Shown: piece by piece, positions 1 to 64,000 of the stretch
How positions within the stretch are numbered: position 1 is the first letter of the stretch
How the letters are laid out: every line of letters begins with the position of its first letter
Translations under genes and position numbers: made by a program
Notes under the pieces: model-generated
What the model saw: the letters and a program-made list of their open reading frames with translations, nothing else
What the model was told of the DNA's origin: nothing
Databases searched by the model: none
Origin: Afipia felis ATCC 53690
GTDB taxonomy: Bacteria > Pseudomonadota > Alphaproteobacteria > Rhizobiales > Xanthobacteraceae
Reading direction: 5' to 3'
Length of the DNA stretch: 64,000 bases
Assembly (NCBI RefSeq): GCF_000314735.2
Contig: NZ_KB375270.1
Coordinates: 3,224,001 to 3,288,000, forward strand

Positions 1-711
1 GAGGCGCAAGACGCCTGGGCGCTCAAGGGCCATCAGCGGGCCGTTGCCGGTTGGAATAGCGGCTTCTTCGACGATCTGGTTATCAAGCTACCCGAACTCG
101 AGTGTGACTCCAATCCGCGCGCAGATACGTCATCGGAGAAACTTGCCGCGCTCAAGCCCGCGTTCGACAAAAGGAGCGGACAGGGAACGCTTACGGCAGG
201 AAACTCGTCACCCATCACAGACGGCGCCGCCGGCTGCTGGATTGCAAACGAGGCGGGCCTCGACCGGCTGCCGTCGAATACGCCGTATTTGCGCTTGGTC
301 GATTACGAGGTCGCTGCGGTCGACCACCATACTGAGGGGCTGCTGATGGCGCCCTCCTATGCGATTCCTCGTCTGCTTGCACGACACGGTCTGCGCTTTG
401 ACGACATTCACCTTTGGGAGATCCACGAAGCCTTCGCGGCCCAGGTGCTGGCGAATGTCGCTGCCATCGAACGGAGGGATTGGATCCGGTCCAAGACTGG
501 AGTTGACGCCGATTTCGGTACCTTCCGGTGGGACCGCGTCAATCCCAATGGAGGCTCAGTCGCGATTGGTCACCCGTTCGCCGCGACGGGCGCGAGAGAC
601 TTGAGTCAGGCAGTGAAGGAGCTTTGGTCGCGACCGGCGGGATCACGCGGGATCATTAGCGTTTGTGCCGACGGCGGGCAGGGGACAGTCGCTCTCCTAG
701 AGAGAGTTTGA
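1..711 (+). CDS. Thiolase (acetyl-CoA acyltransferase), 3' part only
   Basis: The reading frame is open from the first base, so the gene begins left of the window; 236 C-terminal residues are visible. The segment TAGNSSPITDGAAG near residue 67 is the thiolase substrate-loop motif. EIHEAFAAQVL, NPNGGSVAIGHPFAATGAR (active-site His) and the terminal CADGGQGTVALLERV (active-site Cys) are the usual C-terminal thiolase motifs. Thiolases cleave or condense acyl-CoA thioesters; the FadI/FadA-like style of these motifs suggests a degradative role, but the substrate cannot be read. The gene converges on the dehalogenase-like gene and belongs to the accessory island. It is probably part of a fatty-acid or aromatic catabolic cluster cut by the window edge. 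Confidence 0.85.
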   Translation, partial: EAQDAWALKGHQRAVAGWNSGFFDDLVIKLPELECDSNPRADTSSEKLAALKPAFDKRSGQGTLTAGNSSPITDGAAGCWIANEAGLDRLPSNTPYLRLVDYEVAAVDHHTEGLLMAPSYAIPRLLARHGLRFDDIHLWEIHEAFAAQVLANVAAIERRDWIRSKTGVDADFGTFRWDRVNPNGGSVAIGHPFAATGARDLSQAVKELWSRPAGSRGIISVCADGGQGTVALLERV

Positions 712-745
712 CCGTTGATGGAAACGTCGCATCCTCGGTCGCCGA

Positions 746-1513
746 TCAGCCCAAGCCCGGCGATGCCATTTTGAGAGGCTTATGCCGGGATCTCGCCGTC
801 GCTTTCCATCCGTCGCCTCGATCTCGTGTGCTCGGAATGCCGTAATGCACAAGCGCTTCGGATGCCTCTGCGAGTGACTCCACTACGGCGTCAGGAGCTC
901 GCATAATTCTCGGATACTTGTTAGAGCGCGCGATATAGACCGTTCTCAATCCGGCGCAGCCCGCGCCGTGAACGTCCCATCCGTGAGCCGCGACCAGGGC
1001 AAGCTTCCCAGCCGCAATCCCGGCACGCTGGGCGGCATAGAGGTAGACCTCGCGACGCGGCTTCCAGTGTCTGACGTCATCCACTGACAGCGTTTCTTCG
1101 ACAAATTGGTCTAGCCCACTGGCTTGCAGCAACTTCGCCGTCGCTTCAGTGCTGCCGTTCGTGAGGGTGAAGATGCGTATCCCAGCTTCATGAAGTCGTC
1201 GGAATGCAATGCCGGCGTCCGGATGGGGTTTTAGCTGCGCGAACCCGTCGATGACGGCGGCAAGCCTTGTGGCGGCTGCGTCCCTGCGCTCCACGATGTA
1301 GGTCTCCAACGTAGCGGACGCGACATCCCGAAATGGCCGGTATACGCCGCTCGCGTCGAGGGCGAATCCATCCCGCAAGATTTGCGCAAACCAGAGTTCC
1401 AGCGCCTCGCTTGGCAAGCCGGCGGCGACTAACAGGGGACGCAATTCTTCCAACGAGAAGACCGTCTCAATTACATCGAACGCAACAGCTTCGGGAAACC
1501 ACTTCGCCGCCAT
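746..1513 (-). CDS. HAD-superfamily hydrolase, haloacid dehalogenase type II-like
   Basis: A 255-residue HAD protein. Motif I is FDVIETVF with the nucleophilic Asp, motif II is LTNGS, motif III is the Lys of HWKPRREVY, and motif IV is VAAHGWDVHGAGCAGL. These follow the pattern of (S)-2-haloacid dehalogenases, which hydrolyse 2-haloalkanoic acids. In the dehalogenases I know, the segment after the nucleophile reads AYGT; here it reads VIET, so substrate preference may differ. The start chosen is the ATG at MAAKWFP, preceded by a GAGGG ribosome site; upstream codons in frame overlap the next gene. It lies 7 bases after the flavoprotein gene and is probably the last gene of the extended mer transcript. 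A generic HAD phosphatase is the alternative. Confidence 0.75.
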   Translation of the reverse strand: MAAKWFPEAVAFDVIETVFSLEELRPLLVAAGLPSEALELWFAQILRDGFALDASGVYRPFRDVASATLETYIVERRDAAATRLAAVIDGFAQLKPHPDAGIAFRRLHEAGIRIFTLTNGSTEATAKLLQASGLDQFVEETLSVDDVRHWKPRREVYLYAAQRAGIAAGKLALVAAHGWDVHGAGCAGLRTVYIARSNKYPRIMRAPDAVVESLAEASEALVHYGIPSTRDRGDGWKATARSRHKPLKMASPGLG

Positions 1514-1520
1514 CGTGCCC

Positions 1521-2870
1521 TCACAGCATGTAAGCAATGTCCGAACCGGCCGTCGGATAAGCAAAGATCGCCTCTTTCAATCGCGACACGGGCAGATCAG
1601 CACGGATTGCGAGCGCAAAGACGTTAATGACTTCCTCCGCATGCGGCCCAATAAGATGCGCACCGAGAATTCGCTCTGTGCCATCTTCGATTAGGATCTT
1701 GAACCCTGAACAGTCCTCCCCCACACGCCGTGCGGTGTACCAATCTGAGGTCTTCTCGTGGCGAACTCGGTAGCGCAGGTTTCGCCGCTGGGCCTCGTCT
1801 TCGAGCAGACCCACGCTGGCGAGCGGCGGGATGGTGAAAACTACGCTCGCTACGCCCTGGTAGTTTGGGCGCTGCTGGTTTCCCTCGACCATGTTCGCTG
1901 CGACCACCGCCCCGTCGCGGCTCGCGACAGGGGTCAAAGGCGGCCCACTCGAGGCAGCATCGCCCGCGGCGTAGACCGCAGGATTGGACGTGCTTTGCAA
2001 AAACTCATTCAGTAACAGCCGTCCGCTCTCTTGCGAGACATTTGCTGCTGCAAGATCCAGCGTTTCCAGGTCTGGCGTACGCCCAGCTGCATGCACAACA
2101 AGATCGGCCTCCACAACGGAGCGTGTACCCTCAGATATGGTCACAACCCTGAAGCCGTCCCGGGTCTTTTCGATCGACTCGACGCGTGTCTTTAAGCGGA
2201 TATCGATGCCCAAACCAGCAGACTTGTCGTTGAGCCAACCCACGAGTTCTTGATCGAATTGAGCGAGAACTGTGGGCGATCGCTCCAGAATGGTCACCGC
2301 AGCACCGGCGCGCGCTGCGACGTGCGAAAATTCCGCTGCGATGAAGCCTCCGCCGACAAACACTAGCCGCTTCGGCAACTCGTCGAGCTCTAAAAAGTCG
2401 GTGCTGGTTGCAAGGTACTCCTCGCCCGCGATACCCAGACGCATCGGCACCGCCCCTGTCGCGATTAGGGTAAAACGGGTCTCTAACGTCTGATTGCCAA
2501 CCTCGATCGCGTTCGGGCCGCGAAACCGCGCATGTTCACGAAACGCGTCGATGCCATGCTTGGCGAGTTCTTCCTCACGCCGATTCGGCACAGGGTCGGT
2601 AAAGCTCCGCTTGAACGCCATGAGCTGACGCCAATCGATAGACGGCTCTCCTCCGCTAATGCCTTTGCCACGCAATCGCTGGCTCTGGTCCAAAGCGTCT
2701 GCAATTCCGACCAAAACCTTCTTCGGATCGCACCCACGGAGCGCACAAGTGCCCCCAAACGGACGATGGTCGACAATGGCGACGCGCCAGCCAGCGGCGC
2801 GACAACGAAACGCTGCCGTCGTCGCGCCAGCACCCGAACCGATAACAACGAGATCGTAGCGGCCCTGCAT
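1521..2870 (-). CDS. FAD-dependent pyridine nucleotide-disulfide oxidoreductase, MerA/glutathione reductase-like
   Basis: A 449-residue class I flavoprotein disulfide reductase. It shows an N-terminal FAD-binding GSGAGA, the redox pair GGTCALRGCDPKK (C42 and C47), a second nucleotide-binding stretch VGGGFIAAEF, the FAD contact YAAGDAA, and a C-terminal dimerisation domain. The start ATG at MQGRYDLVVIG is chosen because the Rossmann fold begins there; a longer frame adds 28 unlikely residues. The canonical HPTxxE active-site dyad near the C-terminus is replaced by AYPTAGSD, so the base seen in glutathione and lipoamide reductases is missing. It sits between merA and the HAD gene in the same direction, so a role in metal or thiol stress is inferred. 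The substrate is unknown. Confidence 0.8.
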   Translation of the reverse strand: MQGRYDLVVIGSGAGATTAAFRCRAAGWRVAIVDHRPFGGTCALRGCDPKKVLVGIADALDQSQRLRGKGISGGEPSIDWRQLMAFKRSFTDPVPNRREEELAKHGIDAFREHARFRGPNAIEVGNQTLETRFTLIATGAVPMRLGIAGEEYLATSTDFLELDELPKRLVFVGGGFIAAEFSHVAARAGAAVTILERSPTVLAQFDQELVGWLNDKSAGLGIDIRLKTRVESIEKTRDGFRVVTISEGTRSVVEADLVVHAAGRTPDLETLDLAAANVSQESGRLLLNEFLQSTSNPAVYAAGDAASSGPPLTPVASRDGAVVAANMVEGNQQRPNYQGVASVVFTIPPLASVGLLEDEAQRRNLRYRVRHEKTSDWYTARRVGEDCSGFKILIEDGTERILGAHLIGPHAEEVINVFALAIRADLPVSRLKEAIFAYPTAGSDIAYML

Positions 2871-3024
2871 CAGATGCCTTTCTATTCTTAGTGATAACAA
2901 TTGCCGCAGCCTGAGGCCAGCGACCGGCCTTAACAGAATGGTTCGACCAATCATGCTGAAAGGTTACAGCGCATTCTCGCTGTTTCAGATCGACGACACC
3001 TAGGACGGCAAGACACTGTCGTCC

Positions 3025-4458
3025 TCATCCAGCACAACATGAAAGCTTCGTCACTTCTCTGTCGAACGCGAGCGCTGCGAGCTTCAGGCCTTCCACCGTG
3101 GTGAGATATGGGAATATCGTGTCCGCGATCTGCTGTACGGTCAGTCCGGCACGGATCGCTATAACAGCGGTTTGGATACTATCGGCGCCTTCCGGGGCGA
3201 GGATATGGGCGCCGAGCAGCCGCCCGTCGCCTGCATGGGCAACCAGTTTGATGAGCCCCCGCGTGTCACGGGCGGCAAGTGCGCGCGGCACTTGATTGAG
3301 GTTGATGGTTGAGACGCGGACAATATGGCCCGCGGCGCGGGCCGCAAACTCGGTCAGCCCGACGCTTGCGACCTGCGGGTCGGTGAACACGACGGCGGGC
3401 ATAGCGCTGTTATCGTAGCGCAGACTGTCACCGTTGAGGGCGTTCCTCGCTGCGAGCTTGGCGCCATAGGCGGCCATGTATACGAATTGGTCGCGGCCGG
3501 TGACATCGCCGGCGGCATAGATGTTGGCCCTGGTGGTGCGCATGCACTCGTCGATGACGATGCCACCCTTCGGCGAGATAGGGATGCCGTGTTCGGCGAG
3601 CCCAAGGCCTTCGACGTTGGGCGCACGCCCAGTCGTGACCAGCACCTGGTCGGCGTCGATTGCAATATCGCGATTATCGCGGGTGACGATGAGTGAAATC
3701 CCACCCGCGATCCCGCGAATTGCCCGGTAGGCAATGCCGGAGACGACGGTAATTCCTTCATCCTCGAAATATCCCATGAGCGCCGCGCCGATCTCGGGCT
3801 CAGCCGCTGGCAGCAGGTGCGAGCGGCACACGAGCGTTACTCTAACGCCGGCCCGGGCGAACATCTGAGCGAGTTCAGTGCCGATATAGCCGCCGCCGAT
3901 GACGAGCAGGGAGCGCGGCAACTCTTCGATGTCGAGTGCCGTCGTGCTAGTTAGATACGGCACCGCCTCGATACCAGGAATGGCGGGCATCGCCGACCGC
4001 GCACCGGTCGCGATGATGATCTTGCCAGCAGCGACGCGGAAGCTCCCCGCCTCGATACCGCCCTTGATGAGGCGCGCCGGTCCCTCGAGATAAGTGATGC
4101 CGTTATAGGCGGGGAGTAGGTCAATGTATTTAGTTTGGCGCAGCGCAGAAACGAGTGCGTCCTTCTGACGAACGGTTCCACGCCAGTCGGTCAGTTCGGC
4201 GTTGGCCGTGATGCCGGCAAAGCGGGCGGCCGCGCGGGCGTTATGAAGTGTCTCTGCGGCGCGGATGAGGGTCTTCGATGGTACGCAGCCAACATTGACG
4301 CAGGTCCCACCAATGGGGCCGCTCCCGACGAGCGCCACCCGCGCGCCCTGATCGGCGGCCGTGATCGCGGCCGAGAATCCCGCTGATCCGGCGCCGATGA
4401 CCGCAAGGTCGTAGTGACGGTTTCGATTCGTGGCGTCCGCCGTGTAGCAATCGTTCAT
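3025..4458 (-). CDS. merA: Mercuric reductase
   Basis: A 477-residue MerA that reduces Hg(II) to volatile Hg(0) with NADPH in the cytoplasm. It carries FAD-binding VIGAGSAGFSAA, the catalytic pair GGTCVNVGCVPSK (C53/C58), NADPH-binding VIGGGYIGTEL, the YAAGDVTG motif, the MerA-type FPYLTTVEGLKLAA in place of HPTxxE, and the C-terminal vicinal cysteines in LSCCAG that hand mercury to the active site. The N-terminal heavy-metal-associated domain of Tn21-type enzymes is absent, as in many shorter MerA proteins. The ATG at MNDCYTAD is chosen; an extension of 13 basic residues upstream looks non-coding. It is the third gene of the mer operon, after merT and the damaged merP. Confidence 0.95.
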   Translation of the reverse strand: MNDCYTADATNRNRHYDLAVIGAGSAGFSAAITAADQGARVALVGSGPIGGTCVNVGCVPSKTLIRAAETLHNARAAARFAGITANAELTDWRGTVRQKDALVSALRQTKYIDLLPAYNGITYLEGPARLIKGGIEAGSFRVAAGKIIIATGARSAMPAIPGIEAVPYLTSTTALDIEELPRSLLVIGGGYIGTELAQMFARAGVRVTLVCRSHLLPAAEPEIGAALMGYFEDEGITVVSGIAYRAIRGIAGGISLIVTRDNRDIAIDADQVLVTTGRAPNVEGLGLAEHGIPISPKGGIVIDECMRTTRANIYAAGDVTGRDQFVYMAAYGAKLAARNALNGDSLRYDNSAMPAVVFTDPQVASVGLTEFAARAAGHIVRVSTINLNQVPRALAARDTRGLIKLVAHAGDGRLLGAHILAPEGADSIQTAVIAIRAGLTVQQIADTIFPYLTTVEGLKLAALAFDREVTKLSCCAG

Positions 4459-4730
4459 GAGTTTGACTTTCGTTTTGCGCTTTCGAGCGCGCAGCAATCG
4501 ACAGTGTTTTGGTTGGCCAACCGGTCACGACGTAAGGTCAAACGCCGATCAAAGCGATGACGGTCACAATCGCGACAGAGCCAGTGAGCACAGGCGCAGC
4601 AGGCGCGATGGAGTCGACGGCCACTAACGGCGCGGGTCCGGCGAACACAGGACGGCCAGACCAGCGACAATTGCGCCAAGAGACTTTTTCCGCTTACATC
4701 CTTGAGCTCTAGCGCAGAAGCGGCCGCCCA
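4459..4730. other. merP-merA interval without a clear gene
   Basis: These 272 bases lie where many mer operons carry a small membrane transporter gene (merC, merF or similar). On the minus strand a frame ending in a hydrophobic run, APVLTGSVAIVTVIALIGV, is visible at about 4541-4630. It has no convincing start, since an ATG just upstream is followed at once by a stop. It may be the decayed tail of a small membrane protein. Nothing else is recognisable. Confidence 0.4.
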
Positions 4731-5040
4731 TCAGCTTTTCGTGCGCTTCGAGATTTCCGCAGGGTAACCTTGGCCAGTGGTGGCCTTGATCATCGCCGCC
4801 GGCGAAGTCTGAGCGTCGTCATATGTGACGGTCGCTTCGACATCGGCGTTGCCGTCTGCCTGTCTAACCAAAAACACCGGTGACGCCCTTGACGTGGGCG
4901 AGCGCGCTCTTGACGATTGGCCCGCACAGCACACAGCCCGCATGATGAACGTCGAGGATAACGGTGGCTTGTCCTGCCTGCGCGGCCAATGGCGCAAGCA
5001 GCATGCCGAGTGCGGCAAATGTTCCGATCTGGGTCTTCAT
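4731..5040 (-). pseudogene. merP: Periplasmic mercury-binding protein MerP, frameshifted
   Basis: MerP scavenges Hg(II) in the periplasm and passes it to MerT. The first 58 codons encode a signal peptide (MKTQIGTFAALGMLLAPLAAQA) and the start of the HMA fold with HHAGCVLCG, where C36 and C39 correspond to the GMTCxxC pair, then a premature TAG. The rest of the family pattern (VRQADGNADVEATVTYDD, then TGQGYPAE) continues in the next frame to a stop at 4731. Removing one base from the A5 run at 4870-4874 joins the halves into a protein of normal MerP length, about 100 residues. Either the gene is broken or the homopolymer is a sequencing error. It lies between merT and merA. Confidence 0.85.
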
Positions 5041-5110
5041 GTCTCTAACCTTTCCTGGCATTGAACACTGGATGTCGATGGTAGGGTGGCTCTCGCCGGA
5101 CGCCGGCGCT

Positions 5111-5533
5111 TCAGAGGAGATAGCGCGCCGCATAGGGGAACCCGACAGCGAGCACGACCAACGTCGCGGCGGTCCAGAGGCCGATCTTCGCGGCCCGGTC
5201 CGATTGGGACGTGGCGCAGTAGCCATCCGCGCATGCGATTTCCCGGTTGCGCCGGAGACGCCACCCGCCGTAGGCGATGAAGGTGAGCGAGACGCCCGCG
5301 AAAATCGGCTGGTAAGGCTCGAGTGCGGTCAGATTGCCGATCCAGGCTCCGCTGACACCAGCCAGGAATAACGCGAAGGGGATGACGCAGCACGACGCCG
5401 CTCCTAGAGCGCCGAGGATACCGCCGACAGCGAACAGGCGCGGCGTTCGATCTGCGTCTAAACGCTCTGACGTTACGGCCGAGGCGTGGGCCGTCGCAGC
5501 GGCGATTGCAGCGGGTGTATCGCGCATCTTCAA
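5111..5533 (-). CDS. merT: Mercuric ion transporter MerT
   Basis: A 140-residue inner-membrane protein that imports Hg(II) for reduction by MerA. Residues 35-60 form the first membrane helix with the vicinal cysteines GAASCCVIPF (C48/C49). Two further helices follow, with the cytoplasmic-loop pair C101/C106 in ACADGYC that relays mercury. The N-terminal 30 residues are polar and longer than in Tn21 MerT. The start may be either Met1 or Met3, two codons apart. It is the first gene of the mer operon, divergent from merR and preceded by a MerR-type promoter. The second gene, merP, is frameshifted, so transport may depend on MerT alone. Confidence 0.92.
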   Translation of the reverse strand: MKMRDTPAAIAAATAHASAVTSERLDADRTPRLFAVGGILGALGAASCCVIPFALFLAGVSGAWIGNLTALEPYQPIFAGVSLTFIAYGGWRLRRNREIACADGYCATSQSDRAAKIGLWTAATLVVLAVGFPYAARYLL

Positions 5534-5569
5534 ACTCTCTCTGCTTGCCCAAAACGTCGATCTCGAACT

Positions 5570-5600
5570 AGGCTACGGTCTGTAGCGACTACAGGGTCAA
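5570..5600 (-). promoter_or_regulatory. MerR-controlled merT promoter/operator
   Basis: On the minus strand a -35 element TTGACC (5595-5600) is followed after exactly 19 bases by a -10-like TAGCCT (5570-5575). The over-long spacer contains the dyad CTGTAGTCGCTACAG (5580-5594). A 19-base spacer with a central dyad is the signature of promoters that MerR-family activators untwist. It lies in the 79-base space between the divergent merT and merR, so it very likely controls merTPA and, by occlusion, merR itself. Confidence 0.8.
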
Positions 5601-5612
5601 GAGGTTTTTGCG

Positions 5613-6041
5613 ATGCGCGATCAGACTCCGGCGAAGGGCCTCCAGAGGGCCGAATTGGCCCGGCGGACGGGCGCTAATCTCGAAACAGTGCGCTACTACG
5701 AGAAGGTCGGCCTGCTGCCACCGCCGCCGCGAACGGCCGCCGGCTATCGGAGCTATGACAGGGCGCACGAACGCCGTCTCAGCTTTGTGCTGAGGGCGCG
5801 TGAACTTGGATTCTCACTTGAGGAGGTACGCGCCTTGTTGCGTCTGGTGGACGAGCGGGACCAGCCGTGCGCGGAAGCGAGCCGACTCGCGGCAACTCAC
5901 TTGGTGAACGTGCGGACGAAAATCGCCGATCTGCAACGTATGGAGGGAGTCCTGAAGAGGGTCCTCGCGCAATGCGGTGATGGAAGGCGCCCGGATTGCC
6001 CGCTGATCGAGACGTTGTTTCGTGAGACGACCGTCGAATAG
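5613..6041 (+). CDS. merR: Mercury-responsive transcriptional regulator MerR
   Basis: A 142-residue MerR-family protein. The N-terminal winged helix-turn-helix includes ELARRTGANLETVRYYEKVGLL and AGYRSYDRAHERRLSFV, followed by the dimerisation helix and a C-terminal loop. Three cysteines match the Hg(II)-binding set of MerR: C86 in QPCAEAS, C121 in AQCGDG and C129 in PDCPLIETLF. This separates it from zinc-, copper- and redox-sensing relatives. It represses merT without mercury and activates with it, through the operator in the divergent intergenic region. The ATG at 5613 leaves full space for the operator upstream. Confidence 0.93.
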   Translation: MRDQTPAKGLQRAELARRTGANLETVRYYEKVGLLPPPPRTAAGYRSYDRAHERRLSFVLRARELGFSLEEVRALLRLVDERDQPCAEASRLAATHLVNVRTKIADLQRMEGVLKRVLAQCGDGRRPDCPLIETLFRETTVE

Positions 6042-6153
6042 GTCGGCTCGATTACGCCGAAACACGCTGGATTTTGCTCCCAGTTTATCCGGAAGCGCGG
6101 ACTTCGGCGCGAATCGGAAAACAAGCCAAGCAATCGAATTTACGGGGTAGTTC

Positions 6154-6193
6154 GGCTGTGGGGACAGGATCCGAACCTGTGACCTCCAATGAG
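6154..6193 (-). other. tRNA 3'-end fragment, initiator-tRNA-like
   Basis: On the minus strand the sequence carries a tRNA T-arm: a 5-base stem ACAGG, loop TTCGGAT and stem CCTGT, preceded by GGAGGTC and followed by CCCCACAGCC. This resembles the 3' end of initiator tRNA-Met(CAT), including a CTCAT-like stretch just before it. The 5' half with the acceptor and D-arm is not present, and CCA is replaced by CCG, so it is not a working tRNA. Such pieces often mark attachment sites or scars of integrative elements. Confidence 0.5.
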
Positions 6194-6302
6194 CGCGAGC
6201 GATCTTCCCAGCGAACGCGACAAGAAAAGTACCACCGCTCTTCGCGACGCTCGCCGCCTCTCTTACGTCGCCGTCACGCGCCCCGAAAAGAACTCAACCT
6301 GA
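6189..6302 (+). pseudogene. Possible remnant of a UvrD/AddA-type helicase (motif VI)
   Basis: A 37-residue frame contains RDARRLSYVAVTRPEK, which closely resembles helicase motif VI of UvrD-family enzymes (RRLxYVAxTRA). Nothing else of a helicase is visible on either side, and the frame stops soon after. It overlaps the edge of the tRNA fragment and lies between the mer and ubiquitin-like modules. If real, it is a small leftover of a gene lost during rearrangement; a chance match cannot be excluded. Confidence 0.35.
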
Positions 6303-6665
6303 TTTTTCAGGAGCATCATCACTCGCCGTGGTGAAGGAGCTCTTTGACAGAAGTCAGAATTGAATAATCGACGGGCGTCACCCATCCCATACCTAAGACC
6401 GACGCCGGCAGTCCTTCCGCCTTCGTGGCCTCGCTTGAAGGCGTCGGGGCATTGCGGGCGAAAGACTCATATGGCCTGCTTCCGACTCTCCCAGCGCCAT
6501 GTGCCGCAAGTCTGAGAAACATTAAACGGGGAGCAATCGCTAGACCCTCGAAGCCAACCCTTAAGAGGAGTGGCGCGCCGGACAGGATCAAACTGGGCAC
6601 TGCTATGTCATTGTTGCCGCCATCAATTTCTGATTCCGGCAATTTGCACTTCGCGCCAGACGCAG
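6303..6665. other. Intergenic stretch without a recognisable gene
   Basis: Overlapping open frames of about 85-107 codons exist on both strands here, but none resembles a known family, has a good ribosome site or shows a recognisable domain. The stretch lies downstream of the DUF6527 gene and probably belongs to the rearranged junction between island modules. Confidence 0.4.
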
Positions 6666-7088
6666 TTATTTCGCACGCTTAAACAGCGTTACTACCCAGG
6701 CGATGAACCGTTGCCACCAAGCTGGCGGTGTGGACGGCGCCGGCGGCGGTGGCGGCTTGATTTCACCAGTGTAAACTTGGCTGGTGTAGTGATCTGCTCG
6801 TTGCGCGCGCTGCGTCTCACCATAGGTCATGCTCGGATACCAATCGATCCGCGACTCCCTGATCCAATAGTGTGATTTGCAGGGCAAAACGCCGAGGCCT
6901 ATCGAGGGCTCAAGCGAGACCGTCGAGCCGTGATCAGTCAATCGCCACTTCGAGGGATTGAGGGGCGTCACAACTTTATTGCCGCAGCCGCAGCAGCATA
7001 GGTGAGATGCGGTTTTAAAGCGGTTGGAAATGTAAAGCATGCCTTTGTCGAGATCCTTTGGGATGAACTCGACGTAGCAGTGCTTCAT
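6666..7088 (-). CDS. DUF6527 family protein of the ubiquitin-like operon
   Basis: A 140-residue protein starting at MKHCYVEFIPKDLDKG. The N-terminal 90 residues match the DUF6527 pattern: HLCCCGCGNKVVTPL (C31-C33, C35), TVSLEPSIG, then LPCKSHYWIRESRIDW. The Cys and His residues suggest a metal site; the conserved Ser in EPSIG and the His in KSHYW are candidate catalytic residues. The C-terminal 40 residues are a proline run and a hydrophobic-basic tail (WWQRFIAWVVTLFKRAK), possibly a membrane anchor. It follows the E1-like gene by 14 bases. From memory, proteins of this family occur beside bacterial ubiquitin-like proteins and one has been reported as a serine deubiquitinase (BubE). That role here is inference. 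Confidence 0.78.
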   Translation of the reverse strand: MKHCYVEFIPKDLDKGMLYISNRFKTASHLCCCGCGNKVVTPLNPSKWRLTDHGSTVSLEPSIGLGVLPCKSHYWIRESRIDWYPSMTYGETQRAQRADHYTSQVYTGEIKPPPPPAPSTPPAWWQRFIAWVVTLFKRAK

Positions 7089-7102
7089 GGTCGTGCGCCG
7101 CG

Positions 7103-8296
7103 TCACTCGGTCTCCTCAATCGCGATTACGCCGGTTGCAATTTGGTAGCTGGAATAATGCTCGCGTCCGGCGTCGCGGTAGAAGCCGATCAAACGCTTCC
7201 ATCTTATCACAGCCATCGCGGCGTTCAGCGCATTCAATTCAGCGATCTGGATGTTGGTGGCGTACTCGTTCTCCGCCTCATCTTCCTCGCCGAACGACAT
7301 GCGGGTTGCGATATGATCGCTCTTGTCTGGCGTGCAGGTGAGGACGCGCACGATACCCTGCAAGCCCGTCGGCGCACGCACCACGCCCATGCCGACGTCG
7401 ATGAACGACACGTTGTGTTCAAGGAGCCAATCGACGATTGCGCGCTTAGACTTACCGTTATCCAGGCACAGAAAGGCAAAGTTGATACCCTCAAGCTGCT
7501 GGATGTTTTCAGCGGTCAGCTTTGCTGGATGCTTGATCAAGCCGCGTCTGCGCAGCTTGCCGTAGATGTCGCCCAGTGTATCGACCTTGGATTTCTTGCT
7601 TTCGAGCTCTTCCAGCGACCACGCTCCCGGTGCGCGGAACGCGTTGTGCGTGTCGAAACGGTCGCCGTCGAAGATATGAATCTCCCCGACGCGAGTCTTC
7701 GCCACGAAATCGAGGACGTACGATCCAGTGCCGCCTACGCCTATGATGGCGACGCGCTGCTCTTCGAGCTTCTCGTTATCGGCGCCCACGTGGACACGGC
7801 TTGACGCCGTGTCGATGTAATTGAAGACATCGTCATCGTCTTCGTCCGTAGCGTATACCGGGAAGGTCTGCGCCGTGACTTCCGGGCGGATCTTCTGCGC
7901 CTCGCCAACAATCCAGCCGAGATAGGCCTGCATCTTGTGGACGTAATCGCGATAGCTGGCCTTCGCCGAGAAGGTGAAGTCAGCTTGGACGCCTTTGCCG
8001 AAATTCTGTGGCGCACTGGGATTCTCGAAGGCGCGGATTTTTGCACCGTCGGCCTTACATGGGTGCTCCCCCGTCCAGTAGGCAACGTGAGCGCCCGGCT
8101 TCTTGGTGCGCTCGTGCCCGTTAACGACCTGCGTCTCCAACTTGGAGAAGAGAACGCCGTCTTCGCGGACTTCGCGCGAGGACGTGACGTAGGGCACATC
8201 CTTGACCAAGAGGTATCCGCTGCGGATCTCGAGATGAAAGCCCGCGTTGCGAAGCGCGAGCAAATCATCGCTACGAGCGAGTAGCCGGTGTGACAT
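7103..8296 (-). CDS. E1-like ThiF-family adenylyltransferase with N-terminal DUF6791-type domain
   Basis: A 397-residue protein. Residues 1-150 form a DUF6791-type region, thought to be E2-like, with AYWTGEHPCKADG (C80) and FTFSAKASYRDYVHKM. Residues 155-385 form the ThiF/E1 adenylation domain: FNYIDTASSR, the nucleotide-binding IIGVGGTGSYV (186-192), IFDGDRFDTHNAFR with the metal and arginine positions, FLCLDNGKSK (C277), and DVGMGV. E1 enzymes adenylate the C-terminus of a ubiquitin-like protein before transfer to a carrier residue. The start ATG lies 26 bases inside the ubiquitin-like gene and has GAAGGA upstream, so the two are translationally linked. Fusion of the N-terminal domain with E1 suggests one polypeptide does two steps. 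Its substrate targets are unknown. Confidence 0.88.
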   Translation of the reverse strand: MSHRLLARSDDLLALRNAGFHLEIRSGYLLVKDVPYVTSSREVREDGVLFSKLETQVVNGHERTKKPGAHVAYWTGEHPCKADGAKIRAFENPSAPQNFGKGVQADFTFSAKASYRDYVHKMQAYLGWIVGEAQKIRPEVTAQTFPVYATDEDDDDVFNYIDTASSRVHVGADNEKLEEQRVAIIGVGGTGSYVLDFVAKTRVGEIHIFDGDRFDTHNAFRAPGAWSLEELESKKSKVDTLGDIYGKLRRRGLIKHPAKLTAENIQQLEGINFAFLCLDNGKSKRAIVDWLLEHNVSFIDVGMGVVRAPTGLQGIVRVLTCTPDKSDHIATRMSFGEEDEAENEYATNIQIAELNALNAAMAVIRWKRLIGFYRDAGREHYSSYQIATGVIAIEETE

Positions 8297-8579
8297 CGAA
8301 TTCCATGTCCTTCTTCACCTGCACGGACTCGCCTTCGATAAGCGTGCCGGTCGGTTTGTCGTTGTTGCCCTTGCTATACTGAACCGCATAGCGCTGGTTC
8401 TCCGGCAGCGGCGCCGCGCTGATCAAGACCAGCAGCTGCGCATAAGAGAGGGGGCCCTTCTCGACCTCATATGGCGTGCCGTTCACGTAGATTGTGATCA
8501 TGTGGTCGTTGCCGCCGCCGTGGCCGGGGCTGCCCCCGCCATTACCGTTCCCATTGCCGTTGTTGTTACCGTTCGCCAT
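8271..8579 (-). CDS. Ubiquitin-like protein, multiubiquitin family (single beta-grasp domain)
   Basis: A 102-residue protein with a flexible Asn/Gly-rich N-terminus (residues 1-25, repeating NGNGNG) followed by one beta-grasp domain: ITIYVNGTPYEVEKGPLSYA, QLLVLISAAPLPENQRYAVQ, and GTLIEGESVQVKKDMEFDV. This matches the multiubiquitin (Multi_ubiq) domain, which is often repeated but is single here. The C-terminus is DVTPATRS, with no Gly-Gly; I recall similar ends in this family, so it may be used as such or trimmed. A strong AAGGAG site precedes the ATG. The gene overlaps the E1-like gene by 26 bases, strong evidence that the E1 activates this protein. Confidence 0.87.
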   Translation of the reverse strand: MANGNNNGNGNGNGGGSPGHGGGNDHMITIYVNGTPYEVEKGPLSYAQLLVLISAAPLPENQRYAVQYSKGNNDKPTGTLIEGESVQVKKDMEFDVTPATRS

Positions 8580-8594
8580 GTCTATGCTCCTTGC

Positions 8595-8837
8595 TTAGTG
8601 TTTTTTGTCACGAGGCGGGAAAGGATCGCGTCCCGGAGCGACCGTATCAGAGTCGCGCCATTTCGCGTCGCGACCCTGAATCCTAACCTCGCCACCGCCG
8701 AGGCTGCGGACCGTTGCCTTTGCCTGCTGTTCGGCATTGGACTGTTTGTGGTGCACGCTTTCGGGTGTGGCCGAAGCGGCCTTCTTCACCGCCCAATCCG
8801 TGCCGTGCTTCACTACAAAGCGATCATTCTTCGACAT
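8595..8837 (-). CDS. DUF2188 domain-containing small protein
   Basis: An 80-residue protein starting at MSKNDRFVVKHGTDWAVKK. The pattern FVVKHGTDWAVKKAASATPE, then VHHKQSNAEQQAKATVRSLGGGEVRIQGRDAKWRDSDT is that of DUF2188, a small soluble domain of unknown function in which the query-like HGTDW and IQGRDAKWRDSDT segments are conserved. It is the first gene of the four-gene operon, 15 bases ahead of the ubiquitin-like gene. Possible roles are a conjugation target, adaptor or assembly factor; nothing in the sequence decides between them. An upstream in-frame start would add 14 residues without a better ribosome site. Confidence 0.75.
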   Translation of the reverse strand: MSKNDRFVVKHGTDWAVKKAASATPESVHHKQSNAEQQAKATVRSLGGGEVRIQGRDAKWRDSDTVAPGRDPFPPRDKKH

Positions 8838-8951
8838 TCGCTGTCTCCAACTTTGACTTGCACCTTGCGATTCTGCCATGGCACACTTGTTACTACCGCC
8901 ATCGTTTGTCTTTCATGGCGAAGATGTCAAGTTATTTATGTCGGAGACGCC

Positions 8952-9308
8952 ATGGGTGAGGACCAAGCCACTGAAATCTTTAGTAAACGGCTCAGAGAAG
9001 CGCGCGACCTGCGGGGCTTGAGCCAAGCCCTGCTGGCGGCCAAAGCGGGTCTGCCGCCCGCTTCCGTGTCGCATTTCGAATCGGGACCTAGGAAACCGTC
9101 CTTCGATAATCTCAAGGCTCTGGCCAAGGCATTGGACGTGACGACGGACTATTTGCTTGGTCGTTCCGAAACACCCGACGCATCGGCGGAAACAGTTGGC
9201 CGACTTCACCGTGATCTACACAAATTGTCATCACAAGACCTGGAGCTAGCTCAGGATTTCGTCGAGCTTCTCCTCAAGAAGCGCAACTCCGGAAACGACC
9301 AAACATGA
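8952..9308 (+). CDS. XRE-family helix-turn-helix regulator
   Basis: A 118-residue protein. Residues 10-66 form a Cro/C1-type HTH: FSKRLREARDLRGLSQALLA, AKAGLPPASVSHFESGPRKP, SFDNLKALAKALDVTTDYLL. The C-terminal helix probably dimerises or contacts the partner peptidase. ATG 8952 is chosen because GGAG lies 7 bases upstream; the frame is open much further upstream but that part runs opposite the DUF2188 and ubiquitin-like genes. Its stop overlaps the ImmA start (ATGA), so the two are coupled. It diverges from the ubiquitin-like operon across 114 bases. There a TTGACA hexamer on the minus strand (8925-8930) could be a -35 box for that operon, so repression of both directions is plausible. Confidence 0.88.
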   Translation: MGEDQATEIFSKRLREARDLRGLSQALLAAKAGLPPASVSHFESGPRKPSFDNLKALAKALDVTTDYLLGRSETPDASAETVGRLHRDLHKLSSQDLELAQDFVELLLKKRNSGNDQT

Positions 9309-10195
9309 GTGCGGGACTGCGACTGGCTCGGCGCTCAATTGCGGAGTCGGCAGCGACCCAAGTGCTGCGCGCAAACAACATTGAAGGTCCATGGGTCGAT
9401 CCGATAGCGATTGCCAAGGCTAAGGGTATCGAAGTTCGTGCCAAGCCGGATACCGCCGACGGCGTATCAGGGATGCTCCTCAAGGCAGGCGACGAGTTCG
9501 GAATACTCTATGCTACGAAAATTCCAAGCCGTGGTTTCCAACGATTCAGCGTTGCCCATGAACTAGGGCACTACTGCATCGAGGGACATTCGGACGCGCT
9601 CCTCGATAACGGGATGCACATCTCACACGCAGGGTTCCAATCTTCCGATCCTTACGAGCACGAAGCGGATCACTTTGCGGCGGCGCTGTTGATGCCGGAG
9701 AGAGCGTTCAAGCGCGCAATTGACGAGTACGACCCTGGCCTCGCTTGCGTCGAGGCGCTGAGCAAGCAATGCGAAACCTCACTAACCGCGACTGCCATAC
9801 GTTACGTCACGTTGACTGCTGATGGAGTTGCGGTGTTGTTGACTAAGGGCGACGGCGTGGAATGGTGCTTCATGTCGGATGGCCTGAAGCAAGCGAAGGG
9901 ACTGAGGTTCATTCGCAAATGGGCGCCAGTTCCCGATACGACGCTGACGGCTTCTTTCAATACACGCCCAGATGATGAGCGAGCTGGCCAAAGCGATTCC
10001 AGAGAGGCTTGTCTCAATGACTGGATGGGCGGCGATTGTTCATATCGCGTGACGGAAGAAGTCATCGGTTTGGGTCGGTACGGACGCAGTCTTACGATAT
10101 TGACCTGCAAGGGCTTGTCTATGCGCTCCGAAGCCGAGGAGGACGACGGAGACGAAGACAAGTTGATTGAAAGCTGGACGCCACGATTCAAGTGA
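9305..10195 (+). CDS. ImmA/IrrE family metallo-endopeptidase
   Basis: A 296-residue protein. The peptidase domain (about 20-140) has the zinc motif VAHELGHYCIEGHSD (H85, E86, H89) and the downstream glutamate in DPYEHEADHFAAALLMP. Residues 150-296 form a second domain with no motif I recognise. Known ImmA proteins cleave a neighbouring XRE repressor after stress or a signal peptide, releasing transcription of a mobile element. The 4-base overlap with the XRE gene supports that pairing. Here the natural target would be the XRE protein controlling the divergent ubiquitin-like operon. Processing of the ubiquitin-like protein itself is a less likely alternative. The expected end of the island lies about 500 bases downstream. 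Confidence 0.87.
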   Translation: MSAGLRLARRSIAESAATQVLRANNIEGPWVDPIAIAKAKGIEVRAKPDTADGVSGMLLKAGDEFGILYATKIPSRGFQRFSVAHELGHYCIEGHSDALLDNGMHISHAGFQSSDPYEHEADHFAAALLMPERAFKRAIDEYDPGLACVEALSKQCETSLTATAIRYVTLTADGVAVLLTKGDGVEWCFMSDGLKQAKGLRFIRKWAPVPDTTLTASFNTRPDDERAGQSDSREACLNDWMGGDCSYRVTEEVIGLGRYGRSLTILTCKGLSMRSEAEEDDGDEDKLIESWTPRFK

Positions 10196-10389
10196 TCGCC
10201 GGTCGGTAGAGGTGGATGGCCGCGGTCTCCAGTCCTTCAAGTCGCTTTGGGCGGGGCAGACGTGTCGCATCACCTGTTCACTCGGACGTCCGCTTGTTGG
10301 ACCCGGGCACGTCATCTCAACGACCGACTTTACGCGCAGAGCTACCGTCTCTGTCTTGGTGCCCAGCTTTGCTCTGGAGTGGTGGAAAA

Positions 10390-10466
10390 TGGCGCGCCCG
10401 ACACGATTCGAACGTGTGGCCTCCACCTTCGGAGGGTGGCGCTCTATCCAGCTGAGCTACGGGCGC
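10390..10466 (-). tRNA. tRNA-Arg(CCG)
   Basis: A complete 77-base cloverleaf on the minus strand. The acceptor stem pairs GCGCCCG with CGGGCGC. The D-arm is GCTCAGCTGGATAGAGC. The anticodon stem CCACC/GGTGG encloses loop CTCCGAA, anticodon CCG. The T-arm is ACACG TTCGAAT CGTGT, and CCA is encoded. It reads Arg codon CGG. It lies between the ImmA gene and a truncated tRNA-Arg copy. The acceptor stem differs from that copy, so the two are not simple duplicates; this one may have come with the island and replaced the interrupted gene. Confidence 0.95.
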
Positions 10467-10727
10467 ATTTCACTTCGCTTAATCCTATTGACCTCCGGCG
10501 GTCAACGGATTCAGATATTTTCAACCGATCCTCTCGTTCCAAGCGTCCAACGCATCGTGCTGGTAGTCGCTGCGCTACGCGCTTGTTCGCTTTTCCTCTC
10601 TGGAAACTGCTTACGCGGTGCTTACGCGAAGAATCTTCCAGATAAGGTAGCTTACTGAGAGAACGTCAACCTACTGAAACTCGTTTCCTTTTTCGACTTC
10701 CTTACAAACCAAATCCCCTTGACGTCA

Positions 10728-10772
<45 letters not shown>

Positions 10773-10820
10773 ATGTCCCTTTATCGGATCACGCGGGTCT
10801 CGGCAACGCGAACGTGAGGG

Positions 10821-11225
10821 TCACGCCGGAACGATGGTCTTGCCGATCGGCCAAAGCGCGATGCCCGCGAGCTTGAGATGTGCCCATGCGAACGGCAGGC
10901 CGACGATGGTGATGGCCATCAGCAGCGCCGTGCCGAGATGGCCGAGCGCGAGCCACCAACCCGCCAGGATGAACCAGATGATGTTGCCGATCATCCCGAG
11001 CGGCCCTGTGCCGACGTCGGAGCGGCCGGTGACCATCTCGCGCGAGATCGCGCGCTGGCCGAACGGAAACAGCGTGTAACCCGCGATCGTCATCGCCGCG
11101 CGCGCCCACGGAATGCCGATGATGGTGATCGCCATCAGCACGGCCGCGATCATCCAGCCGACCGCCATCCAGAAGCCGCCGAGCACGATCCAGAGAATGT
11201 TCAGGAGAAGCGAAACCGGAGACAT
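10821..11225 (-). CDS. yccF: YccF domain-containing membrane protein
   Basis: A 134-residue integral membrane protein with two copies of the YccF (DUF307) unit. The first, LLLNILWIVLGGFWMAVGW to TIIGIPWARAAMTIAGYTLFPFG, is echoed by NIIWFILAGWWLALGHLGTA to TIVGLPFAWAHLKLAGIALWPIG. Four hydrophobic helices are visible. Function is unknown in the family. It is the first backbone gene beyond the tRNA boundary and is followed upstream by the Ada-like gene in the same direction, 30 bases away. Confidence 0.88.
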   Translation of the reverse strand: MSPVSLLLNILWIVLGGFWMAVGWMIAAVLMAITIIGIPWARAAMTIAGYTLFPFGQRAISREMVTGRSDVGTGPLGMIGNIIWFILAGWWLALGHLGTALLMAITIVGLPFAWAHLKLAGIALWPIGKTIVPA

Positions 11226-11255
11226 GGGCAGTCCTCGTAGTCTGCGTTATGCGCG

Positions 11256-11546
11256 TCACCTCGTTCGTGCGCGCCAGACTCGATATTGGGTCGGCAGGCA
11301 GACCGCGCAAGGACGGTACCCCGCACCGATCGCATTTGCTTCATCCGCGAAGAACACCCGATGTCGCCGGTAAGTGTCGCCCTTGGCCAGCGCGCGGGCG
11401 GCGGCGCGACAATCGAGGCTGCCGTAGATACGCTGTCGCGCGTGGCCGCCGAACTGGCCTGGCGTCGTGCTGTGATAAAACGCCCCATCGCTGCCGAGCA
11501 GGCGATAGGTTTTGCCGCCTGTTTCTGTCCTGGAGCTCATTGCCAT
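11256..11546 (-). CDS. Ada metal-binding domain-like small protein
   Basis: A 96-residue protein with the pattern of the zinc-binding N-terminal domain of the Ada methyl-phosphotriester repair protein: YGSLDCRAAARALA, VFFADEANAIGAGYRPCAVCLP with C-x2-C at the end. A first half, TYRLLGSDGAFYHSTTPGQF, precedes it. No methyltransferase or AraC domain follows, so it is a stand-alone version. The fourth zinc-binding cysteine of Ada is not obvious, which makes DNA-repair activity uncertain. It is transcribed toward yccF, and its 5' end lies 24 bases from the 3' end of the Old Yellow Enzyme gene, so the three may form an operon. Confidence 0.7.
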   Translation of the reverse strand: MAMSSRTETGGKTYRLLGSDGAFYHSTTPGQFGGHARQRIYGSLDCRAAARALAKGDTYRRHRVFFADEANAIGAGYRPCAVCLPTQYRVWRARTR

Positions 11547-11570
11547 TCTCGGTAGCGCGGCGGATTCTCC

Positions 11571-12671
11571 TCAAGGCGCGTCGAACAGATCTGAATGGCC
11601 GTGCGGCGCGCAGCGCAGATATTGCGGCGGCGCGTGAACGTGATCGCCGAGTTCAGCCGCGGCGTGCCAAGGCCAGCGCGGATCGTACAGCGCGGCGCGT
11701 GCCAACGCGATCGCATCGGCCTGCCCCTTGGCGAGAATCTCTTCCGCCTGCTTGGGCTCGGTGATGAGACCGACCGCGATGGTGGGAATGCCGGCCTCCG
11801 CGCGAATGCGTTCCGAGAATGCGACCTGATAGCCGGGGCCGAGTTTGATCTGCTGCGCAGGCGTCAGCCCGCCGCTGGAAACATGGATCGCCGGACAGCC
11901 GCGCGCCTTCAGCGCCTTCGCGAAAGCGATCGAGCCTTCGATATCCCATCCGCCGTCGGCCCAGTCGGTCGCGGAGAGTCGCACCCAGACCGGCTTGTCC
12001 GCAGGGAAGGCCGCGCGCACCGCATCGTAGATTTCGAGCGGAAACCGCATCCGGTTCTCGAGACTGCCGCCGTATTGATCGGTGCGCGCGTTGGAGAGCG
12101 GCGACAGGAATTGATGCAGCAGATAACCGTGTGCCGCATGCAGTTCGATGCCGTCGAATCCGAGGGTAGTTGCACGCTTCGCCGCGCGGACGAAATCGTC
12201 GCGCACACGCAACAAACCCTGTGCATCAAGCGCGGTCGGCACGTTGTCATCTTTCGCGAAGCCAAGCGCGGACGGCGCCTCGGTCTGCCAGCCGTCCTTC
12301 TCGCTAGGTGCGATCTGCTTGCCACCCTCCCACGGCACCTTCGTCGAGGCCTTGCGTCCGGCGTGAGCGAGTTGAATGGCGACCTTGATCGGCGAGTAAG
12401 TGCGTACCGCGCCGAGTACGCGGGCCAGCGCCTTTTCGTTAGCGTCGGAATAAAGGCCGAGATCTTGCGGCGAAATACGCCCCTGCGGCGATACCGCCGT
12501 CGCTTCCAGGATCAGAAGTCCCGCGCCGGAGAGCGCCAGATGGCCGAGATGGATCATGTGCCAGTCGGTGGCGCTGCCGTCCTCGGCGGAGTATTCGCAC
12601 ATCGGCGCAATGATAATGCGGTTGGACAGGGCAAGCCGCCCCAATTGCCAGGGTGCGAACAGTTCACTCAC
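11571..12671 (-). CDS. NADH:flavin oxidoreductase, Old Yellow Enzyme family (YqjM/NamA type)
   Basis: A 366-residue FMN-binding TIM barrel starting from a GTG at (V)SELFAPWQLGRLAL. The motif IIAPMCEYSAEDGSATDWH with Cys and Tyr near the N-terminus, and GIELHAAHGYLLHQFLSP with the substrate-binding His residues, identify the thermophilic-like or YqjM subclass of ene-reductases, which reduce activated C=C bonds with NAD(P)H. The frame is open further upstream with Met codons at 12746 and 12779, but the extra residues do not belong to the fold and would run into the divergent DUF3095 gene. The physiological substrate is unknown; detoxification of electrophilic enones is usual. Confidence 0.88.
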   Translation of the reverse strand: MSELFAPWQLGRLALSNRIIIAPMCEYSAEDGSATDWHMIHLGHLALSGAGLLILEATAVSPQGRISPQDLGLYSDANEKALARVLGAVRTYSPIKVAIQLAHAGRKASTKVPWEGGKQIAPSEKDGWQTEAPSALGFAKDDNVPTALDAQGLLRVRDDFVRAAKRATTLGFDGIELHAAHGYLLHQFLSPLSNARTDQYGGSLENRMRFPLEIYDAVRAAFPADKPVWVRLSATDWADGGWDIEGSIAFAKALKARGCPAIHVSSGGLTPAQQIKLGPGYQVAFSERIRAEAGIPTIAVGLITEPKQAEEILAKGQADAIALARAALYDPRWPWHAAAELGDHVHAPPQYLRCAPHGHSDLFDAP

Positions 12672-12744
12672 GCGTGATCTCACTATCGTTGTTGCGGCAG
12701 ACTTGGTAGCAGACCGGATCGCATGATCCAAATGCGACTCAAGC

Positions 12745-13914
12745 ATGAGCCCCGGGGCCAAACGGATGAATCGGGACAATGATGCCGCGTTCTATTCCGG
12801 CATTCCCACGTTCGACGATTTCGGCCGGCTGATGGAGCCGTCGCTCTATCGCGCCTTGCCGGGAGGCTGGCTGATCGGCACGGCGGACATCGTGCGCTCG
12901 ACGGATGCGATCGCCAATCGGCGTTACAAGGCCGTCAACATGGCGGGTGCTGCAGTGATCGCTGCGATGACCAACGCAATGGGCAATCGCAGTTTTCCGT
13001 TCGTATTTGGCGGTGATGGCGCGAGCTTTGCGGTTGATGCCGCCAGTCGCGAGATTGCTGCCGAAGCGCTGGCGACGACGGCGGCATGGGTGGAGGAGGC
13101 GCTCGATCTGACGATGCGTGTCGCGCTTATTCCGATTGAAGCGATCCGTGCGGAAGGCTTCGATGTGCGCGTGGCGCGGTATGCGCCGTCGCCTCATGTC
13201 AGCTATGCGATGTTCGACGGCGGCGGCCTGAAATGGGCAGATACCGCAATGAAGCGCGGCGTGTTCGCGCTGGCCAAGGCGCCACGCGGGACTCACCCCG
13301 ATCTCACCGGACTGTCATGTCATTTTTCCGAAATCATGTCGGCGCGCGGCATCATGCTTTCGTTTCTCGTGGTGCCGCACGGCGAAGATAAAGCCGCATT
13401 CCGTGCGGTGATCGAAAGAATGCTGGCGCTGGTGGAGATGAGTCCGGAGGGAGGTCGCCCGATTCCGCTGCAAGGGCCGCCGCGCCACTGGCCGTCGCCG
13501 GGCGCGGACTATGTCGCGCGGGCCTGGCGGCGTGGTCCGCTCTGGTGGCGCCGCGGTGTGGTGTCGTTGGGGGCGCTCTGGCTGTATGCGATGACGCACT
13601 CTCCCGTTCGTATCGGCAGATACGCGATGCAAACCTATCTGCGTCAGGTGGTGGATAATTCGGACTTCCGGAAGTACGACGATGGCCTGCGCATGGTGAT
13701 CGATTGCACGGTGCAGACCGCAGGCGCGATCGAGGCGTTGCTTTCACACGCGGCGGCGGCAGGCACGGTCCGCTACGGCCTGCATCGGCAGGATGCAGCC
13801 CTGATGACGTGCTTCACGCTGGCGGCGATGGGGCCCGGTCATTTCCATTTCGTCGACGGCGCGCGCGGCGGCTATGCCTCCGCAGCGGCCGCGCTCAAGG
13901 CTGCGATGAACTGA
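12745..13914 (+). CDS. DUF3095 domain-containing protein
   Basis: A 389-residue protein matching DUF3095: FDDFGRLMEPSLYRALPGGW, GTADIVRSTDAIANRRYK, VNMAGAAVIAAMTNAMG and FPFVFGGDGASFAV. The last segment and the DIVRST stretch recall class III nucleotide cyclases, so a cyclase-like fold is likely, but catalytic activity is unproven. A second possible start at Met8 (12766) is equally plausible; neither has a strong ribosome site. It diverges from the Old Yellow Enzyme gene with little space between and converges with the MBL hydrolase gene 7 bases away. Confidence 0.82.
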   Translation: MSPGAKRMNRDNDAAFYSGIPTFDDFGRLMEPSLYRALPGGWLIGTADIVRSTDAIANRRYKAVNMAGAAVIAAMTNAMGNRSFPFVFGGDGASFAVDAASREIAAEALATTAAWVEEALDLTMRVALIPIEAIRAEGFDVRVARYAPSPHVSYAMFDGGGLKWADTAMKRGVFALAKAPRGTHPDLTGLSCHFSEIMSARGIMLSFLVVPHGEDKAAFRAVIERMLALVEMSPEGGRPIPLQGPPRHWPSPGADYVARAWRRGPLWWRRGVVSLGALWLYAMTHSPVRIGRYAMQTYLRQVVDNSDFRKYDDGLRMVIDCTVQTAGAIEALLSHAAAAGTVRYGLHRQDAALMTCFTLAAMGPGHFHFVDGARGGYASAAAALKAAMN

Positions 13915-13921
13915 AGTCCGA

Positions 13922-14590
13922 TCAGGCCATGCCGTTGAGGAACGGATTGGTCAGGCGCTCCTGACCGATGGTCGAGCCCGGACCGTGGCCGCAGATGAAG
14001 CCGACCTCGTCGCCGAGCGGCAGCACCTTGTCGCGGATGGAGGCGAGCAGCGTTGCATGATCGCCACCGGGCAGATCGGTGCGGCCGATCGAGCCGTTGA
14101 ACAGCACGTCGCCCATGATCGCGAATTTCATGTCCGGATTGAAGAACACCATGCTGCCCGGCGAATGGCCGGGGCAATGCAGAAGCTCGAACGTCAGTTC
14201 GCCGATGCTGACCTTGTCACCTTCCTCGAGCCAGGTGTCGGGCGTGACGTTGCGCAGGCCGGTGAGGCCGTAGCGCCGTGCGCTGTCCACGACATGGTCG
14301 AGCAGGAATTTGTCGGCGATGTGCGGGCCGGTGATCGGTACCTTGAGATGCTCGCGCAGTTCGTCGGCACCGCCGACGTGATCGACATGGCCGTGGGTCA
14401 GCCAGATGTGCTCGACCTTGACGCCGGCCTGCTTGATCGCGTTGAGAATGTCGAGCACGTCCCCGCCGGGATCGATCACCACGGCTTTTTTGGTTTGCTC
14501 GCACCACAGCAGCATGCAGTTCTGCTGGAATGGCGTGACGGGAATGATGCTTGCGCTGGCCTTCGGCGCCTCATTGGTCTGCTCGGTCAT
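13922..14590 (-). CDS. MBL-fold hydrolase, glyoxalase II-like
   Basis: A 222-residue metallo-beta-lactamase fold protein starting at MTEQTNEAPKASASIIPVTP. Metal ligands are visible in LTHGHVDHVGGADEL, LLHCPGHSPGSMVFF, IMGDVLFNGSIGRTDLPGG and the C-terminal CGHGPGSTIG. This arrangement matches the short glyoxalase II-like (YcbL-type) hydrolases that cleave thioesters such as S-lactoylglutathione. The usual C-terminal helical domain of GloB is absent, and a genuine GloB is encoded at 45.7 kb. A longer frame upstream would overlap the start region of mmcB and is not used. Confidence 0.85.
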   Translation of the reverse strand: MTEQTNEAPKASASIIPVTPFQQNCMLLWCEQTKKAVVIDPGGDVLDILNAIKQAGVKVEHIWLTHGHVDHVGGADELREHLKVPITGPHIADKFLLDHVVDSARRYGLTGLRNVTPDTWLEEGDKVSIGELTFELLHCPGHSPGSMVFFNPDMKFAIMGDVLFNGSIGRTDLPGGDHATLLASIRDKVLPLGDEVGFICGHGPGSTIGQERLTNPFLNGMA

Positions 14591-14708
14591 GCGGCCACAA
14601 AGCGCATTTTTGGGCCTTGGCCAAGTGAATTTTGCGCCTGACGGCACGGGTCTCACGCCACCGCTGTTCCCGCTGGGCGACCGCATCCATTCGCTTTATG
14701 ATGGCGCG

Positions 14709-15197
14709 ATGCTTCAATCTCCCCTTAATGCCGTGGCGTGTCCCGCAGACGGTCGCCAATCCGAGACTGCGCGCATGGTGGCGCGCGGCACATCGCGCTT
14801 TCTTGCCTCGCTGGGTTTCTCCTGTGTCGAGGAACTGCCGCTGCCCTCTGGTGGCCGTGCCGATCTGGTGGCTATGAACACACGGGGCGAGATGTGGATC
14901 GTCGAGATCAAATCCTCCCGCGAGGATCTGCGGGCCGACCAGAAATGGGAAAGCTACCGCGCCCATTGCGACCGATTGTTCTTTGCGTTCCCGAGCGAAT
15001 TGCCGTGCGAACTGTTTCCGCTCGAGACGGGATTAATCGTCGCCGATGGCTATGGCGCCCATCTGCATTGCGAAGCGCCGGAGCATCGCCTGCCCGCGGC
15101 GACGCGCAAGGTGATGATGATCCGGTTCGGGATTGCCGCTGCGCGACGGATGAATCGTCTGATCGACCCGCAAGGTCACGGCATGGTCGACGAGTGA
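14709..15197 (+). CDS. mmcB: MmcB family DNA repair protein
   Basis: A 162-residue protein of the MmcB/DUF3800-neighbour nuclease-like family: RMVARGTSRFLASLGFSCVE, LPLPSGGRADLVAMNTRGEM, IVEIKSSREDLRADQKWESY, CDRLFFAFPSELPCELFP. The D in RADLV and E-x-K in VEIKSS form a PD-(D/E)XK-like nuclease core. In Caulobacter MmcB is induced by mitomycin C and helps repair damaged DNA. The ATG at 14709 gives the family length. It ends 3 bases before the convergent heme oxygenase stop. Confidence 0.85.
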   Translation: MLQSPLNAVACPADGRQSETARMVARGTSRFLASLGFSCVEELPLPSGGRADLVAMNTRGEMWIVEIKSSREDLRADQKWESYRAHCDRLFFAFPSELPCELFPLETGLIVADGYGAHLHCEAPEHRLPAATRKVMMIRFGIAAARRMNRLIDPQGHGMVDE

Positions 15198-15200
15198 CGA

Positions 15201-15758
15201 TTACTCGGCTGCGGTGCTGACGATAGGCACCAGCGCGCTCTCGAACATGCCGAACGCGATCTCAGCGCCCTGCACCACGGATCGCGGATCGGACAGCGCC
15301 GCCGGGTGGGTTTCGAGCACGTCGAGAAAGGTTGGCCACAGCCGCTGGCCGAAGCCGTGCCGCAGATATTTCGTCGCGCCGATCGAGCACGAATCCGGAT
15401 GCTCGGCGAGACGCGACAGCATCACCCGAGCGCCCATGCGCGTGGCCTCCAGCACATAGACGGTGCCGAGCATCTGCGCGGGATTGTCGAAATGCGGTTC
15501 CGGAAGCGGATCGCACGAGGCATCCATCACGATGAGGTCGTATTCGAGCGCGGCGGAGCGCGCGCGGCGCGGCCAGTCCGGCAGGATCAGATCAATGCCG
15601 TTGCGCTCGAGGGCTGCCTCGATCGGAAACAACGCCTCCGCCTGACCGCGCAGGAAGCTCGCGTAATAGCGCGGCTTGCTGAGATCGAGCCAGGACAACG
15701 CAAGATCGAGCCGCCTGTGAGAGGTGTGGGTCGCTTCGCGGATGAGATCGTGGATCAT
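15201..15758 (-). CDS. Biliverdin-producing heme oxygenase
   Basis: A 185-residue all-helical protein of the bacterial heme oxygenase family. Residues IREATHTSHRRLD contain the probable heme-ligand His14, and GTVYVLEATRMGARVM is the distal helix with the flexible glycine-containing segment. It opens heme to biliverdin, CO and iron. No bacteriophytochrome is present in the window, although such enzymes often supply phytochrome chromophore; iron recovery is the alternative. It lies 19 bases after a small unknown gene, close to the redox regulator gene, and may share a transcript with the former. Confidence 0.85.
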   Translation of the reverse strand: MIHDLIREATHTSHRRLDLALSWLDLSKPRYYASFLRGQAEALFPIEAALERNGIDLILPDWPRRARSAALEYDLIVMDASCDPLPEPHFDNPAQMLGTVYVLEATRMGARVMLSRLAEHPDSCSIGATKYLRHGFGQRLWPTFLDVLETHPAALSDPRSVVQGAEIAFGMFESALVPIVSTAAE

Positions 15759-15777
15759 GGCCCGCTCGCGAACTGCC

Positions 15778-16065
15778 TTAGGCGCCAGAGGAAGGGCGCG
15801 TCACGACGATCCCGCGCGCCGGCACCAGTTCGGCGAGAAGGTCTGCGATATAATTTTTGGTGATCTGCGCAGGATAGGCGGGGCGGCCGCGCACGGTCAC
15901 GCGGGGCGTACCCAGCGGTCTGTCCCAGTCCACCCGGTAATCCTCAAGCAGGCCGAGACGCTTGGTGGCTTCGAGCCGTGTCGAGATATCGATGTGGCGG
16001 GCTTTTCTCATGGCATGCGCAGCGAACTGCTCTCCGTTCGAATTCGCCGGGGCAACGCGCATCAA
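15778..16065 (-). CDS. Hypothetical protein upstream of heme oxygenase
   Basis: A 95-residue frame with no domain I recognise. It contains ARHIDISTRLEATKRLGLLE and PRVTVRGRPAYPAQITKNYI, which look like real coding sequence rather than low-complexity noise. A start at Met19 (16011, MRKARHID) is possible and would give 77 residues; no good ribosome site favours either. It follows the regR terminator and precedes the heme oxygenase by 19 bases, so it is probably cotranscribed with it. Confidence 0.55.
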   Translation of the reverse strand: MMRVAPANSNGEQFAAHAMRKARHIDISTRLEATKRLGLLEDYRVDWDRPLGTPRVTVRGRPAYPAQITKNYIADLLAELVPARGIVVTRPSSGA

Positions 16066-16068
16066 CCC

Positions 16069-16102
16069 AAAAAAGTTCCGGCCCGCTTGGAGGCGGGCCG
16101 GA
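16069..16102 (-). terminator. Intrinsic terminator after regR
   Basis: A perfect 10-base inverted repeat, TCCGGCCCGC and its complement, encloses a 6-base loop (16077-16102). On the minus strand it is followed by six T residues after two bases (A run at 16069-16074). It lies 30 bases beyond the regR stop and ends that transcript before the small hypothetical gene. Confidence 0.8.
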
Positions 16103-16132
16103 TGACGATTTCGAGATATGTCGTTTGGCGTG

Positions 16133-16729
16133 TCAGCGCGGCGCGCGCTTCGCCAGAATGCGCTGAAGCGTGCGGCGATGCATGTTCAGCCGCCGCGCCG
16201 TCTCGGAGACGTTGCGGTCGCACATCTCGTAGATGCGCTGGATGTGCTCCCACCGCACCCGGTCGGCCGACATCGGGTTTTGCGGCAGTTCCGACTTGGC
16301 ACCGCCAACCGCGAGCAGGGCAGCTGCGACCTCGTCAGCGTCCGCCGGCTTGGCGAGGTAGTCGACCTCACCAAGCTTCACAGCGGTGACAGCGGTGGCG
16401 ATGTTGCCATAGCCCGTCAGCACGATGGCGCGTGCGCCCGGCCGCTTGCTTTGCAGCGCCGCCACGACGTCGAGCCCGTTGCCATCGCCGACGCGCAGGT
16501 CGACCACCGCGAAAGCCGGCGGCGACTGTTCGATAGCGGCAAGACCCTCGGGGACGTTGTCGCAGCTTGTGACGGTGAACCCGCGGGTTTCCATCGCGCG
16601 CGACAGGCGTTCGAGAAAGGCTTTGTCGTCCTCGACGATCAGCAGGGTGCGGGGCGCCGGCTCGACAGGCAACTGGTAGGAAGACGATTGGGTGGCTGCG
16701 TACATGGGTTTTCCTTTGTCCATGTTCAT
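16133..16729 (-). CDS. regR: Redox response regulator RegR/RegA/ActR
   Basis: A 198-residue NtrC-like short response regulator. The receiver domain (25-140) has the acidic pair VEDDKAF, the phosphoacceptor D77 in AVVDLRVGDGNGLDV, the conserved Thr-Gly-Tyr in VLTGYG and Lys in YLAKPADADE. A linker leads to a Fis-type helix-turn-helix, CDRNVSETARRLNMHRRTLQRILAKRAP, nearly invariant in RegA/ActR/PrrA. It regulates respiration, nitrogen fixation and carbon functions in response to redox state. It follows the sensor gene regS by 67 bases in the same direction. The start may be Met1, Met3 or Met9. Confidence 0.93.
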   Translation of the reverse strand: MNMDKGKPMYAATQSSSYQLPVEPAPRTLLIVEDDKAFLERLSRAMETRGFTVTSCDNVPEGLAAIEQSPPAFAVVDLRVGDGNGLDVVAALQSKRPGARAIVLTGYGNIATAVTAVKLGEVDYLAKPADADEVAAALLAVGGAKSELPQNPMSADRVRWEHIQRIYEMCDRNVSETARRLNMHRRTLQRILAKRAPR

Positions 16730-16796
16730 CCTATTCCAAATTGATCCGGCATTATGTCAGCCCTATGCGTCAGAGTGCCTCACCCGTGAGTGAACC

Positions 16797-18128
16797 TCAA
16801 GTCAGGCCGCTGACCCCCGTCTCGAAGCGGTCGCGGGGCCAGGAAATGGCGACGATCGCGCCGTGGTCCGGGAAGGCCCGGTTGGAGAAACCAACTTTGG
16901 CGCCGGTCCGTTCCAGCAGGGTGCGGGCGATGAAAACGCCAAGCCCGAGGCCGCGATGGCCGCTGCGGCTGTCGCCGCCCACCCGGCGGGAGAGGTAGGG
17001 TTCGCCGATTTTTTTGAGGAGATCAGGCGGGATGCCAGGGCCGTCGTCGGAGATGATGATGTTGACCTGCTCGGCGTCCCACCAGGCCGCCACCTCGACC
17101 GCATCGCGCGCGAAGTCGACCGCGTTCTCGACAAGGTTGCCGATGCCGTAGAGCACGGCCGGGTTGCGCAGGCCCACGGGTTCGGGCGGGCTGCCGCCGG
17201 AGATGCGGATCTTCAAATCGATGCCGAATTCGCGATGCGGCGCTACCACCTCCTCGATCAGGTTGGTGAGCGGCATGCGATCGAATGGTGCGCCGCTGGA
17301 CGAGAGCTGGGTGATCTTGGCGAGAATATCGCGGCAGCGCTTGGCCTGCTCACGAATGGTCGCGACGTCGGAGATAAGCGGATCGTCCGGCGCGCGGTCC
17401 TTCGCCGCGTTCTGCAATTCGTTGGCGATCAGGAAGATGGTCGAGAGCGGCGTGCCGAGTTCATGTGCGGCAGCGGCGGCGAGGCCGTCGATCTGGGTGA
17501 GGTGTTGCTCGCGGGTGAGGACGAGTTCGGTGGCGGCGAGCGCGTCGGACAGCTTGCGGGCTTCCTCGGTCACCTGAAACGCGTAAAGGCTTGTCACCAC
17601 CAGCACCATGATGATGGATAGCCAGACGCCGAACATATAGGTCGGCGGCAGCACCAGCGGTTCGTCGCCGTTCCACGGCAGCGGCAGATGGAAGAAGCCG
17701 AGAATGGTCGCGCAGGTCGCGGCCAACAGACCTAGCGCGATGGTGTAGCGGGTTGGCAGCGCCGTCGCAGAGATCAGCACGGGCGCGAGGAACAGAAACG
17801 AAAACGGGTTTTGCAGGCCGCCAGTCAAAATCAGCAGCGCCGCCAGTTCGAGGATGTTCATGCCGAGCAGCGCTGCGGCAAACACCGGATCGAGCCGGTG
17901 GGTGGGCGCGAAAGCGATCTGCAGGGCCAGGTTCAGGCCTGCCGAGAGGCCGATCACGATGAGGCAGGGCAGGATCGGCACTTCGAAGTCGAAGCCTTGC
18001 GCCACGATGAAGATGGCCGCGAGCTGCCCCAGAACCGCCAGCCAGCGCAGCCGCAGGATGGTGTGCAGACGCACGTCCGGGCGGGGATGCCGGAAATCCG
18101 AATGTAGAGTGTCGCCCATGACTGGCAT
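16797..18128 (-). CDS. regS: Redox sensor histidine kinase RegS/RegB/ActS
   Basis: A 443-residue membrane sensor kinase. Six membrane helices occupy about residues 28-185, and the quinone-interacting heptapeptide GGLQNPF lies at 103-109. The H-box is AAAAAHELGTPLST with H222. The redox-active cysteine is C265 in AKRCRDIL. The ATPase domain follows with VENAVDFAR, DDGPGIPPDLL and RGLGLGVFIARTLL. The heptapeptide and C265 are diagnostic for RegB-type kinases that read quinone and thiol redox state and phosphorylate RegA/RegR. It is divergent from the PHB depolymerase gene. Met4 is an alternative start. Confidence 0.93.
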   Translation of the reverse strand: MPVMGDTLHSDFRHPRPDVRLHTILRLRWLAVLGQLAAIFIVAQGFDFEVPILPCLIVIGLSAGLNLALQIAFAPTHRLDPVFAAALLGMNILELAALLILTGGLQNPFSFLFLAPVLISATALPTRYTIALGLLAATCATILGFFHLPLPWNGDEPLVLPPTYMFGVWLSIIMVLVVTSLYAFQVTEEARKLSDALAATELVLTREQHLTQIDGLAAAAAHELGTPLSTIFLIANELQNAAKDRAPDDPLISDVATIREQAKRCRDILAKITQLSSSGAPFDRMPLTNLIEEVVAPHREFGIDLKIRISGGSPPEPVGLRNPAVLYGIGNLVENAVDFARDAVEVAAWWDAEQVNIIISDDGPGIPPDLLKKIGEPYLSRRVGGDSRSGHRGLGLGVFIARTLLERTGAKVGFSNRAFPDHGAIVAISWPRDRFETGVSGLT

Positions 18129-18220
18129 TTATACGTGAACCCTCGGTTGCGGAAAGTTCCGAGTACGGGGGGAAGGGGCGACTAAGGTTGAGAAAGTTTT
18201 CCTGCACTCCATAGGGCGGA

Positions 18221-18234
18221 TTGACGCAGATCAA
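18221..18234. promoter_or_regulatory. FixK/FNR-type box upstream of phaZ
   Basis: TTGACGCAGATCAA matches the FNR/FixK consensus TTGAT-N4-ATCAA with one mismatch. It lies 47 bases before the phaZ start and 93 bases before the divergent regS start. The distance suits activation of phaZ if transcription starts near 18,270, giving oxygen-limited control of storage-polymer breakdown. Confidence 0.6.
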
Positions 18235-18280
18235 TGGTACGCTCATGCTGTTGCAGCGCAAAATCGAAAAGGGATTCGCG

Positions 18281-19606
18281 ATGCCGATTGGAGAATTTGG
18301 ACGGCCGCCGTCTTTGCCACAGGATGTGGGCGCGCCTGTCGTCTCTCCGATGTACTGGATGTATGAGATGGGGCAGGCGTCTCTCAGTCCGGCACGCGCT
18401 GTCGCCGACGCCACCAAATTGATGTTCCAGAATCCGCTCAACCCAATGGCGAGCACCGAGATCGGCAAATCGATCGCGGCGGGCTGCGAAGTGTTCGAGC
18501 GCACCACGCGCCGTTACGGGAAGCCGGAATGGCACATCGATCATACTGATGTGCAGGGCATCTCCACGCCAGTCGAGATCAGGACGGTCTGGGAAAAGCC
18601 GTTCTGCCGGCTTCTGCATTTCCGGCGCAAGCTCGTGCGCCCGCTGCGCGAGCCGCAGCCGCGCGTGCTGATCGTCGCGCCGATGTCGGGTCATTATGCG
18701 ACGCTGTTGCGCGGCACGGTGGAGGCCTTCCTCCCCAGTCACGACGTCTACATCACCGACTGGGCCGATGCCCGGACGGTGCCGCTCGCGATGGGGCGGT
18801 TCGATCTAGACGATTATGTCGATTATGTCGTTGAGATGCTGCACGCGCTTGGCGGGAACGTGCATGTCGTGGCGGTTTGTCAGCCGTCCGTGCCGGTGCT
18901 TGCTGCGGTTTCGGTGATGGAAGCACGCAACGATCCGTTCGTGCCGGCTTCGATGATCCTGATGGGCGGACCGATCGACACGCGGCGCAATCCGACTGCC
19001 GTGAACAATCTCGCCGCCGAAAAGGGCACGGACTGGTTTCGCGGCCACGTCATCAGCAAGGTGCCGTTTCCGCATCCCGGTTTCATGCGCGATGTCTACC
19101 CGGGCTTCCTGCAACTGACTGGCTTTGTCAGCATGAATTTCGACCGGCATCTCGAAGCGCACCAGAAGCTGTTCGATAATCTGGTGAAGGGCGATGGCGA
19201 TCTCGTGGACAAGCATCGCGAGTTTTACGACGAGTATCTCGCGGTGATGGATCTCACCGCCGAGTTCTACCTGCAGACGGTCGAGGAAGTGTTCGTGAAG
19301 CACTCGCTCCCCAAGGGAGAACTGATGCATCGCGGCGTGCGTGTCGATCCGTCGAAAATCCATCGTGTCGCGCTGATGACGGTGGAAGGCGAGAACGACG
19401 ACATCTCGGGTCTCGGGCAGACGGAAGCCGCCCACGATCTCTGCGCGTCGATTCCCGCCGAGCGGCGGGTGCATTACATGCAGAAAGGCGTCGGCCATTA
19501 CGGCGTGTTCAACGGCTCGCGGTTTCGCGCGGAAATCCTCCCGCGGATCGCGGATTTCATCGTCTCGGTTCCCGCTGCGGCGGGTTCCAAAGCGGCCGCC
19601 GAATAG
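18281..19606 (+). CDS. phaZ: Intracellular polyhydroxyalkanoate (PHB) depolymerase
   Basis: A 441-residue protein of the intracellular PHB depolymerase family. The stretch VVAVCQPSVPVLAAV holds the nucleophilic Cys (C200) in a lipase-box-like context, as in PhaZa1 of Ralstonia. WADARTVPLAMGRFDLDDYV, and the C-terminal GVGHYGVFNGSRFR with the catalytic His, are also typical. It degrades native PHB granules to 3-hydroxybutyrate units. ATG 18281 is chosen because AAGGGA lies 6 bases upstream; an earlier frame start at 18221 would overlap the FixK-type box. The synthesis genes lie 21 kb away at phaR-phaA-phaB. Redox genes regS-regR are the divergent neighbours. Confidence 0.92.
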   Translation: MPIGEFGRPPSLPQDVGAPVVSPMYWMYEMGQASLSPARAVADATKLMFQNPLNPMASTEIGKSIAAGCEVFERTTRRYGKPEWHIDHTDVQGISTPVEIRTVWEKPFCRLLHFRRKLVRPLREPQPRVLIVAPMSGHYATLLRGTVEAFLPSHDVYITDWADARTVPLAMGRFDLDDYVDYVVEMLHALGGNVHVVAVCQPSVPVLAAVSVMEARNDPFVPASMILMGGPIDTRRNPTAVNNLAAEKGTDWFRGHVISKVPFPHPGFMRDVYPGFLQLTGFVSMNFDRHLEAHQKLFDNLVKGDGDLVDKHREFYDEYLAVMDLTAEFYLQTVEEVFVKHSLPKGELMHRGVRVDPSKIHRVALMTVEGENDDISGLGQTEAAHDLCASIPAERRVHYMQKGVGHYGVFNGSRFRAEILPRIADFIVSVPAAAGSKAAAE

Positions 19607-19944
19607 GCCAGTTGCGAGCCGGATTCGCAAGAAGTGCCGATTTGACGGCCTTTTCTGGCCACAGAGCATCCTCATGCGCCGCTCGCCCGACGCAAGCCTT
19701 TGAATAGGCGTAGCTTTCTTGGCTTAAACTCTGTGGCATCAAAGTGACGGTGCCTATGATCCGGAAAGTCGGATTTTCTGATAAAAATGAATAGCGAATC
19801 TCTGTTCCTTGCCCCCTGATATGGGAGAGGAACCCCTAAGCCCCACGAGATATTGGGCAAATGATTTGTTTTAGCCAAAGCGGATTTCCCTGGCGGCGGA
19901 TATGGCAGAATCCGGGCCTCGTTCTCGCCCTCGGATCTCCTGAC
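19607..19944. other. Intergenic stretch between phaZ and the metallopeptidase gene
   Basis: These 338 bases hold no convincing gene, hairpin terminator or recognisable regulatory site. The metallopeptidase frame is open back to 19861 but the extra residues do not resemble the family. Confidence 0.4.
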
Positions 19945-20700
19945 ATGGCTTTTCGCGCCCTCCTTTATCGTCGTCCCACTGAGCCTCGCACGCTTGCCGT
20001 CAAAATCGGCTCCGCGATTTATGCGATTCAACTGCGAAGGCATCGGCGCGCGAGGCGATATACGCTGCGCATTCATCCGAGCCGTCGCGAAGCCATCCTG
20101 ACCATGCCTCCGCGCGGCAATCTGGCCGATGCGAAGGATTTCGCGCAGCGTCACGGCGCCTGGATCGCGGCGCGCCTCGGCGGTTTGCCGAAAGCTGCGC
20201 CGTTTGCGCCCGGCACCTCGCTGCCGCTGCGCCATGTGGCGCACAAGATTGTCCACCGCGCAGGCGAACGCGGCACCGTCTGGGCCGAGACGCGCGACAG
20301 CGGCGAGAAGATTTTGTGCGTGGCCGGCGGCGTCGAGCATGTCGAGCGCCGCGTGCTCGATTTCCTCAAGCGCGAGGCGCGGCGGGAACTGACGCGTGCT
20401 TCCACCTATTACGCCGAGATGCTCGGTGTGAAGGTGAAGCGGCTCTCGATCCGCGATCAGTCCAGCCGTTGGGGCTCGTGCACCTCGGCAGGCGCGTTGT
20501 CGTTTTCCTGGCGGCTGATCCTCGCGCCGCCTTACGTGTTGGATTACCTCGCCGCGCATGAAGTCGCGCATCTCGTCGAGATGAATCATTCCGCGCGGTT
20601 CTGGCGGGTCGTCGGGAAAATCTGCCCGCAGACCGAGCGCGCCAAGAAGTGGCTCGATGTCCACGGCAACGATCTGCACCGTTATGGCGTCAGAGATTAA
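19945..20700 (+). CDS. YgjP/SprT-like M48-family metallopeptidase
   Basis: A 251-residue protein of the YgjP (DUF45) zinc peptidase family. RRHRRARRYTLRIHPSRREA near the N-terminus, RLSIRDQSSRWGSCTSAGAL, LILAPPYVLDYLAAHEVAHL and VEMNHSARFWRVVGKICP are typical. The zinc motif is HEVAH with the following His-containing segment NHSARFW. Its role in the cell is unknown; relatives are often annotated M48 family or SprT-like. The ATG at MAFRALLYRRP is preferred because conserved sequence begins there. It ends 15 bases before the convergent PBP1A gene. Confidence 0.87.
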   Translation: MAFRALLYRRPTEPRTLAVKIGSAIYAIQLRRHRRARRYTLRIHPSRREAILTMPPRGNLADAKDFAQRHGAWIAARLGGLPKAAPFAPGTSLPLRHVAHKIVHRAGERGTVWAETRDSGEKILCVAGGVEHVERRVLDFLKREARRELTRASTYYAEMLGVKVKRLSIRDQSSRWGSCTSAGALSFSWRLILAPPYVLDYLAAHEVAHLVEMNHSARFWRVVGKICPQTERAKKWLDVHGNDLHRYGVRD

Positions 20701-20715
20701 GCGCGCCGCTTAAAT

Positions 20716-22992
20716 TCATCGACCGAACAGCCGATCCATCAGCCAGCCGCCGCCGGACAATCCGGCGTCGGCTTCAGGCCGACCCGAAGTCTGTGCCGGA
20801 CGCGGCTGCGCATTGCCGTTGCGGGAGGGATAAGCGGGCTGGCTGTAGCGTCCTGCGCCGTAAGACGGCTCCCGCGTGTAGGAGGCCTGATCCGACGGCG
20901 CCGCGCCAAGTGGCTGCGGCGGGGGCGGCGAACCACCACCACCGCCGCCGGAAAGCGACTGGAAGAAATCACTGATCGGGTTGTTCGGCTGCGGCACCGG
21001 CAGGTTAGCGACCCGCACGCCTTGATGAGCCGCTCTCATGAAACGCGTCCAGACTTCGACCGGCAGGCCGCCGCCGGTGGCCTTCTTCGTCGGTGAGCTG
21101 TCGTCGTTGCCGAGCCAGACGCCGGTGACGAGATGTGCCGTGTAGCCGACGAACCAGGCATCGCGGAAATCCTGGCTGGTGCCGGTCTTGCCAGCGGCGT
21201 ACCAGCCCGGAATGTCGGCCTTCTTCGCGGTGCCGATCACCAGCGTCTCGTGCATCATGGCGTTCATCATCGCCACATAGCGCGGATCGATCACCTGCGA
21301 GGCCGGATCCGGCGGGCGCACGTAGAGGATCTTGCCGGTGTCGGAGGCCTTGATGCGCGTGATGACATGCGGCGAGACGGCGATGCCGTTATTCGCGAAG
21401 GTCGCGTAGGCGCCGACGAGTTCGGTCGGCGACACTTCCGAGGTGCCGAGCGAGATCGTGGCGTTCGGTTCCAGCTTCGAGGCGATGCCGAGCCGATGCG
21501 CGGTGCGCACCACGTTCTGCGGGCCGACTTCGATGCCGAGCCGCACCGCCACGGTGTTGAGCGACATCGCGAGCGCCTGCGTCAGTGTGACGGGGCCGAA
21601 ATACTGGTGGCTGTAGTTCTCAGGCTTCCAGCCTTTGACGTCAATCGGTGCGTCCTGCCGCACCGTGTCCGGCGTCAGCCCCGCTTCGAGCGCGGTGAGA
21701 TAGACGAACGGTTTGAACGCGGAGCCCGGCTGGCGTTTGGCCGTGACCGCGCGGTTGAACTGGCTTTCCGCGTAGTTGCGGCCGCCCACCATGGCGCGGA
21801 CCGCGCCGTCGGGCGTCATCGCCACCAGCGCACCCTGGCTCACGTTGAACTTCACGCTCTTGGCCGCGAGCTCGTCGATGATGGCTGCTTCCGCCACGCT
21901 CTGCAGTTTGGGATCGATCGTGGTTTCCACCACGATGTTCTGGTCGACCTGACCGATCAGATCATCGAGCACTTCGCTGATCCAGTCCGCGACATAGTTG
22001 ATCGTGCCGGCGCCGGTCGGCTTCACCGCGAAGGATGGATGTGCGATCGCGGCTTTCTCCTGTGCGGGCGTGATCAGTTTGGCGTCGACCATCGCCGCGA
22101 GCACGACGTCGGCGCGCTTCTCCGCGCCTTCCGGATTGCGATTCGGCGCAAGCCGCGACGGCGATTTGACGAGGCCCGCGAGTATGGCCGCTTCGAACAG
22201 CGTCACGTCCTTCGCTGGCTTGCCGAAATATTTCTGGGCAGCGGCTTCGACGCCGTAAGCGCCCGAGCCGAAATAAACGCGGTTCAGGTAAAGTTCGAGG
22301 ATCGTTGTCTTGCTGTACTTGCGTTCGAGCCACAGCGCGAGTTCTGCTTCCTGCAGTTTTCGCTGCAGCGTGCGTTCCTGGGTCAGGAACAGGTTCTTGG
22401 CGAGCTGTTGCGTCAGCGTCGAGCCGCCTTGTGAGACGCCGCGATGCAGGACGTTGGCGATGGCCGCGCGCGCGATGCCGATCGGATCGATGCCGAAATG
22501 CGAATAGAAGCGCCGATCCTCGATGGCGATGAAGGCGTTCGGCAGATAGGGCGGCAGATCCTTTAGCGAGACGTTGGCGCCCGGCATCTCGCCGCGCGTG
22601 GCGATGACGGACCCGTCGGTTCCGACGATCTGGATCGTCGGCGGCCGCTTTGGAATTTCCAGCGAACTGATCGAGGGCAAATGCGCGCCGACCCAGACCA
22701 CACCGCCGACGACGGCGATCATCGCCCACAGGCCAAGCACGACGCCCCAATAAGCGACGCGGCCAAAGCGTTTGCGAAGGGACACCTTGCTGGCGCGGCT
22801 GGACCTGCTTTTATCGGCCTTGCGCTCGCGCGGCTCGGGCTTCTCGCGGCGGGTACGCACGGGCGGCTCGTCCTCGTCGTCGAAATTGCTGTTGTCACCG
22901 ACGCGGTCGCTGCGGTTCAGGCGCAAGCCGTCGAGGGACGCCTTGCCCTCGAATTTCGGTTCGCGGCGTCCGCCTGATTTCTTCCGCGCCAT
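20716..22992 (-). CDS. Penicillin-binding protein 1A (class A)
   Basis: A 758-residue bifunctional peptidoglycan synthase. A charged cytoplasmic N-terminus (1-80) precedes a single membrane helix (VLGLWAMIAVVGGVVWVG). The glycosyltransferase family 51 domain has EDRRFYSHFGIDPIGIARA (catalytic Glu) and QGGSTLTQQLAKNLFL. The transpeptidase domain has SxxK in PGSAFKPFVYL, SLNTVAV, and KTGT in AAGKTGTSQDFRDAW. The last 100 residues are Gly/Pro/Ser-rich and probably unstructured. It polymerises and crosslinks murein in the periplasm. The region upstream of its start to glnD is about 106 bases with no other gene. Confidence 0.93.
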   Translation of the reverse strand: MARKKSGGRREPKFEGKASLDGLRLNRSDRVGDNSNFDDEDEPPVRTRREKPEPRERKADKSRSSRASKVSLRKRFGRVAYWGVVLGLWAMIAVVGGVVWVGAHLPSISSLEIPKRPPTIQIVGTDGSVIATRGEMPGANVSLKDLPPYLPNAFIAIEDRRFYSHFGIDPIGIARAAIANVLHRGVSQGGSTLTQQLAKNLFLTQERTLQRKLQEAELALWLERKYSKTTILELYLNRVYFGSGAYGVEAAAQKYFGKPAKDVTLFEAAILAGLVKSPSRLAPNRNPEGAEKRADVVLAAMVDAKLITPAQEKAAIAHPSFAVKPTGAGTINYVADWISEVLDDLIGQVDQNIVVETTIDPKLQSVAEAAIIDELAAKSVKFNVSQGALVAMTPDGAVRAMVGGRNYAESQFNRAVTAKRQPGSAFKPFVYLTALEAGLTPDTVRQDAPIDVKGWKPENYSHQYFGPVTLTQALAMSLNTVAVRLGIEVGPQNVVRTAHRLGIASKLEPNATISLGTSEVSPTELVGAYATFANNGIAVSPHVITRIKASDTGKILYVRPPDPASQVIDPRYVAMMNAMMHETLVIGTAKKADIPGWYAAGKTGTSQDFRDAWFVGYTAHLVTGVWLGNDDSSPTKKATGGGLPVEVWTRFMRAAHQGVRVANLPVPQPNNPISDFFQSLSGGGGGGSPPPPQPLGAAPSDQASYTREPSYGAGRYSQPAYPSRNGNAQPRPAQTSGRPEADAGLSGGGWLMDRLFGR

Positions 22993-23098
22993 CCGCTTGT
23001 GTCCGTGCCTCTCTCCGGTGACCGGGTTGGAAGCTAACGGCGGCGGTTTAAGGGCAGGTTACCGACTGGTTAACGCCCATTAGCACTCTGGTTCCCGC

Positions 23099-25945
23099 TC
23101 ATGCAGCGCCGCGCGCCACATCGGGATTTGCGAGCAGGTGCACCAGCGCCCGCTTGATCGCGGCCTGCCGTGTCGGCGCGGTGATCTGTGCACCCATCAG
23201 ATCGGTGACATAGAACACGTCGCGGACGCGTTCGCCGAAGGTCGCGACATGCGCTGAGCCGATATTGAGGCTGAGCTTCGAGATGGCGGTGGTGAGCTGA
23301 TAGAGCAGGCCCGGCCGGTCGAGACCGGTGACCTCGATCACGGTGTAGACGTCGGACCACTGGTTGTTGATAACGACTTCCGGCTCGACCACGAAGACCT
23401 TGTCTTTCGTCCTCGTTTGCGTGCGTTTGGCGACCGTTTCGGGTAGACGTATCTTGCCTTCCAGAACCTGCTCGATCATTTCGCCGATCCGCGTGGCGCG
23501 GCGGGCCTCGTCCTCGTTGCGGTCGTATTCGCGGGAGATCGCGATGGTGTCGAGTGCAAGGCCATCGGTGGTGGTGTAGATCTGCGCATCGACGATGTTG
23601 GCGCCGTTGGCCGCACAGGCGCCCGCGATGATCGAGAGCAGCCAAGGATGGTCTGGCGCGAGCAGCGTCAGTTCGGTGACAGCTCGCCCTTCCTCGAAGC
23701 CGACTTCGATTGCGAATTTCTTGCCGCCCGCATCGGCGTTCTTGATGAAACGCGCGTGGTTGATCTTGCGCGGCAGTTCAACCTTGAGCCAGTAGGCCGG
23801 ATATTGCCGTCCGATATAGGCATCGATTTCGGACTCGGGCCATTCGCTGAAGGCGTTACGGAATTCGGCATGCGCGACGTCGACGCGGCGGGCGCGGTTG
23901 ACCTCGGAGAAGCCGCCGGTCAGCGCAGGCTCGGTTTCGTAGTAGAGCGTGCGCAGAAGCTGCGCCTTCCAGCCGTTCCATACGCCCGGGCCGACGCCGC
24001 GGATGTCGGCGGTGGTGAGGATGGTCAGGAGCTTCATCTGCTCGACCGACTGCACGACGGCTGCGAAGTTTTCGATGGTCTTGCGGTCCGACAGATCGCG
24101 CGATTGCGCGACGGTGGACATGGTGAGATGTTCCTGGATCAGCCAGGCGATCAGCTCGGTCTCCGCGGCGTTGAAACCGAAGCGTGGACACAGCCGCCGC
24201 GCAACCTTCGCGCCCGCGATGGAGTGATCCTCGGGGCGGCCCTTGGCGATGTCGTGCAGGAACACGGCCATGTAGAGCACCGAGCGATGCTCGGGCCGGA
24301 TCTTCTTGAACAGATCGTTGGCAAGCACGAACTCCTCGTGGGTGCCCGCCTCGATGTCCTGAAGAATGCCGACGCAGCGGATCAGATGCTCGTCCACCGT
24401 GTAGTGATGATACATGTTGAATTGCATCATCGACACGATCTTGCCGAAGGTGCGGATGAACTGGCCGAGTACGCCGGTCTCATTCATGCGCCGTAGCACC
24501 GTCTCGGCGTCTGGCGAGGTCAGGATTTCCATGAACAGCCGGTTGGCTTCCGGATTCTCGCGCACCTGCGGGGTGATCAGGTTCAGCGAACGCGTCACCG
24601 CACGCATTGCGTCGGGATGGAAATCGAGATTGTTCTTCTGCGCGAGGCGGAAGATGCGGATCAGGTTGACCGGATCGTGCTTGAAGACGTTGGGCGCCGC
24701 GAGATTGATGCGGGCATTGTCGACGATGAAATCCTCGGTGCCCGCGATCTTGCCGCGGCGTTTTTGCGGCCGCAGCCGCGCCATCACGCGGTTGAGCACC
24801 GGCGCGGGCTTGGCTTCCTGCTCTTCAAGTTTTGCGCACAGGATCGCTGTGAGGCCGCCGACCTGCCGCGCCACCATGAAGTAATGCTTCATGAAGCGCT
24901 CGACATCCTGCATGCCGGGGTGCGAGGTGTAGCCGAGACGCTGCGCGATCTCACGCTGGATGTCGAACGACAGCCGTTCTTCCGCGCGGTTGGTCAGGAA
25001 GTGGATGTTACAGCGGACCGACCAGAGAAAATCCTCGCAGCGGCGGAAGGTGCGATACTCGGTGGCATCGAAGACGCCGCGCTTGACGAGTTCGCTCGCA
25101 TCGCGGACGCGGTAGACGTATTTCGCGATCCAGAACAGCGTATGGAGATCGCGCAGGCCGCCCTTGCCGTCCTTGACGTTGGGTTCGACCAGATAGCGCG
25201 ACTGTCCGGCGCGGTTGAGTCGCTCCTCGCGTTCGGCGAGCTTGGCCGCGACGAACTCCGATGCGGTGCCCTGCACCACGTCCTTGTCGAAGCGCACCAT
25301 CAATTCGTCATAGAGGTGCTGGTCGCCGATCAGATAGCGGCTCTCCAGAATCGCCGTGCGGATCGTCATGTCGGCGAGCGCCTGACGGATGCACTCGTTG
25401 ACCGTGCGGGTGGCGTGGCCCACCTTCAGTCCCATGTCCCAAAGGCAGTAGAGAATGACCTCGGCGACCTGCTCGCCCCACGCGGTCTGTTTGTAGGGCA
25501 GCACGAACAGCAGATCGATGTCGGATTCCGGCGCCATCAGGCCGCGGCCGTAGCCGCCGGTCGCGACGATCGACATCCGCTCTGAATCGGACGGCGTATG
25601 CGAATGATAGAGATGCCGGGTCGCGGCCGTGTAGAGAATACGGATGATGGCGTCATGCAGCGCGCACAGCCGTTCGGCGGTACGCCGTCCATGCCGCTCG
25701 GCGAGCAGTTCGGCCTGCGCGACTTCGCGTGCTTTCACCAGTTCGGCTTTCAGCAGCTGTGCCATCGCCGAGCGGAATGCGTCGTCGTGACCTTCGTGCT
25801 TTTCGGCGAGCGCATCGATCCTGTTCATCACCGCTGCGGCTTCGAAACCGAGCACGGGCGTCTCGCTGCTGCGTTCCCGCGCGGCGTCGGCTGGGGAGAC
25901 TTCAAGGGTTGAGGATGGCGACGGCGTCATGGGCGAGGATTGCAA
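23099..25945 (-). CDS. glnD: [Protein-PII] uridylyltransferase/uridylyl-removing enzyme
   Basis: A 948-residue nitrogen sensor. The nucleotidyltransferase domain contains TGGYGRGLMAPESDIDLLFV (about 129-147). A central HD domain shows MAVFLHDIAKGRPEDHS and performs de-uridylylation. Two ACT domains at the C-terminus, LLSIIAGACAANGANIVDAQ and DRPGLLYQLTTAISKLSLNI, bind glutamine. It uridylylates PII proteins under nitrogen limitation and removes UMP when glutamine is high. Position next to mutS is the usual arrangement in related rhizobia. Start at MQSSPMTPSPS; Met6 is an alternative. Confidence 0.95.
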   Translation of the reverse strand: MQSSPMTPSPSSTLEVSPADAARERSSETPVLGFEAAAVMNRIDALAEKHEGHDDAFRSAMAQLLKAELVKAREVAQAELLAERHGRRTAERLCALHDAIIRILYTAATRHLYHSHTPSDSERMSIVATGGYGRGLMAPESDIDLLFVLPYKQTAWGEQVAEVILYCLWDMGLKVGHATRTVNECIRQALADMTIRTAILESRYLIGDQHLYDELMVRFDKDVVQGTASEFVAAKLAEREERLNRAGQSRYLVEPNVKDGKGGLRDLHTLFWIAKYVYRVRDASELVKRGVFDATEYRTFRRCEDFLWSVRCNIHFLTNRAEERLSFDIQREIAQRLGYTSHPGMQDVERFMKHYFMVARQVGGLTAILCAKLEEQEAKPAPVLNRVMARLRPQKRRGKIAGTEDFIVDNARINLAAPNVFKHDPVNLIRIFRLAQKNNLDFHPDAMRAVTRSLNLITPQVRENPEANRLFMEILTSPDAETVLRRMNETGVLGQFIRTFGKIVSMMQFNMYHHYTVDEHLIRCVGILQDIEAGTHEEFVLANDLFKKIRPEHRSVLYMAVFLHDIAKGRPEDHSIAGAKVARRLCPRFGFNAAETELIAWLIQEHLTMSTVAQSRDLSDRKTIENFAAVVQSVEQMKLLTILTTADIRGVGPGVWNGWKAQLLRTLYYETEPALTGGFSEVNRARRVDVAHAEFRNAFSEWPESEIDAYIGRQYPAYWLKVELPRKINHARFIKNADAGGKKFAIEVGFEEGRAVTELTLLAPDHPWLLSIIAGACAANGANIVDAQIYTTTDGLALDTIAISREYDRNEDEARRATRIGEMIEQVLEGKIRLPETVAKRTQTRTKDKVFVVEPEVVINNQWSDVYTVIEVTGLDRPGLLYQLTTAISKLSLNIGSAHVATFGERVRDVFYVTDLMGAQITAPTRQAAIKRALVHLLANPDVARGAA

Positions 25946-26076
25946 TTGTCGAACCGGAGCGCGGGATATTCCGTCTCCTAGGAGGCCTTTCGGCTGACAT
26001 TTGATGACAACGCTTTGAAAAACAAGCGCAATATTTCATCACCGATCACAAAAACGCGCCGGCGGAAGTTAAATCC

Positions 26077-28809
26077 TTAGCCGTTCAGCTTGGCTTTCAG
26101 CGCGTAGAGCGCATCCAGCGCCTCGCGCGGGGTCAGTTCGTCCGGCTGGATGGCGTTGAGTGCCTCGATCAGCGCCGCGGCTTCGGGCGAGGGCGCGGCT
26201 TCGCTGTCGCTTGCCCGCGCGGTGACGGCGAACAGCGGCAGGTCGTCGATCAGCGCCTGCGCCCCGGTGCCGCGATCCTGTGCTTCGAGTTTCGCCAGCA
26301 CCGTCTTGGCACGCGCGATCACGGCGGGCGGCAGGCCCGCGAGCTTGGCGACCTGAATGCCGTAGGAGCGGTCGGCCGCACCCGGCAGCACTTCGTGCAG
26401 GAACACGACGTCGCCGTGCCATTCCTTGACGCGCACGGTGGCGTTGAACAGGCGCGGCAGCTTGGCCGAGAGCGCGGTGAGTTCGTGATAATGCGTCGCG
26501 AACAGTGCACGGCATTTGTTGGCGTCGTGCAGATGTTCGATCGAGGCCCACGCGATCGACAAGCCGTCGAAGGTCGCTGTGCCGCGCCCGATCTCGTCGA
26601 GGATCACCAGCGCTCGCTCGCCTGCCTGATTGAGGATCGCGGCCGTCTCCACCATCTCGACCATGAAGGTCGAGCGGCCGCGCGCGAGATCGTCGGCGGC
26701 GCCGACGCGAGAGAACAGCCGGTCGATCACGCCGATCTTCGCGCGCTTGGCCGGCACGAAGCTGCCAATCTGCGCCAAGAGTGCGATCAGCGCGTTCTGG
26801 CGCAGGAAGGTGGATTTGCCAGCCATGTTCGGGCCAGTGAGAATCCAGATCTGGCCCGAGGTTTGCGATGGTGCGGGCGAGAGGTCGCAGGTGTTAGCGA
26901 TGAAAGACTCGCCATTGCGCTTCAGTGCGCGCTCCACCACCGGATGGCGTCCACCCTCGATGTTGAACGCGAGCGAGCCGTCGACTTCGGGGCGGACATA
27001 GTTCTCGTCTATCGCGAGCCGGGCGAGCGAGGTCGCAACGTCGAGCACGGCAAAGGCGTGAGCCGCCGCGCGTAGATCGTCGCCGATGGACACGGTCTGC
27101 ACGACGAGCCGTTCGAAAATCTCGAGCTCCAGTCCCAGCGCGCGTTCGCCTGCGTTGGCGATGCGTGCCTCGATCTCGCCGAGTTCAGACGTGGTGAAGC
27201 GGACCTGGCCCGCCAGTGTCTGGCGATGGATGAAGGTCGCGTTCAGCGGCGCAGACATCAGCTTGTCGCCGTGCTGCGCGGTGACCTCGACGAAATAGCC
27301 GAGCACGTTGTTGTGCCGGATCTTCAGGGCTTTAATGCCGGTGTCTTCGGCGTAACGCGCCTGCATCGAAGCAACGACAAGGCGGGAGGCATCGCGCAGC
27401 GAGCGGGTCTCGTCGAGCGTTGCGTCATAGCGCTCGCGGACGAAGCCGCCGTCGCGCTTAGATAGCGGCAATTGCTCGGCGAGGGCGCGGGCGAGGACCT
27501 CGGCGAGGTCGCGCGAGGGCTTGCTCAGCGCCTCGATGGCGGCGGTAATTTCCTGCGGTGGCTCCTGCATTTTTTGCAGCCGCGCGATGGCGGCGTCCGC
27601 CGCCGTGATGCCATCGCGCAATCCTGCAAGATCACGAGGTCCACCGCGACCGACCGAGAGCCGCGCCAGCGCGCGCGACATGTCTGGCGCTTCGCGCAGG
27701 ATTGCGCGCAGGTCATCAGCGGCGGCAGGATCGGCCACGAAAGCTTCAACCGCGTCGTGTCGCCGCGTAATGGCGGCGATGTCGGTGAGGGGCGTTGCGA
27801 GCCGCTGAGCGAGAAGGCGCGAACCTGCCGCGGTGACAGTCAGATCGATCGCGTCGAGCAGCGAGCCGCGCCGTTCGCCCGCCAGTGTGCGGGTGAGTTC
27901 GAGATTGGCGCGCGTGGCGGGGTCGATGGCGAGCGTCGAGCCCGCGAGTTCGCGCGCGGGCGGCGACAGCGGCGGATGCTTGCCGACCTGCGTGCGCTCG
28001 ACATAAGTGACGGCGGCGGCAGCCGCGGTCGCTTCCAGCCGTGACAGTGTGGCGAGGCCGTCCATCGTGGCGACGGCGAAATAAGCGCACAGCCGCTGTT
28101 CGGCGTTGGCGCTGTCGAACACGTCGCGGGTCAGCGGCGTGACGGCGGTGTGCTCGCGTAAGGTTGGACCGAGCGTTTCATCGCCGAGGATCGCGTCGGG
28201 CACGACGATCTCGTTCGGGCTGACGCGTGCGAGCGTGGTGGAGAGTTCGCTTACGCCGCATTCGGTGACGGTGAATTCGGAGGTCGAGATGTCGATCCAG
28301 GCAAGTCCGAGGCGGTCGTCGCCGCTGGACGCGCGGGCGCGCGCGATCGCCATCAGATAATTGTTGGCCTTGGCGTCGAGGAGATTGTCTTCCGTCAGTG
28401 TCCCCGGCGTGACCAGCCGCACCACGTCGCGGCGTACCACGCTTTTGGAGCCACGCTTCTTCGCCTCGGCCGGGTCTTCCATTTGCTCGCACACCGCGAC
28501 GCGGTGGCCGAGTGCGATTAGCCGGTGCAGATAGTCGTCGGAGCGCTCGACCGGCACACCGCACATCGGGATGTCTTCGCCCTGATGCTTGCCGCGCTTG
28601 GTGAGCATGATGCCGAGCGCGCGTGAGGCGGTCTCCGCATCCTCGAAGAACAACTCGTAGAAATCACCCATTCGGTAGAACAGGAGCAGGCCCGGATTGG
28701 CGGCCTTGATTTCAAGGTACTGCTCCATCATCGGCGTAACGCGCGCGACCGTGTCCTTCGGCTCGGGGGGTGCGTTCGTCGCGGCGGGAGAGGGGGCGTG
28801 CATCGTCAT
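26077..28809 (-). CDS. mutS: DNA mismatch repair protein MutS
   Basis: A 910-residue MutS. The mismatch-binding domain I has [21 protein letters not shown] and [13 protein letters not shown] (the Phe-x-Glu wedge lies in this region). Connector, lever and clamp domains follow. The ATPase has Walker [15 protein letters not shown] and Walker [21 protein letters not shown]. It recognises base mismatches behind the replication fork and recruits MutL. Start at MTMHAPSPA; two Met codons up to 28827 are possible. A 131-base space separates it from glnD downstream. Confidence 0.95.
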
Positions 28810-28895
28810 GGCGGCGCACGCTAGCAAAATTAGGGGTGGGCTTCACACCCCGGAACGGCCGCGAAACCGGGGTTTTCCCCGTTCCGCGCCGGTCT

Positions 28896-30026
28896 TTAGG
28901 CCCACTCGACGCCGGATTCGGCGGCTAAGTCGAGAGTGCCGCGCTCGCCAATGTCGTCGAAATGTGCGTCGAGGAATGCCGTGGCAGCGCGGACGCCTTC
29001 CTCGTGCAGCGATTCGAAGAAATCGTAGTCGGTCTTCAGCTTGCTGAGGCCGTCGAGTTGGGATGCGAACTCACCGAGTTCGATACGATGGATGTTCAGC
29101 CGCCTGTACTGGTTGTGTCCCTTGCCGCGCGGCAGCCGTCCGTCGTCGATCAACTGGTTGACGAAATCCATCGTGCGCAGTTCGGAGATCAGCGCGGAGT
29201 TGAAGGTGATTTCATTCAGCCGCTTGACGATCTCGCCGGAGGTTTTCGGCGTGATGTCCTGCGAGACCGGATTGATCTGCACCACCAGCACGTCCTCGGT
29301 GTCGGTTGCCTGCAGGAACGGAAAGATCACGGGATTGCCCATGTAGCCGCCGTCCCAATAGGGTACGCCGTCGATCTCCACGGCCTGAAACAGATAGGGC
29401 AGTGCGGCGGATGCCATCACGACATCGGCGTCGATGGAGTTGCGGCAGAATACCTTGAGCCGTCCGGTATGAACGTTGGTGGTGGAGATATAGAGCGCGA
29501 GGTCGCTCGCGCGGATCGCGTCGAAATCGACGAAGCGGGCGATCAATTCGCTCAGTGGATTGATGTTGAGTGGGTTGAAGTCGTAGGGCGAGAAATAATG
29601 CGACATCGTCTCGAACCAGTTCTGCACCGGCGAGGTGGCGAACGGGAAAATCGAGAACAGCCGGTCGGCGATCGCGCGCTGTACCGGCGGCAGGTCGCCT
29701 CCGACGCTCGCCGCACGCCAGAACTCGGCGAGGCGTTTGCGCGCTTCCTCGGGGCCGCCGCGCGCGAGGCCGTCAGCGAGCATCACTGCGTTGACCGCGC
29801 CGGCCGATGCACCGGACAGGCCGGTGATCTCCAGCCGTCCGTCGGCGAGAAGATGATCGAGTACGCCCCAGGTGAAGGCGCCATGCGCGCCGCCGCCCTG
29901 TAGAGCGAGGTTGATCTTCTTGGTGCTCGCCGACTCTTTTCTGTTACCGGCCATCACCCAGGGGGCGAGGCTGTCGAGATAGGATTTCAGATTTGCTGCC
30001 ACGAGCCTGCTTTCTGTGATCCCCAT
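28896..30026 (-). CDS. Patatin-like phospholipase
   Basis: A 376-residue patatin-family serine hydrolase. The oxyanion loop LALQGGGAHGAF, the nucleophile motif GLSGASAGAVNA (GxSxG) and the catalytic Asp in WDGGYMGNPVIF complete the Ser-Asp dyad. No signal peptide is evident. Patatins hydrolyse acyl esters of phospholipids or neutral lipids; the family is also linked to PHB granules in related bacteria, but nothing here shows that. Start at MGITESRLVAAN is preferred to a Met 13 codons upstream. It diverges from zur. Confidence 0.88.
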   Translation of the reverse strand: MGITESRLVAANLKSYLDSLAPWVMAGNRKESASTKKINLALQGGGAHGAFTWGVLDHLLADGRLEITGLSGASAGAVNAVMLADGLARGGPEEARKRLAEFWRAASVGGDLPPVQRAIADRLFSIFPFATSPVQNWFETMSHYFSPYDFNPLNINPLSELIARFVDFDAIRASDLALYISTTNVHTGRLKVFCRNSIDADVVMASAALPYLFQAVEIDGVPYWDGGYMGNPVIFPFLQATDTEDVLVVQINPVSQDITPKTSGEIVKRLNEITFNSALISELRTMDFVNQLIDDGRLPRGKGHNQYRRLNIHRIELGEFASQLDGLSKLKTDYDFFESLHEEGVRAATAFLDAHFDDIGERGTLDLAAESGVEWA

Positions 30027-30165
30027 GAGTATTATATGATGTGATGACCGCAGCGTTGCGGCCACAGGCGAAAGCTAGGCCTGTTATGTTGCATTGCAAT
30101 AGCAATAATGTGAACCTAGCTTCACCAGTATGTTATGCTGGTGTAAGTCATTGATATAAAATGGT

Positions 30166-30179
30166 ATGCTGCGCAGCAT
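30166..30179. promoter_or_regulatory. Perfect 14-base palindrome before zur
   Basis: ATGCTGCGCAGCAT is a perfect palindrome ending 24 bases before the zur start codon and about 140 bases before the divergent patatin start. It could be an operator for Zur autoregulation, but it does not match the AT-rich consensus usually given for alphaproteobacterial Zur boxes, so assignment is tentative. Confidence 0.35.
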
Positions 30180-30203
30180 GGCTGCAATAACAAAGGCGTT
30201 CCC

Positions 30204-30692
30204 ATGCCCTTGAAGCCCGCTTTCCCGGCCCCCGACCATGATCACGGCCGATGTGCGTCCGATGCGATGTCCCATGCCGAGCGGCAATGCGAGGCGCGGG
30301 GACAAAAATTCACGCCGATCCGCCGGCAAGTGCTGCAGGCGCTGCTGGCGAGCCACAAGCCGCTCGGAGCCTATGAAATCATTGACGATCTGGCCCGCAC
30401 CATCCCGCGCCCGGCACCGATCACGGTCTACCGCGCGCTGGAATTTCTGATGGAAAACGGGCTGGTTCATCGCATTGAAAGCCGCAATGCCTTTCTTGCC
30501 TGCGTACACAATCATGACGCGACCCCGGTGGTGGCCCTTCTGATTTGCGACCGCTGCGGCTCGGTCGGTGAGATTCCGGCCGCTCCGCTGGCCCGGAGCG
30601 TCGCCGAGATGGTCGACGGAACCGGATTTTCACCAAAACTCTCGGTGGTGGAGATCAAGGGCCTGTGCGGCCATTGCCAGCGAGCGGCCTAA
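30204..30692 (+). CDS. zur: Fur-family regulator, probably Zur
   Basis: A 162-residue Fur-family protein: winged helix RRQVLQALLASHKPLGAYEI, IDDLARTIPRPAPITVYRAL, then metal-binding and dimerisation parts with ACVHNHDATPVVALLICDRC and a C-terminal CGHC. The two CxxC pairs (CDRC and CGHC) form the structural zinc site. The HxHD segment without the HHHDH motif of iron Fur, together with PITVYRAL and the His-rich N-terminus DHDHGRC, favours zinc uptake regulator Zur. No znu transporter genes lie in the window. Another Fur paralogue such as Mur or Irr is less likely. Confidence 0.82.
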   Translation: MPLKPAFPAPDHDHGRCASDAMSHAERQCEARGQKFTPIRRQVLQALLASHKPLGAYEIIDDLARTIPRPAPITVYRALEFLMENGLVHRIESRNAFLACVHNHDATPVVALLICDRCGSVGEIPAAPLARSVAEMVDGTGFSPKLSVVEIKGLCGHCQRAA

Positions 30693-30888
30693 AAACGGCT
30701 CCGAAAACCGCGAAAGGCTCCTTTGCAAAGCCATTTTTGACGCCCATCTACGATAAAGCATCGAAGAAAGCCCGAACCGCCTTCGCTGGCGTTCGCCAAG
30801 GTCTTTAGGCTAAACAGGCTTTTCTGGTAGATGTCTCCATTATGCCGGCGGATGGCCGGCTGTCACACAAAGCTGATATTTCAACGCC

Positions 30889-32181
30889 ATGACCGATGCC
30901 GATTTGCTAGCCCGCCCGCGGGACGTGAAGGAAATTCAAGCCGGACCGAAGGGCCGCCACCAGACCGTTCAGGTCACGGTCGGCAACGTCAAGGTCGGCG
31001 GTGGCGCACCCATCGTGGTGCAGTCGATGACCAACACCGACACCGCCGATGTCGAATCCACGGTGACACAGGTCGCTGCTCTCGCTCGTGCGGGCTCGGA
31101 GATGGTGCGCATCACGGTGGATCGCGAGGAAGCGGCGGCGGCCGTGCCGCATATTCGCGAGAAGCTCGACAAGATGGGCGTGGACGTGCCGCTGATCGGC
31201 GACTTCCATTATATCGGCCACAAGCTGCTCGCTGAATATCCGGACTGTGCGGCTGCGCTCGCGAAATATCGTATCAATCCCGGCAATGTCGGCTTCAAGA
31301 ACAAACGCGACAGCCAGTTCACCGACATCGTCGAGATTGCCATCAAGAACAACAAGGCGATCCGCATCGGTGCCAATTGGGGCTCGCTCGATCAGGAATT
31401 GCTGACGCGCCTGATGGAAGACAACGCGAAGTCGCCGAACCCGATCGATGCCCGCGCGGTGACCCGCGAGGCCATGGTGCAGTCGGCGCTGCTGTCGGCG
31501 AAGCGTGCCGAAGAAATCGGTCTGCCGAAGAACAAGATGATCCTGTCGGCGAAGGTCTCGAACGTGCAGGATCTGATCGCGGTGTATCGCGAACTGGCCT
31601 CACGCTCGGATTACGCGATCCATCTCGGCCTCACCGAAGCGGGTATGGGCTCGAAGGGCATCGTGGCGTCATCCGCAGCGCTTGGCATTCTCCTGCAGGA
31701 CGGCATCGGCGACACCATCCGCGTCTCGCTGACGCCTGAACCCGGCGGCGACCGTACGCTGGAAGTGAAGGTTGGTCAGGAAATCCTGCAGACGATGGGC
31801 TTCCGCACCTTCGTGCCGCTGGTCGCGGCATGCCCCGGTTGCGGCCGCACCACCTCGACCGTGTTCCAGGAATTGGCGCGCGACATTCAGAGCTTCATCC
31901 GCGATGAAATGCCGAACTGGAAGACGCGCTATCCGGGTGTCGAGCAACTCAACGTCGCGGTGATGGGCTGCATCGTCAACGGCCCCGGCGAATCCAAGCA
32001 CGCCAATATCGGCATTTCGCTGCCGGGCACCGGTGAGACGCCGGCCGCTCCCGTATTCGTCGACGGTCAGAAGTTCCGCACCCTGCGCGGTCCGACCATT
32101 GCCGCCGACTTCAAGGCGCTGGTGATCGACTACATCGATCAGCGCTATGGCGCGAATGCCAAGGTCACTGCGGCAGAATAA
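30889..32181 (+). CDS. ispG: 4-hydroxy-3-methylbut-2-enyl diphosphate synthase (IspG)
   Basis: A 430-residue [4Fe-4S] enzyme of the MEP isoprenoid pathway. It converts MEcPP to HMBPP using reduced flavodoxin or ferredoxin. The TIM-barrel start is [20 protein letters not shown]. The cluster ligands are the cysteines of [10 protein letters not shown] and [11 protein letters not shown]. The 200 bases before it hold no gene. Downstream, a hairpin terminator separates it from the convergent antiporter gene. The polyprenyl synthase gene at 34.6 kb uses the same pathway's products. Confidence 0.95.
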
Positions 32182-32211
32182 TTTTAGCTGCCTTTGCAAT
32201 TTTGCATCTGA

Positions 32212-32234
32212 ATGGCCGGGCAATGCCCGGCCAT
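32212..32234. terminator. Hairpin terminator between ispG and antiporter gene
   Basis: ATGGCCGGGCA and its exact complement flank a single A, giving an 11-base palindromic stem. It is followed on the plus strand by TTTGCGTTTT. It lies 30 bases after the ispG stop and 20 bases from the convergent antiporter stop, so it probably serves both directions. Confidence 0.7.
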
Positions 32235-32253
32235 TTGCGTTTTGGCTGCGTAT

Positions 32254-33861
32254 TTAAACCGGCGAATTCTTCTCGCGGTTGTCGACCACGGCTTCTTCCA
32301 GGTCGAGGTCGCGCTCGATGCGCCGGCGTGTTTCGTCGGTGATCTTGCCGTCGCGCAACAGCTTGTGCAGCAGCTTGCGTTCGATGGAGATGATCTGGCG
32401 CACCATGATGGCGCCCCGCGTTGCGGGCGTGAATTCGCCATCCTTGGCGGGTGGCTCGGGCAGCGCACGCACCCGCGTCTCATGGCGGGCTTCGAGGAAT
32501 CGCGCGAGCCCTTCGGGCAGCTCGCATTCCTTGATGAGCCGGTTCAGTTCCTTGCGGGAGGCGGCGACCAGTTCGCGCCGGGCCGCGATCTCCTTCTCGC
32601 GTTCGTGCTTCGCCTCGTAATGCCCGTACTGAGCGACGCCGAGCGCGCGCACGACGAATGGCAGCGTGCTGCCGATGCCGACGACGGTGATGAAGATCAC
32701 GCCGAACGACACAAGCAGGATCAGGTCGCGATCCGGGAAGGGGCGTCCGTCGGCAAGTGTCAGCGGCAACGCCAGCGCGACGGCGAGCGATACCACGCCG
32801 CGGATGCCGGTGAATCCGATGACTGCGATGCCGCGCCAGGGCGGCGCCTCCTCGCGCGCGCGGAGACGCTTGCTAAGAAGGCGCGGCAGATACGCACCGG
32901 GAAACACCCAGAGGAAACGCGCGAGGATCACAATGACAGTCGTAATGGCGATGGCCGAGAGAACCGTGCCGACCTGCAGTGATTTCGACGTCTCGACCAG
33001 CGCGCGCGTCTGGAATCCGACGATCAGGAACAGCACGCCCTCGATCAGCCAGGTCGAGAAATCCCAGAAGAAGATGCCTTGCAGGCGCGTCGCCGCGGGA
33101 ATCCGAAGCGGTCCATTCCAGCTCACGTAAAGTCCGGCGGCAACCGTCGCAAGCACGCCGGAGCCACCCGCGTGTTCGGGCACCCAGAATGCGAGATAAG
33201 GCGTCAGCAGCGACAGCGTGATCTCGACGCGCGGATCGTGGGCCCATTGCCGCAATCGCAGGCTGAGCCAGCCGACGAAAATTCCGAACAGAATCTCGCA
33301 CATCACGATGGCTGCGAAGGTGCCGGTGGCGGCCGAAAAAGAGAACGTGCCGGTCGTCACGGCCATGACGGCGAAGCGGTAGAGAATGAGCGCGGTTGCG
33401 TCGTTGGCGAGGCCCTCGCCTTCGAGCACCACGAGGATGCGATGAGGCAGGCCGAGCCTGCGCGCGATCGCAAGCGGCGCGACCACGTCGGGCGGCGAGA
33501 CGATGGCGCCGAGCAGAAATCCCACACTCCAGGAGAGGCCGAGTGTGTAATGCACGGCGACCGCCACCGCGCAGGTCGTGAAGATCACGCAGCCGATGGC
33601 GAGCATGGTGATCGGCTGCAGATTCCATTTGAACTCGCGCCAGCTCATCGACACGCCCGCCGAATAGATCAGTGGCGGCAGCACCAGAAGCAGCACGCCT
33701 TCCGGCTTCATCTCGATCGGCGGGAAGCCCGGCACGAAAGCGAGCACGACACCGACGATCAAAAACACGATCGCGGGCGTAAGCTCCAGCCGCCGCGCCA
33801 CTGTGGCGGAGGCGGCCAGTACGCTCAGCACCAGAAGGAAAGTGAGAAAGCCCTCGGTCAC
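32254..33861 (-). CDS. Na+/H+ antiporter, CPA1 family
   Basis: A 535-residue membrane protein starting at a GTG ((V)TEGFLTFLLVLSVLAASATV). About twelve hydrophobic segments cover residues 5-405. The antiporter core shows LLGAIVSPPDVVAPLAIARR, LEGEGLANDATALILYRFAV and FTGIRGVVSLAVALALPL. A charged cytoplasmic tail of about 110 residues follows with RKLLHKLLRDGKITDETRRR. It exchanges cations for protons and supports pH and salt homeostasis. The frame is open much further upstream, but that part is antisense-like sequence inside the DUF1345 gene. The start lies 8 bases after the DUF1345 stop. Confidence 0.88.
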   Translation of the reverse strand: MTEGFLTFLLVLSVLAASATVARRLELTPAIVFLIVGVVLAFVPGFPPIEMKPEGVLLLVLPPLIYSAGVSMSWREFKWNLQPITMLAIGCVIFTTCAVAVAVHYTLGLSWSVGFLLGAIVSPPDVVAPLAIARRLGLPHRILVVLEGEGLANDATALILYRFAVMAVTTGTFSFSAATGTFAAIVMCEILFGIFVGWLSLRLRQWAHDPRVEITLSLLTPYLAFWVPEHAGGSGVLATVAAGLYVSWNGPLRIPAATRLQGIFFWDFSTWLIEGVLFLIVGFQTRALVETSKSLQVGTVLSAIAITTVIVILARFLWVFPGAYLPRLLSKRLRAREEAPPWRGIAVIGFTGIRGVVSLAVALALPLTLADGRPFPDRDLILLVSFGVIFITVVGIGSTLPFVVRALGVAQYGHYEAKHEREKEIAARRELVAASRKELNRLIKECELPEGLARFLEARHETRVRALPEPPAKDGEFTPATRGAIMVRQIISIERKLLHKLLRDGKITDETRRRIERDLDLEEAVVDNREKNSPV

Positions 33862-33869
33862 GCGGGTCG

Positions 33870-34586
33870 TTATCCTGATGAAAGGGCGCTCGCGGCGATG
33901 TTGACCATCAAAGCGAGCAGCGCGGTGTTGAAAAGAAAAGATGTGATTCCATGCACGGTCGCAGTGCGGCGGATCACCCTGTCGGTGATGCCGACATCGG
34001 AGACCTGTGCTGTCATGCCGATCACGAAGGAGAAGTAGACGAAATCCCAATAGTCGGGGTCGCAGTCCTCGCCCGGAAATGCGAGGCCGCCGACGCTCTC
34101 GCCGCGATAGTACTCGTGGGCATAATGCAGCGCGAACGTAGTGTGGATCGCCGCCCATGACAGCAGGATGGTGACGATCGCAAGTGCCAGTTGCATCGGC
34201 CCGTAATGCGGTGCGCCGAGCTCGAACACGATGGCGGCAAGGCTTGCGAAGGCCGCGATCAATGTCAGTGCGAGAATGAGAAAGCGCCCGTCGTCCTGCA
34301 TCGCTGCGACGCGCCGGAGGCCGGCATGCCCGCCGAGAAAGATCGTGATGTAGGCGAGTACCAGATAAAGCACGAGCGAAATATCCCAGCCGAGCAGCAA
34401 CCGCGTGGTGACGCGCAGCGAGGCCGGGAGAAGCAGCAGCGCGCCGAGGCCGACCGCGACCGCGATGAAGAAGCGCGGCCTCGCATAGATGATGCGCAGG
34501 ATTTTCGGCATGCGCCGGAAGCGGGCGAGACTATCGTCGTCGCGGGGAGTCGTTCGGGAGCGGGGAACGGTTTTCTTCTGCGCCAT
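33870..34586 (-). CDS. DUF1345 domain-containing membrane protein
   Basis: A 238-residue membrane protein with five or six hydrophobic helices. It carries the DUF1345 signature: PRFFIAVAVGLGALLLLPAS, RLLLGWDISLVLYLVLAYIT, WAAIHTTFALHYAHEYY and DYWDFVYFSFVIGMTAQVSD. Its role is unknown. It is encoded just upstream of the antiporter in the same direction and 7 bases after the polyprenyl synthase gene, so the three genes probably form an operon. Confidence 0.87.
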   Translation of the reverse strand: MAQKKTVPRSRTTPRDDDSLARFRRMPKILRIIYARPRFFIAVAVGLGALLLLPASLRVTTRLLLGWDISLVLYLVLAYITIFLGGHAGLRRVAAMQDDGRFLILALTLIAAFASLAAIVFELGAPHYGPMQLALAIVTILLSWAAIHTTFALHYAHEYYRGESVGGLAFPGEDCDPDYWDFVYFSFVIGMTAQVSDVGITDRVIRRTATVHGITSFLFNTALLALMVNIAASALSSG

Positions 34587-34593
34587 GCCGCCC

Positions 34594-35532
34594 TTAGTTC
34601 TGCCGCTCCGCGACGAAGCGCGCCGCTGCGCGCAGTACGTCGCCCTTCGCCCCGAACGGCGCGAGAGCCGCGTCTGCCTGCTTCAACAGATCCTGCAGAC
34701 GGCGCTTGGCGCCGTCGATGCCGAGCTGGGTGACGAAGGTGGTCTTGCCCAGCGCCGCATCCTGCCCCGCGGGCTTGCCGAGGGCTGCCGCATCACCTTC
34801 GACATCGAGCAGGTCGTCGGCGATTTGGAAGGCTTCGCCGAACGCGTGACCGTAGGCGTCGAGCGCGGCGTATTGCTCCTTCGAGGCCTGGCCGAGCAGC
34901 GCACCGGCGATGCAGCCATATTTGAGCAGCGCGCCGGTCTTCATCTGCTGAAGCTTCGCGACATCCGGCGGCTCCTTGTCGCCGAAGCGGCCTTCGCCCG
35001 CGAGATCCATGATCTGACCGCCGGCCATGCCGCCGATGCCGGCCGCGCGCGCCAGCGCCCGCGTCAGCAGCAGTCGCACCGTCGGGTCGCGATGAACTTC
35101 ATCGCGGGTGATGATGTCGAAGGCGAGCGTGAGCAGCGAGTCGCCCGCGAGGATTGCAGTCGCCTCGTCGAATTTCTTGTGCGAAGTCGGGCGGCCGCGG
35201 CGCAGGTCTGAATTGTCCATCGAGGGCAGGTCGTCGTGGATCAGCGAATAGCAGTGGATGCATTCGAGCGCCGCGCCTGCCATCAAGGCGCCGTCACGAG
35301 GAACGTCGAACATCGCAGCACTCGCCACCGCGAGGAACGGTCGCAGCCGCTTGCCGCCGTTCAGGCTGGAGTAGCGCATCGCCTCGATCAGCCGCTTCGG
35401 GCGGAGGATTTCGCCCTGCTCGGGACGCTCCGACAGCAGCTGGTCGAGCAGCGTCTCGGTCTCGGCCGCGGTCGTATCGAGCAGCTTGTTGAAGTCCTGG
35501 GCGGTGGCGGTGGTGGCAGAGGCGCTGGTCAT
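34594..35532 (-). CDS. Short-chain polyprenyl diphosphate synthase (farnesyl/geranylgeranyl type)
   Basis: A 312-residue prenyltransferase. The first Asp-rich motif is HDDLPSMDNSDLRRGRPT and the second is ADDLLDVEGDAA. KRLRPFLAVASA and GGQIMDLAGEG are also family features. It condenses IPP with DMAPP or longer allylic diphosphates to make farnesyl or geranylgeranyl diphosphate for quinones, hopanoids and carotenoids. Product length cannot be fixed from the motif alone, so ispA is likely but not certain. ATG at MTSASATTATAQ is chosen. Confidence 0.88.
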   Translation of the reverse strand: MTSASATTATAQDFNKLLDTTAAETETLLDQLLSERPEQGEILRPKRLIEAMRYSSLNGGKRLRPFLAVASAAMFDVPRDGALMAGAALECIHCYSLIHDDLPSMDNSDLRRGRPTSHKKFDEATAILAGDSLLTLAFDIITRDEVHRDPTVRLLLTRALARAAGIGGMAGGQIMDLAGEGRFGDKEPPDVAKLQQMKTGALLKYGCIAGALLGQASKEQYAALDAYGHAFGEAFQIADDLLDVEGDAAALGKPAGQDAALGKTTFVTQLGIDGAKRRLQDLLKQADAALAPFGAKGDVLRAAARFVAERQN

Positions 35533-35688
35533 CGAAAACTCCGAAATTTGGCCGGACCATGCCTTCATGGACGCGCTCCCGTCAATTCTGCCAAGCGATG
35601 GAAATGCCGGATTCGGCCCCCCTCGCTGCTTCTGCTATGGGAGGGGCATGGATTGCTCACGTGCCCGCGGTCTGCGGACCCTTAGCCC

Positions 35689-36360
35689 ATGAAACACCCG
35701 ATCCGCGCGATCCTGCTCGCCATAGCGGCTTTGCTTTTGCTGCCCTATCTGCTGGTGCCATTTTATTCCGCAGGCCATCCAGTCTCGCTGCTGATGGTGG
35801 GGCGCTTTCTGACCGGTGCGCCCGTTTCGCGGACCTGGGTCGATATCGGAGCGATGTCGCCCGCGATGCCGCGCTCGGTGGTGGCATCGGAGGATGCGCG
35901 GTTCTGCACCCATCACGGCGTGGACTGGGATTCTCTGAGCGACGTGCTGGAGGATGCCGAGGACGGCGAGGTGACCCGGGGCGGTTCCACCATCACCCAG
36001 CAGGTGGCGAAAAACCTGTTCCTGTGGCCGGGACGCAGCTACATCCGCAAGGGGCTGGAGTTCCCGCTGGCGCTCTGGATCGACCTCGTGCTCTCCAAAA
36101 AGAGAATTCTCGAGATTTATCTGAATGTTGCCGAGTTCGGACCGACCGGCCAGTTCGGAGCCGAGGAGGGCGCCCGCTATGCCTTCGGCCGGGGCGTTTC
36201 GGCTATTTCACCCCATCAGGCGGCGCTTTTGGCCGCGATCCTGCCCAATCCGGTGACCCGGAGTGCGCGGGCACCCAGCGCCCATATCCGCCGTCTGGCC
36301 GGGACCTACACAGCGCGGGCTCGTTCAGCAGCGATTTCGCCCTGCTGGACCAGGAATTGA
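35689..36360 (+). CDS. mtgA: Monofunctional biosynthetic peptidoglycan transglycosylase
   Basis: A 223-residue GT51 protein with an N-terminal membrane anchor (residues 5-27) and a glycosyltransferase domain. Catalytic Glu is in [35 protein letters not shown] and [15 protein letters not shown] are typical. It lacks a transpeptidase domain, unlike PBP1A at 20.7 kb, and polymerises glycan strands only. It is divergent from the polyprenyl synthase gene. Confidence 0.93.
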
Positions 36361-36492
36361 AGATTTTGAAGCATTTTCAGCCATTCCAGCCCTAGCGTCG
36401 GCCGCCTTCATCCTCTATAAGCGCGGCCTCAACCGAAATTCTCCAGAAAGCTCCCGAGGGCGGGTTGCTTTCGCTTGAAGGACGACGATCCA

Positions 36493-36678
36493 ATGGCCGT
36501 TCCCCGCAGAAAAACTTCGCCATCCCGCCGCGGCATGCGCCGCTCGGCCGATGCGCTCAAGAAGCCGACCTATGTCGAAGACAAGGACTCGGGCGAATTG
36601 CGCCGTCCGCACCACCTCGACCTGAAGACTGGCATGTACAAAGGCCGTCAGGTTCTGAAGGTGAAGAAGGAAGACTAA
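36493..36678 (+). CDS. rpmF: 50S ribosomal protein L32
   Basis: A 61-residue protein beginning [20 protein letters not shown], the invariant L32 N-terminus, followed by [17 protein letters not shown]. The alphaproteobacterial form lacks the C-terminal zinc-ribbon cysteines, as here. The start is chosen at MAVPRR; an upstream in-frame ATG would add MKDDDP, which is not part of L32. It stands alone between mtgA and a membrane protein gene. Confidence 0.96.
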
Positions 36679-36789
36679 GCGATTTCTCCAGTCGCGGCGC
36701 AAGCCGCCGCGACTGTTCTGCCGCCGGATTTGAGGCACGGCAGTTTCGGAGTATCGTTTCAGCAGCTTGCGCCATAGAAGGCTTCGCCG

Positions 36790-37527
36790 ATGCCTACAAT
36801 CGGTTTCCCGCTGCTGCTCATTCCGATCGCGATCTACAACATCGTCGTATTTCTGATGCCCGGCGCGGCTTTGACCACGCCGCTGTTCACGCTGCCGTTG
36901 ATGTCTGGCGTGGAATGGGGCGTCAGCTTCAACGATCTTATTCTGACGCTCGGCATTCTCCTGCTGCTGTTCGAATTCGCCCGCGCATCAAAGCCCGGTT
37001 CGAAATACGCGATGGATCACATCCTGTCGCTGCTCGTGCTTGGCGGCGCGGGCGCGGAATTCCTGTGGCTCGCGCCGTTCGGCACCTCGGCCTTTTTCCT
37101 GCTGGTTCTGCTTGCTTTCGTGGATTTCTTGGGCGGGCTGACGCTTGCGTTGCGTCACCGCCGTGCGCGCCGTGCGATGCTGCGAGCCGAGCCTGTCGCC
37201 ACACCGGCACCGGTTGCTGCTCCCGCTCCCGTTCCTGTCGCGCCGCCGCCTGCAGCCCCCGAGCCGGTCCGCACCGAACCATCGTCGCTCGCACCGAAAC
37301 AGCCGCCATCGTCCCATCCGCAGATGGAAGTCATTACGCCGGAGATCGACAACCCGCCGCAAGCGCAGCCGGATACGGCGAAGCCCGGTGACGTTGGCGA
37401 TGTGATAAAGGTGGAGCCTGCGCACAAGAGCACGTCGGAATGGAGCGCATCCGATCCCGTGCGCGACCCTGACGGGCAGAAGGCGGATAAACCGGATTAT
37501 CCGCCGATCGTGCCGCGCCGGGACTGA
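36790..37527 (+). CDS. Hypothetical membrane protein with proline-rich tail
   Basis: A 245-residue protein. The N-terminal half has four hydrophobic helices (about 5-30, 45-62, 75-92, 97-118), followed by a basic RHRRARRAM stretch. The C-terminal half is rich in Pro, Ala, Ser and Asp and is probably disordered. I recognise no domain. The gene lies downstream of rpmF with 111 bases between and converges with a small hypothetical gene. Good coding character and a start with nearby GCCGATG context support it as real; function is unknown. Confidence 0.7.
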   Translation: MPTIGFPLLLIPIAIYNIVVFLMPGAALTTPLFTLPLMSGVEWGVSFNDLILTLGILLLLFEFARASKPGSKYAMDHILSLLVLGGAGAEFLWLAPFGTSAFFLLVLLAFVDFLGGLTLALRHRRARRAMLRAEPVATPAPVAAPAPVPVAPPPAAPEPVRTEPSSLAPKQPPSSHPQMEVITPEIDNPPQAQPDTAKPGDVGDVIKVEPAHKSTSEWSASDPVRDPDGQKADKPDYPPIVPRRD

Positions 37528-37537
37528 TTCCAAAAAA

Positions 37538-37864
37538 TCAGACGATATCCTTGAATCGCGATCCGTCGGACGTGCGCGGCCGGACGGCGACGCGCGCAGC
37601 AGTATAACGCGCCACGCCGTCGCTCGCGCTCGCCTGCCGCAGCTTGCGGGTCTGTGGCGCGTGGGTCGCGGTTGCAATCAGATGCATCACGAAAGTGGAA
37701 TCGGGGCGCACCCTTGCGCCGCGCGGTGCACTCGCCTGCAGGACCGGGGCGATCGGAACGAGAGCCGTCGATGCCGGCGGCATATCGGCGACGGGCTCCG
37801 CGCCGGAGCTGGGCGTCGCTGCTACATCCTGTCGTGGTGAATTTGCCGCTACCATCGCCGCCAT
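37538..37864 (-). CDS. Small conserved hypothetical protein
   Basis: A 108-residue protein with a low-complexity N-terminus and a core RPDSTFVMHLIATATHAPQT, then RKLRQASASDGVARYTA. I recall a similar PDxxFVxHLIATA...QTR pattern from short proteins of Bradyrhizobium relatives, which supports coding; its function is unknown. It converges with the proline-rich membrane protein gene (10 bases between) and diverges from the GGDEF/EAL gene. Confidence 0.55.
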   Translation of the reverse strand: MAAMVAANSPRQDVAATPSSGAEPVADMPPASTALVPIAPVLQASAPRGARVRPDSTFVMHLIATATHAPQTRKLRQASASDGVARYTAARVAVRPRTSDGSRFKDIV

Positions 37865-38082
37865 CCGTTGCGGCGTTTGTCCCGGGATGGGACGCCGGTG
37901 CCGCTTCGATGGAGGTGTCGCAAGGACTATGCCTGACAGAGGCAGCAGGTTCTTACCCTTCTGCGGAATGCTCTGAGCCCGCGCTTTTTTGGATTGTTTA
38001 AGGGGCTACACCTAGGCTCGGAGTCCACGAAGGCTTTATGCTTCCGAGCGAATGATTCGAATCTGTCCCGGATCGAGGCACC

Positions 38083-39840
38083 GTGTCCGCAATCCAACCG
38101 TCTTCCGCGTTGTCCATACCAGGCGCTACCGCCGGCCACATCGAGGAATCGTCGGTGGACACGGTTCTGGCGTGCCTGGGACAGGCTGCTTTTACCTGGG
38201 ACATCGCCGGCGACGCGCTGTCGTGGAGCGCCAATATTGATGCCGTGCTGGCCGGTGTCCCGCCGGAGGCGATGGGATCGGGCGCGGAGTTCGCCAAACT
38301 GATCGAACCCAATCCGCATGTCCGCCGCGAGGCGGTAATGAACGGCTCGGGTCAGGACGCGGGCCAAGGCGTTCCCTACCAGATCGAATACGGGCTGCGC
38401 GCGCGAATGTCGGCGCCTGTCGTCTGGGTTGAGGAGACCGGCCGCTGGTTCGCGGGCGCCGATGACAGGCCGGCCCATGTGCGGGGCATCCTGCGTATCA
38501 ACAACGAGCGTCACGCGCATGAGGAGCAGTTGCGCAAGCTCTCGCAGCACGATCCGCTGACGGGCGATCTCAACCGCACCCAGCTCGTCGCCGCGCTCGC
38601 GGAGGCGATGGAGGAGGCTGCGCGCTTCCGCTCGTCCTTCGCCTTCATGCTGATCGGCATCGATCATCTGGCGCGTCTCAACGAGGCGTTCGGCTTCGAT
38701 GTCGCCGACGAGGTGATCTGCGAAGTCTCGCAGCGGATTCGCTCAAGGCTGCGCGGCGGCGACGTGCTGGGCCGGTTTTCCGGCAACAAGTTCGGGCTGA
38801 TTTTGAAGAATTGCACTGCCGATGACATGCAGGTTGCGGCCGCGCGTTTTCTCGCCGGTATCCGCGACGAGATCGTGCCGACGACCTCCGGGCCGGTGTC
38901 GCTAACGGCCTCGATTGGCGCGGTCAATGCGCCGCGCTATGCGCGCACCGCCGAGGAGGCGATGTGCCGGACGCAGGAAGCGCTGGAGACGGCGAAGGCA
39001 CGCCGCCGCGGCTCATTCCATGCATGGCACCCGAATATCGAGCGCGATGCGCAGCGCCGCGCCAATATCCGCGTCACCGACGAGATCGTGACCGCGCTGA
39101 ACGAGCAGCGCATCGTCATGGCGTTCGAGCCAGTGGTCGAGACCTTATCGCGGAAGCCGGCCTTCTATGAATGTCTGGTGCGAATGCAGCACGGCGAGGA
39201 CGAATTTTCGTTGGCTCCCGACATCGTGCCTGTGGCCGAGCGGCTCGGCCTCATTCGCCTGGTCGATCATCGTGTGCTCGAACTGGTCGTCGACGAGCTT
39301 GCACGGACGCCGGACGTGTCACTCAGCCTTAACATTTCGCCCGACACCACGATGGACCCGAACTGGTGGTCGAGCATCGAGTCGCTCTTCCGTACCTATC
39401 CGGGCGTGGCCGAGCGAATGATCGTGGAGATCACCGAGACGGTGGCGATCCAGGATATCGACGACGTGCGCGGCTTCGTGACCCGGTTGAAGGATTTCGG
39501 CAGCCGCATCGCGATCGACGATTTCGGCGCGGGCTACACCTCGTTTCGCAATCTACGCAAGCTAGGCGTCGACATCGTGAAAATCGACGGTGCCTTCGTG
39601 CAGAACGTCGCGCGCTCGATGGACGATCGTGCCTTCGTGCACACCATGATCGATCTGGGGCATCGGCTCGGCCTCAAGACCGTCGCCGAATGGGTGCAGG
39701 ACGAGGCGGCAGCGAAACTGCTGCAGGACTGGGGCTGCGATTACATTCAGGGCCGGCTGACCGGGCTCGCCTCGATGCAGCGTCCGTGGGGAACGGGCGC
39801 GAGGCATTCCTCGCCCAGCGGGCAGATGATCGCGAGATAA
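38083..39840 (+). CDS. GGDEF-EAL domain protein, probable c-di-GMP phosphodiesterase
   Basis: A 585-residue protein beginning at a GTG with GAGG upstream. Residues 20-140 look like a PAS-type sensor. The GGDEF domain (about 145-300) is degenerate: the signature reads RFSGNKFGLIL in place of GGDEF, so cyclase activity is unlikely. The EAL domain (about 320-575) keeps its catalytic set: ECLVRM for EAL, SLNISPD, IVEITETVAI, AIDDFGAGYTSF, VKIDG, AEWVQDE and YIQGRL. It therefore should hydrolyse c-di-GMP, perhaps with GTP binding to the GGDEF domain as an activator. It is followed by a hairpin terminator. Confidence 0.9.
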   Translation: MSAIQPSSALSIPGATAGHIEESSVDTVLACLGQAAFTWDIAGDALSWSANIDAVLAGVPPEAMGSGAEFAKLIEPNPHVRREAVMNGSGQDAGQGVPYQIEYGLRARMSAPVVWVEETGRWFAGADDRPAHVRGILRINNERHAHEEQLRKLSQHDPLTGDLNRTQLVAALAEAMEEAARFRSSFAFMLIGIDHLARLNEAFGFDVADEVICEVSQRIRSRLRGGDVLGRFSGNKFGLILKNCTADDMQVAAARFLAGIRDEIVPTTSGPVSLTASIGAVNAPRYARTAEEAMCRTQEALETAKARRRGSFHAWHPNIERDAQRRANIRVTDEIVTALNEQRIVMAFEPVVETLSRKPAFYECLVRMQHGEDEFSLAPDIVPVAERLGLIRLVDHRVLELVVDELARTPDVSLSLNISPDTTMDPNWWSSIESLFRTYPGVAERMIVEITETVAIQDIDDVRGFVTRLKDFGSRIAIDDFGAGYTSFRNLRKLGVDIVKIDGAFVQNVARSMDDRAFVHTMIDLGHRLGLKTVAEWVQDEAAAKLLQDWGCDYIQGRLTGLASMQRPWGTGARHSSPSGQMIAR

Positions 39841-39861
39841 TTTCGCGGGGCGCCAAAAAAC

Positions 39862-39888
39862 AAATGGCCGGGACAGGCCCGGCCATTT
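39862..39888. terminator. Hairpin terminator between the EAL gene and phaR
   Basis: AAATGGCCGGG and its exact complement enclose a 5-base loop. On the plus strand TGATGGAATTTTT follows; on the minus strand TGTTTTTTGG follows. It sits between two convergent genes, 22 bases past the EAL gene stop and 19 bases from the phaR stop, so it probably works both ways. Confidence 0.75.
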
Positions 39889-39906
39889 GATGGAATTTTT
39901 GAAATC

Positions 39907-40509
39907 TCAGGTGTTGTGGTCGCCGGACGGCTTCGACATCCGTTCCAGCCGCTCCTGCATTTCCTTCATCTGGCGCTTCAGTTCGTCGATGTCGCCGTGA
40001 TCGGCTGGCTCTTCGTTCGATGAAGGAGTCTGCGTCTCCGCGCCGTTGCGGGCGGGAGCGGCGAACGGTTTGAACATCGCGAAGGTCCGCTCGAACATTT
40101 CCATGTTGCGGCGGACGTGTTCTTCAAGCGGCGCGAACGGCGTGCCACTGAAGGTATTGGTCATCTGCTTGCGGAATTTTTCTTGCTCGCGGGTCAGCGT
40201 GTCGATCGACTGCTCCAGATATTTCGGCACCACCATTTGCATGCTGTCGCCGTAGAAGCGGATCAACTGGCGCAGGAAGGTGGTCGGCAGCAAATTCTGC
40301 CCTGCCTTGTTTTCCTGTTCGAAAATTATCTGGGCCAGGACCGAACGGGTGATATCGTCACCGGTCTTGGCATCGTAGACGAGAAAATCCTCGCCCTCTT
40401 TGACCATGCTCGCGAGATCTTCGAGCGTCACATAGGTGCTGGTACCGGTATTGTAGAGGCGCCGGTTGGCGTATTTTTTGATTGTAATGGGTTGGTCGGA
40501 TTTCGCCAT
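39907..40509 (-). CDS. phaR: Polyhydroxyalkanoate synthesis repressor PhaR
   Basis: A 200-residue protein. The N-terminal DNA-binding domain begins ITIKKYANRRLYNTGTSTYV and continues LEDLASMVKEGEDFLVYDAK. Two short PHB-accumulation repeats follow (QIIFEQENKAGQNLLPTTFL, and QLIRFYGDSMQMVVPKYLEQ). The C-terminus is a Glu/Arg-rich coiled coil, LKRQMKEMQERLERM. It senses PHB granules and represses phasin and other PHB genes. It is divergent from phaA across 264 bases, in which both promoters must lie. Confidence 0.94.
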   Translation of the reverse strand: MAKSDQPITIKKYANRRLYNTGTSTYVTLEDLASMVKEGEDFLVYDAKTGDDITRSVLAQIIFEQENKAGQNLLPTTFLRQLIRFYGDSMQMVVPKYLEQSIDTLTREQEKFRKQMTNTFSGTPFAPLEEHVRRNMEMFERTFAMFKPFAAPARNGAETQTPSSNEEPADHGDIDELKRQMKEMQERLERMSKPSGDHNT

Positions 40510-40701
40510 GAACTCACACGCTGCAGAATGGAAGACAGGAACTTTCGCAGAGCAAACAGTGCGATGCGGAAAGTAAGCACGTTCGGCCGGGCTCGGCTAC
40601 CGTTTTGTGGATGCCAGGTTAACGGTCGGGGTGGGTCGCAAACCCTTATTCTCGACGAAAGTAGAGAGGTGGTGGCTGGTCGTTTGGCCGGAAAAGATTA
40701 A

Positions 40702-41952
<1,251 letters not shown>

Positions 41953-42000
41953 TCTGGTATACAAAGCGGGTCAGCAAAGACGCGCGATGATTGATACGAA

Positions 42001-42034
42001 GAATGCCCGGTCGAACGACCGGGCATTCTTTTTT
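42001..42034 (+). terminator. Strong intrinsic terminator after phaA
   Basis: GAATGCCCGGTCG and its exact complement enclose AA, a 13-base perfect stem, directly followed by six T residues. It lies 48 bases past the phaA stop and before phaB, so phaB must have its own promoter or depend on read-through. Confidence 0.92.
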
Positions 42035-42107
42035 GGTTTGACGTTTGATCGTGAAACTGTCGTGATGGTCGAATAGTGCAATGACTTATTACTGAGGAGG
42101 AGACGTC

Positions 42108-42833
42108 ATGACACGCACGGCATTGGTGACGGGCGGTACCCGTGGCATTGGAGCGGCCATCAGCAAGGCGCTGAAGGGCGCGGGCTACAATGTTGCGGCG
42201 AGCTATGCCGGAAATGACGAGGCTGCCGCCAAGTTCAAGGCCGAGACCGACATCGCGGTTTACAAATGGGATGTCGCCTCGTTCGAGGCCTGTGCCGAGG
42301 GCGTCAAGAAAGTCGAAGCCGAAGTCGGGCCGGTCGATGTGCTCGTGAACAATGCCGGCATCACGCGCGACGTGCCGTTCCACAAGATGACGCTGGATCA
42401 GTGGAATGCCGTCATCAACACCAACCTCGGCTCGCTGTTCAACATGTCGCGGCAGGTAATCGAGGGCATGCGTTCGCGCAAATTCGGCCGCATCATCAAC
42501 ATCTCCTCCATCAATGGTCAAAAGGGACAGTTCGGCCAAGTCAACTATTCAGCCTCGAAGGCAGGCGACATCGGCTTCACCAAGGCGCTCGCGCTCGAGA
42601 CCGCGCGCGGCGGCATCACCGTGAACGCGATCTGCCCCGGCTACATCAACACCGAGATGGTGCAGGCGGTGCCGAAGGATGTGCTGGATCAGAAGATTCT
42701 GCCGTTGATCCCCGCCAACCGGCTCGGCGAGCCTGAAGAGATCGCACGCGCGGTCGTGTTTCTCGCGGCCGAAGATGCCGGCTTCATCACCGGCTCGACT
42801 TTGACGGTGAACGGCGGGCAGTATCTCGCATAA
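42108..42833 (+). CDS. phaB: Acetoacetyl-CoA reductase PhaB
   Basis: A 241-residue short-chain dehydrogenase that reduces acetoacetyl-CoA to (R)-3-hydroxybutyryl-CoA with NADPH. NADP binding is in VTGGTRGIGAAISKAL; NNAGITRDVPFHKMT, the catalytic Ser in NISSINGQKGQFGQ, and YSASKAG are all typical of PhaB rather than FabG. A GAGGAGG site precedes the ATG by 6 bases. It lies downstream of phaA beyond a terminator. Confidence 0.94.
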   Translation: MTRTALVTGGTRGIGAAISKALKGAGYNVAASYAGNDEAAAKFKAETDIAVYKWDVASFEACAEGVKKVEAEVGPVDVLVNNAGITRDVPFHKMTLDQWNAVINTNLGSLFNMSRQVIEGMRSRKFGRIINISSINGQKGQFGQVNYSASKAGDIGFTKALALETARGGITVNAICPGYINTEMVQAVPKDVLDQKILPLIPANRLGEPEEIARAVVFLAAEDAGFITGSTLTVNGGQYLA

Positions 42834-42847
42834 TGACGACGCCTCAC

Positions 42848-42882
42848 GGCGGCATCGCTGATTGAACTGCGGCGATGCCGCC
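42848..42882 (+). terminator. Hairpin after phaB
   Basis: GGCGGCATCGC and its exact complement enclose a 13-base loop, 14 bases past the phaB stop and 10 bases before the exporter gene. No T run follows, so it may be a weak or factor-assisted terminator or an mRNA-stabilising hairpin. Confidence 0.4.
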
Positions 42883-42892
42883 TGTGTGAACC

Positions 42893-43765
42893 ATGCGTTC
42901 TTCCACCGCGACCTTGATCGGCCTTGTGGCGCTGCTGCTGTGGTCTTCGCTTGCCGCGTTGACGGTCGCGACGGGGTCGATACCCGCATTTCAGTTGCTG
43001 GCGATGACGTTCGCCATCGGCGCGCTCGCGGGCATGGCGGGATGGTTGTTCCGTCCAACCGCGATGACTGCCTTGCGGCAGCGCCCGGTGGTGTGGCTCG
43101 TCGGCGTCGCCGGGCTGTTCGGCTATCACGCGCTGTATTTTCTGGCGCTGCGCTTTGCGCCCGCGGCGGAAGCGGGATTGCTGAATTATCTCTGGCCGCT
43201 TCTGATCGTGCTGATGTCGGCATGGCTACCGGGAGAGCGGTTGGCTGTGCATCATGTTATCGGCGCGCTGCTCGGCTTCGCGGGCGTTGTGATGCTGTTC
43301 GGCGGCGATCTGTCGGGCGCATTTCAGGGGCGCTACGCGCCGGGATTTATCGCAGCCCTTTGCGCCGCGTTTGTCTGGGCGAGCTATTCGGTGCTGTCGC
43401 GCAAATTCGGCACGGTGCCGACCGATGTGGTGACAGGCTTCTGTATCGCGACCGCCGTACTGGCTACGCTGGTGCACCTCGTCCTTGAGTCCACAGTGAT
43501 GCCGCAGACGGCCGTGCAGTGGTTCGCCGTGATTGCGCTCGGTCTCGGGCCGGTAGGACTCGCCTTCTATGCTTGGGACATTGGCATGAAACGCGGCGAC
43601 ATCCGGCTGCTGGGCGCCGCGTCCTACGCGACGCCGCTTTTGTCCACGCTGCTTCTGATCGTCATGGGCTATGCGAAGCCGACATCCTCGCTCTGGCTCG
43701 CGGCACTGCTGATCGCGGGTGGCGGACTGCTCGCGGCGAAGGATGCGTTTCGCGCGAAGCGCTGA
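42893..43765 (+). CDS. DMT-family exporter, YddG-like
   Basis: A 290-residue membrane protein with ten hydrophobic helices and two EamA repeats. The N-terminus SSTATLIGLVALLLWSSLAA, LFGYHALYFLALRFAPAAEA and NYLWPLLIVLMSAWLPGERL resemble the aromatic amino acid exporter YddG. The second repeat starts FIAALCAAFVWASYSVLSRK. Substrate is not readable with certainty; amino acids or similar metabolites are likely. It ends 8 bases before the convergent amidase gene. Confidence 0.82.
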   Translation: MRSSTATLIGLVALLLWSSLAALTVATGSIPAFQLLAMTFAIGALAGMAGWLFRPTAMTALRQRPVVWLVGVAGLFGYHALYFLALRFAPAAEAGLLNYLWPLLIVLMSAWLPGERLAVHHVIGALLGFAGVVMLFGGDLSGAFQGRYAPGFIAALCAAFVWASYSVLSRKFGTVPTDVVTGFCIATAVLATLVHLVLESTVMPQTAVQWFAVIALGLGPVGLAFYAWDIGMKRGDIRLLGAASYATPLLSTLLLIVMGYAKPTSSLWLAALLIAGGGLLAAKDAFRAKR

Positions 43766-43772
43766 GTTGAGC

Positions 43773-45295
43773 TCACGATCTGAAAGGAGGCGTGCTCGAT
43801 GGCGGCTTCCTGACTTTTGTCGCCTGCTCGAACGCATAGGCGATGCGGATCAGCCGCGCGTCGTCGAACGGGCGCGCCAGGATATCAAGCCCGACCGGAA
43901 CGCCGAGCGGCGCATCAGTATCGGAGGCAGAGAAACCCGCAGGCACCGTCACCGCCGGAAAACCCGTCACACCTGCGAGGATGCCGGTCCGCTCGCTCTG
44001 GTGCGGATCGCCGATCTTGTGAACGAGGCGCTTTTGCAGCGGATAGGCCATCGCATCGAGGTTGTGCGTGGTCATCAGAAGCAGCACACGCTCGCGCAAC
44101 TGCTCGATCCGCGCAAGGCGCGCCAGATATTCTGGCTCGTTCTCCGGCGTCTCAACCGCATCGGCAGCCGCGAGAAAATCTTCCAGCGGCTTGTGGTAGT
44201 GGCCGGAGGCGATCAATTCACGCAAGCTAGCCACGGGCGCGCCGCTGCCGAGCGATTTGAGATAGCCGTTGAATAGCTCCTTGAATTCCCATTTCCACAG
44301 TCGCGCAGGATCGCGTCGGAATCGAGCGCAGGGTCGTCGATTTCGATGATGCTCGCGCCTGCACGGCGAAACGTATCGCGCGCGCCAGCCATCACGGCGT
44401 TGACCTCGGCGTGGATCTCCTCCTTGCCGAAGAAGTTCGTGAGCACGCCAATCCGTACGCCGCGCAGGCCGTCGGCATCAAGATGGTCGGTGAAGCTGTG
44501 CGGGATGTGATTGATACTGCGCGCGGTAACAGGATCGTCGGGATCGAAACCCGCCATCACGTCGAGCATAATCGCGGCATCTTCTACGGAACGTGTAATC
44601 GTGCCGGCGACATCCTGCGTGTGCGACACCGGGATCACGCCGGCCCGGCTGACGAGGCCCCTGGTCGAACGGAAGCCGACGAGGCTGTTGGCGGAAGCGG
44701 GCGAGCGGATCGAGTTCATCGTGTCGGTCGCGAGCCCAACGGTCGCGAAATTCGCCGCCACCGCAGCGCCGGTGCCACCGCTGGAACCGCCGGGCGTGCG
44801 GGTGAGATCGTAAGGATTTTTGGTCTGGCCGCCGAGCGAGGAGATGGTGATACCAGCTAGCGCCCATTCGTGCATGTTGGTCTTGGCGAGGATGATCGCG
44901 CCAGCTTCGCGCAGTTTGCGCGTTACCGTGCTCTCGATTGGCGGCACCACGTCCTTGAACAACACATTGCCGCCGCTCGTCGGCATGTCGGTGGTATTGT
45001 AGTTGTCCTTCACTGCAACTGGAATGCCGTGCAGCGGCCCCGTTAGCTCGCCGGTTTTTGCGAATTGCGCGTCGAGACGTGCCGCGATTTCGCGCGCTTG
45101 CGGGTTGACCGCGAGAATGGTGGCGAGCGCGGGACCGTTTCTGTCATACGCCGCGATGCGGGCGAGATAGGCATCGACGATGGCGATGCATGTCGTTCGT
45201 CCGCTCAGGATTGCTTCGTGCAATGACGCGATCGAGGCTTCGTCGATGGCGCACGGTACAGCAGGATGCGATGGCATGGTGCCCTCGGAAGGCAT
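43773..45295 (-). pseudogene. Amidase-family (AS family) hydrolase, frameshifted
   Basis: Two minus-strand frames together encode one amidase. The first (from 45295) has GPLHGIPVAVKDNYNTTDMP with the catalytic Lys, TPGGSSGGTGAAVA with the cis-Ser, and TDTMNSIRSPASANSLVGFR with the nucleophilic Ser in a DTMNS context in place of DTGGS. It loses frame at about 44295-44300 after ALDSDAILRD. The second frame continues WEFKELFNGYLKSLGSGAP and runs to the stop at 43773 with TGFPAVTVPAGFS and PVGLDILARPFDDARLI. One added base near CTGTGG rejoins them to about 507 residues, a normal amidase length. The gene is either inactivated or carries a sequencing error. Confidence 0.82.
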
Positions 45296-45301
45296 GAGCG
45301 G

Positions 45302-45739
45302 CTAGTGTGCCGGATCGAAGTCCGGTGGTGCAAGCTCGAAGCCTGAAAATTCGAAGCCCGGCGCGACGGTGCAGCCGACCAGTGTCCACGCGCCGAGGCA
45401 TTGTGCTGCCTGCCAGGCGTGCGGCGGCACGATCGCCTGGGGAATTTCGCCTGCCGCGAGCTCGCCGCCGAGCGTGATGTCGCGTCGTGCACCGTCCTCG
45501 ACGATGCTCAGGATCAGTGGATCGCCCGCGTAATAGTGCCAGGTCTCGACCGCATCGACACGATGCCAGTGCGAACGCTCGTTCGCCGCGAGCAGGAAAT
45601 AGATCGCTGTCGAGCGTGCGCGGCCGTCGTCATCGGTTTGTGTGTCGCGAAAGGTCTCGCGGAAATGGCCGCCTTCGGGATGCGGGGCCAGACCGAGGCG
45701 GACAATCACCTCCGCCGCCGTGAGCCGCTCGTTGCCCAT
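45302..45739 (-). CDS. Cupin-fold DUF985 protein
   Basis: A 145-residue cupin_5 (DUF985) protein: LGLAPHPEGGHFRETFRDTQ, STAIYFLLAANERSHWHRVD, AVETWHYYAGDPLILSI and VPPHAWQAAQCLGAWTLVGC, AVAPGFEFSGFELA-like end. Histidines in SHWHRVD and TWHYY form a probable metal site. Its enzymatic role is unknown; family members are related to RmlC-like proteins. Its ATG overlaps the gloB stop by one base (TGATG), so the pair is translationally coupled. Confidence 0.87.
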   Translation of the reverse strand: MGNERLTAAEVIVRLGLAPHPEGGHFRETFRDTQTDDDGRARSTAIYFLLAANERSHWHRVDAVETWHYYAGDPLILSIVEDGARRDITLGGELAAGEIPQAIVPPHAWQAAQCLGAWTLVGCTVAPGFEFSGFELAPPDFDPAH

Positions 45740-46506
45740 CAGGCGCGGTTCTTCCGCTCGCGGATTTCTCCGAACACGTCCGCCGGTGTCTTGCCGCTCT
45801 TGTTGAGGGCGGCGGCGACGGCAGGCACGTCGGCGCGTAGAAACACATTGGCTTCCTTCTCGTCTCGCATCAGCGAGGGAATGGTGAGCTTGCCCTCGGC
45901 GCGTAGCTTCGTCACGTCCTCCGCGCGCTTCTTCAGCGCCGGATTGTTAGGCTCGATGCCGAGCGCGAATTTGATGTTGGAGGCGGTGTATTCGTGGCCA
46001 CAATAGACGCGGGTGTCGTTCGGCAGCGCGCGTAGCTTCAACAGCGAGTCCCACATCATCGGATAGGTGCCTTCGATGACGCGACCGCAGCCGATCGAGA
46101 AAATCACGTCGGCGCAGAACAGTGCATGGTCGGCGTCGAACATGTAGCTGATGTGGTCGAGCGTGTGGCCGGGAGTCTCGAACACGCGCGCGGTCAGATT
46201 GCCAACCTTCACGGTGTCGCCTTCCCTGACGTGAACGTCGAGCCCGTCGATATGCACGCCTTTCTCATAAGGGCCGACGACGCGGCATTTGTACTTGGCC
46301 TTCAGCTCCGCGATGCCGTCGGTGTGATCGGCGTGGTGATGGGTGATGAGGAGGTCCGTGAGCGTCCAGCCCTCGCGCTCCAGCGCGGCGATGATCGGCT
46401 TGGCGTCCGGAGCGTCGATAGCGGCGGTCGCCTTGGTCGAGGGATCGTGAATGAGATAGCCGATATTGTCGCTCAGGCAGGGAAAGACGCGAATTTCAGC
46501 AGCCAT
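45739..46506 (-). CDS. gloB: Hydroxyacylglutathione hydrolase (glyoxalase II)
   Basis: A 255-residue glyoxalase II, hydrolysing S-D-lactoylglutathione to lactate and glutathione in methylglyoxal detoxification. The metal-binding motif is LITHHHADHTDGIAELK; further ligands lie in FETPGHTLDHISYMF and LFCADVIFSIGCGR and CGHEYTASNIKFAL, and the C-terminal helical domain is present (EPNNPALKKRAEDVTKLRAE). The ATG at MAAEIRVFPCLSDN is chosen over one 13 codons upstream. It is divergent from a methyltransferase gene, a pairing common in related genomes. Confidence 0.93.
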   Translation of the reverse strand: MAAEIRVFPCLSDNIGYLIHDPSTKATAAIDAPDAKPIIAALEREGWTLTDLLITHHHADHTDGIAELKAKYKCRVVGPYEKGVHIDGLDVHVREGDTVKVGNLTARVFETPGHTLDHISYMFDADHALFCADVIFSIGCGRVIEGTYPMMWDSLLKLRALPNDTRVYCGHEYTASNIKFALGIEPNNPALKKRAEDVTKLRAEGKLTIPSLMRDEKEANVFLRADVPAVAAALNKSGKTPADVFGEIRERKNRA

Positions 46507-46616
46507 GATCACTCCGGGCTTTTCGAGAATGGCGGTGTTTAGCATGTCGCAGGGAAGGGGTTAACCCGCATTCGCAGCAGACTTATGCAAGCGCGGGCGG
46601 CGTGGTAAGGAACTGT

Positions 46617-47354
46617 ATGACCATCGACGTCATCGATCTTCGCGGGTTCTATTCGCAGCGCGTCGGCGCGGTGGCGCGGCGTCTCATCAGCCACGGCGTC
46701 ATGCGGCACTGGCCGGATACGCAGGGCCAGCGGTTGCTCGGCCTCGGCTATCCGACACCTTACCTCGGACTGTTTCGTGAAAGCTGCGAGCGCTGCTTCG
46801 CGTTCATGCCGGCCGCGCAGGGTGTATTGAAATGGCCGACGGCAAGGCCGACGCTGTCTACGCTGGTCGATGAATTTTCGCTGCCGTTGGCAGATGCGGC
46901 GGTCGATCGCATCCTGCTCGTGCATGCGCTGGAGATGTCCGACGATCCTGACAGTCTCATGCGCGAGGTGTGGCGGGTGCTCGCGCCCTCGGGACGGATC
47001 ATGGTGGTGCTCCCCAATCGTCGTGGCGTCTGGGCGCGAACCGACAGCACGCCGTTCGGCCATGGCCAGCCTTATTCGCGAAGCCAGGTCACGCAATTGT
47101 TGCGGCGGACTTGGTTCACGCCGATTGCATGGAGCGAAGCTCTGTTCGTTCCGCCGATCGACAGCGGCTGGATGCTGCGCTCGGCGATGGCATGGGAAAA
47201 AATCGGTGCAGCGCTGTCGTCGCCGTTTCCTGGCGTGCTGCTCGTCGAGGCGACGAAGCAGGTCTATCGCGGTATTCCCGCCAAGCGCGAGCGAACACGA
47301 CTTATCCCGGCGCTGGAGCCTGCGCTTGTACCGCGGCCGCTGCGTCGGGAATGA
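46617..47354 (+). CDS. SAM-dependent methyltransferase (class I)
   Basis: A 245-residue protein with a methyltransferase_11-like core: RLLGLGYPTPYLGLFRESCE in place of the usual glycine-rich loop, SLPLADAAVDRILLVHALEM, SDDPDSLMREVWRVLAPSGR and IMVVLPNRRGVWAR. The ATG at MTIDVIDLRGFY has TAAGGA 7 bases upstream. It is found divergent from gloB in this lineage; its substrate is unknown. Confidence 0.82.
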   Translation: MTIDVIDLRGFYSQRVGAVARRLISHGVMRHWPDTQGQRLLGLGYPTPYLGLFRESCERCFAFMPAAQGVLKWPTARPTLSTLVDEFSLPLADAAVDRILLVHALEMSDDPDSLMREVWRVLAPSGRIMVVLPNRRGVWARTDSTPFGHGQPYSRSQVTQLLRRTWFTPIAWSEALFVPPIDSGWMLRSAMAWEKIGAALSSPFPGVLLVEATKQVYRGIPAKRERTRLIPALEPALVPRPLRRE

Positions 47355-47375
47355 TGCCGATCGTTTAAACCGAAA

Positions 47376-48065
47376 TTACTCGCTGGCGAGATCGCCGTTT
47401 TCCTGCGGCATCGCGGCCTGTGCTTCGGGTCGCGGACCGCGCGGACGACGGCGGCGATGGGCGAAGCGTTCGCCCTGTGGCGGCGCGCCGGTGGCATTGG
47501 ACTCGAGGCCCGCTGCAGGCTGTGCACCGCCGGTGATGAATGAGGGCAAGCCTGCTGCGCCGGTCTCGGGCTGCGCCTGCGGCTGGCGGTTCTCGCGTGG
47601 CTCGCGATATTCACGCGGCTGCGGTTGTTCGCGCGGCTGCGGATAGGGCTGCTGCTCGCGCGGCGTGAACTGCTGGGGCTGCGGGGCGAAGCCCGGCTCC
47701 GCGCCGAAGTTCGAATAGCTGTCTTCCTCGCCGGCTTCCTCGCCGAGGTCGTTGTCCATGCGCGGCTGTTGCTGCTGCTGGGGCTGGTTCTGCCGGAGCT
47801 GTTCCTGCGCGGCTGCGATCAGGCGGAAATAGTGTTCGGCGTGCTGGTAGTAGTTTTCCGCCGCGACCGGGTCGCCCGAGGAGCGGGCGTCGCGCGCGAG
47901 TTGAACGTATTTCTCGGCGATATGGGATGCGGTACCGCGGATCTTGATGTCAGGACCGTTGGATTCGAACACCCGGGTCATCGGGTTCTGGCTACGGCGG
48001 TTGTTGTTATGGTTGTTATTGTTGCGACCGCGCATACGCTTGTTGTTGTTCTGACCGTTCCTCAT
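47376..48065 (-). CDS. DUF4167 domain-containing protein
   Basis: A 229-residue protein. The conserved DUF4167 segment is N-terminal: an Asn/Arg-rich start with RMRGRNNNNHNNNRRSQNPM, then TRVFESNGPDIKIRGTASHI and AEKYVQLARDARSSGDPVAA, ENYYQHAEHYFRLIAAAQEQ. The remainder is Gln/Pro/Arg-rich and probably disordered, ending with a basic RRRRPRGPRPE patch. The basic N-terminus and disorder suggest RNA binding, but the function is unknown. It lies downstream of prfA-prmC in the same direction, a typical arrangement in Rhizobiales. The ATG at MRNGQNNN is chosen because the domain starts there. Confidence 0.87.
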   Translation of the reverse strand: MRNGQNNNKRMRGRNNNNHNNNRRSQNPMTRVFESNGPDIKIRGTASHIAEKYVQLARDARSSGDPVAAENYYQHAEHYFRLIAAAQEQLRQNQPQQQQQPRMDNDLGEEAGEEDSYSNFGAEPGFAPQPQQFTPREQQPYPQPREQPQPREYREPRENRQPQAQPETGAAGLPSFITGGAQPAAGLESNATGAPPQGERFAHRRRRPRGPRPEAQAAMPQENGDLASE

Positions 48066-48090
48066 GTCGTGCCTTTTACCGATCCCTGAT

Positions 48091-48120
48091 GGTGTTGATC
48101 GAAGTGGTGTTGATCGAAAT
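48091..48120. repeat. 15-base tandem repeat upstream of the DUF4167 gene
   Basis: Two adjacent copies of GGTGTTGATCGAAGT, the second ending AAT, lie 25 bases before the DUF4167 start codon. They could affect its promoter or leader. The rest of the 410-base space 48066-48475 between prmC and this gene shows no gene. Confidence 0.6.
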
Positions 48121-48475
48121 GGAGTAGTTCCGCGCCCAATCCGGACTCGCGCAGCACACAGCGTCTGCAAGCCATGACGCACCGCCATGGCGGGTTGACC
48201 TCAATTCCTGCCCGGAAGGTGGAGCGGGCAGTTGCCGATGTCATGGTTGAATGTTCAAGCCTAAACAGCTTTCATTTGCTGGAAGCGGGCAGCGCGGCTC
48301 TATCGTCCTTCGCGCCCAAACCATTCCGCTTTCGGAACCCCTGTTCGGTGGTCCTCTTTCCCGAGGACGCCGCCCTTCCATCCGCTGCGCGGAACCGGAG
48401 GGCCAACCGATCTATTCGGAACCTAATCTCTCTCGGGGCAATCGCCAAGTGATTTTTTTGTGGCAGGAAACCCTT

Positions 48476-49354
48476 TTAAATGAAGGGTTTCCTTCCTACG
48501 ACGGCCCTCGGAATCCCGTTCAGGTCGGGTTTTGCCGGGACATCCGGACCAAGCCCTGCTGCGGTCAGCAGGCGGGCCACATCGCGCTCCTGGCCCTGTC
48601 CAATTTCAAAGACGATAACGCCGCCGGGCGCCAGAAGTTCGAGGGCGGCGGGCGCGATCACGCGATAGGCATCGAGCCCGTCGGCACCGCCGTCGAGCGC
48701 CAGGCGCGGATCGTGCGCGCGTACCTCGATGGAGAGATCGTTAATGTCGCGCGATGGAATGTAGGGCGGGTTCGAGACGATCAGATCGAACGGGCCGTGT
48801 AAGGTGTCGGCGTAATTGCATTCGACGAAGCTTGCTCGTTCGTCCAGGCCGAGCACGGCAGCGTTATGCGCGGCGGTGCTTAGCGCGTCGGGGTTAATGT
48901 CGGTGCCGATGCCGTGCGCATTCGACAGTTCGGACAGCAGCGCGAGCAGGATCGCGCCGGAGCCGGTGCCGATGTCGGCGATGCGAAGCGCGTCGTTAGC
49001 TCGTCCTTCCCGCTTGAGGATATCCAGCGCCGCCTCGACAATCGTTTCGGTGTCGGGGCGCGGTACCAGCGTCGCCGGGGACAGCGCAAAGGACAGGCCC
49101 CAGAATTCCTTGTGGCCGAGGATGCGCGCGACGGGCTCGCCGTCGATCCGCCGCCGGGTGACGGATTCAAGCGCTGCCGCCTCGTCTGCAGTGAGCGTGC
49201 GCGCAGAGGCGGCGATCAAGCGGGTGAGGTCAAGCCGCAAAACCTCGCCGAGTAGCAGCCGCGCATCGAGTTCGGGCGATTCTATTCCTGCAACTTCGAG
49301 GCGCGCGCGAATCTCGCGCCGCGCCTGATCGAGGCTGAGACCGTTGAGGCTCAC
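48476..49354 (-). CDS. prmC: Peptide chain release factor N5-glutamine methyltransferase
   Basis: A 292-residue PrmC (HemK). It methylates the Gln of the GGQ motif in release factors RF1 and RF2. The N-terminal helical domain is followed by [18 protein letters not shown] (SAM binding) and the catalytic [14 protein letters not shown] (NPPY). The start is a GTG that overlaps the prfA stop (GTGA), so prmC is translated together with its substrate gene. Confidence 0.94.
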
Positions 49355-50427
49355 GCGGAATTCTCGGCGGCCAGAAGTGCGGCCTGATGCTCGGTCGTGA
49401 GCGCGTCGACCAGTTCGCCCAGTGCTTCGCCCGCGATCACCTGCGGCAGTTTGTAGAGAGTGAGATTGATGCGGTGGTCGGTGACACGGCCCTGCGGAAA
49501 ATTATAGGTGCGGATGCGCTCGGAGCGATCGCCGGAGCCGACCTGTCCGCGCCGGTCGGCGGAGCGCTCGGATGCGGCGCGCTGGCGTTCGGCGTCGAGT
49601 ACGCGCGAGCGCAAGATGTTCATCGCGGACGCGCGGTTTTTATGTTGCGAGCGGCTGTCCTGCATGTTGACGACGATGCCGGTCGGAATGTGCGTGATAC
49701 GGATGGCGGATTCGGTCTTGTTGACGTGCTGTCCGCCCGCACCTTGCGCGCGCATGGTCTCGATGCGCAGATCCGTGTCCTTGATATCGATGTCGATATC
49801 CTCGGCCTCCGGCAGCACCGCGACTGTCGCGGCGGAGGTGTGGATGCGGCCGGATGCCTCGGTGTCCGGTACGCGCTGCACACGATGCACGCCGGATTCG
49901 AATTTGAGTTTTGCGAATGCGCCGCGCCCCTGCACCTCGGCGACGATTTCCTTGTAGCCGCCCATCGTGCCTTCGCTCGCGGAGATCACCTCCACCTTCC
50001 AGCCTTGCAGCGTGGCGAAGCGCTCATACATCCGAAACAGGTCGCCCGCGAACAGCGAAGCCTCGTCGCCACCGGTGCCGGCGCGGACTTCCAGCATCAC
50101 GTTGCGCTCGTCCATTGCGTCCTTCGGCAGCAGCGCGATGCGGATATGCTGTTCCAGTTCGGTCTGCCGTTCGAGCAGAGCCGGGCGTTCGCTTTCCGCC
50201 ATCGCCCGCATGTCGGCGTCGGTCGCGGGATCGGCGATCATGGATTCGAGGTCGGCAAGCTCGGAAGCACCGGCGCGGTAGGCTTTCACCGCATCGACTA
50301 CCGGAGTGATCTCGGCCAGTTCGCGGGTCGCGCGCACGTAGGTGTCGGCGCTGACCTGCCCCATCAGCTCCGCTTCGAGAGTGGCATGGCGGGCAAGCAG
50401 AATATCGAGTTTGGCGTTGGGCAGCAT
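49351..50427 (-). CDS. prfA: Peptide chain release factor 1
   Basis: A 358-residue RF1 that reads stop codons UAA and UAG. The stop-codon-reading tripeptide region is [16 protein letters not shown] (P-x-T), and the catalytic GGQ lies in [17 protein letters not shown]. It is followed directly by prmC and preceded 51 bases upstream by ptsP in the same direction. Start at [14 protein letters not shown]. Confidence 0.96.
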
Positions 50428-50478
50428 AAGGGTCGTCTCACGAAGCAGCGGGAAGGGCGCAGGCGGGCGTGAGCTTCG

Positions 50479-52788
50479 CTACAACGGCAGGCCTTCCGCT
50501 TCGGCGAATGCCATCAGCTTTTCGCGTATCGGAACGCGGTCGTAAGGCGTGTCGAGCCATTTCTCCATCTCGGCTTCGATCTTCGCGGCGTCGAGTTCGA
50601 GGATCAGCGCTTTCACCGGGCCGTGGGCCGTGGCGTTCACCGACATCGAACGGTAGCCGAGCGCGATCAGCGCCAGCGCGCCGAGCGGCTGCGAGGCCAT
50701 CTCGCCGCACAGTGACACGGATTTCCCGGCTTCCTTGCCCTTGCGCGCGATGTGGCGCAGCGCCCGCAGGATCGGCGCCGACATGGTGTCGAAGCGGTCG
50801 GTGACGCGCGCGTTGCCGCGGTCCACCGCGTACAGGAATTGGAAAAGATCGTTGGAGCCGACCGAGACAAAATCGACGCGTTCGAACAGATCGTCGAGCT
50901 GATAGAGCAATGCCGGGACTTCGATCATGGTGCCGACATCGATGCGCTCGGGCAGCGTATGGCCGTGCTGCCGCAGATAGGTCAGTTCGCGCTCAACCAT
51001 GGTCTTGGCCTGATCGAATTCGCGCACCACGGTGACCATCGGAAACATGATGCGCAGCGCACGGCCCGCAGCAGCGCGCAGCAACGCGCGAATCTGGCCG
51101 CGCAACAGGCCGGGACGATCAAGGCCGAGCCGGATCGCACGCCAGCCCAGCGCTGGGTTCTCCTCGACGATCGTATCCATATAAGGCAGCGCTTTGTCGC
51201 CGCCGATGTCGAGCGTGCGGAATGTCACCGGCTTGTCGCCTGCGGCATCCAGCACGGTGCGATACAGCGAAAGCTGCTCGCTGGTGCGCGGCAGGCTGGT
51301 GGAGACCATGAACTGCAGCTCGGTGCGGAACAGGCCGATGCCAGCCGCGCCCGCATCCTCGATATGCGGCAGGTCGATGATGAGGCCCGCATTGAGCATC
51401 AGTTCGATCGACTGGCCATCTTTTGTCCTGCATGGCTTGTCGCGCAGCTCGCGATACTGCTCCTGCCGCCTTGCGCGGAAGCGCACGCGCTCAGCATAGG
51501 CGGACTGGATTTCCTGCGAGGGCCGCACATAGATCGAGCCGGACGTGCCGTCGACGATGATGGCGTCGCCCGGATCGGCGAGGCCCGGTGCGTTGGCGAC
51601 TTCGCCGATCGCCGGAATGCCGAGCGCGCGCGCCACGATCGAGACGTGCGAGTTTGCGGTGCCTTCCTCGAGCACGAGGCCGCGCAGCCTGTTGCGGTCG
51701 TAATCGAGCAGAGCGGCCGGACCCATCGAGCGCGCGACGAGGATCGCGTTGTCGGGCAATTGTTCGCGCGAGGGGGCATGATCGCGGCCGACGAGCTGGC
51801 GCATCAGGCGGTGACCGAGATCCTCGAGGTCGTGCAGGCGGTCGCGCAAGTAAGGATCGGTCGAACGCAGCATGCGCGCACGGGTGTCGGACTGCACGCG
51901 CTCGACAGCGGCCTCGGCGGTGAGGCCGGTCGCGACCGCTTCGCGCAGGCGATGCTGCCAGCCCTGGTCGTTGGCGAACATGCGGTAGGCTTCGAGCACG
52001 TCGCGATGATCGCCGCCTTCGGCGACGTCGCCCCGCTCCAGCATCCGGTCGAGATCGGCCCGCAATTTGGTGACAGCGCTGTCGAGCCGCTTGATCTCAC
52101 GCGGCACGTCTTCAGCGATATAGTTGGTGATGACGACACGCGGCTCGTGGAGCACGACATGGCCGAGTGCGATGCCTTCCGACAGGATCGAGCCGGACTT
52201 GTGGACCGAGATGCGGGCGGCGGGTTCGGCACCGGGCGGGGCGAGTGAGGACAGTTCGCCCGAGGCGATCATCTCTGCGAGCACCATCGCGGTGGTCTGC
52301 AGCGCCTCGACTTCTTCCTCGACATAGGTGCGTCGCGCGCGGTTCTGCACCACGAGCACGCCGAGCGTGTTGCCCGCGCGCAGAATCGGCACGCCGAGGA
52401 AAGAGTGGTAAATTTCTTCGCCGGTTTCCGGACGGTATGAATAGGCCGGATGGTTCTGGGCATCGGACAGATTGAGCGGCTGGGCTTCGCTTGCGACGAG
52501 GCCGACGAGGCCTTCATGCGCGCTCAGTACGGTCTTGTGCACGGCGTCGGGATTGAGACCCTCGGTGGCGTAGAGTTCGAGGGTATTGTCCACGCGCAGC
52601 ACGTAGGTCGAGCAGACCTCCGCCACCATGTTGGCGGCGATCAGCACCACGATCTTGTCGAGGCGGTCCTGCGCGCTGACCTGTTCGGCCATCACTTCGC
52701 GCAGCCGCCTTAACAAGACGCGGGGGCCTCCCAGCGCGCTGCGCATCCGCTCGTTCCTCGCTTCCGACATGGTTCGGGACGTCACCAT
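50479..52788 (-). CDS. ptsP: Phosphoenolpyruvate-protein phosphotransferase, nitrogen PTS (EI-Ntr)
   Basis: A 769-residue enzyme. A GAF domain (about 25-165) covers DRLDKIVVLIAANMVAEVCS and SFLGVPILRAGNTLGVLVVQ. The phosphohistidine domain follows with GTANSHVSIVARALGIPAIG (active His). The PEP-binding barrel shows GIGLFRTELQFM, MIEVPALLYQLD and LCGEMASQPLGALALIALGY with its catalytic Cys. EI-Ntr passes phosphate from PEP to NPr and then EIIA-Ntr, linking nitrogen state to potassium and carbon-storage control. ATG at MVTSRTMSEARNER is used; Met7 is an alternative and the longer upstream frame is not supported. Confidence 0.93.
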   Translation of the reverse strand: MVTSRTMSEARNERMRSALGGPRVLLRRLREVMAEQVSAQDRLDKIVVLIAANMVAEVCSTYVLRVDNTLELYATEGLNPDAVHKTVLSAHEGLVGLVASEAQPLNLSDAQNHPAYSYRPETGEEIYHSFLGVPILRAGNTLGVLVVQNRARRTYVEEEVEALQTTAMVLAEMIASGELSSLAPPGAEPAARISVHKSGSILSEGIALGHVVLHEPRVVITNYIAEDVPREIKRLDSAVTKLRADLDRMLERGDVAEGGDHRDVLEAYRMFANDQGWQHRLREAVATGLTAEAAVERVQSDTRARMLRSTDPYLRDRLHDLEDLGHRLMRQLVGRDHAPSREQLPDNAILVARSMGPAALLDYDRNRLRGLVLEEGTANSHVSIVARALGIPAIGEVANAPGLADPGDAIIVDGTSGSIYVRPSQEIQSAYAERVRFRARRQEQYRELRDKPCRTKDGQSIELMLNAGLIIDLPHIEDAGAAGIGLFRTELQFMVSTSLPRTSEQLSLYRTVLDAAGDKPVTFRTLDIGGDKALPYMDTIVEENPALGWRAIRLGLDRPGLLRGQIRALLRAAAGRALRIMFPMVTVVREFDQAKTMVERELTYLRQHGHTLPERIDVGTMIEVPALLYQLDDLFERVDFVSVGSNDLFQFLYAVDRGNARVTDRFDTMSAPILRALRHIARKGKEAGKSVSLCGEMASQPLGALALIALGYRSMSVNATAHGPVKALILELDAAKIEAEMEKWLDTPYDRVPIREKLMAFAEAEGLPL

Positions 52789-52864
52789 CCGCCTCTCAAG
52801 GCTATAGCGAATTGGCCCTCCCTTTGCCAAGCAAAAGGCCTGCCAATCCGGCGGTATGGAGGGG

Positions 52865-53545
52865 TTATAAAGGTAACGCCAGCGAGGCGAAGCTGGCCGG
52901 CGGAACAAGGCTGCGCAGGCCGCTCCAGATGATCTGGATGCCGATACAGAACAGCAGGAAGGCCGACAGCCGCATCATGACATTGGTGCCGCGTTCGCCG
53001 AGCACGCTGACGATGTTGCTGGCGAAGCGGTAACAGACGTAGATCGTCGCGGCGACCGCCAGAAGTCCGGCGAGGGCCCCGCCGCCGAGTACGGCGAGCT
53101 GGGTCAGGTCGGTCTCGGAAGCCGGCCGCTGGCTGCCCAGCGTGATCGCGACCGAGATGGAGCCGGGACCGACGGTCAGCGGCATGGTGAGAGGGTAAAA
53201 GGCGTCGACCGTGCTGCGCGGGCCGGGGTGTTCGCGGTCCTCGATGTCGTCGCCCTGCTGCAAAAGTTGCCAGCCGAACGCCGCGACGACGAGGCCGCCG
53301 GCGATGCGCACCACCGGCAGTGTGATGCCGAAGAACACCAGCACATGCGAGCCGATGAACAGCGAGCACAGCAGCAAGATGAAACTGTTGATCGCGACGC
53401 CGCGCGCCAGCGCAGGCAGCCGCGCTTTCGGAATGCGGTTGGTGAGCCGCAGGAAGATCGGCGCGCCGCCGACCGGATTGACCACAGGAAACAGCGCCGC
53501 ATAGACCAGCAGGAACGCATTCACGATCTCTGCGATGTTGTTCAC
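52865..53545 (-). CDS. MarC-family integral membrane protein
   Basis: A 226-residue protein with six hydrophobic helices. VNAFLLVYAALFPVVNPVGG, APIFLRLTNRIP, VRIAGGLVVAAFGWQLLQQG, PLTMPLTVGPGSISVAITLG and RLSAFLLFCIGIQIIWSGLR are typical of MarC/UPF0056. Function is unknown; related proteins have been proposed as transporters. It follows lysC by 17 bases in the same direction. Confidence 0.9.
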   Translation of the reverse strand: MNNIAEIVNAFLLVYAALFPVVNPVGGAPIFLRLTNRIPKARLPALARGVAINSFILLLCSLFIGSHVLVFFGITLPVVRIAGGLVVAAFGWQLLQQGDDIEDREHPGPRSTVDAFYPLTMPLTVGPGSISVAITLGSQRPASETDLTQLAVLGGGALAGLLAVAATIYVCYRFASNIVSVLGERGTNVMMRLSAFLLFCIGIQIIWSGLRSLVPPASFASLALPL

Positions 53546-53562
53546 GCGGCGGATGCCTTATG

Positions 53563-54819
53563 TCAGGTCTTGGCGTCGAGTCCGTAGAGGGTGTGGAGCG
53601 TGCGGACCGCAAGCTCGGTATACGCGGCGTCGATCAAGAGCGAAAACTTGATTTCCGATGTCGTGATCGCGCGGATGTTGATATTGCGCTCCGACAGCGC
53701 TGCGAAGGCGCGTGCGGCGACGCCCGCGTGGCTGCGCATGCCGACGCCGATTGCCGAGATTTTTGCGACGTCGGTTGCGGTATCGACCCGCTCGTAGCCG
53801 ATCTTGTCCTTGGCTTTGGCGATCACATCCTGCGCGCGGGTGAAATCCGAGGCCGGCACCGTGAAGGTGAGGTCGGTGAAGCGACCGTCTTCCGACACGT
53901 TCTGCACGATCATGTCGACATTGATGTTGGCCTCTGCCAGCGGTCCGAAGATCGAGGCCGCGACACCAGGCTTGTCCTCGATGCGGCGCACCGAAATCTG
54001 GGCTTCGTCCTTGGAGAAGGCGATGCCGGTGACGACTTGGCTTTCCACGATTTCCTCCTCGCTGCAGATCAGCGTTCCCGGCGGCGTGCCGTGCGGGTCG
54101 ATATCCTCTGGCTTGACGAAACTGGAGCGGACAAACACCGGCACGTTGTGCACGAGGCCGAGTTCGACCGAACGGACCTGCAGCACCTTGGCGCCCTGCG
54201 AGGCCATTTCCAGCATTTCCTCGAATGCCACCTTGTCGAGGCGCTGCGCCTTCGGCACCACGCGCGGGTCGGTGGTGTAGACGCCGTCGACGTCGGTGTA
54301 GATATCGCAACGATCGGCGTGGATCGCAGCCGCGATCGCCACCGCCGACGTGTCGGAACCGCCACGGCCGAGCGTGGTGATGCGGCCGGATTCCTGATGG
54401 ATGCCCTGGAAGCCGGCGATAACGGCGACTTCCCGGCGGTCCTTGAATCGCTTGATGAGTTCGGACCCGTCGATGCCAGTGATGCGCGCGGATGCATGGG
54501 CATCGCTGGTCTCGATCGGAATCTGCCAGCCCTGCCAGGAGCGGGCCTGGATGCCGAGCGCCTGCAACGCGATGGCAAGCAGGCCTGAGGTGACCTGTTC
54601 GCCGGAAGCGACGATGGCGTCGTATTCGCGCGCATCGTGCAGGGCAGAGGTTTGCTGCGCCCAGCCGACCAGTTCATTGGTCTTGCCCGACATCGCCGAG
54701 ACGACGACCGCGACATCATGCCCGGCGTCGACCTCGCGTTTGACATGGCGGGCGACGTTCTGAATACGCTCGATGTTGGCGACGGACGTGCCGCCGAACT
54801 TCATGACAAGGCGGCCCAT
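53563..54819 (-). CDS. lysC: Aspartate kinase
   Basis: A 418-residue monofunctional aspartokinase, the first step of lysine, threonine and methionine synthesis. The kinase core begins LVMKFGGTSVANIERIQNVA; TLGRGGSDTSAVAIAAAIHA and DIYTDVDGVYTTDPRV follow. Two C-terminal ACT domains (VVTGIAFSKDEAQISVRRIE, and VDTATDVAKISAIGVGMRSH) provide feedback control by lysine or threonine. Many alphaproteobacterial lysC genes also make a short beta subunit from an internal start; this is possible here but not shown. Confidence 0.95.
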   Translation of the reverse strand: MGRLVMKFGGTSVANIERIQNVARHVKREVDAGHDVAVVVSAMSGKTNELVGWAQQTSALHDAREYDAIVASGEQVTSGLLAIALQALGIQARSWQGWQIPIETSDAHASARITGIDGSELIKRFKDRREVAVIAGFQGIHQESGRITTLGRGGSDTSAVAIAAAIHADRCDIYTDVDGVYTTDPRVVPKAQRLDKVAFEEMLEMASQGAKVLQVRSVELGLVHNVPVFVRSSFVKPEDIDPHGTPPGTLICSEEEIVESQVVTGIAFSKDEAQISVRRIEDKPGVAASIFGPLAEANINVDMIVQNVSEDGRFTDLTFTVPASDFTRAQDVIAKAKDKIGYERVDTATDVAKISAIGVGMRSHAGVAARAFAALSERNINIRAITTSEIKFSLLIDAAYTELAVRTLHTLYGLDAKT

Positions 54820-54958
54820 GGAGTGGCGCAGTCCCGTTATGGTTCAGGGTGAGGATCGGTTCCGCTCAAAACCGCAGCGCCGCTCCGAAAACGCGGCTAT
54901 ACATACCTGCGCCGCCCGGGGCAAGCCATGAGTTCCGGGGACTGGGAGAGTGGGCACG

Positions 54959-55426
54959 ATGGGCCGTTATGTCGACGAGATTTTGCAGCCGGGGGAGCAG
55001 CTTCGCTATTCGACGACCATCCACGGCATCGTCTATGCGCCCGGCCTCGTTTGTCTTGCACTGGCGGCTGCGGCCCTGATCGGGGCATGGACGACGCTGG
55101 AGGGGACGCTGGTCGCGGTGCTGATCGCGGCCGCGGCGGTTCTGGCGGCCCTTGGCCTCGTCTGGCTGTTGAGCGCCTGGTTTCGCCGCTGGACCACGGA
55201 GACGGACGTCACGAGCCTGCGGGTGGTCCACAAGGAAGGATTCATCAAGCGCAATACGTTCGAGATGAGCCTCGACAAGGTGGAAAGCGTCGACGTCGTG
55301 CAAAGCATTCTGGGGAGAATCTTCGGTTGGGGCGATGTTACGGTGAAGGGCGTCGGCGAAGGGCATAAAACGATGAACATGATCGCCTCGCCGCTGCAAT
55401 TCCGCAATCACATCACTGCGCATTGA
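54959..55426 (+). CDS. PH-domain (bPH2) membrane protein
   Basis: A 155-residue protein. Two hydrophobic helices (about 22-65) precede a bacterial pleckstrin-homology domain: TETDVTSLRVVHKEGFIKRN, TFEMSLDKVESVDVVQSILG, RIFGWGDVTVKGVG. Function is unknown. The ATG at MGRYVDEILQPGEQLRYS is chosen; GTG at 54950 is too close to the GGGAG site. It lies 11 bases before ubiG in the same direction. Confidence 0.85.
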   Translation: MGRYVDEILQPGEQLRYSTTIHGIVYAPGLVCLALAAAALIGAWTTLEGTLVAVLIAAAAVLAALGLVWLLSAWFRRWTTETDVTSLRVVHKEGFIKRNTFEMSLDKVESVDVVQSILGRIFGWGDVTVKGVGEGHKTMNMIASPLQFRNHITAH

Positions 55427-55437
55427 GGACGGACACC

Positions 55438-56196
55438 ATGACCGATACCTCTCACGCCACATCGAATTCTTCGCCGAGCGTCGATCCGGCCGAGGTCGCG
55501 CGCTTCTCGAAACTGTCGTCGGACTGGTGGGACCCGAACGGCCGGATGAAGCCGCTGCACCGGATCAATCCGCTGCGGCTTGCCTATATCCGTGACGCCG
55601 CCTGCCGCAAGTTCGAGCGCAACCCGAAAAGCCTGAACTGCCTGTCGGGCCTGCGAATCCTCGATATCGGCTGCGGCGCGGGCCTTCTGTGCGAGCCGCT
55701 GGCGCGGTTGGGTGCCCAGGTCGTCGGCATCGATCCGTCCGAAACCAATATTTCGGTGGCGAAGCTGCATGCCGAACGCGGCCATCTCAGCATCGATTAC
55801 CGCTGCACCACGGTCGAGGAGATCGATCTGCGCGAGCGATTCGACATCGTGCTGGCGATGGAGGTCGTCGAGCATGTCACCGATGTCGGCGCATTTTTGC
55901 TGCGCTGTTCGGCCGCGATGAAGCCGTCGGGGCTGATGACCGTCTCGACGCTCAACCGCACCTGGAAGAGTTTCGCGCTTGCGATCGTAGGCGCGGAATA
56001 TGTGCTGCGCTGGCTGCCGCGTGGCACCCATCAGTGGGACAAGTTCGTCACCCCCGAAGAGCTCACGCATTATCTCGATGCCTGCAAGCTTGGCATCACC
56101 GAGCAGACCGGCGTGGTATTCAATCCGCTCGCCGACCGCTGGAGTCTGTCGTCCGACATGGACGTCAACTACATGGTGATCGCTGAAAGCCTGTAA
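55438..56196 (+). CDS. ubiG: Ubiquinone biosynthesis O-methyltransferase UbiG
   Basis: A 252-residue SAM-dependent enzyme methylating 2-polyprenyl-6-hydroxyphenol and 3-demethylubiquinol. The N-terminus FSKLSSDWWDPNGRMKPLHR and INPLRLAYIRDAAC, then ILDIGCGAGLLCEPLARLGA, VVGIDPSETNISVAKLHA and LAMEVVEHVTDVGAFLL are diagnostic of UbiG. ATG at MTDTSHATSN with GAGGAC upstream. Membrane-associated ubiquinone synthesis uses its product; it follows the PH-domain gene. Confidence 0.95.
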   Translation: MTDTSHATSNSSPSVDPAEVARFSKLSSDWWDPNGRMKPLHRINPLRLAYIRDAACRKFERNPKSLNCLSGLRILDIGCGAGLLCEPLARLGAQVVGIDPSETNISVAKLHAERGHLSIDYRCTTVEEIDLRERFDIVLAMEVVEHVTDVGAFLLRCSAAMKPSGLMTVSTLNRTWKSFALAIVGAEYVLRWLPRGTHQWDKFVTPEELTHYLDACKLGITEQTGVVFNPLADRWSLSSDMDVNYMVIAESL

Positions 56197-56299
56197 GTCC
56201 GCCGCTGCTTTGCGGTTCTGATATGCAGAGGGCTCGCTTGACGAAAACCGCGCCATCATAGCCTTTTGCGGTGATGAAACGTCACCGCCGCGGCCCCGC

Positions 56300-57196
56300 A
56301 TGACCGATCTGACCTGGCTCTGGATACCGTTTACCCTCGTGGGTGCCCTCGGCCAGGTCGCGCGCAACGCAATGCAGCGCGGGCTGACAAAGCCACTCGG
56401 CACACTCGGCGCGACCCATATCCGCTTCCTGTTCGGTTTTCCGTTCGCGGTCGTGTTTCTGGGGTCGGTCCTCGTCGCCACAGGCGATCATATCGGATGG
56501 CCGGCGTCGGGATTCTATCCGTGGCTGCTCGCGGGCAGTGCTGCGCAGATCGCGGGCACGGCGCTGATGCTTGCGGCGATGAACGAGCATTCCTTCGTCG
56601 TCACCACGGCCTATCTCAAGACCGAGGCGATTCAGGCGGCGGCCTTCGGCTTCGTATTTCTGTCCGACGAACTGACCGGGCTGAAGCTGCTTGGCATCGT
56701 GATCGCCACGCTGGGCGTGGTTCTCACCGCGCTGCGGCCCGGCGCGAAGGGTTTCGGCAGCCTGCGGCCGACCTTGCTCGGGCTGTTTGCTGCCTCCTTC
56801 ATGGCACTGTCGGCGGTCGGCTATCGCGGCGCGATTCTCAACGTCGAGGGCGTGAGCTTCGTCACCGCAGCGAGCTTCTCGCTGTCCATCGCGCTGCTGC
56901 TGCAGACGCTGGTGCTCTCGGCCTATCTTGTGGTGCGCAAGCCCGGCGTGATGACGGCGATCTTCCGCCTCTGGAAGCCGTCGATGTTCGCAGGCTTCAT
57001 GGGCGCGTTCGCCTCGCTGTTCTGGTTTCTCGCTTTCGCGCTGACGCCGGCGGCGAATGTGCGCACATTGGCGCTCGTCGAAGTGCTGATCGCGCAGGTG
57101 GCGGCGCATTACGGCATGAAACAGTCGATCACGGCGCGCGAATTCGCCGGCGTGGTGCTGATCCTGATCGGTGTGACGGCGCTGGTGGCGGGTTAA
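56300..57196 (+). CDS. EamA/DMT-family transporter
   Basis: A 298-residue membrane protein with ten hydrophobic helices in two EamA repeats: TLVGALGQVARNAMQRGLTK, GFVFLSDELTGLKLLGIVIA in the first and FMGAFASLFWFLAFALTPAA, REFAGVVLILIGVTALVAG in the second. Substrate unknown. It converges with a half-size EamA gene and their ends overlap by 4 bases. Confidence 0.85.
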   Translation: MTDLTWLWIPFTLVGALGQVARNAMQRGLTKPLGTLGATHIRFLFGFPFAVVFLGSVLVATGDHIGWPASGFYPWLLAGSAAQIAGTALMLAAMNEHSFVVTTAYLKTEAIQAAAFGFVFLSDELTGLKLLGIVIATLGVVLTALRPGAKGFGSLRPTLLGLFAASFMALSAVGYRGAILNVEGVSFVTAASFSLSIALLLQTLVLSAYLVVRKPGVMTAIFRLWKPSMFAGFMGAFASLFWFLAFALTPAANVRTLALVEVLIAQVAAHYGMKQSITAREFAGVVLILIGVTALVAG

Positions 57197-57630
57197 CGCT
57201 TCCACACAATGATGACGGCACCCGCCGCAATCAGTGCGATACCCACCCAGTTGCTGGCCGTAGGGCGCTCTCCGAGAAACACGACACCGAAGATTGCGAC
57301 CAGCACAACGCTCAGCTTGTCGATCGGCGCGACCAGTGTCGCCGGACCGAGTTTGAGCGCGCGAAAATAACACAGCCATGATGCGCCGGTGCCGAGACCG
57401 GACAAGATCAGGAATAGCCATGTCTTGCCCGAGACCTGTTCGGGCGACCTGAATTCGCCCGTTGCGAACAGAATGAGCGCGAAGCTCAGAAGCACGATAA
57501 CCGTGCGGATGAATGTCGCGAGATCGGGATTGATGTTCTCGACGCCGACCTTGGCGAAAATCGCGGTGAGCGCGGCAAACATCGCCGACAGCACCGCCCA
57601 TATCTGCCAGGACGACCAGATGCTGACCAT
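57193..57630 (-). CDS. Half-size EamA transporter protein
   Basis: A 145-residue membrane protein with about five hydrophobic helices and a single EamA repeat: IWAVLSAMFAALTAIFAKVG, LFLILSGLGTGASWLCYFRA, VAIFGVVFLGERPTASNWVG. Such half-length forms presumably work as dimers, as in small multidrug resistance proteins. Its 3' end overlaps that of the neighbouring full-size transporter by 4 bases. Substrate unknown. Confidence 0.82.
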   Translation of the reverse strand: MVSIWSSWQIWAVLSAMFAALTAIFAKVGVENINPDLATFIRTVIVLLSFALILFATGEFRSPEQVSGKTWLFLILSGLGTGASWLCYFRALKLGPATLVAPIDKLSVVLVAIFGVVFLGERPTASNWVGIALIAAGAVIIVWKR

Positions 57631-57648
57631 TCGCTCGTCCTCGTCTGG

Positions 57649-58119
57649 CTAGTTTCGTTCGTCGGGCAGCAGCGGCAGCGGCATCACCTCGACGCCTTCC
57701 TCGATCAGCGAGCGGGTTTCTTCCGCAGTCGCCTGACCATAGATCGCGCGCTGCTCGGAATCGCCGTAATGAATCTTGCGCGCTTCGTTCGGAAACCTGC
57801 GGCCGACATTCTCCGCGTTCTTCTCCACATGCTCGCGCAGTTCACGCAGCTTGGTGGCGATCTCCTGTGCCTCGGGCGTCATCATCAGCGGAGATGCGGA
57901 CGCAGGAACATCGGGCGATGTGGTGGGCGCGGGAGCGGAGACTGTTTTCGTGCTCTTCGAAGCTAGGCGCGGCGCCATGATCGCTTTTTCGACCTTGGCG
58001 GAATCGCAGGCCGGGCAAGTCACGAGATGCCGCTTGCGCTGGCTCTCATAAGCGCCGGAGCTTTGAAACCAGCTCTCGAAAGTGTGGCCGCATTCGCAAC
58101 GCAGCGCATAGCGGATCAT
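57649..58119 (-). CDS. DUF1178 family protein
   Basis: A 156-residue protein beginning MIRYALRCECGHTFESWFQS, with the N-terminal zinc-ribbon-like CECGH and CPACDS pairs, and ending RKIHYGDSEQRAIYGQATAE, ETRSLIEEGVEVMPLPLLP, as in DUF1178. Function unknown; a metal-binding or nucleic-acid-binding role is possible. Its start overlaps the nitrilase-family stop by 4 bases (ATGA). Confidence 0.9.
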   Translation of the reverse strand: MIRYALRCECGHTFESWFQSSGAYESQRKRHLVTCPACDSAKVEKAIMAPRLASKSTKTVSAPAPTTSPDVPASASPLMMTPEAQEIATKLRELREHVEKNAENVGRRFPNEARKIHYGDSEQRAIYGQATAEETRSLIEEGVEVMPLPLLPDERN

Positions 58120-59003
58120 GGCGATCCCCTGACGGCGCGCAGATAATCGGGCTGCTGGCTCGGGTCGCGGACGCTGAAGCGGCGGCCGTGTTGCAGCGAT
58201 GGAATGCTTTTGCGCACCGCAGTGACCCGCGCCGGGTCGATCTCTGCGGTGATGATGCCGGGCTCGGTGCCGCCTTCGGCGATCACCGTGCCCCACGGAT
58301 CGATGATGAGCGAATGGCCGAACGTCTCGCGCTTGTTCTGGTGCAGGCCGCCCTGCGCGGCTGCGAAGATGAAGCAGCCGTTCTCGATCGCGCGGGCGCG
58401 CAACAGCGCATGCCAGTGCGCTTCGCCGGTGCGCTTGGTGAAGGCCGCAGGAGCCGCGATGAAGGATGCGCCAGCTTCCGCGAGCGCGCGGAACAGCGCG
58501 GGAAAGCGCAGATCGTAGCAGATGGTGAGGCCAAGGCGGCCCCAGGGCAGATCGGCAAGTACTGCTGTTTCGCCCGGCTGGTAGTTGGCTGATTCGCGAT
58601 AGCTCTCGCCATTCTCCAGATCAATGTCGAACATGTGAATCTTGTCGTAGCTGGCGAGAATGTCGCCGCTCGGCCCGATCAGGAACGACCGATTCACCGC
58701 GCGCTCCGGCGAGGCCTTCAACGCCAGCGAGCCGATATGCAGGTGAACTTTCAATTCCGTCGCAAGGTCCTGGTACGCCTTCAGCGAAGCATCGTCGGCC
58801 TCGGATGCGAGCAGGTCGAACAGCGCCTTGCGGTTCTCCTGCATCACATTGGTGACTTCCGGCGTCTGGATGTACTGCGCGCCTTGCGCCGCCGCTTCGC
58901 GGATGAGTTGCGTGGCCTGAACGAGATTCTCGGCGGGCAGCAGGCCAGTGCGAAGCTGGACCAGCGCTGCCTTGAAAGGTGTGGCAGGAGCCGTCTCGGT
59001 CAT
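58116..59003 (-). CDS. Carbon-nitrogen hydrolase (nitrilase superfamily)
   Basis: A 295-residue amidase of the nitrilase superfamily. Catalytic residues are the Glu in YIQTPEVTNVM, the Lys in SYDKIHMFDIDLENGE and the Cys in GLTICYDLRFPALFR. The spacing and the RFPALFRAL segment match Nit1-like proteins, which hydrolyse deaminated glutathione; this function is inferred. It lies between grxC and the DUF1178 gene with 4-base overlaps on both sides (ATGA), a tight operon that includes a thiol-redox protein. Confidence 0.9.
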   Translation of the reverse strand: MTETAPATPFKAALVQLRTGLLPAENLVQATQLIREAAAQGAQYIQTPEVTNVMQENRKALFDLLASEADDASLKAYQDLATELKVHLHIGSLALKASPERAVNRSFLIGPSGDILASYDKIHMFDIDLENGESYRESANYQPGETAVLADLPWGRLGLTICYDLRFPALFRALAEAGASFIAAPAAFTKRTGEAHWHALLRARAIENGCFIFAAAQGGLHQNKRETFGHSLIIDPWGTVIAEGGTEPGIITAEIDPARVTAVRKSIPSLQHGRRFSVRDPSQQPDYLRAVRGSP

Positions 59004-59275
59004 GTGGGCTCTTTCTGTCCGTTCAGCAGTTCATCGAGCTTGCCGGCGCCTTCCAGCGCATACAACTCGTCGCAGCCGCCGACATGGAAGCCGTCGATGA
59101 AAATCTGCGGGAAAGTGGTGCCGCCTTTGGCGCGCGCCAGCATCTCCTGCCGGAAGGCCGGATTCTGGCCGGCGTCGAATTCGGTGAACTCGATATGCTT
59201 GCGTTGGAGCAGGGCTTTAGCGGCCGAGCAGTAGCCGCAACCCGGCCTGGTGTAGATTTCGACAGCGGCAGACAT
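59000..59275 (-). CDS. grxC: Glutaredoxin 3
   Basis: A 91-residue dithiol glutaredoxin. The active site CGYC follows VEIYTRPG; the cis-Pro segment TTFPQIFIDGFHVGGCDEL matches GrxC. It reduces disulfides and mixed glutathione disulfides with glutathione. ATG at MSAAVEIY is used; a Met four codons upstream is possible. It overlaps the nitrilase-family gene by 4 bases and lies 30 bases after comF. Confidence 0.94.
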   Translation of the reverse strand: MSAAVEIYTRPGCGYCSAAKALLQRKHIEFTEFDAGQNPAFRQEMLARAKGGTTFPQIFIDGFHVGGCDELYALEGAGKLDELLNGQKEPT

Positions 59276-59305
59276 TGTATATTCCATGAAAAGGATCGCG
59301 ACTGA

Positions 59306-60106
59306 TTATATGGGAGGGCGGAACGCCTCCACAACCCGCGCGAATACCAGCACATCGACCGAAGCCGCCTTGGCGCGCAGCAACGCGCGAGCACAGGCGT
59401 CCACCGTCGCGCCCGAGGTCAGCACGTCATCCACCAGAATGAAGCGCCGCCCAGCGACGGCGGCGCGTTGATCGTCACCGACCGCGAATGCGCCCTGTAC
59501 GTTGCGGGCGCGCTCGGTTCGCGACAGGCCGACCTGCTGGTGGGTGGCCCGGGTGCGGCGGAGCAGATCGGCCCGCACTGGAATTTTGGATTGGCGACCG
59601 ATGACGTTGGCGAGCGTCGCCGACTGGTTGTAGCGCCGCGACCAGCCGCGTTTCCAATGCAGCGGCACCGGGATCAGCGCGTCGGTCTCATTGAGCAATT
59701 CTGCTCCGGCGCGGGCCATCCAGCGGCCCATCGCGGGCGCAAGGTCGGTGCGGTCCTGATATTTCAGTGCATGCACGAGCGTGCCTGCGGCCTCGTCGTA
59801 GCGCACGGCGGCGCGGGCGCGTTGATACGCCGGAGGTGCCGCGATGGCTTCCATCGACAACAAGCCCGGACCGGGATCATAGACAAAGGGAATGCCGAGC
59901 CGCGCGCAGTAAGGCGGCGCGATGAAGGATAGCTTTGCCCAGCAGACGGAACAAAGCCCTTCGCCCGCGACCGGTTCGCGGCAGGAGATGCACAGCGTCG
60001 GTAGGGCGATATCCAGCGCAAGCCGCGCGACGCGGCGGCCTGCATCGTGGCAGGCACTCCACGCGCCGCGCAAAAAAGGCCGCATCGGCATCGGCTGCAT
60101 CGGCAT
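59306..60106 (-). CDS. ComF-family phosphoribosyltransferase-like protein
   Basis: A 266-residue protein. A zinc ribbon near the N-terminus (CISCREPVAGEGLCSVCWAK) is followed by a phosphoribosyltransferase fold with LIPVPLHWKRGWSRRYNQSA, ATHQQVGLSRTERARNVQGA and the PRPP-binding RFILVDDVLTSGATVDACA. ComF is needed for DNA uptake in some bacteria; here competence is not implied. It is the first gene of the comF-grxC-nitrilase-DUF1178 cluster and diverges from a methyltransferase gene. Confidence 0.9.
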   Translation of the reverse strand: MPMQPMPMRPFLRGAWSACHDAGRRVARLALDIALPTLCISCREPVAGEGLCSVCWAKLSFIAPPYCARLGIPFVYDPGPGLLSMEAIAAPPAYQRARAAVRYDEAAGTLVHALKYQDRTDLAPAMGRWMARAGAELLNETDALIPVPLHWKRGWSRRYNQSATLANVIGRQSKIPVRADLLRRTRATHQQVGLSRTERARNVQGAFAVGDDQRAAVAGRRFILVDDVLTSGATVDACARALLRAKAASVDVLVFARVVEAFRPPI

Positions 60107-60196
60107 GGGTCGAGCCTAGCCTTGCCCATGAACCCACTCAAGCTGGTTCATGTCTCACGATTGAACGCGGGCGGGGTTGGGCGTAACAAGCGGCCC

Positions 60197-61045
60197 ATGA
60201 CATCCACCTCGCCGCCGAAAGTGTTCGATTCTGTGCTGCTCAAGAAGCGGCAGGCGCGCGCTGCGAAAGCTGGCGCCGAGACGTTCCTGCTCGACCGCGT
60301 GGTGGAAGATTTGGGCGAGCGGTTGCATGCCGTGGTGCGCGATTTTCAGACCGCCGTGGATCTTGGCTCGCCGGGGCATGGCGCAGCGGATGTGCTCGCG
60401 GCTTCGGTGAAGCAGTCGCGTCATGTCGATTGGCCTGCGAATGAGCACGAGGCGCTGCCGTTTCAAGCGCATGCGCTCGACCTCGTCGTCTCGGTGCTGG
60501 CACTGCAATTCGTCAACGATCTGCCGGGCGTGCTGGCGCAGATCCGCCGCGCGTTGCAGCCAGACGGTTATTTTCTTGCGGCAACCATTGGCGGCGACAC
60601 ACTCACTGAATTGCGTCAGTCGTTCGCCGAAGCCGAGGTTGCACTCGACGGCGGGCTGTCGCCGCGCGTCATTCCAATGCTCGATCTGCGCGACGCGGGT
60701 GCGTTGCTGCAACGCGCGGGCTTCGCGCTGCCGGTGACGGATGTGGATCGCGTCACTGTGCGTTACGACACCATGTTCGGCCTGATGCGCGATTTGCGGC
60801 GGATGGGCGCGACCAACATGCTGATGGATCGCCGCCACACACCGTTGCGCCGCGCGACGCTGATGCGTGCCGCCGAAATCTATGCGCAGCGCTTTTCTGA
60901 TTCTGACGGCCGCATTCGCGCGACGTTCGATATCGTCTGGATGGCCGGCTGGTCGCCGGATGAGAGCCAGCCGAAGCCGCTCAAGCCGGGCTCGGCGAAG
61001 ATGTCGCTGGAAGAAGCGATCAAAAGCCAGAGTCGCAAAGGGTAA
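60197..61045 (+). CDS. SAM-dependent methyltransferase, BioC/NDUFAF5-like
   Basis: A 282-residue protein starting at MTSTSPPKVFDSVLLKKRQA. The core shows ALDLVVSVLALQFVNDLPGV, IRRALQPDGYFLAATIGGDT, LTELRQSFAEAEVALDGGLS and PRVIPMLDLRDAGALLQRAG, which match the family of mitochondrial complex I assembly factor NDUFAF5 and bacterial BioC. In alphaproteobacteria its substrate is unsettled; complex I arginine or malonyl-ACP are both reported for relatives. A longer upstream frame overlaps comF and is not used. Confidence 0.85.
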   Translation: MTSTSPPKVFDSVLLKKRQARAAKAGAETFLLDRVVEDLGERLHAVVRDFQTAVDLGSPGHGAADVLAASVKQSRHVDWPANEHEALPFQAHALDLVVSVLALQFVNDLPGVLAQIRRALQPDGYFLAATIGGDTLTELRQSFAEAEVALDGGLSPRVIPMLDLRDAGALLQRAGFALPVTDVDRVTVRYDTMFGLMRDLRRMGATNMLMDRRHTPLRRATLMRAAEIYAQRFSDSDGRIRATFDIVWMAGWSPDESQPKPLKPGSAKMSLEEAIKSQSRKG

Positions 61046-61065
61046 TCCGCGACCCGAGCGGTTGC

Positions 61066-61488
61066 TTACAACAACAAATCTGTCAGATGCGAGATCAGCG
61101 GAATGTCCGCGGGTGGCATCGGGTAATCGCGCAACCTGTTGGCGCGCACCCAGGCGAGCGGTTGACCTTCGCGGCCGGTGGCGATGCCTTCCCAGCGTCG
61201 GCAGATGTAGAGCGGCATCAGCAAATGAAATGTTTCGTAGGCATGGCTCGCGAATGTCAGCGGTGCGAGACAGGATTCCTGCACAGTGATGCCGAGTTCT
61301 TCATGCAGCTCGCGGATCAGCGCGGGCTCCGGCCGTTCGCCGGGCTCGAGTTTGCCGCCGGGAAATTCCCACAGGCCTGCGAGTTGCTTGCCTTCGGGAC
61401 GCTGCGCGATCAGCACCCGGTTGTCAGTGTCGATCAGCGCGCAGGCGACGACGAAGACGAGCTTGGTGGTGGCAGGTTTGTCCATCAC
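61066..61488 (-). CDS. mutT: 8-oxo-dGTP diphosphatase (MutT), Nudix family
   Basis: A 140-residue Nudix hydrolase with a full Nudix box: [24 protein letters not shown]. The context [20 protein letters not shown] and the C-terminal LPWV-like [20 protein letters not shown] are characteristic of MutT, which removes 8-oxo-dGTP. It starts 4 bases into the argJ end (overlap 61485-61488), so it is the second gene of an argJ-mutT pair, as in many alphaproteobacteria. Confidence 0.93.
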
Positions 61489-62720
61489 GACCTGTAATCG
61501 CCGTTGATCGCGACATATTCCTTAGTGAGATCGCAGGTCAGTACGCGGTCGCGGCCCTTGCCCATGCCGAGCGCAACCTTGATGGTGATTTTCGGCTGCT
61601 TCATCAACGCGGACACTTCCGTCTCGTCATAGGCCGGATCGCGCATGCCTTTGTGCGCGACGCGCACGCCGTTGAAGAAGATCGCGAGCTTGTCGCGATT
61701 GGCAGGCTCGCCCGCCTTGCCGACTGCCATCACCACGCGGCCCCAGTTGGCATCCTCGCCCGCGACCGCGGTTTTCACCAGAGGCGAATTGGCGATCGAC
61801 ATCGCGATCCGGCGCGCGGACATCTTCGACGCCGCGCCGTCAACCAGCACCTCGACGAGCTTGCGCGCGCCTTCGCCGTCACGCGCGACCTGTTCGGCAA
61901 GATCGGCCAGCACCTCGCGGAAGGCTTTTACGAAAGCCTTCAGGCGCGGGTCGGACGCCCGCGTGATCTTCGGCGCGTCCTTGGCGGTGCCGGTGGCGAA
62001 CGCGAGCAGCGTGTCGGAAGTCGAGGTGTCGCCGTCGATGGTGACAGCGTTGAAGGTGTCCTCGACGCCGCTCTTGAGCAGCGCCTGCAAAGCGGCCGCC
62101 GAAATCGGCGCATCGGTGAACACGAAGGAGAGCATCGTCGCCATGTCGGGCGCGATCATGCCTGCGCCCTTGGCGATGCCGTTGATGGTGACGCGCGCCT
62201 TGCCGAGCTTCACGGTTTTGGTCGCGAGCTTCGGAAACGTGTCGGTGGTCATGATGGCGCGGGCAGCCTCGTCCCAGCCGCCGGGGGCCGCCTTTTTCGC
62301 GAGGTCATCGAGCACGCCGTTGAACTTGGTGGCGTCGAGTGGCTCGCCGATCACTCCGGTGGAGGCGAGGAAGATCTGGTCGGCGCTGCTGCCGGTCGCG
62401 CTTGCGGCGATCTTCGCCGTTAGCGCGGTCGCGGTCTTGCCGGTCTTGCCGGTGAAGGCGTTGGCGTTGCCGGAGTTGACCACCAGAGCGCGGGCCAGAC
62501 CCTTCTTCAGTTTCGCGCGGCACCAGTCGACCGGGGCGCTCGGGCATTTCGATTTGGTGAAGACGCCGGCGACCGTCGTGCCCTTGTCGAACAGTGCCAG
62601 CAGCACGTCGGTGCGGCCCTTGTAACGGATGCCCGCAGCGGCGGTCGCAAGCTTAACGCCGTTGATGACCGGCAGTTCGGGAACGTGAGTGGGCGCGAGG
62701 GGGGAGACGGCGGTCGACAT
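61485..62720 (-). CDS. argJ: Glutamate N-acetyltransferase/amino-acid acetyltransferase
   Basis: A 411-residue ArgJ. It recycles the acetyl group in arginine synthesis (ornithine acetyltransferase), and may also use acetyl-CoA. The self-cleavage site is [18 protein letters not shown], with the new N-terminal Thr (T195) as nucleophile. [17 protein letters not shown] and [20 protein letters not shown] are also conserved. Start at [16 protein letters not shown]. The parvulin gene lies 168 bases upstream in the same direction, with a strong hairpin between. Confidence 0.95.
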
Positions 62721-62827
62721 GAGATCGGATGCCTTGATGTCTAGACTAAACGATGGGCCTGAAGAGTCCGGCCACTCACGTCTTACATCCTTGTCGATGA
62801 AGGCTCCAAGACGTGTTCTGAAGACGT

Positions 62828-62853
62828 GTATGCCCGGGCGAGCCCGGGCATAC
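62828..62853. terminator. Hairpin downstream of the parvulin gene
   Basis: GTATGCCCGGGC and its exact complement enclose GA, a 12-base perfect stem. It lies 35 bases beyond the parvulin stop on the minus strand and 108 bases before argJ. No long T run follows in either direction, so termination efficiency is uncertain. Its core resembles the other intergenic hairpins in this window. Confidence 0.55.
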
Positions 62854-62887
62854 GGTCAAATTATCGAAGTCGGTTTGCGAAGTCGAT

Positions 62888-63772
62888 TTACTTCTTTGCA
62901 GGAGCCGCCGGTGCAGCAGGCGCGGCCGCGTCGGGCTTCTGGTCGAGCCGCTCGATCTTGGCGTCGGCGCGCAGCTTGGCCACGTACTCGGCCTGTGCCT
63001 TGCGGATCACGAACGCCTCGAGTTGCGGCTTTACCTGGTCGAAGGGCGGAGCCTTACGGGCGCGCTTTTCCTCGACCTTGATGACGTGCCAGCCGAACTG
63101 AGACTTCACCGGGCCGGAAATCTGGCCGGGCTCCAGCGCGAAGGCGGCGGCGGAGAATTCCGGCACCATCTGGTCCTTGGTGAAGAAGCCGAGGTCGCCG
63201 CCATCGGACGCGCCGGGGTCCTTCGATTCCTTCTTCGCCAGTTCAGCGAAGTCGGCACCCTTCTTCAGCTTCGCGATGATCTCCTTGGCCTGATCTTCGG
63301 TCTCGACCAGGATATGGCGGGCATGGACTTCCTGCTCGCCGGAAATCTGCTTGGCGGCGTCGTCATAGACCTGCTTCAGGGCTGCATCGGTGACGGCGGC
63401 CTTGCCTTCCTGATCGAGCAGGGTGTCCATCAGGAGCCGGCTGCGGGTGAAAGCGAGCTTTTGTTTGAAATCTGGAGTGTCGGCGATCTTCTTGTCTTCC
63501 GCGGCCTTGGCCACGAGTTTCAGGTCGATCAAAAGCTGCACGACGCTGGACTGGCGGGAGGCCGGATCGAGCTGGGCAAGGCTCGGACCGATGTCCTTTT
63601 CCGCAGCGGTGACATCGCTTTGCCGGATTTCGGACCCGTTAACCTTGGCGAGAACCGGATTGTCGTCGGCGCGCAGCGGCTGGGCCGCCATCAGGGTCAT
63701 GGCCATGCAGAGCGCGGCGGTCGAGAGCAGGCCAAGGCGCACGGCAGACGTCGTGCGGGTCGGGAGGGTCAT
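62888..63772 (-). CDS. Periplasmic peptidyl-prolyl isomerase, parvulin type (PrsA/SurA-like)
   Basis: A 294-residue protein with a signal peptide (LGLLSTAALCMAMTLMAAQP, then LRADDNP), a SurA-like N-terminal helical region and a parvulin domain: EVHARHILVETEDQAKEIIA, ELAKKESKDPGASDGGDLGF, FALEPGQISGPVKSQFGWHV. A Lys/Ala/Pro-rich tail ends the protein. It assists folding of exported proteins. In related genomes this gene lies next to secA, which would be beyond the right edge in the divergent direction. Confidence 0.92.
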   Translation of the reverse strand: MTLPTRTTSAVRLGLLSTAALCMAMTLMAAQPLRADDNPVLAKVNGSEIRQSDVTAAEKDIGPSLAQLDPASRQSSVVQLLIDLKLVAKAAEDKKIADTPDFKQKLAFTRSRLLMDTLLDQEGKAAVTDAALKQVYDDAAKQISGEQEVHARHILVETEDQAKEIIAKLKKGADFAELAKKESKDPGASDGGDLGFFTKDQMVPEFSAAAFALEPGQISGPVKSQFGWHVIKVEEKRARKAPPFDQVKPQLEAFVIRKAQAEYVAKLRADAKIERLDQKPDAAAPAAPAAPAKK

Positions 63773-64000
63773 GGATTATCCTTTTCTGATCAAAAGCGGA
63801 GAACAGCGAAGTCGCGGGACACTCGCTCAACCGCCCGCCGATGGCAACGCGAAAACCCGTCAAAATCATGAAATCCCTGAGAGGTTGGCGCGTTGACAAG
63901 CCCTGGGGGGCCCCATATCTCTCCCGGCAACCGGCTTTTGGCGCAGGGCTTTTACCGTGCGCCCCTGGGCCGGTGATCTTCAGCATTTTGCTGCTCCATG
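63773..64000. other. Right edge, upstream of the parvulin gene
   Basis: These 228 bases hold the upstream region of the parvulin gene and no gene that I can support. A divergent gene (often secA in relatives) may begin just outside the window. Confidence 0.4.

Follow-up and report, generated by a model that had tools for sequence, protein, structure and literature searches.

Gene content of the locus

The window, a 64,000-nt stretch of the Afipia felis ATCC 53690 genome, carries a cassette of four ORFs on the minus strand (6666-7106, 7103-8296, 8271-8579 and 8595-8837). In a profile search, each of the four proteins passed its Pfam gathering cut-off (DUF2188 1e-12, Multi_ubiq 1e-8, DUF6791 4e-42 and ThiF 2e-14 on the same protein, DUF6527 6e-22), so the four genes are real and belong to the families that the original prediction had named.

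The first gene of the operon (8595-8837) encodes a basic DUF2188 protein of 80 aa with a pI of 10.1. Its ORF was listed as 8595-8879; the start at 8837 has a GGAG upstream and fits the homologues, which are mostly 80 aa long. After 15 nt follows the gene for a ubiquitin-like modifier (Ubl; 8271-8579) of 102 aa, with an Asn/Gly-rich N-terminus and one Multi_ubiq domain (8286-8495). The Ubl gene overlaps the next one by 26 nt (8271-8296). This third gene (7103-8296) encodes a protein of 397 aa from the NCBIfam PRK06153 group, with a DUF6791 domain, predicted to be E2-like (residues 11-163; 7808-8266), and a ThiF/E1 adenylation domain (7283-7780; residues 173-338 by Pfam, with a fold match reaching residue 397). 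The last gene (6666-7106) encodes a DUF6527 protein of 146 aa, a putative Ubl-specific serine protease with a proline-rich linker and a Trp-rich C-terminal tail. Its GTG start at 7106 follows a good ribosome-binding site and overlaps the E1 stop by 4 nt (GTGA), and it is more probably the true start than ATG 7088. The same 4-nt overlap was seen between the listed ORFs of 12 of the 31 relatives having DUF6527. Thus, the predicted 15-nt gap between DUF2188 and Ubl and the 26-nt overlap between Ubl and E1 stood, but the predicted 14-base gap ahead of DUF6527 probably gives way to this overlap.

A divergent promoter/operator region of 114 bp (8838-8951), in which neither a sigma-70 consensus nor a clear palindrome was found, separates DUF2188 from two plus-strand genes. 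These encode a CapH-type HTH repressor (8952-9308, 118 aa; PADLOC capH 1.4e-23; the listed ORF, 8247-9308, is over-extended) and a CapP-type ImmA/IrrE metallopeptidase (9305-10195, 296 aa; HELGH zinc motif, Peptidase_M78, PADLOC capP 4.8e-62), with a 4-nt overlap at 9305-9308. A repressor and an ImmA peptidase in one operon, opposite to the operon that they control, is the CapH+CapP arrangement: both genes, their order and their divergent position are shared, with no difference noted at the level of the genes. The original prediction had placed this XRE/ImmA switch outside any well-studied version, which does not hold; its profile matches identify it as CapH+CapP, of the type published beside Bub operons. 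In the available part of PMC13373217, CapW or CapH+CapP is given for 219 of 544 Bub operons, and CapP is described as being activated by ssDNA and cleaving CapH.

Genomic island

The native tRNA-Arg(CCG) gene, as known from two relatives (L146 and L147), is split here in the anticodon region. Its 5' half lies at 10728-10769 on the minus strand, matches both relatives at 42 of 42 bases and marks one end of an island. A search with the relatives' sequence located the 3' half, without mismatch, at C1:3051985-3052018, 182.7 kb away. The 10-nt core CTCCGAAGGC occurs at both junctions. An integrase match (C1:3052888-3053379) lies within the island, ~0.9 kb from its far end, and a weak VirB4-type match (C1:3116800, E 5e-4) is also internal. 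An intact tRNA-Arg(CCG) at 10390-10466 (minus strand), 89% identical to the relatives' gene, was probably brought by the island as a replacement copy. The cassette sits at one end of a ~183-kb mobile island in a tRNA-Arg gene. A mercury-resistance-type gene set lies just beyond the cassette; its MerR-type regulator (5613-6041) was identified by Pfam, and the other mer gene names are readings of the translations, not profile matches.

Conservation of the core genes

A related-locus search gave 27 E1 loci, one of them from this genome, and 385 alphaproteobacterial genomes added six. The resulting 32 other loci are not independent samples and include near-duplicates (L007/L009/L010, L004/L005, L011/L012 and L032/L034). 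Ubl lay directly before E1 at 31 of them and DUF6527 directly after E1 at 31, and the two missing genes (one Ubl, one DUF6527) fall at contig ends; because of this constancy, the cassette is not a chance assembly. The E2-like and E1 parts were on separate ORFs at 5/32 other loci. Named hosts were Bacteroidota, Chloroflexi, Planctomycetota, Elusimicrobia, Actinomycetes, Patescibacteria, several Pseudomonadota and a bin labelled as a Nitrososphaerota archaeon. The window E1 has a 100% identical counterpart on contig NZ_ADVZ01000001.1 of Afipia sp. 1NLS2.

E1 matches were also present in 115 of 72,556 plasmid records, and none was found in a search of phage records. Four of the plasmids were opened: three carried the core trio with an identical overlap, and one was unannotated. 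A CapP or CapH homologue occurred in the fetched flank of 20 of the 32 other E1 loci and was absent from 12. This count includes near-duplicates and covers flanks of at most 8 kb or 1.5 kb; the CapH and CapP profiles, made from Bub loci, also detect fused XRE-ImmA proteins. A WYL gene stood in place of CapH/CapP in L019.

Ubl and its overlap with E1

Ubl passed the Multi_ubiq profile with 35.6 bits (cut-off 24.5), in line with the predicted beta-grasp type, and matched the multi-ubiquitin PDB entry 9cd2 at E 0.0018. It is the first gene of the core. Its C-terminus, FDVTPATRS, lacks Gly-Gly. Across the 32 loci with a visible Ubl and E1, the window included, the Ubl C-termini follow the pattern F-x-[VA]-x-x-[TSA]-x-x-[SA], end in Ser in 31 cases and likewise have no Gly-Gly.

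In each of the 32 loci with both genes visible, the window among them, the end of the Ubl stop codon lies exactly 26 nt past the first base of the E1 start. The E1 start codon inside the Ubl gene is ATG in 31 and TTG in one; the T of the ATG ends an Asn, Asp or His codon of Ubl, and the G follows. Codon usage was evaluated on the 30 rows left after L009, L010 and L017 had been dropped, of which L023 has a Val codon. All 29 two-fold codons ended in T, and the product of the expectations from each gene's T/C usage was 7e-10, which is an overstatement because some loci are near relatives. The E1 start within the Ubl gene therefore appears to be under selection, most simply for translational coupling.

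The E2-E1 fusion protein

Folds were predicted for the whole E2-E1 protein and for DUF6791 separately, since the comparison of the whole fold did not cover the E2 part. The E1 domain was predicted to be closest to the solved Citrobacter BubCD, which together with its ThiF match agrees with the expected E1-like adenylyltransferase. GxGGTG, D210, D212, N218, R221, K237 and D300 were invariant in this domain, and D279 nearly so. For DUF6791, the closest solved chain was one that we take to be BubB, the E2-type protein of Bub, which supports the N-terminal E2-like domain of the original prediction; the next-best matches included a UEV domain, an E2 variant without catalytic Cys. G19, P35, H70, G76, P79, G84, S110 and Y125 were invariant in DUF6791, with no invariant Cys among them. 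K112 was nearly invariant, and S110 and H70 were kept across very distant sequences. As modelled, the E2-like domain and E1 are thus fused on one chain, and the cassette has no separate E2, as predicted.

DUF6527 as a candidate protease

The DUF6527 alignment had 13 invariant columns in 29 sequences, among them H35, C37, C39, C41, S68, C76, S78, H79 and Y80. Compared by eye, the L048 protein has lost the Cys cluster and S78 and keeps D-P-S and the His, which favours S68 and H79 as a candidate Ser-His pair. Ye et al. 2026 are said to have described a Bub serine protease with a Ser-His dyad. At the motif level, a serine protease, as originally suggested, is plausible, and DUF6527 is likely the protease of the cassette. 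Sequence searches gave no convincing solved relative, and the literature index searched had no paper naming DUF6527 together with bacterial ubiquitin. The C-terminus of most members is a basic/hydrophobic tail containing Trp: this residue occurred within the last 20 residues in 25 of 30, vs. ~49% expected from the Trp frequency elsewhere. This tail may be a membrane or partner anchor.

Relation to known systems

Taken together, the sequences and predicted folds indicate a well-conserved Bub variant of fused E2-E1 architecture with a known switch beside it. The original prediction had raised a relation to Bub (bacterial ubiquitination-like, a recently named family), which is borne out by the Multi_ubiq Ubl and by the closest folds of E1 and DUF6791. 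With Bub (BubA/BubB/BubCD; Citrobacter 9ea4, 9ea5, 9ea8, 9eae and 9eav), the cassette has in common the Multi_ubiq Ubl, the E2-like fold, the E1 fold and the adjoining CapH/CapP; it differs in the fusion of the E2-like domain to E1 and in the Ubl C-terminus. E2 (Prok-E2_E) is a separate gene in the Rhizobium phaseoli operon L048, and E1 carries Prok-JAB. We take this as the JAB-type Bub gene order, and JAB is presumably fused to E1 in BubCD as well. A Pfam search found neither Prok-JAB nor Prok-E2_E in the cassette proteins, and because Prok-JAB is missing, the cassette does not belong to the JAB sub-architecture of Bub.

The anti-phage operon Bil (BilABCD) likewise combines Ubl, E1 and E2, but according to the available part of PMC11354881 its E1 and E2 are encoded separately and its protease is of the JAB type; JAB and a separate E2 are absent from the cassette, and the match of Ubl to BilA was not significant (E 0.66). 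The same part of that source describes polyubiquitin operons of PolyUbl, an inactive E2 and JAB-E1, which share the Ubl, E2-like and E1 parts; they have a JAB-E1 fusion, whereas the cassette has an E2-E1 fusion, DUF6527 and a single Ubl domain. Cap2 of CBASS is also an E1-E2 fusion, but the cassette has a DUF6791 E2-like domain, no conserved Cys in it and an adjoining Ubl gene, and no CD-NTase is among its genes.

Proposed mode of action

We consider it fairly probable that the locus is a Bub-type conjugation operon with a fused E2-E1, CapH/CapP control and DUF2188 as a first-gene accessory, working as follows. CapH would repress both divergent promoters. On DNA damage or phage infection, ssDNA would activate CapP, which would cleave CapH, as extrapolated from other published CapH/CapP pairs, and the loss of CapH would allow expression of the operon. 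The E1 domain would then adenylate the Ubl C-terminus and pass Ubl to the attached E2-like domain. Because this domain has no conserved cysteine, Ubl would be held there as an oxygen ester, with the invariant S110 as the best candidate, before being given to targets. DUF6527 would cut Ubl off again, with S68 and H79 as the best candidates. The 26-nt Ubl/E1 and 4-nt E1/DUF6527 overlaps would couple the translation of the three core proteins, and the basic DUF2188 protein would be tied functionally to the damage-responsive control module, not to the conjugation chemistry. The proposal rests on the observed genes, families, predicted folds, conservation and neighbourhood, from which we infer the chemistry, target removal, regulation, translational coupling and a role in phage or DNA-damage defence.

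A less likely but serious reading is that mobile elements carry this system for housekeeping or DNA-repair modification and not against phages. On a Rhizobium plasmid, UvrD-helicase and DNA repair exonuclease/YhaN genes are found in the vicinity of the same core, as is a UvrD-helicase gene on an Acinetobacter plasmid. Furthermore, the accessible part of PMC13373217 describes CapH/CapP-type control as responding to DNA damage and reports no demonstration of phage protection by Bub operons. However, CapH/CapP-type genes and DUF2188 otherwise stand beside CBASS, Pycsar, TIR and restriction-modification genes, and the distribution is patchy, with DUF6791 in 7 of 385 alphaproteobacterial genomes, this one counted.

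It is improbable that the DUF6791-E1 protein adenylates Ubl with its E2-like domain as an inactive scaffold, serving Ubl assembly or Ubl-AMP/sulfur-type chemistry and not target conjugation. Such a scaffold would fit the lack of both a conserved Cys in the E2-like domain and a Gly-Gly in Ubl, the UEV among the next-best folds and the inactive E2 described for polyubiquitin operons in the available part of PMC11354881. Against it stands the persistence of S110, H70 and K112 in very distant sequences, and DUF6527, present at nearly all loci, would have hardly any purpose if no conjugates were formed. The nearest structural match, moreover, is BubB, and the Bub E2 is reportedly active, conjugating via oxyester intermediates. 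The fused conjugation operon is the preferred reading.

DUF2188 in defence operons

The original prediction had counted four families as one system. Three of them (Ubl, E2-E1 and DUF6527) do recur as a set, but DUF2188 is optional, occurring at only two of the 32 other E1 loci (downstream in L014, as first gene in L030). It is not a Bub core gene, and it is also the first gene in Bub loci L030, L048 and L074. Because it also comes first in unrelated defence operons, DUF2188 belongs rather with the regulator.

DUF2188 is present in 81 of 297 genomes of the order; 1187 relatives were found at E 0.001. The search in the order returned 30 loci, the window's included. CapP or CapH lay within ~1.5 kb of DUF2188 at 10 of the 29 others. 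As controls, 40 stretches were taken from 20 of these genomes at distances of 25 and 50 kb, and none of them had either gene (one-sided Fisher P 6e-5, on loci that are not independent samples). The other 19 of the 29 loci, without either gene within ~1.5 kb, include L076 and L077, whose DUF2188 shares its C-terminal tail with the window protein. Genes next to DUF2188 included, by PADLOC, a Pycsar cyclase (L056, 3e-158), a TRIP13-type CBASS ATPase (L064, 7e-152) and a CBASS cyclase (L071, 2e-172), as well as a Ubl-E1 pair in L074. The ORFs downstream of DUF2188 in L059, L060, L075 and L079 had no PADLOC match, and DUF2188 of L080 adjoins a TetR gene.

For plasmids, 18 of 40 records with DUF2188 were opened with flanks of 3.5-5 kb, the skipped ones being mostly near-duplicates. 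CapP/CapH-like genes were present at 11 of the 18 loci. The next gene was a defence gene at seven (L036, L037, L038 and L048-L051: two CBASS, two TIR, one DUF1883-TIR, one type II methyltransferase set and one Bub) and not at the other 11; one of the two TIR loci was scanned and matched PADLOC ThsB at 4e-121. The helicase gene of L042 had only weak PADLOC matches. As read from the gene order, DUF2188 touches the regulator in 18 of 21 regulator-bearing loci, 15 of them divergent; it does not in L056 and L052, and L068 is ambiguous. The pI was above 8 in 50 of 54 sequences.

DUF2188 is already listed by PADLOC as the candidate PDC-S16. None of the papers mentioning it was about defence, judged by title, and no solved relative was found by sequence. 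A distant relation to YegP (DUF1508), suggested by YegP genes behind CapKS (available part of PMC13373217) and by DUF1508 fused to Ubl in L013 and its relatives, was rejected after a profile comparison of 54 DUF2188 with 62 YegP sequences (probability 0.1%).

Although DUF2188 is common, is not found at 30 of the 32 other E1 loci and often lies away from CapH/CapP, its recurring first-gene position in Bub and other defence operons and its enrichment near CapH/CapP over the controls make an ordinary housekeeping gene caught by chance ahead of the operon the least probable of the alternatives. In operons of five kinds (Pycsar, CBASS, TIR, restriction-modification and Bub), DUF2188 recurs as the promoter-proximal gene, often with a CapH/CapP-type regulator next to it, and it may be a portable component of modules that control defence. 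More tentatively, and somewhat less likely than not, DUF2188 could be a third part, so far unrecognised and not tied to any one effector, of control modules that respond to DNA damage, common to all five system types: a small basic protein made first when a CapH/CapP-type switch opens, which may bind nucleic acid and either sense the signal from phage or DNA damage or hold the effector back until that signal comes.

If the preferred reading is true, the cassette would be a very compact Ubl conjugation system of one modifier, one bifunctional enzyme and one protease, kept in step via conserved gene overlaps and apparently working without thioesters. Such a system would be a tractable one in which to test cysteine-free E1-E2 transfer. 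The pattern of DUF2188 suggests that a widespread, uncharacterised component of immune control is shared among mechanistically unrelated bacterial systems; this pattern was the least expected result and, in its breadth, is the part most worth following.

Mobile island in tRNA-Arg

The Bub cassette (DUF2188, the ubiquitin-like modifier Ubl, an E2-E1 fusion and DUF6527) lies between the two ends of an island of ~183 kb. The island also holds mer-like genes, and searches matched it to an integrase and, weakly, to VirB4. Its insertion site is a tRNA-Arg(CCG) gene, split at the anticodon region; this site marks both the island's end near the cassette (window 10728-10769) and its far end, outside the window (genome C1:3051985-3052018). 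The tRNA-Arg carried by the island is probably a replacement copy.

Variation of the Bub genes

The C-terminal end of DUF6527 (window 6666-6760) consists of a proline-rich linker, followed by a Trp-rich basic/hydrophobic tail, and most relatives had a tail of like kind. At another locus (L013:7430-8011), the Bub Ubl had two stretches of DUF1508 (YegP) domains at its N-terminus. DUF1508 and Ubl domains occurred together in 39 of the 120 relatives listed, from 776 found (query's own record counted).

An operon on a Rhizobium phaseoli plasmid (L048:2339-6185), with the order HTH-ImmA-DUF2188-Ubl-E2-(JAB-E1)-DUF6527, contained both the JAB protease domain and DUF6527. At L026:5698-7188, a ThiF gene was found upstream of a Bub operon with split E2/E1. 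Its match to Prok-JAB scored 20.6 bits, below the cut-off of 25, and two Bub types possibly adjoin each other here. On two further plasmids (L149 and L151), the Ubl/E1/DUF6527 core was in the vicinity of a UvrD-helicase gene, with DNA repair exonuclease/YhaN genes also nearby on L149.

DUF2188 outside the cassette

DUF2188 was detected in two Mycobacterium prophage records (L054 and L055) out of 50,697 records; one of these genes was annotated as an antitoxin and positioned behind a BrnT-like toxin. In six other loci (L060, L061, L063, L066, L067 and L072), a conserved family of ~207 aa started at most 13 nt behind DUF2188. A scan of two family members gave no Pfam match. DUF2188 and this family may form a new two-gene unit.
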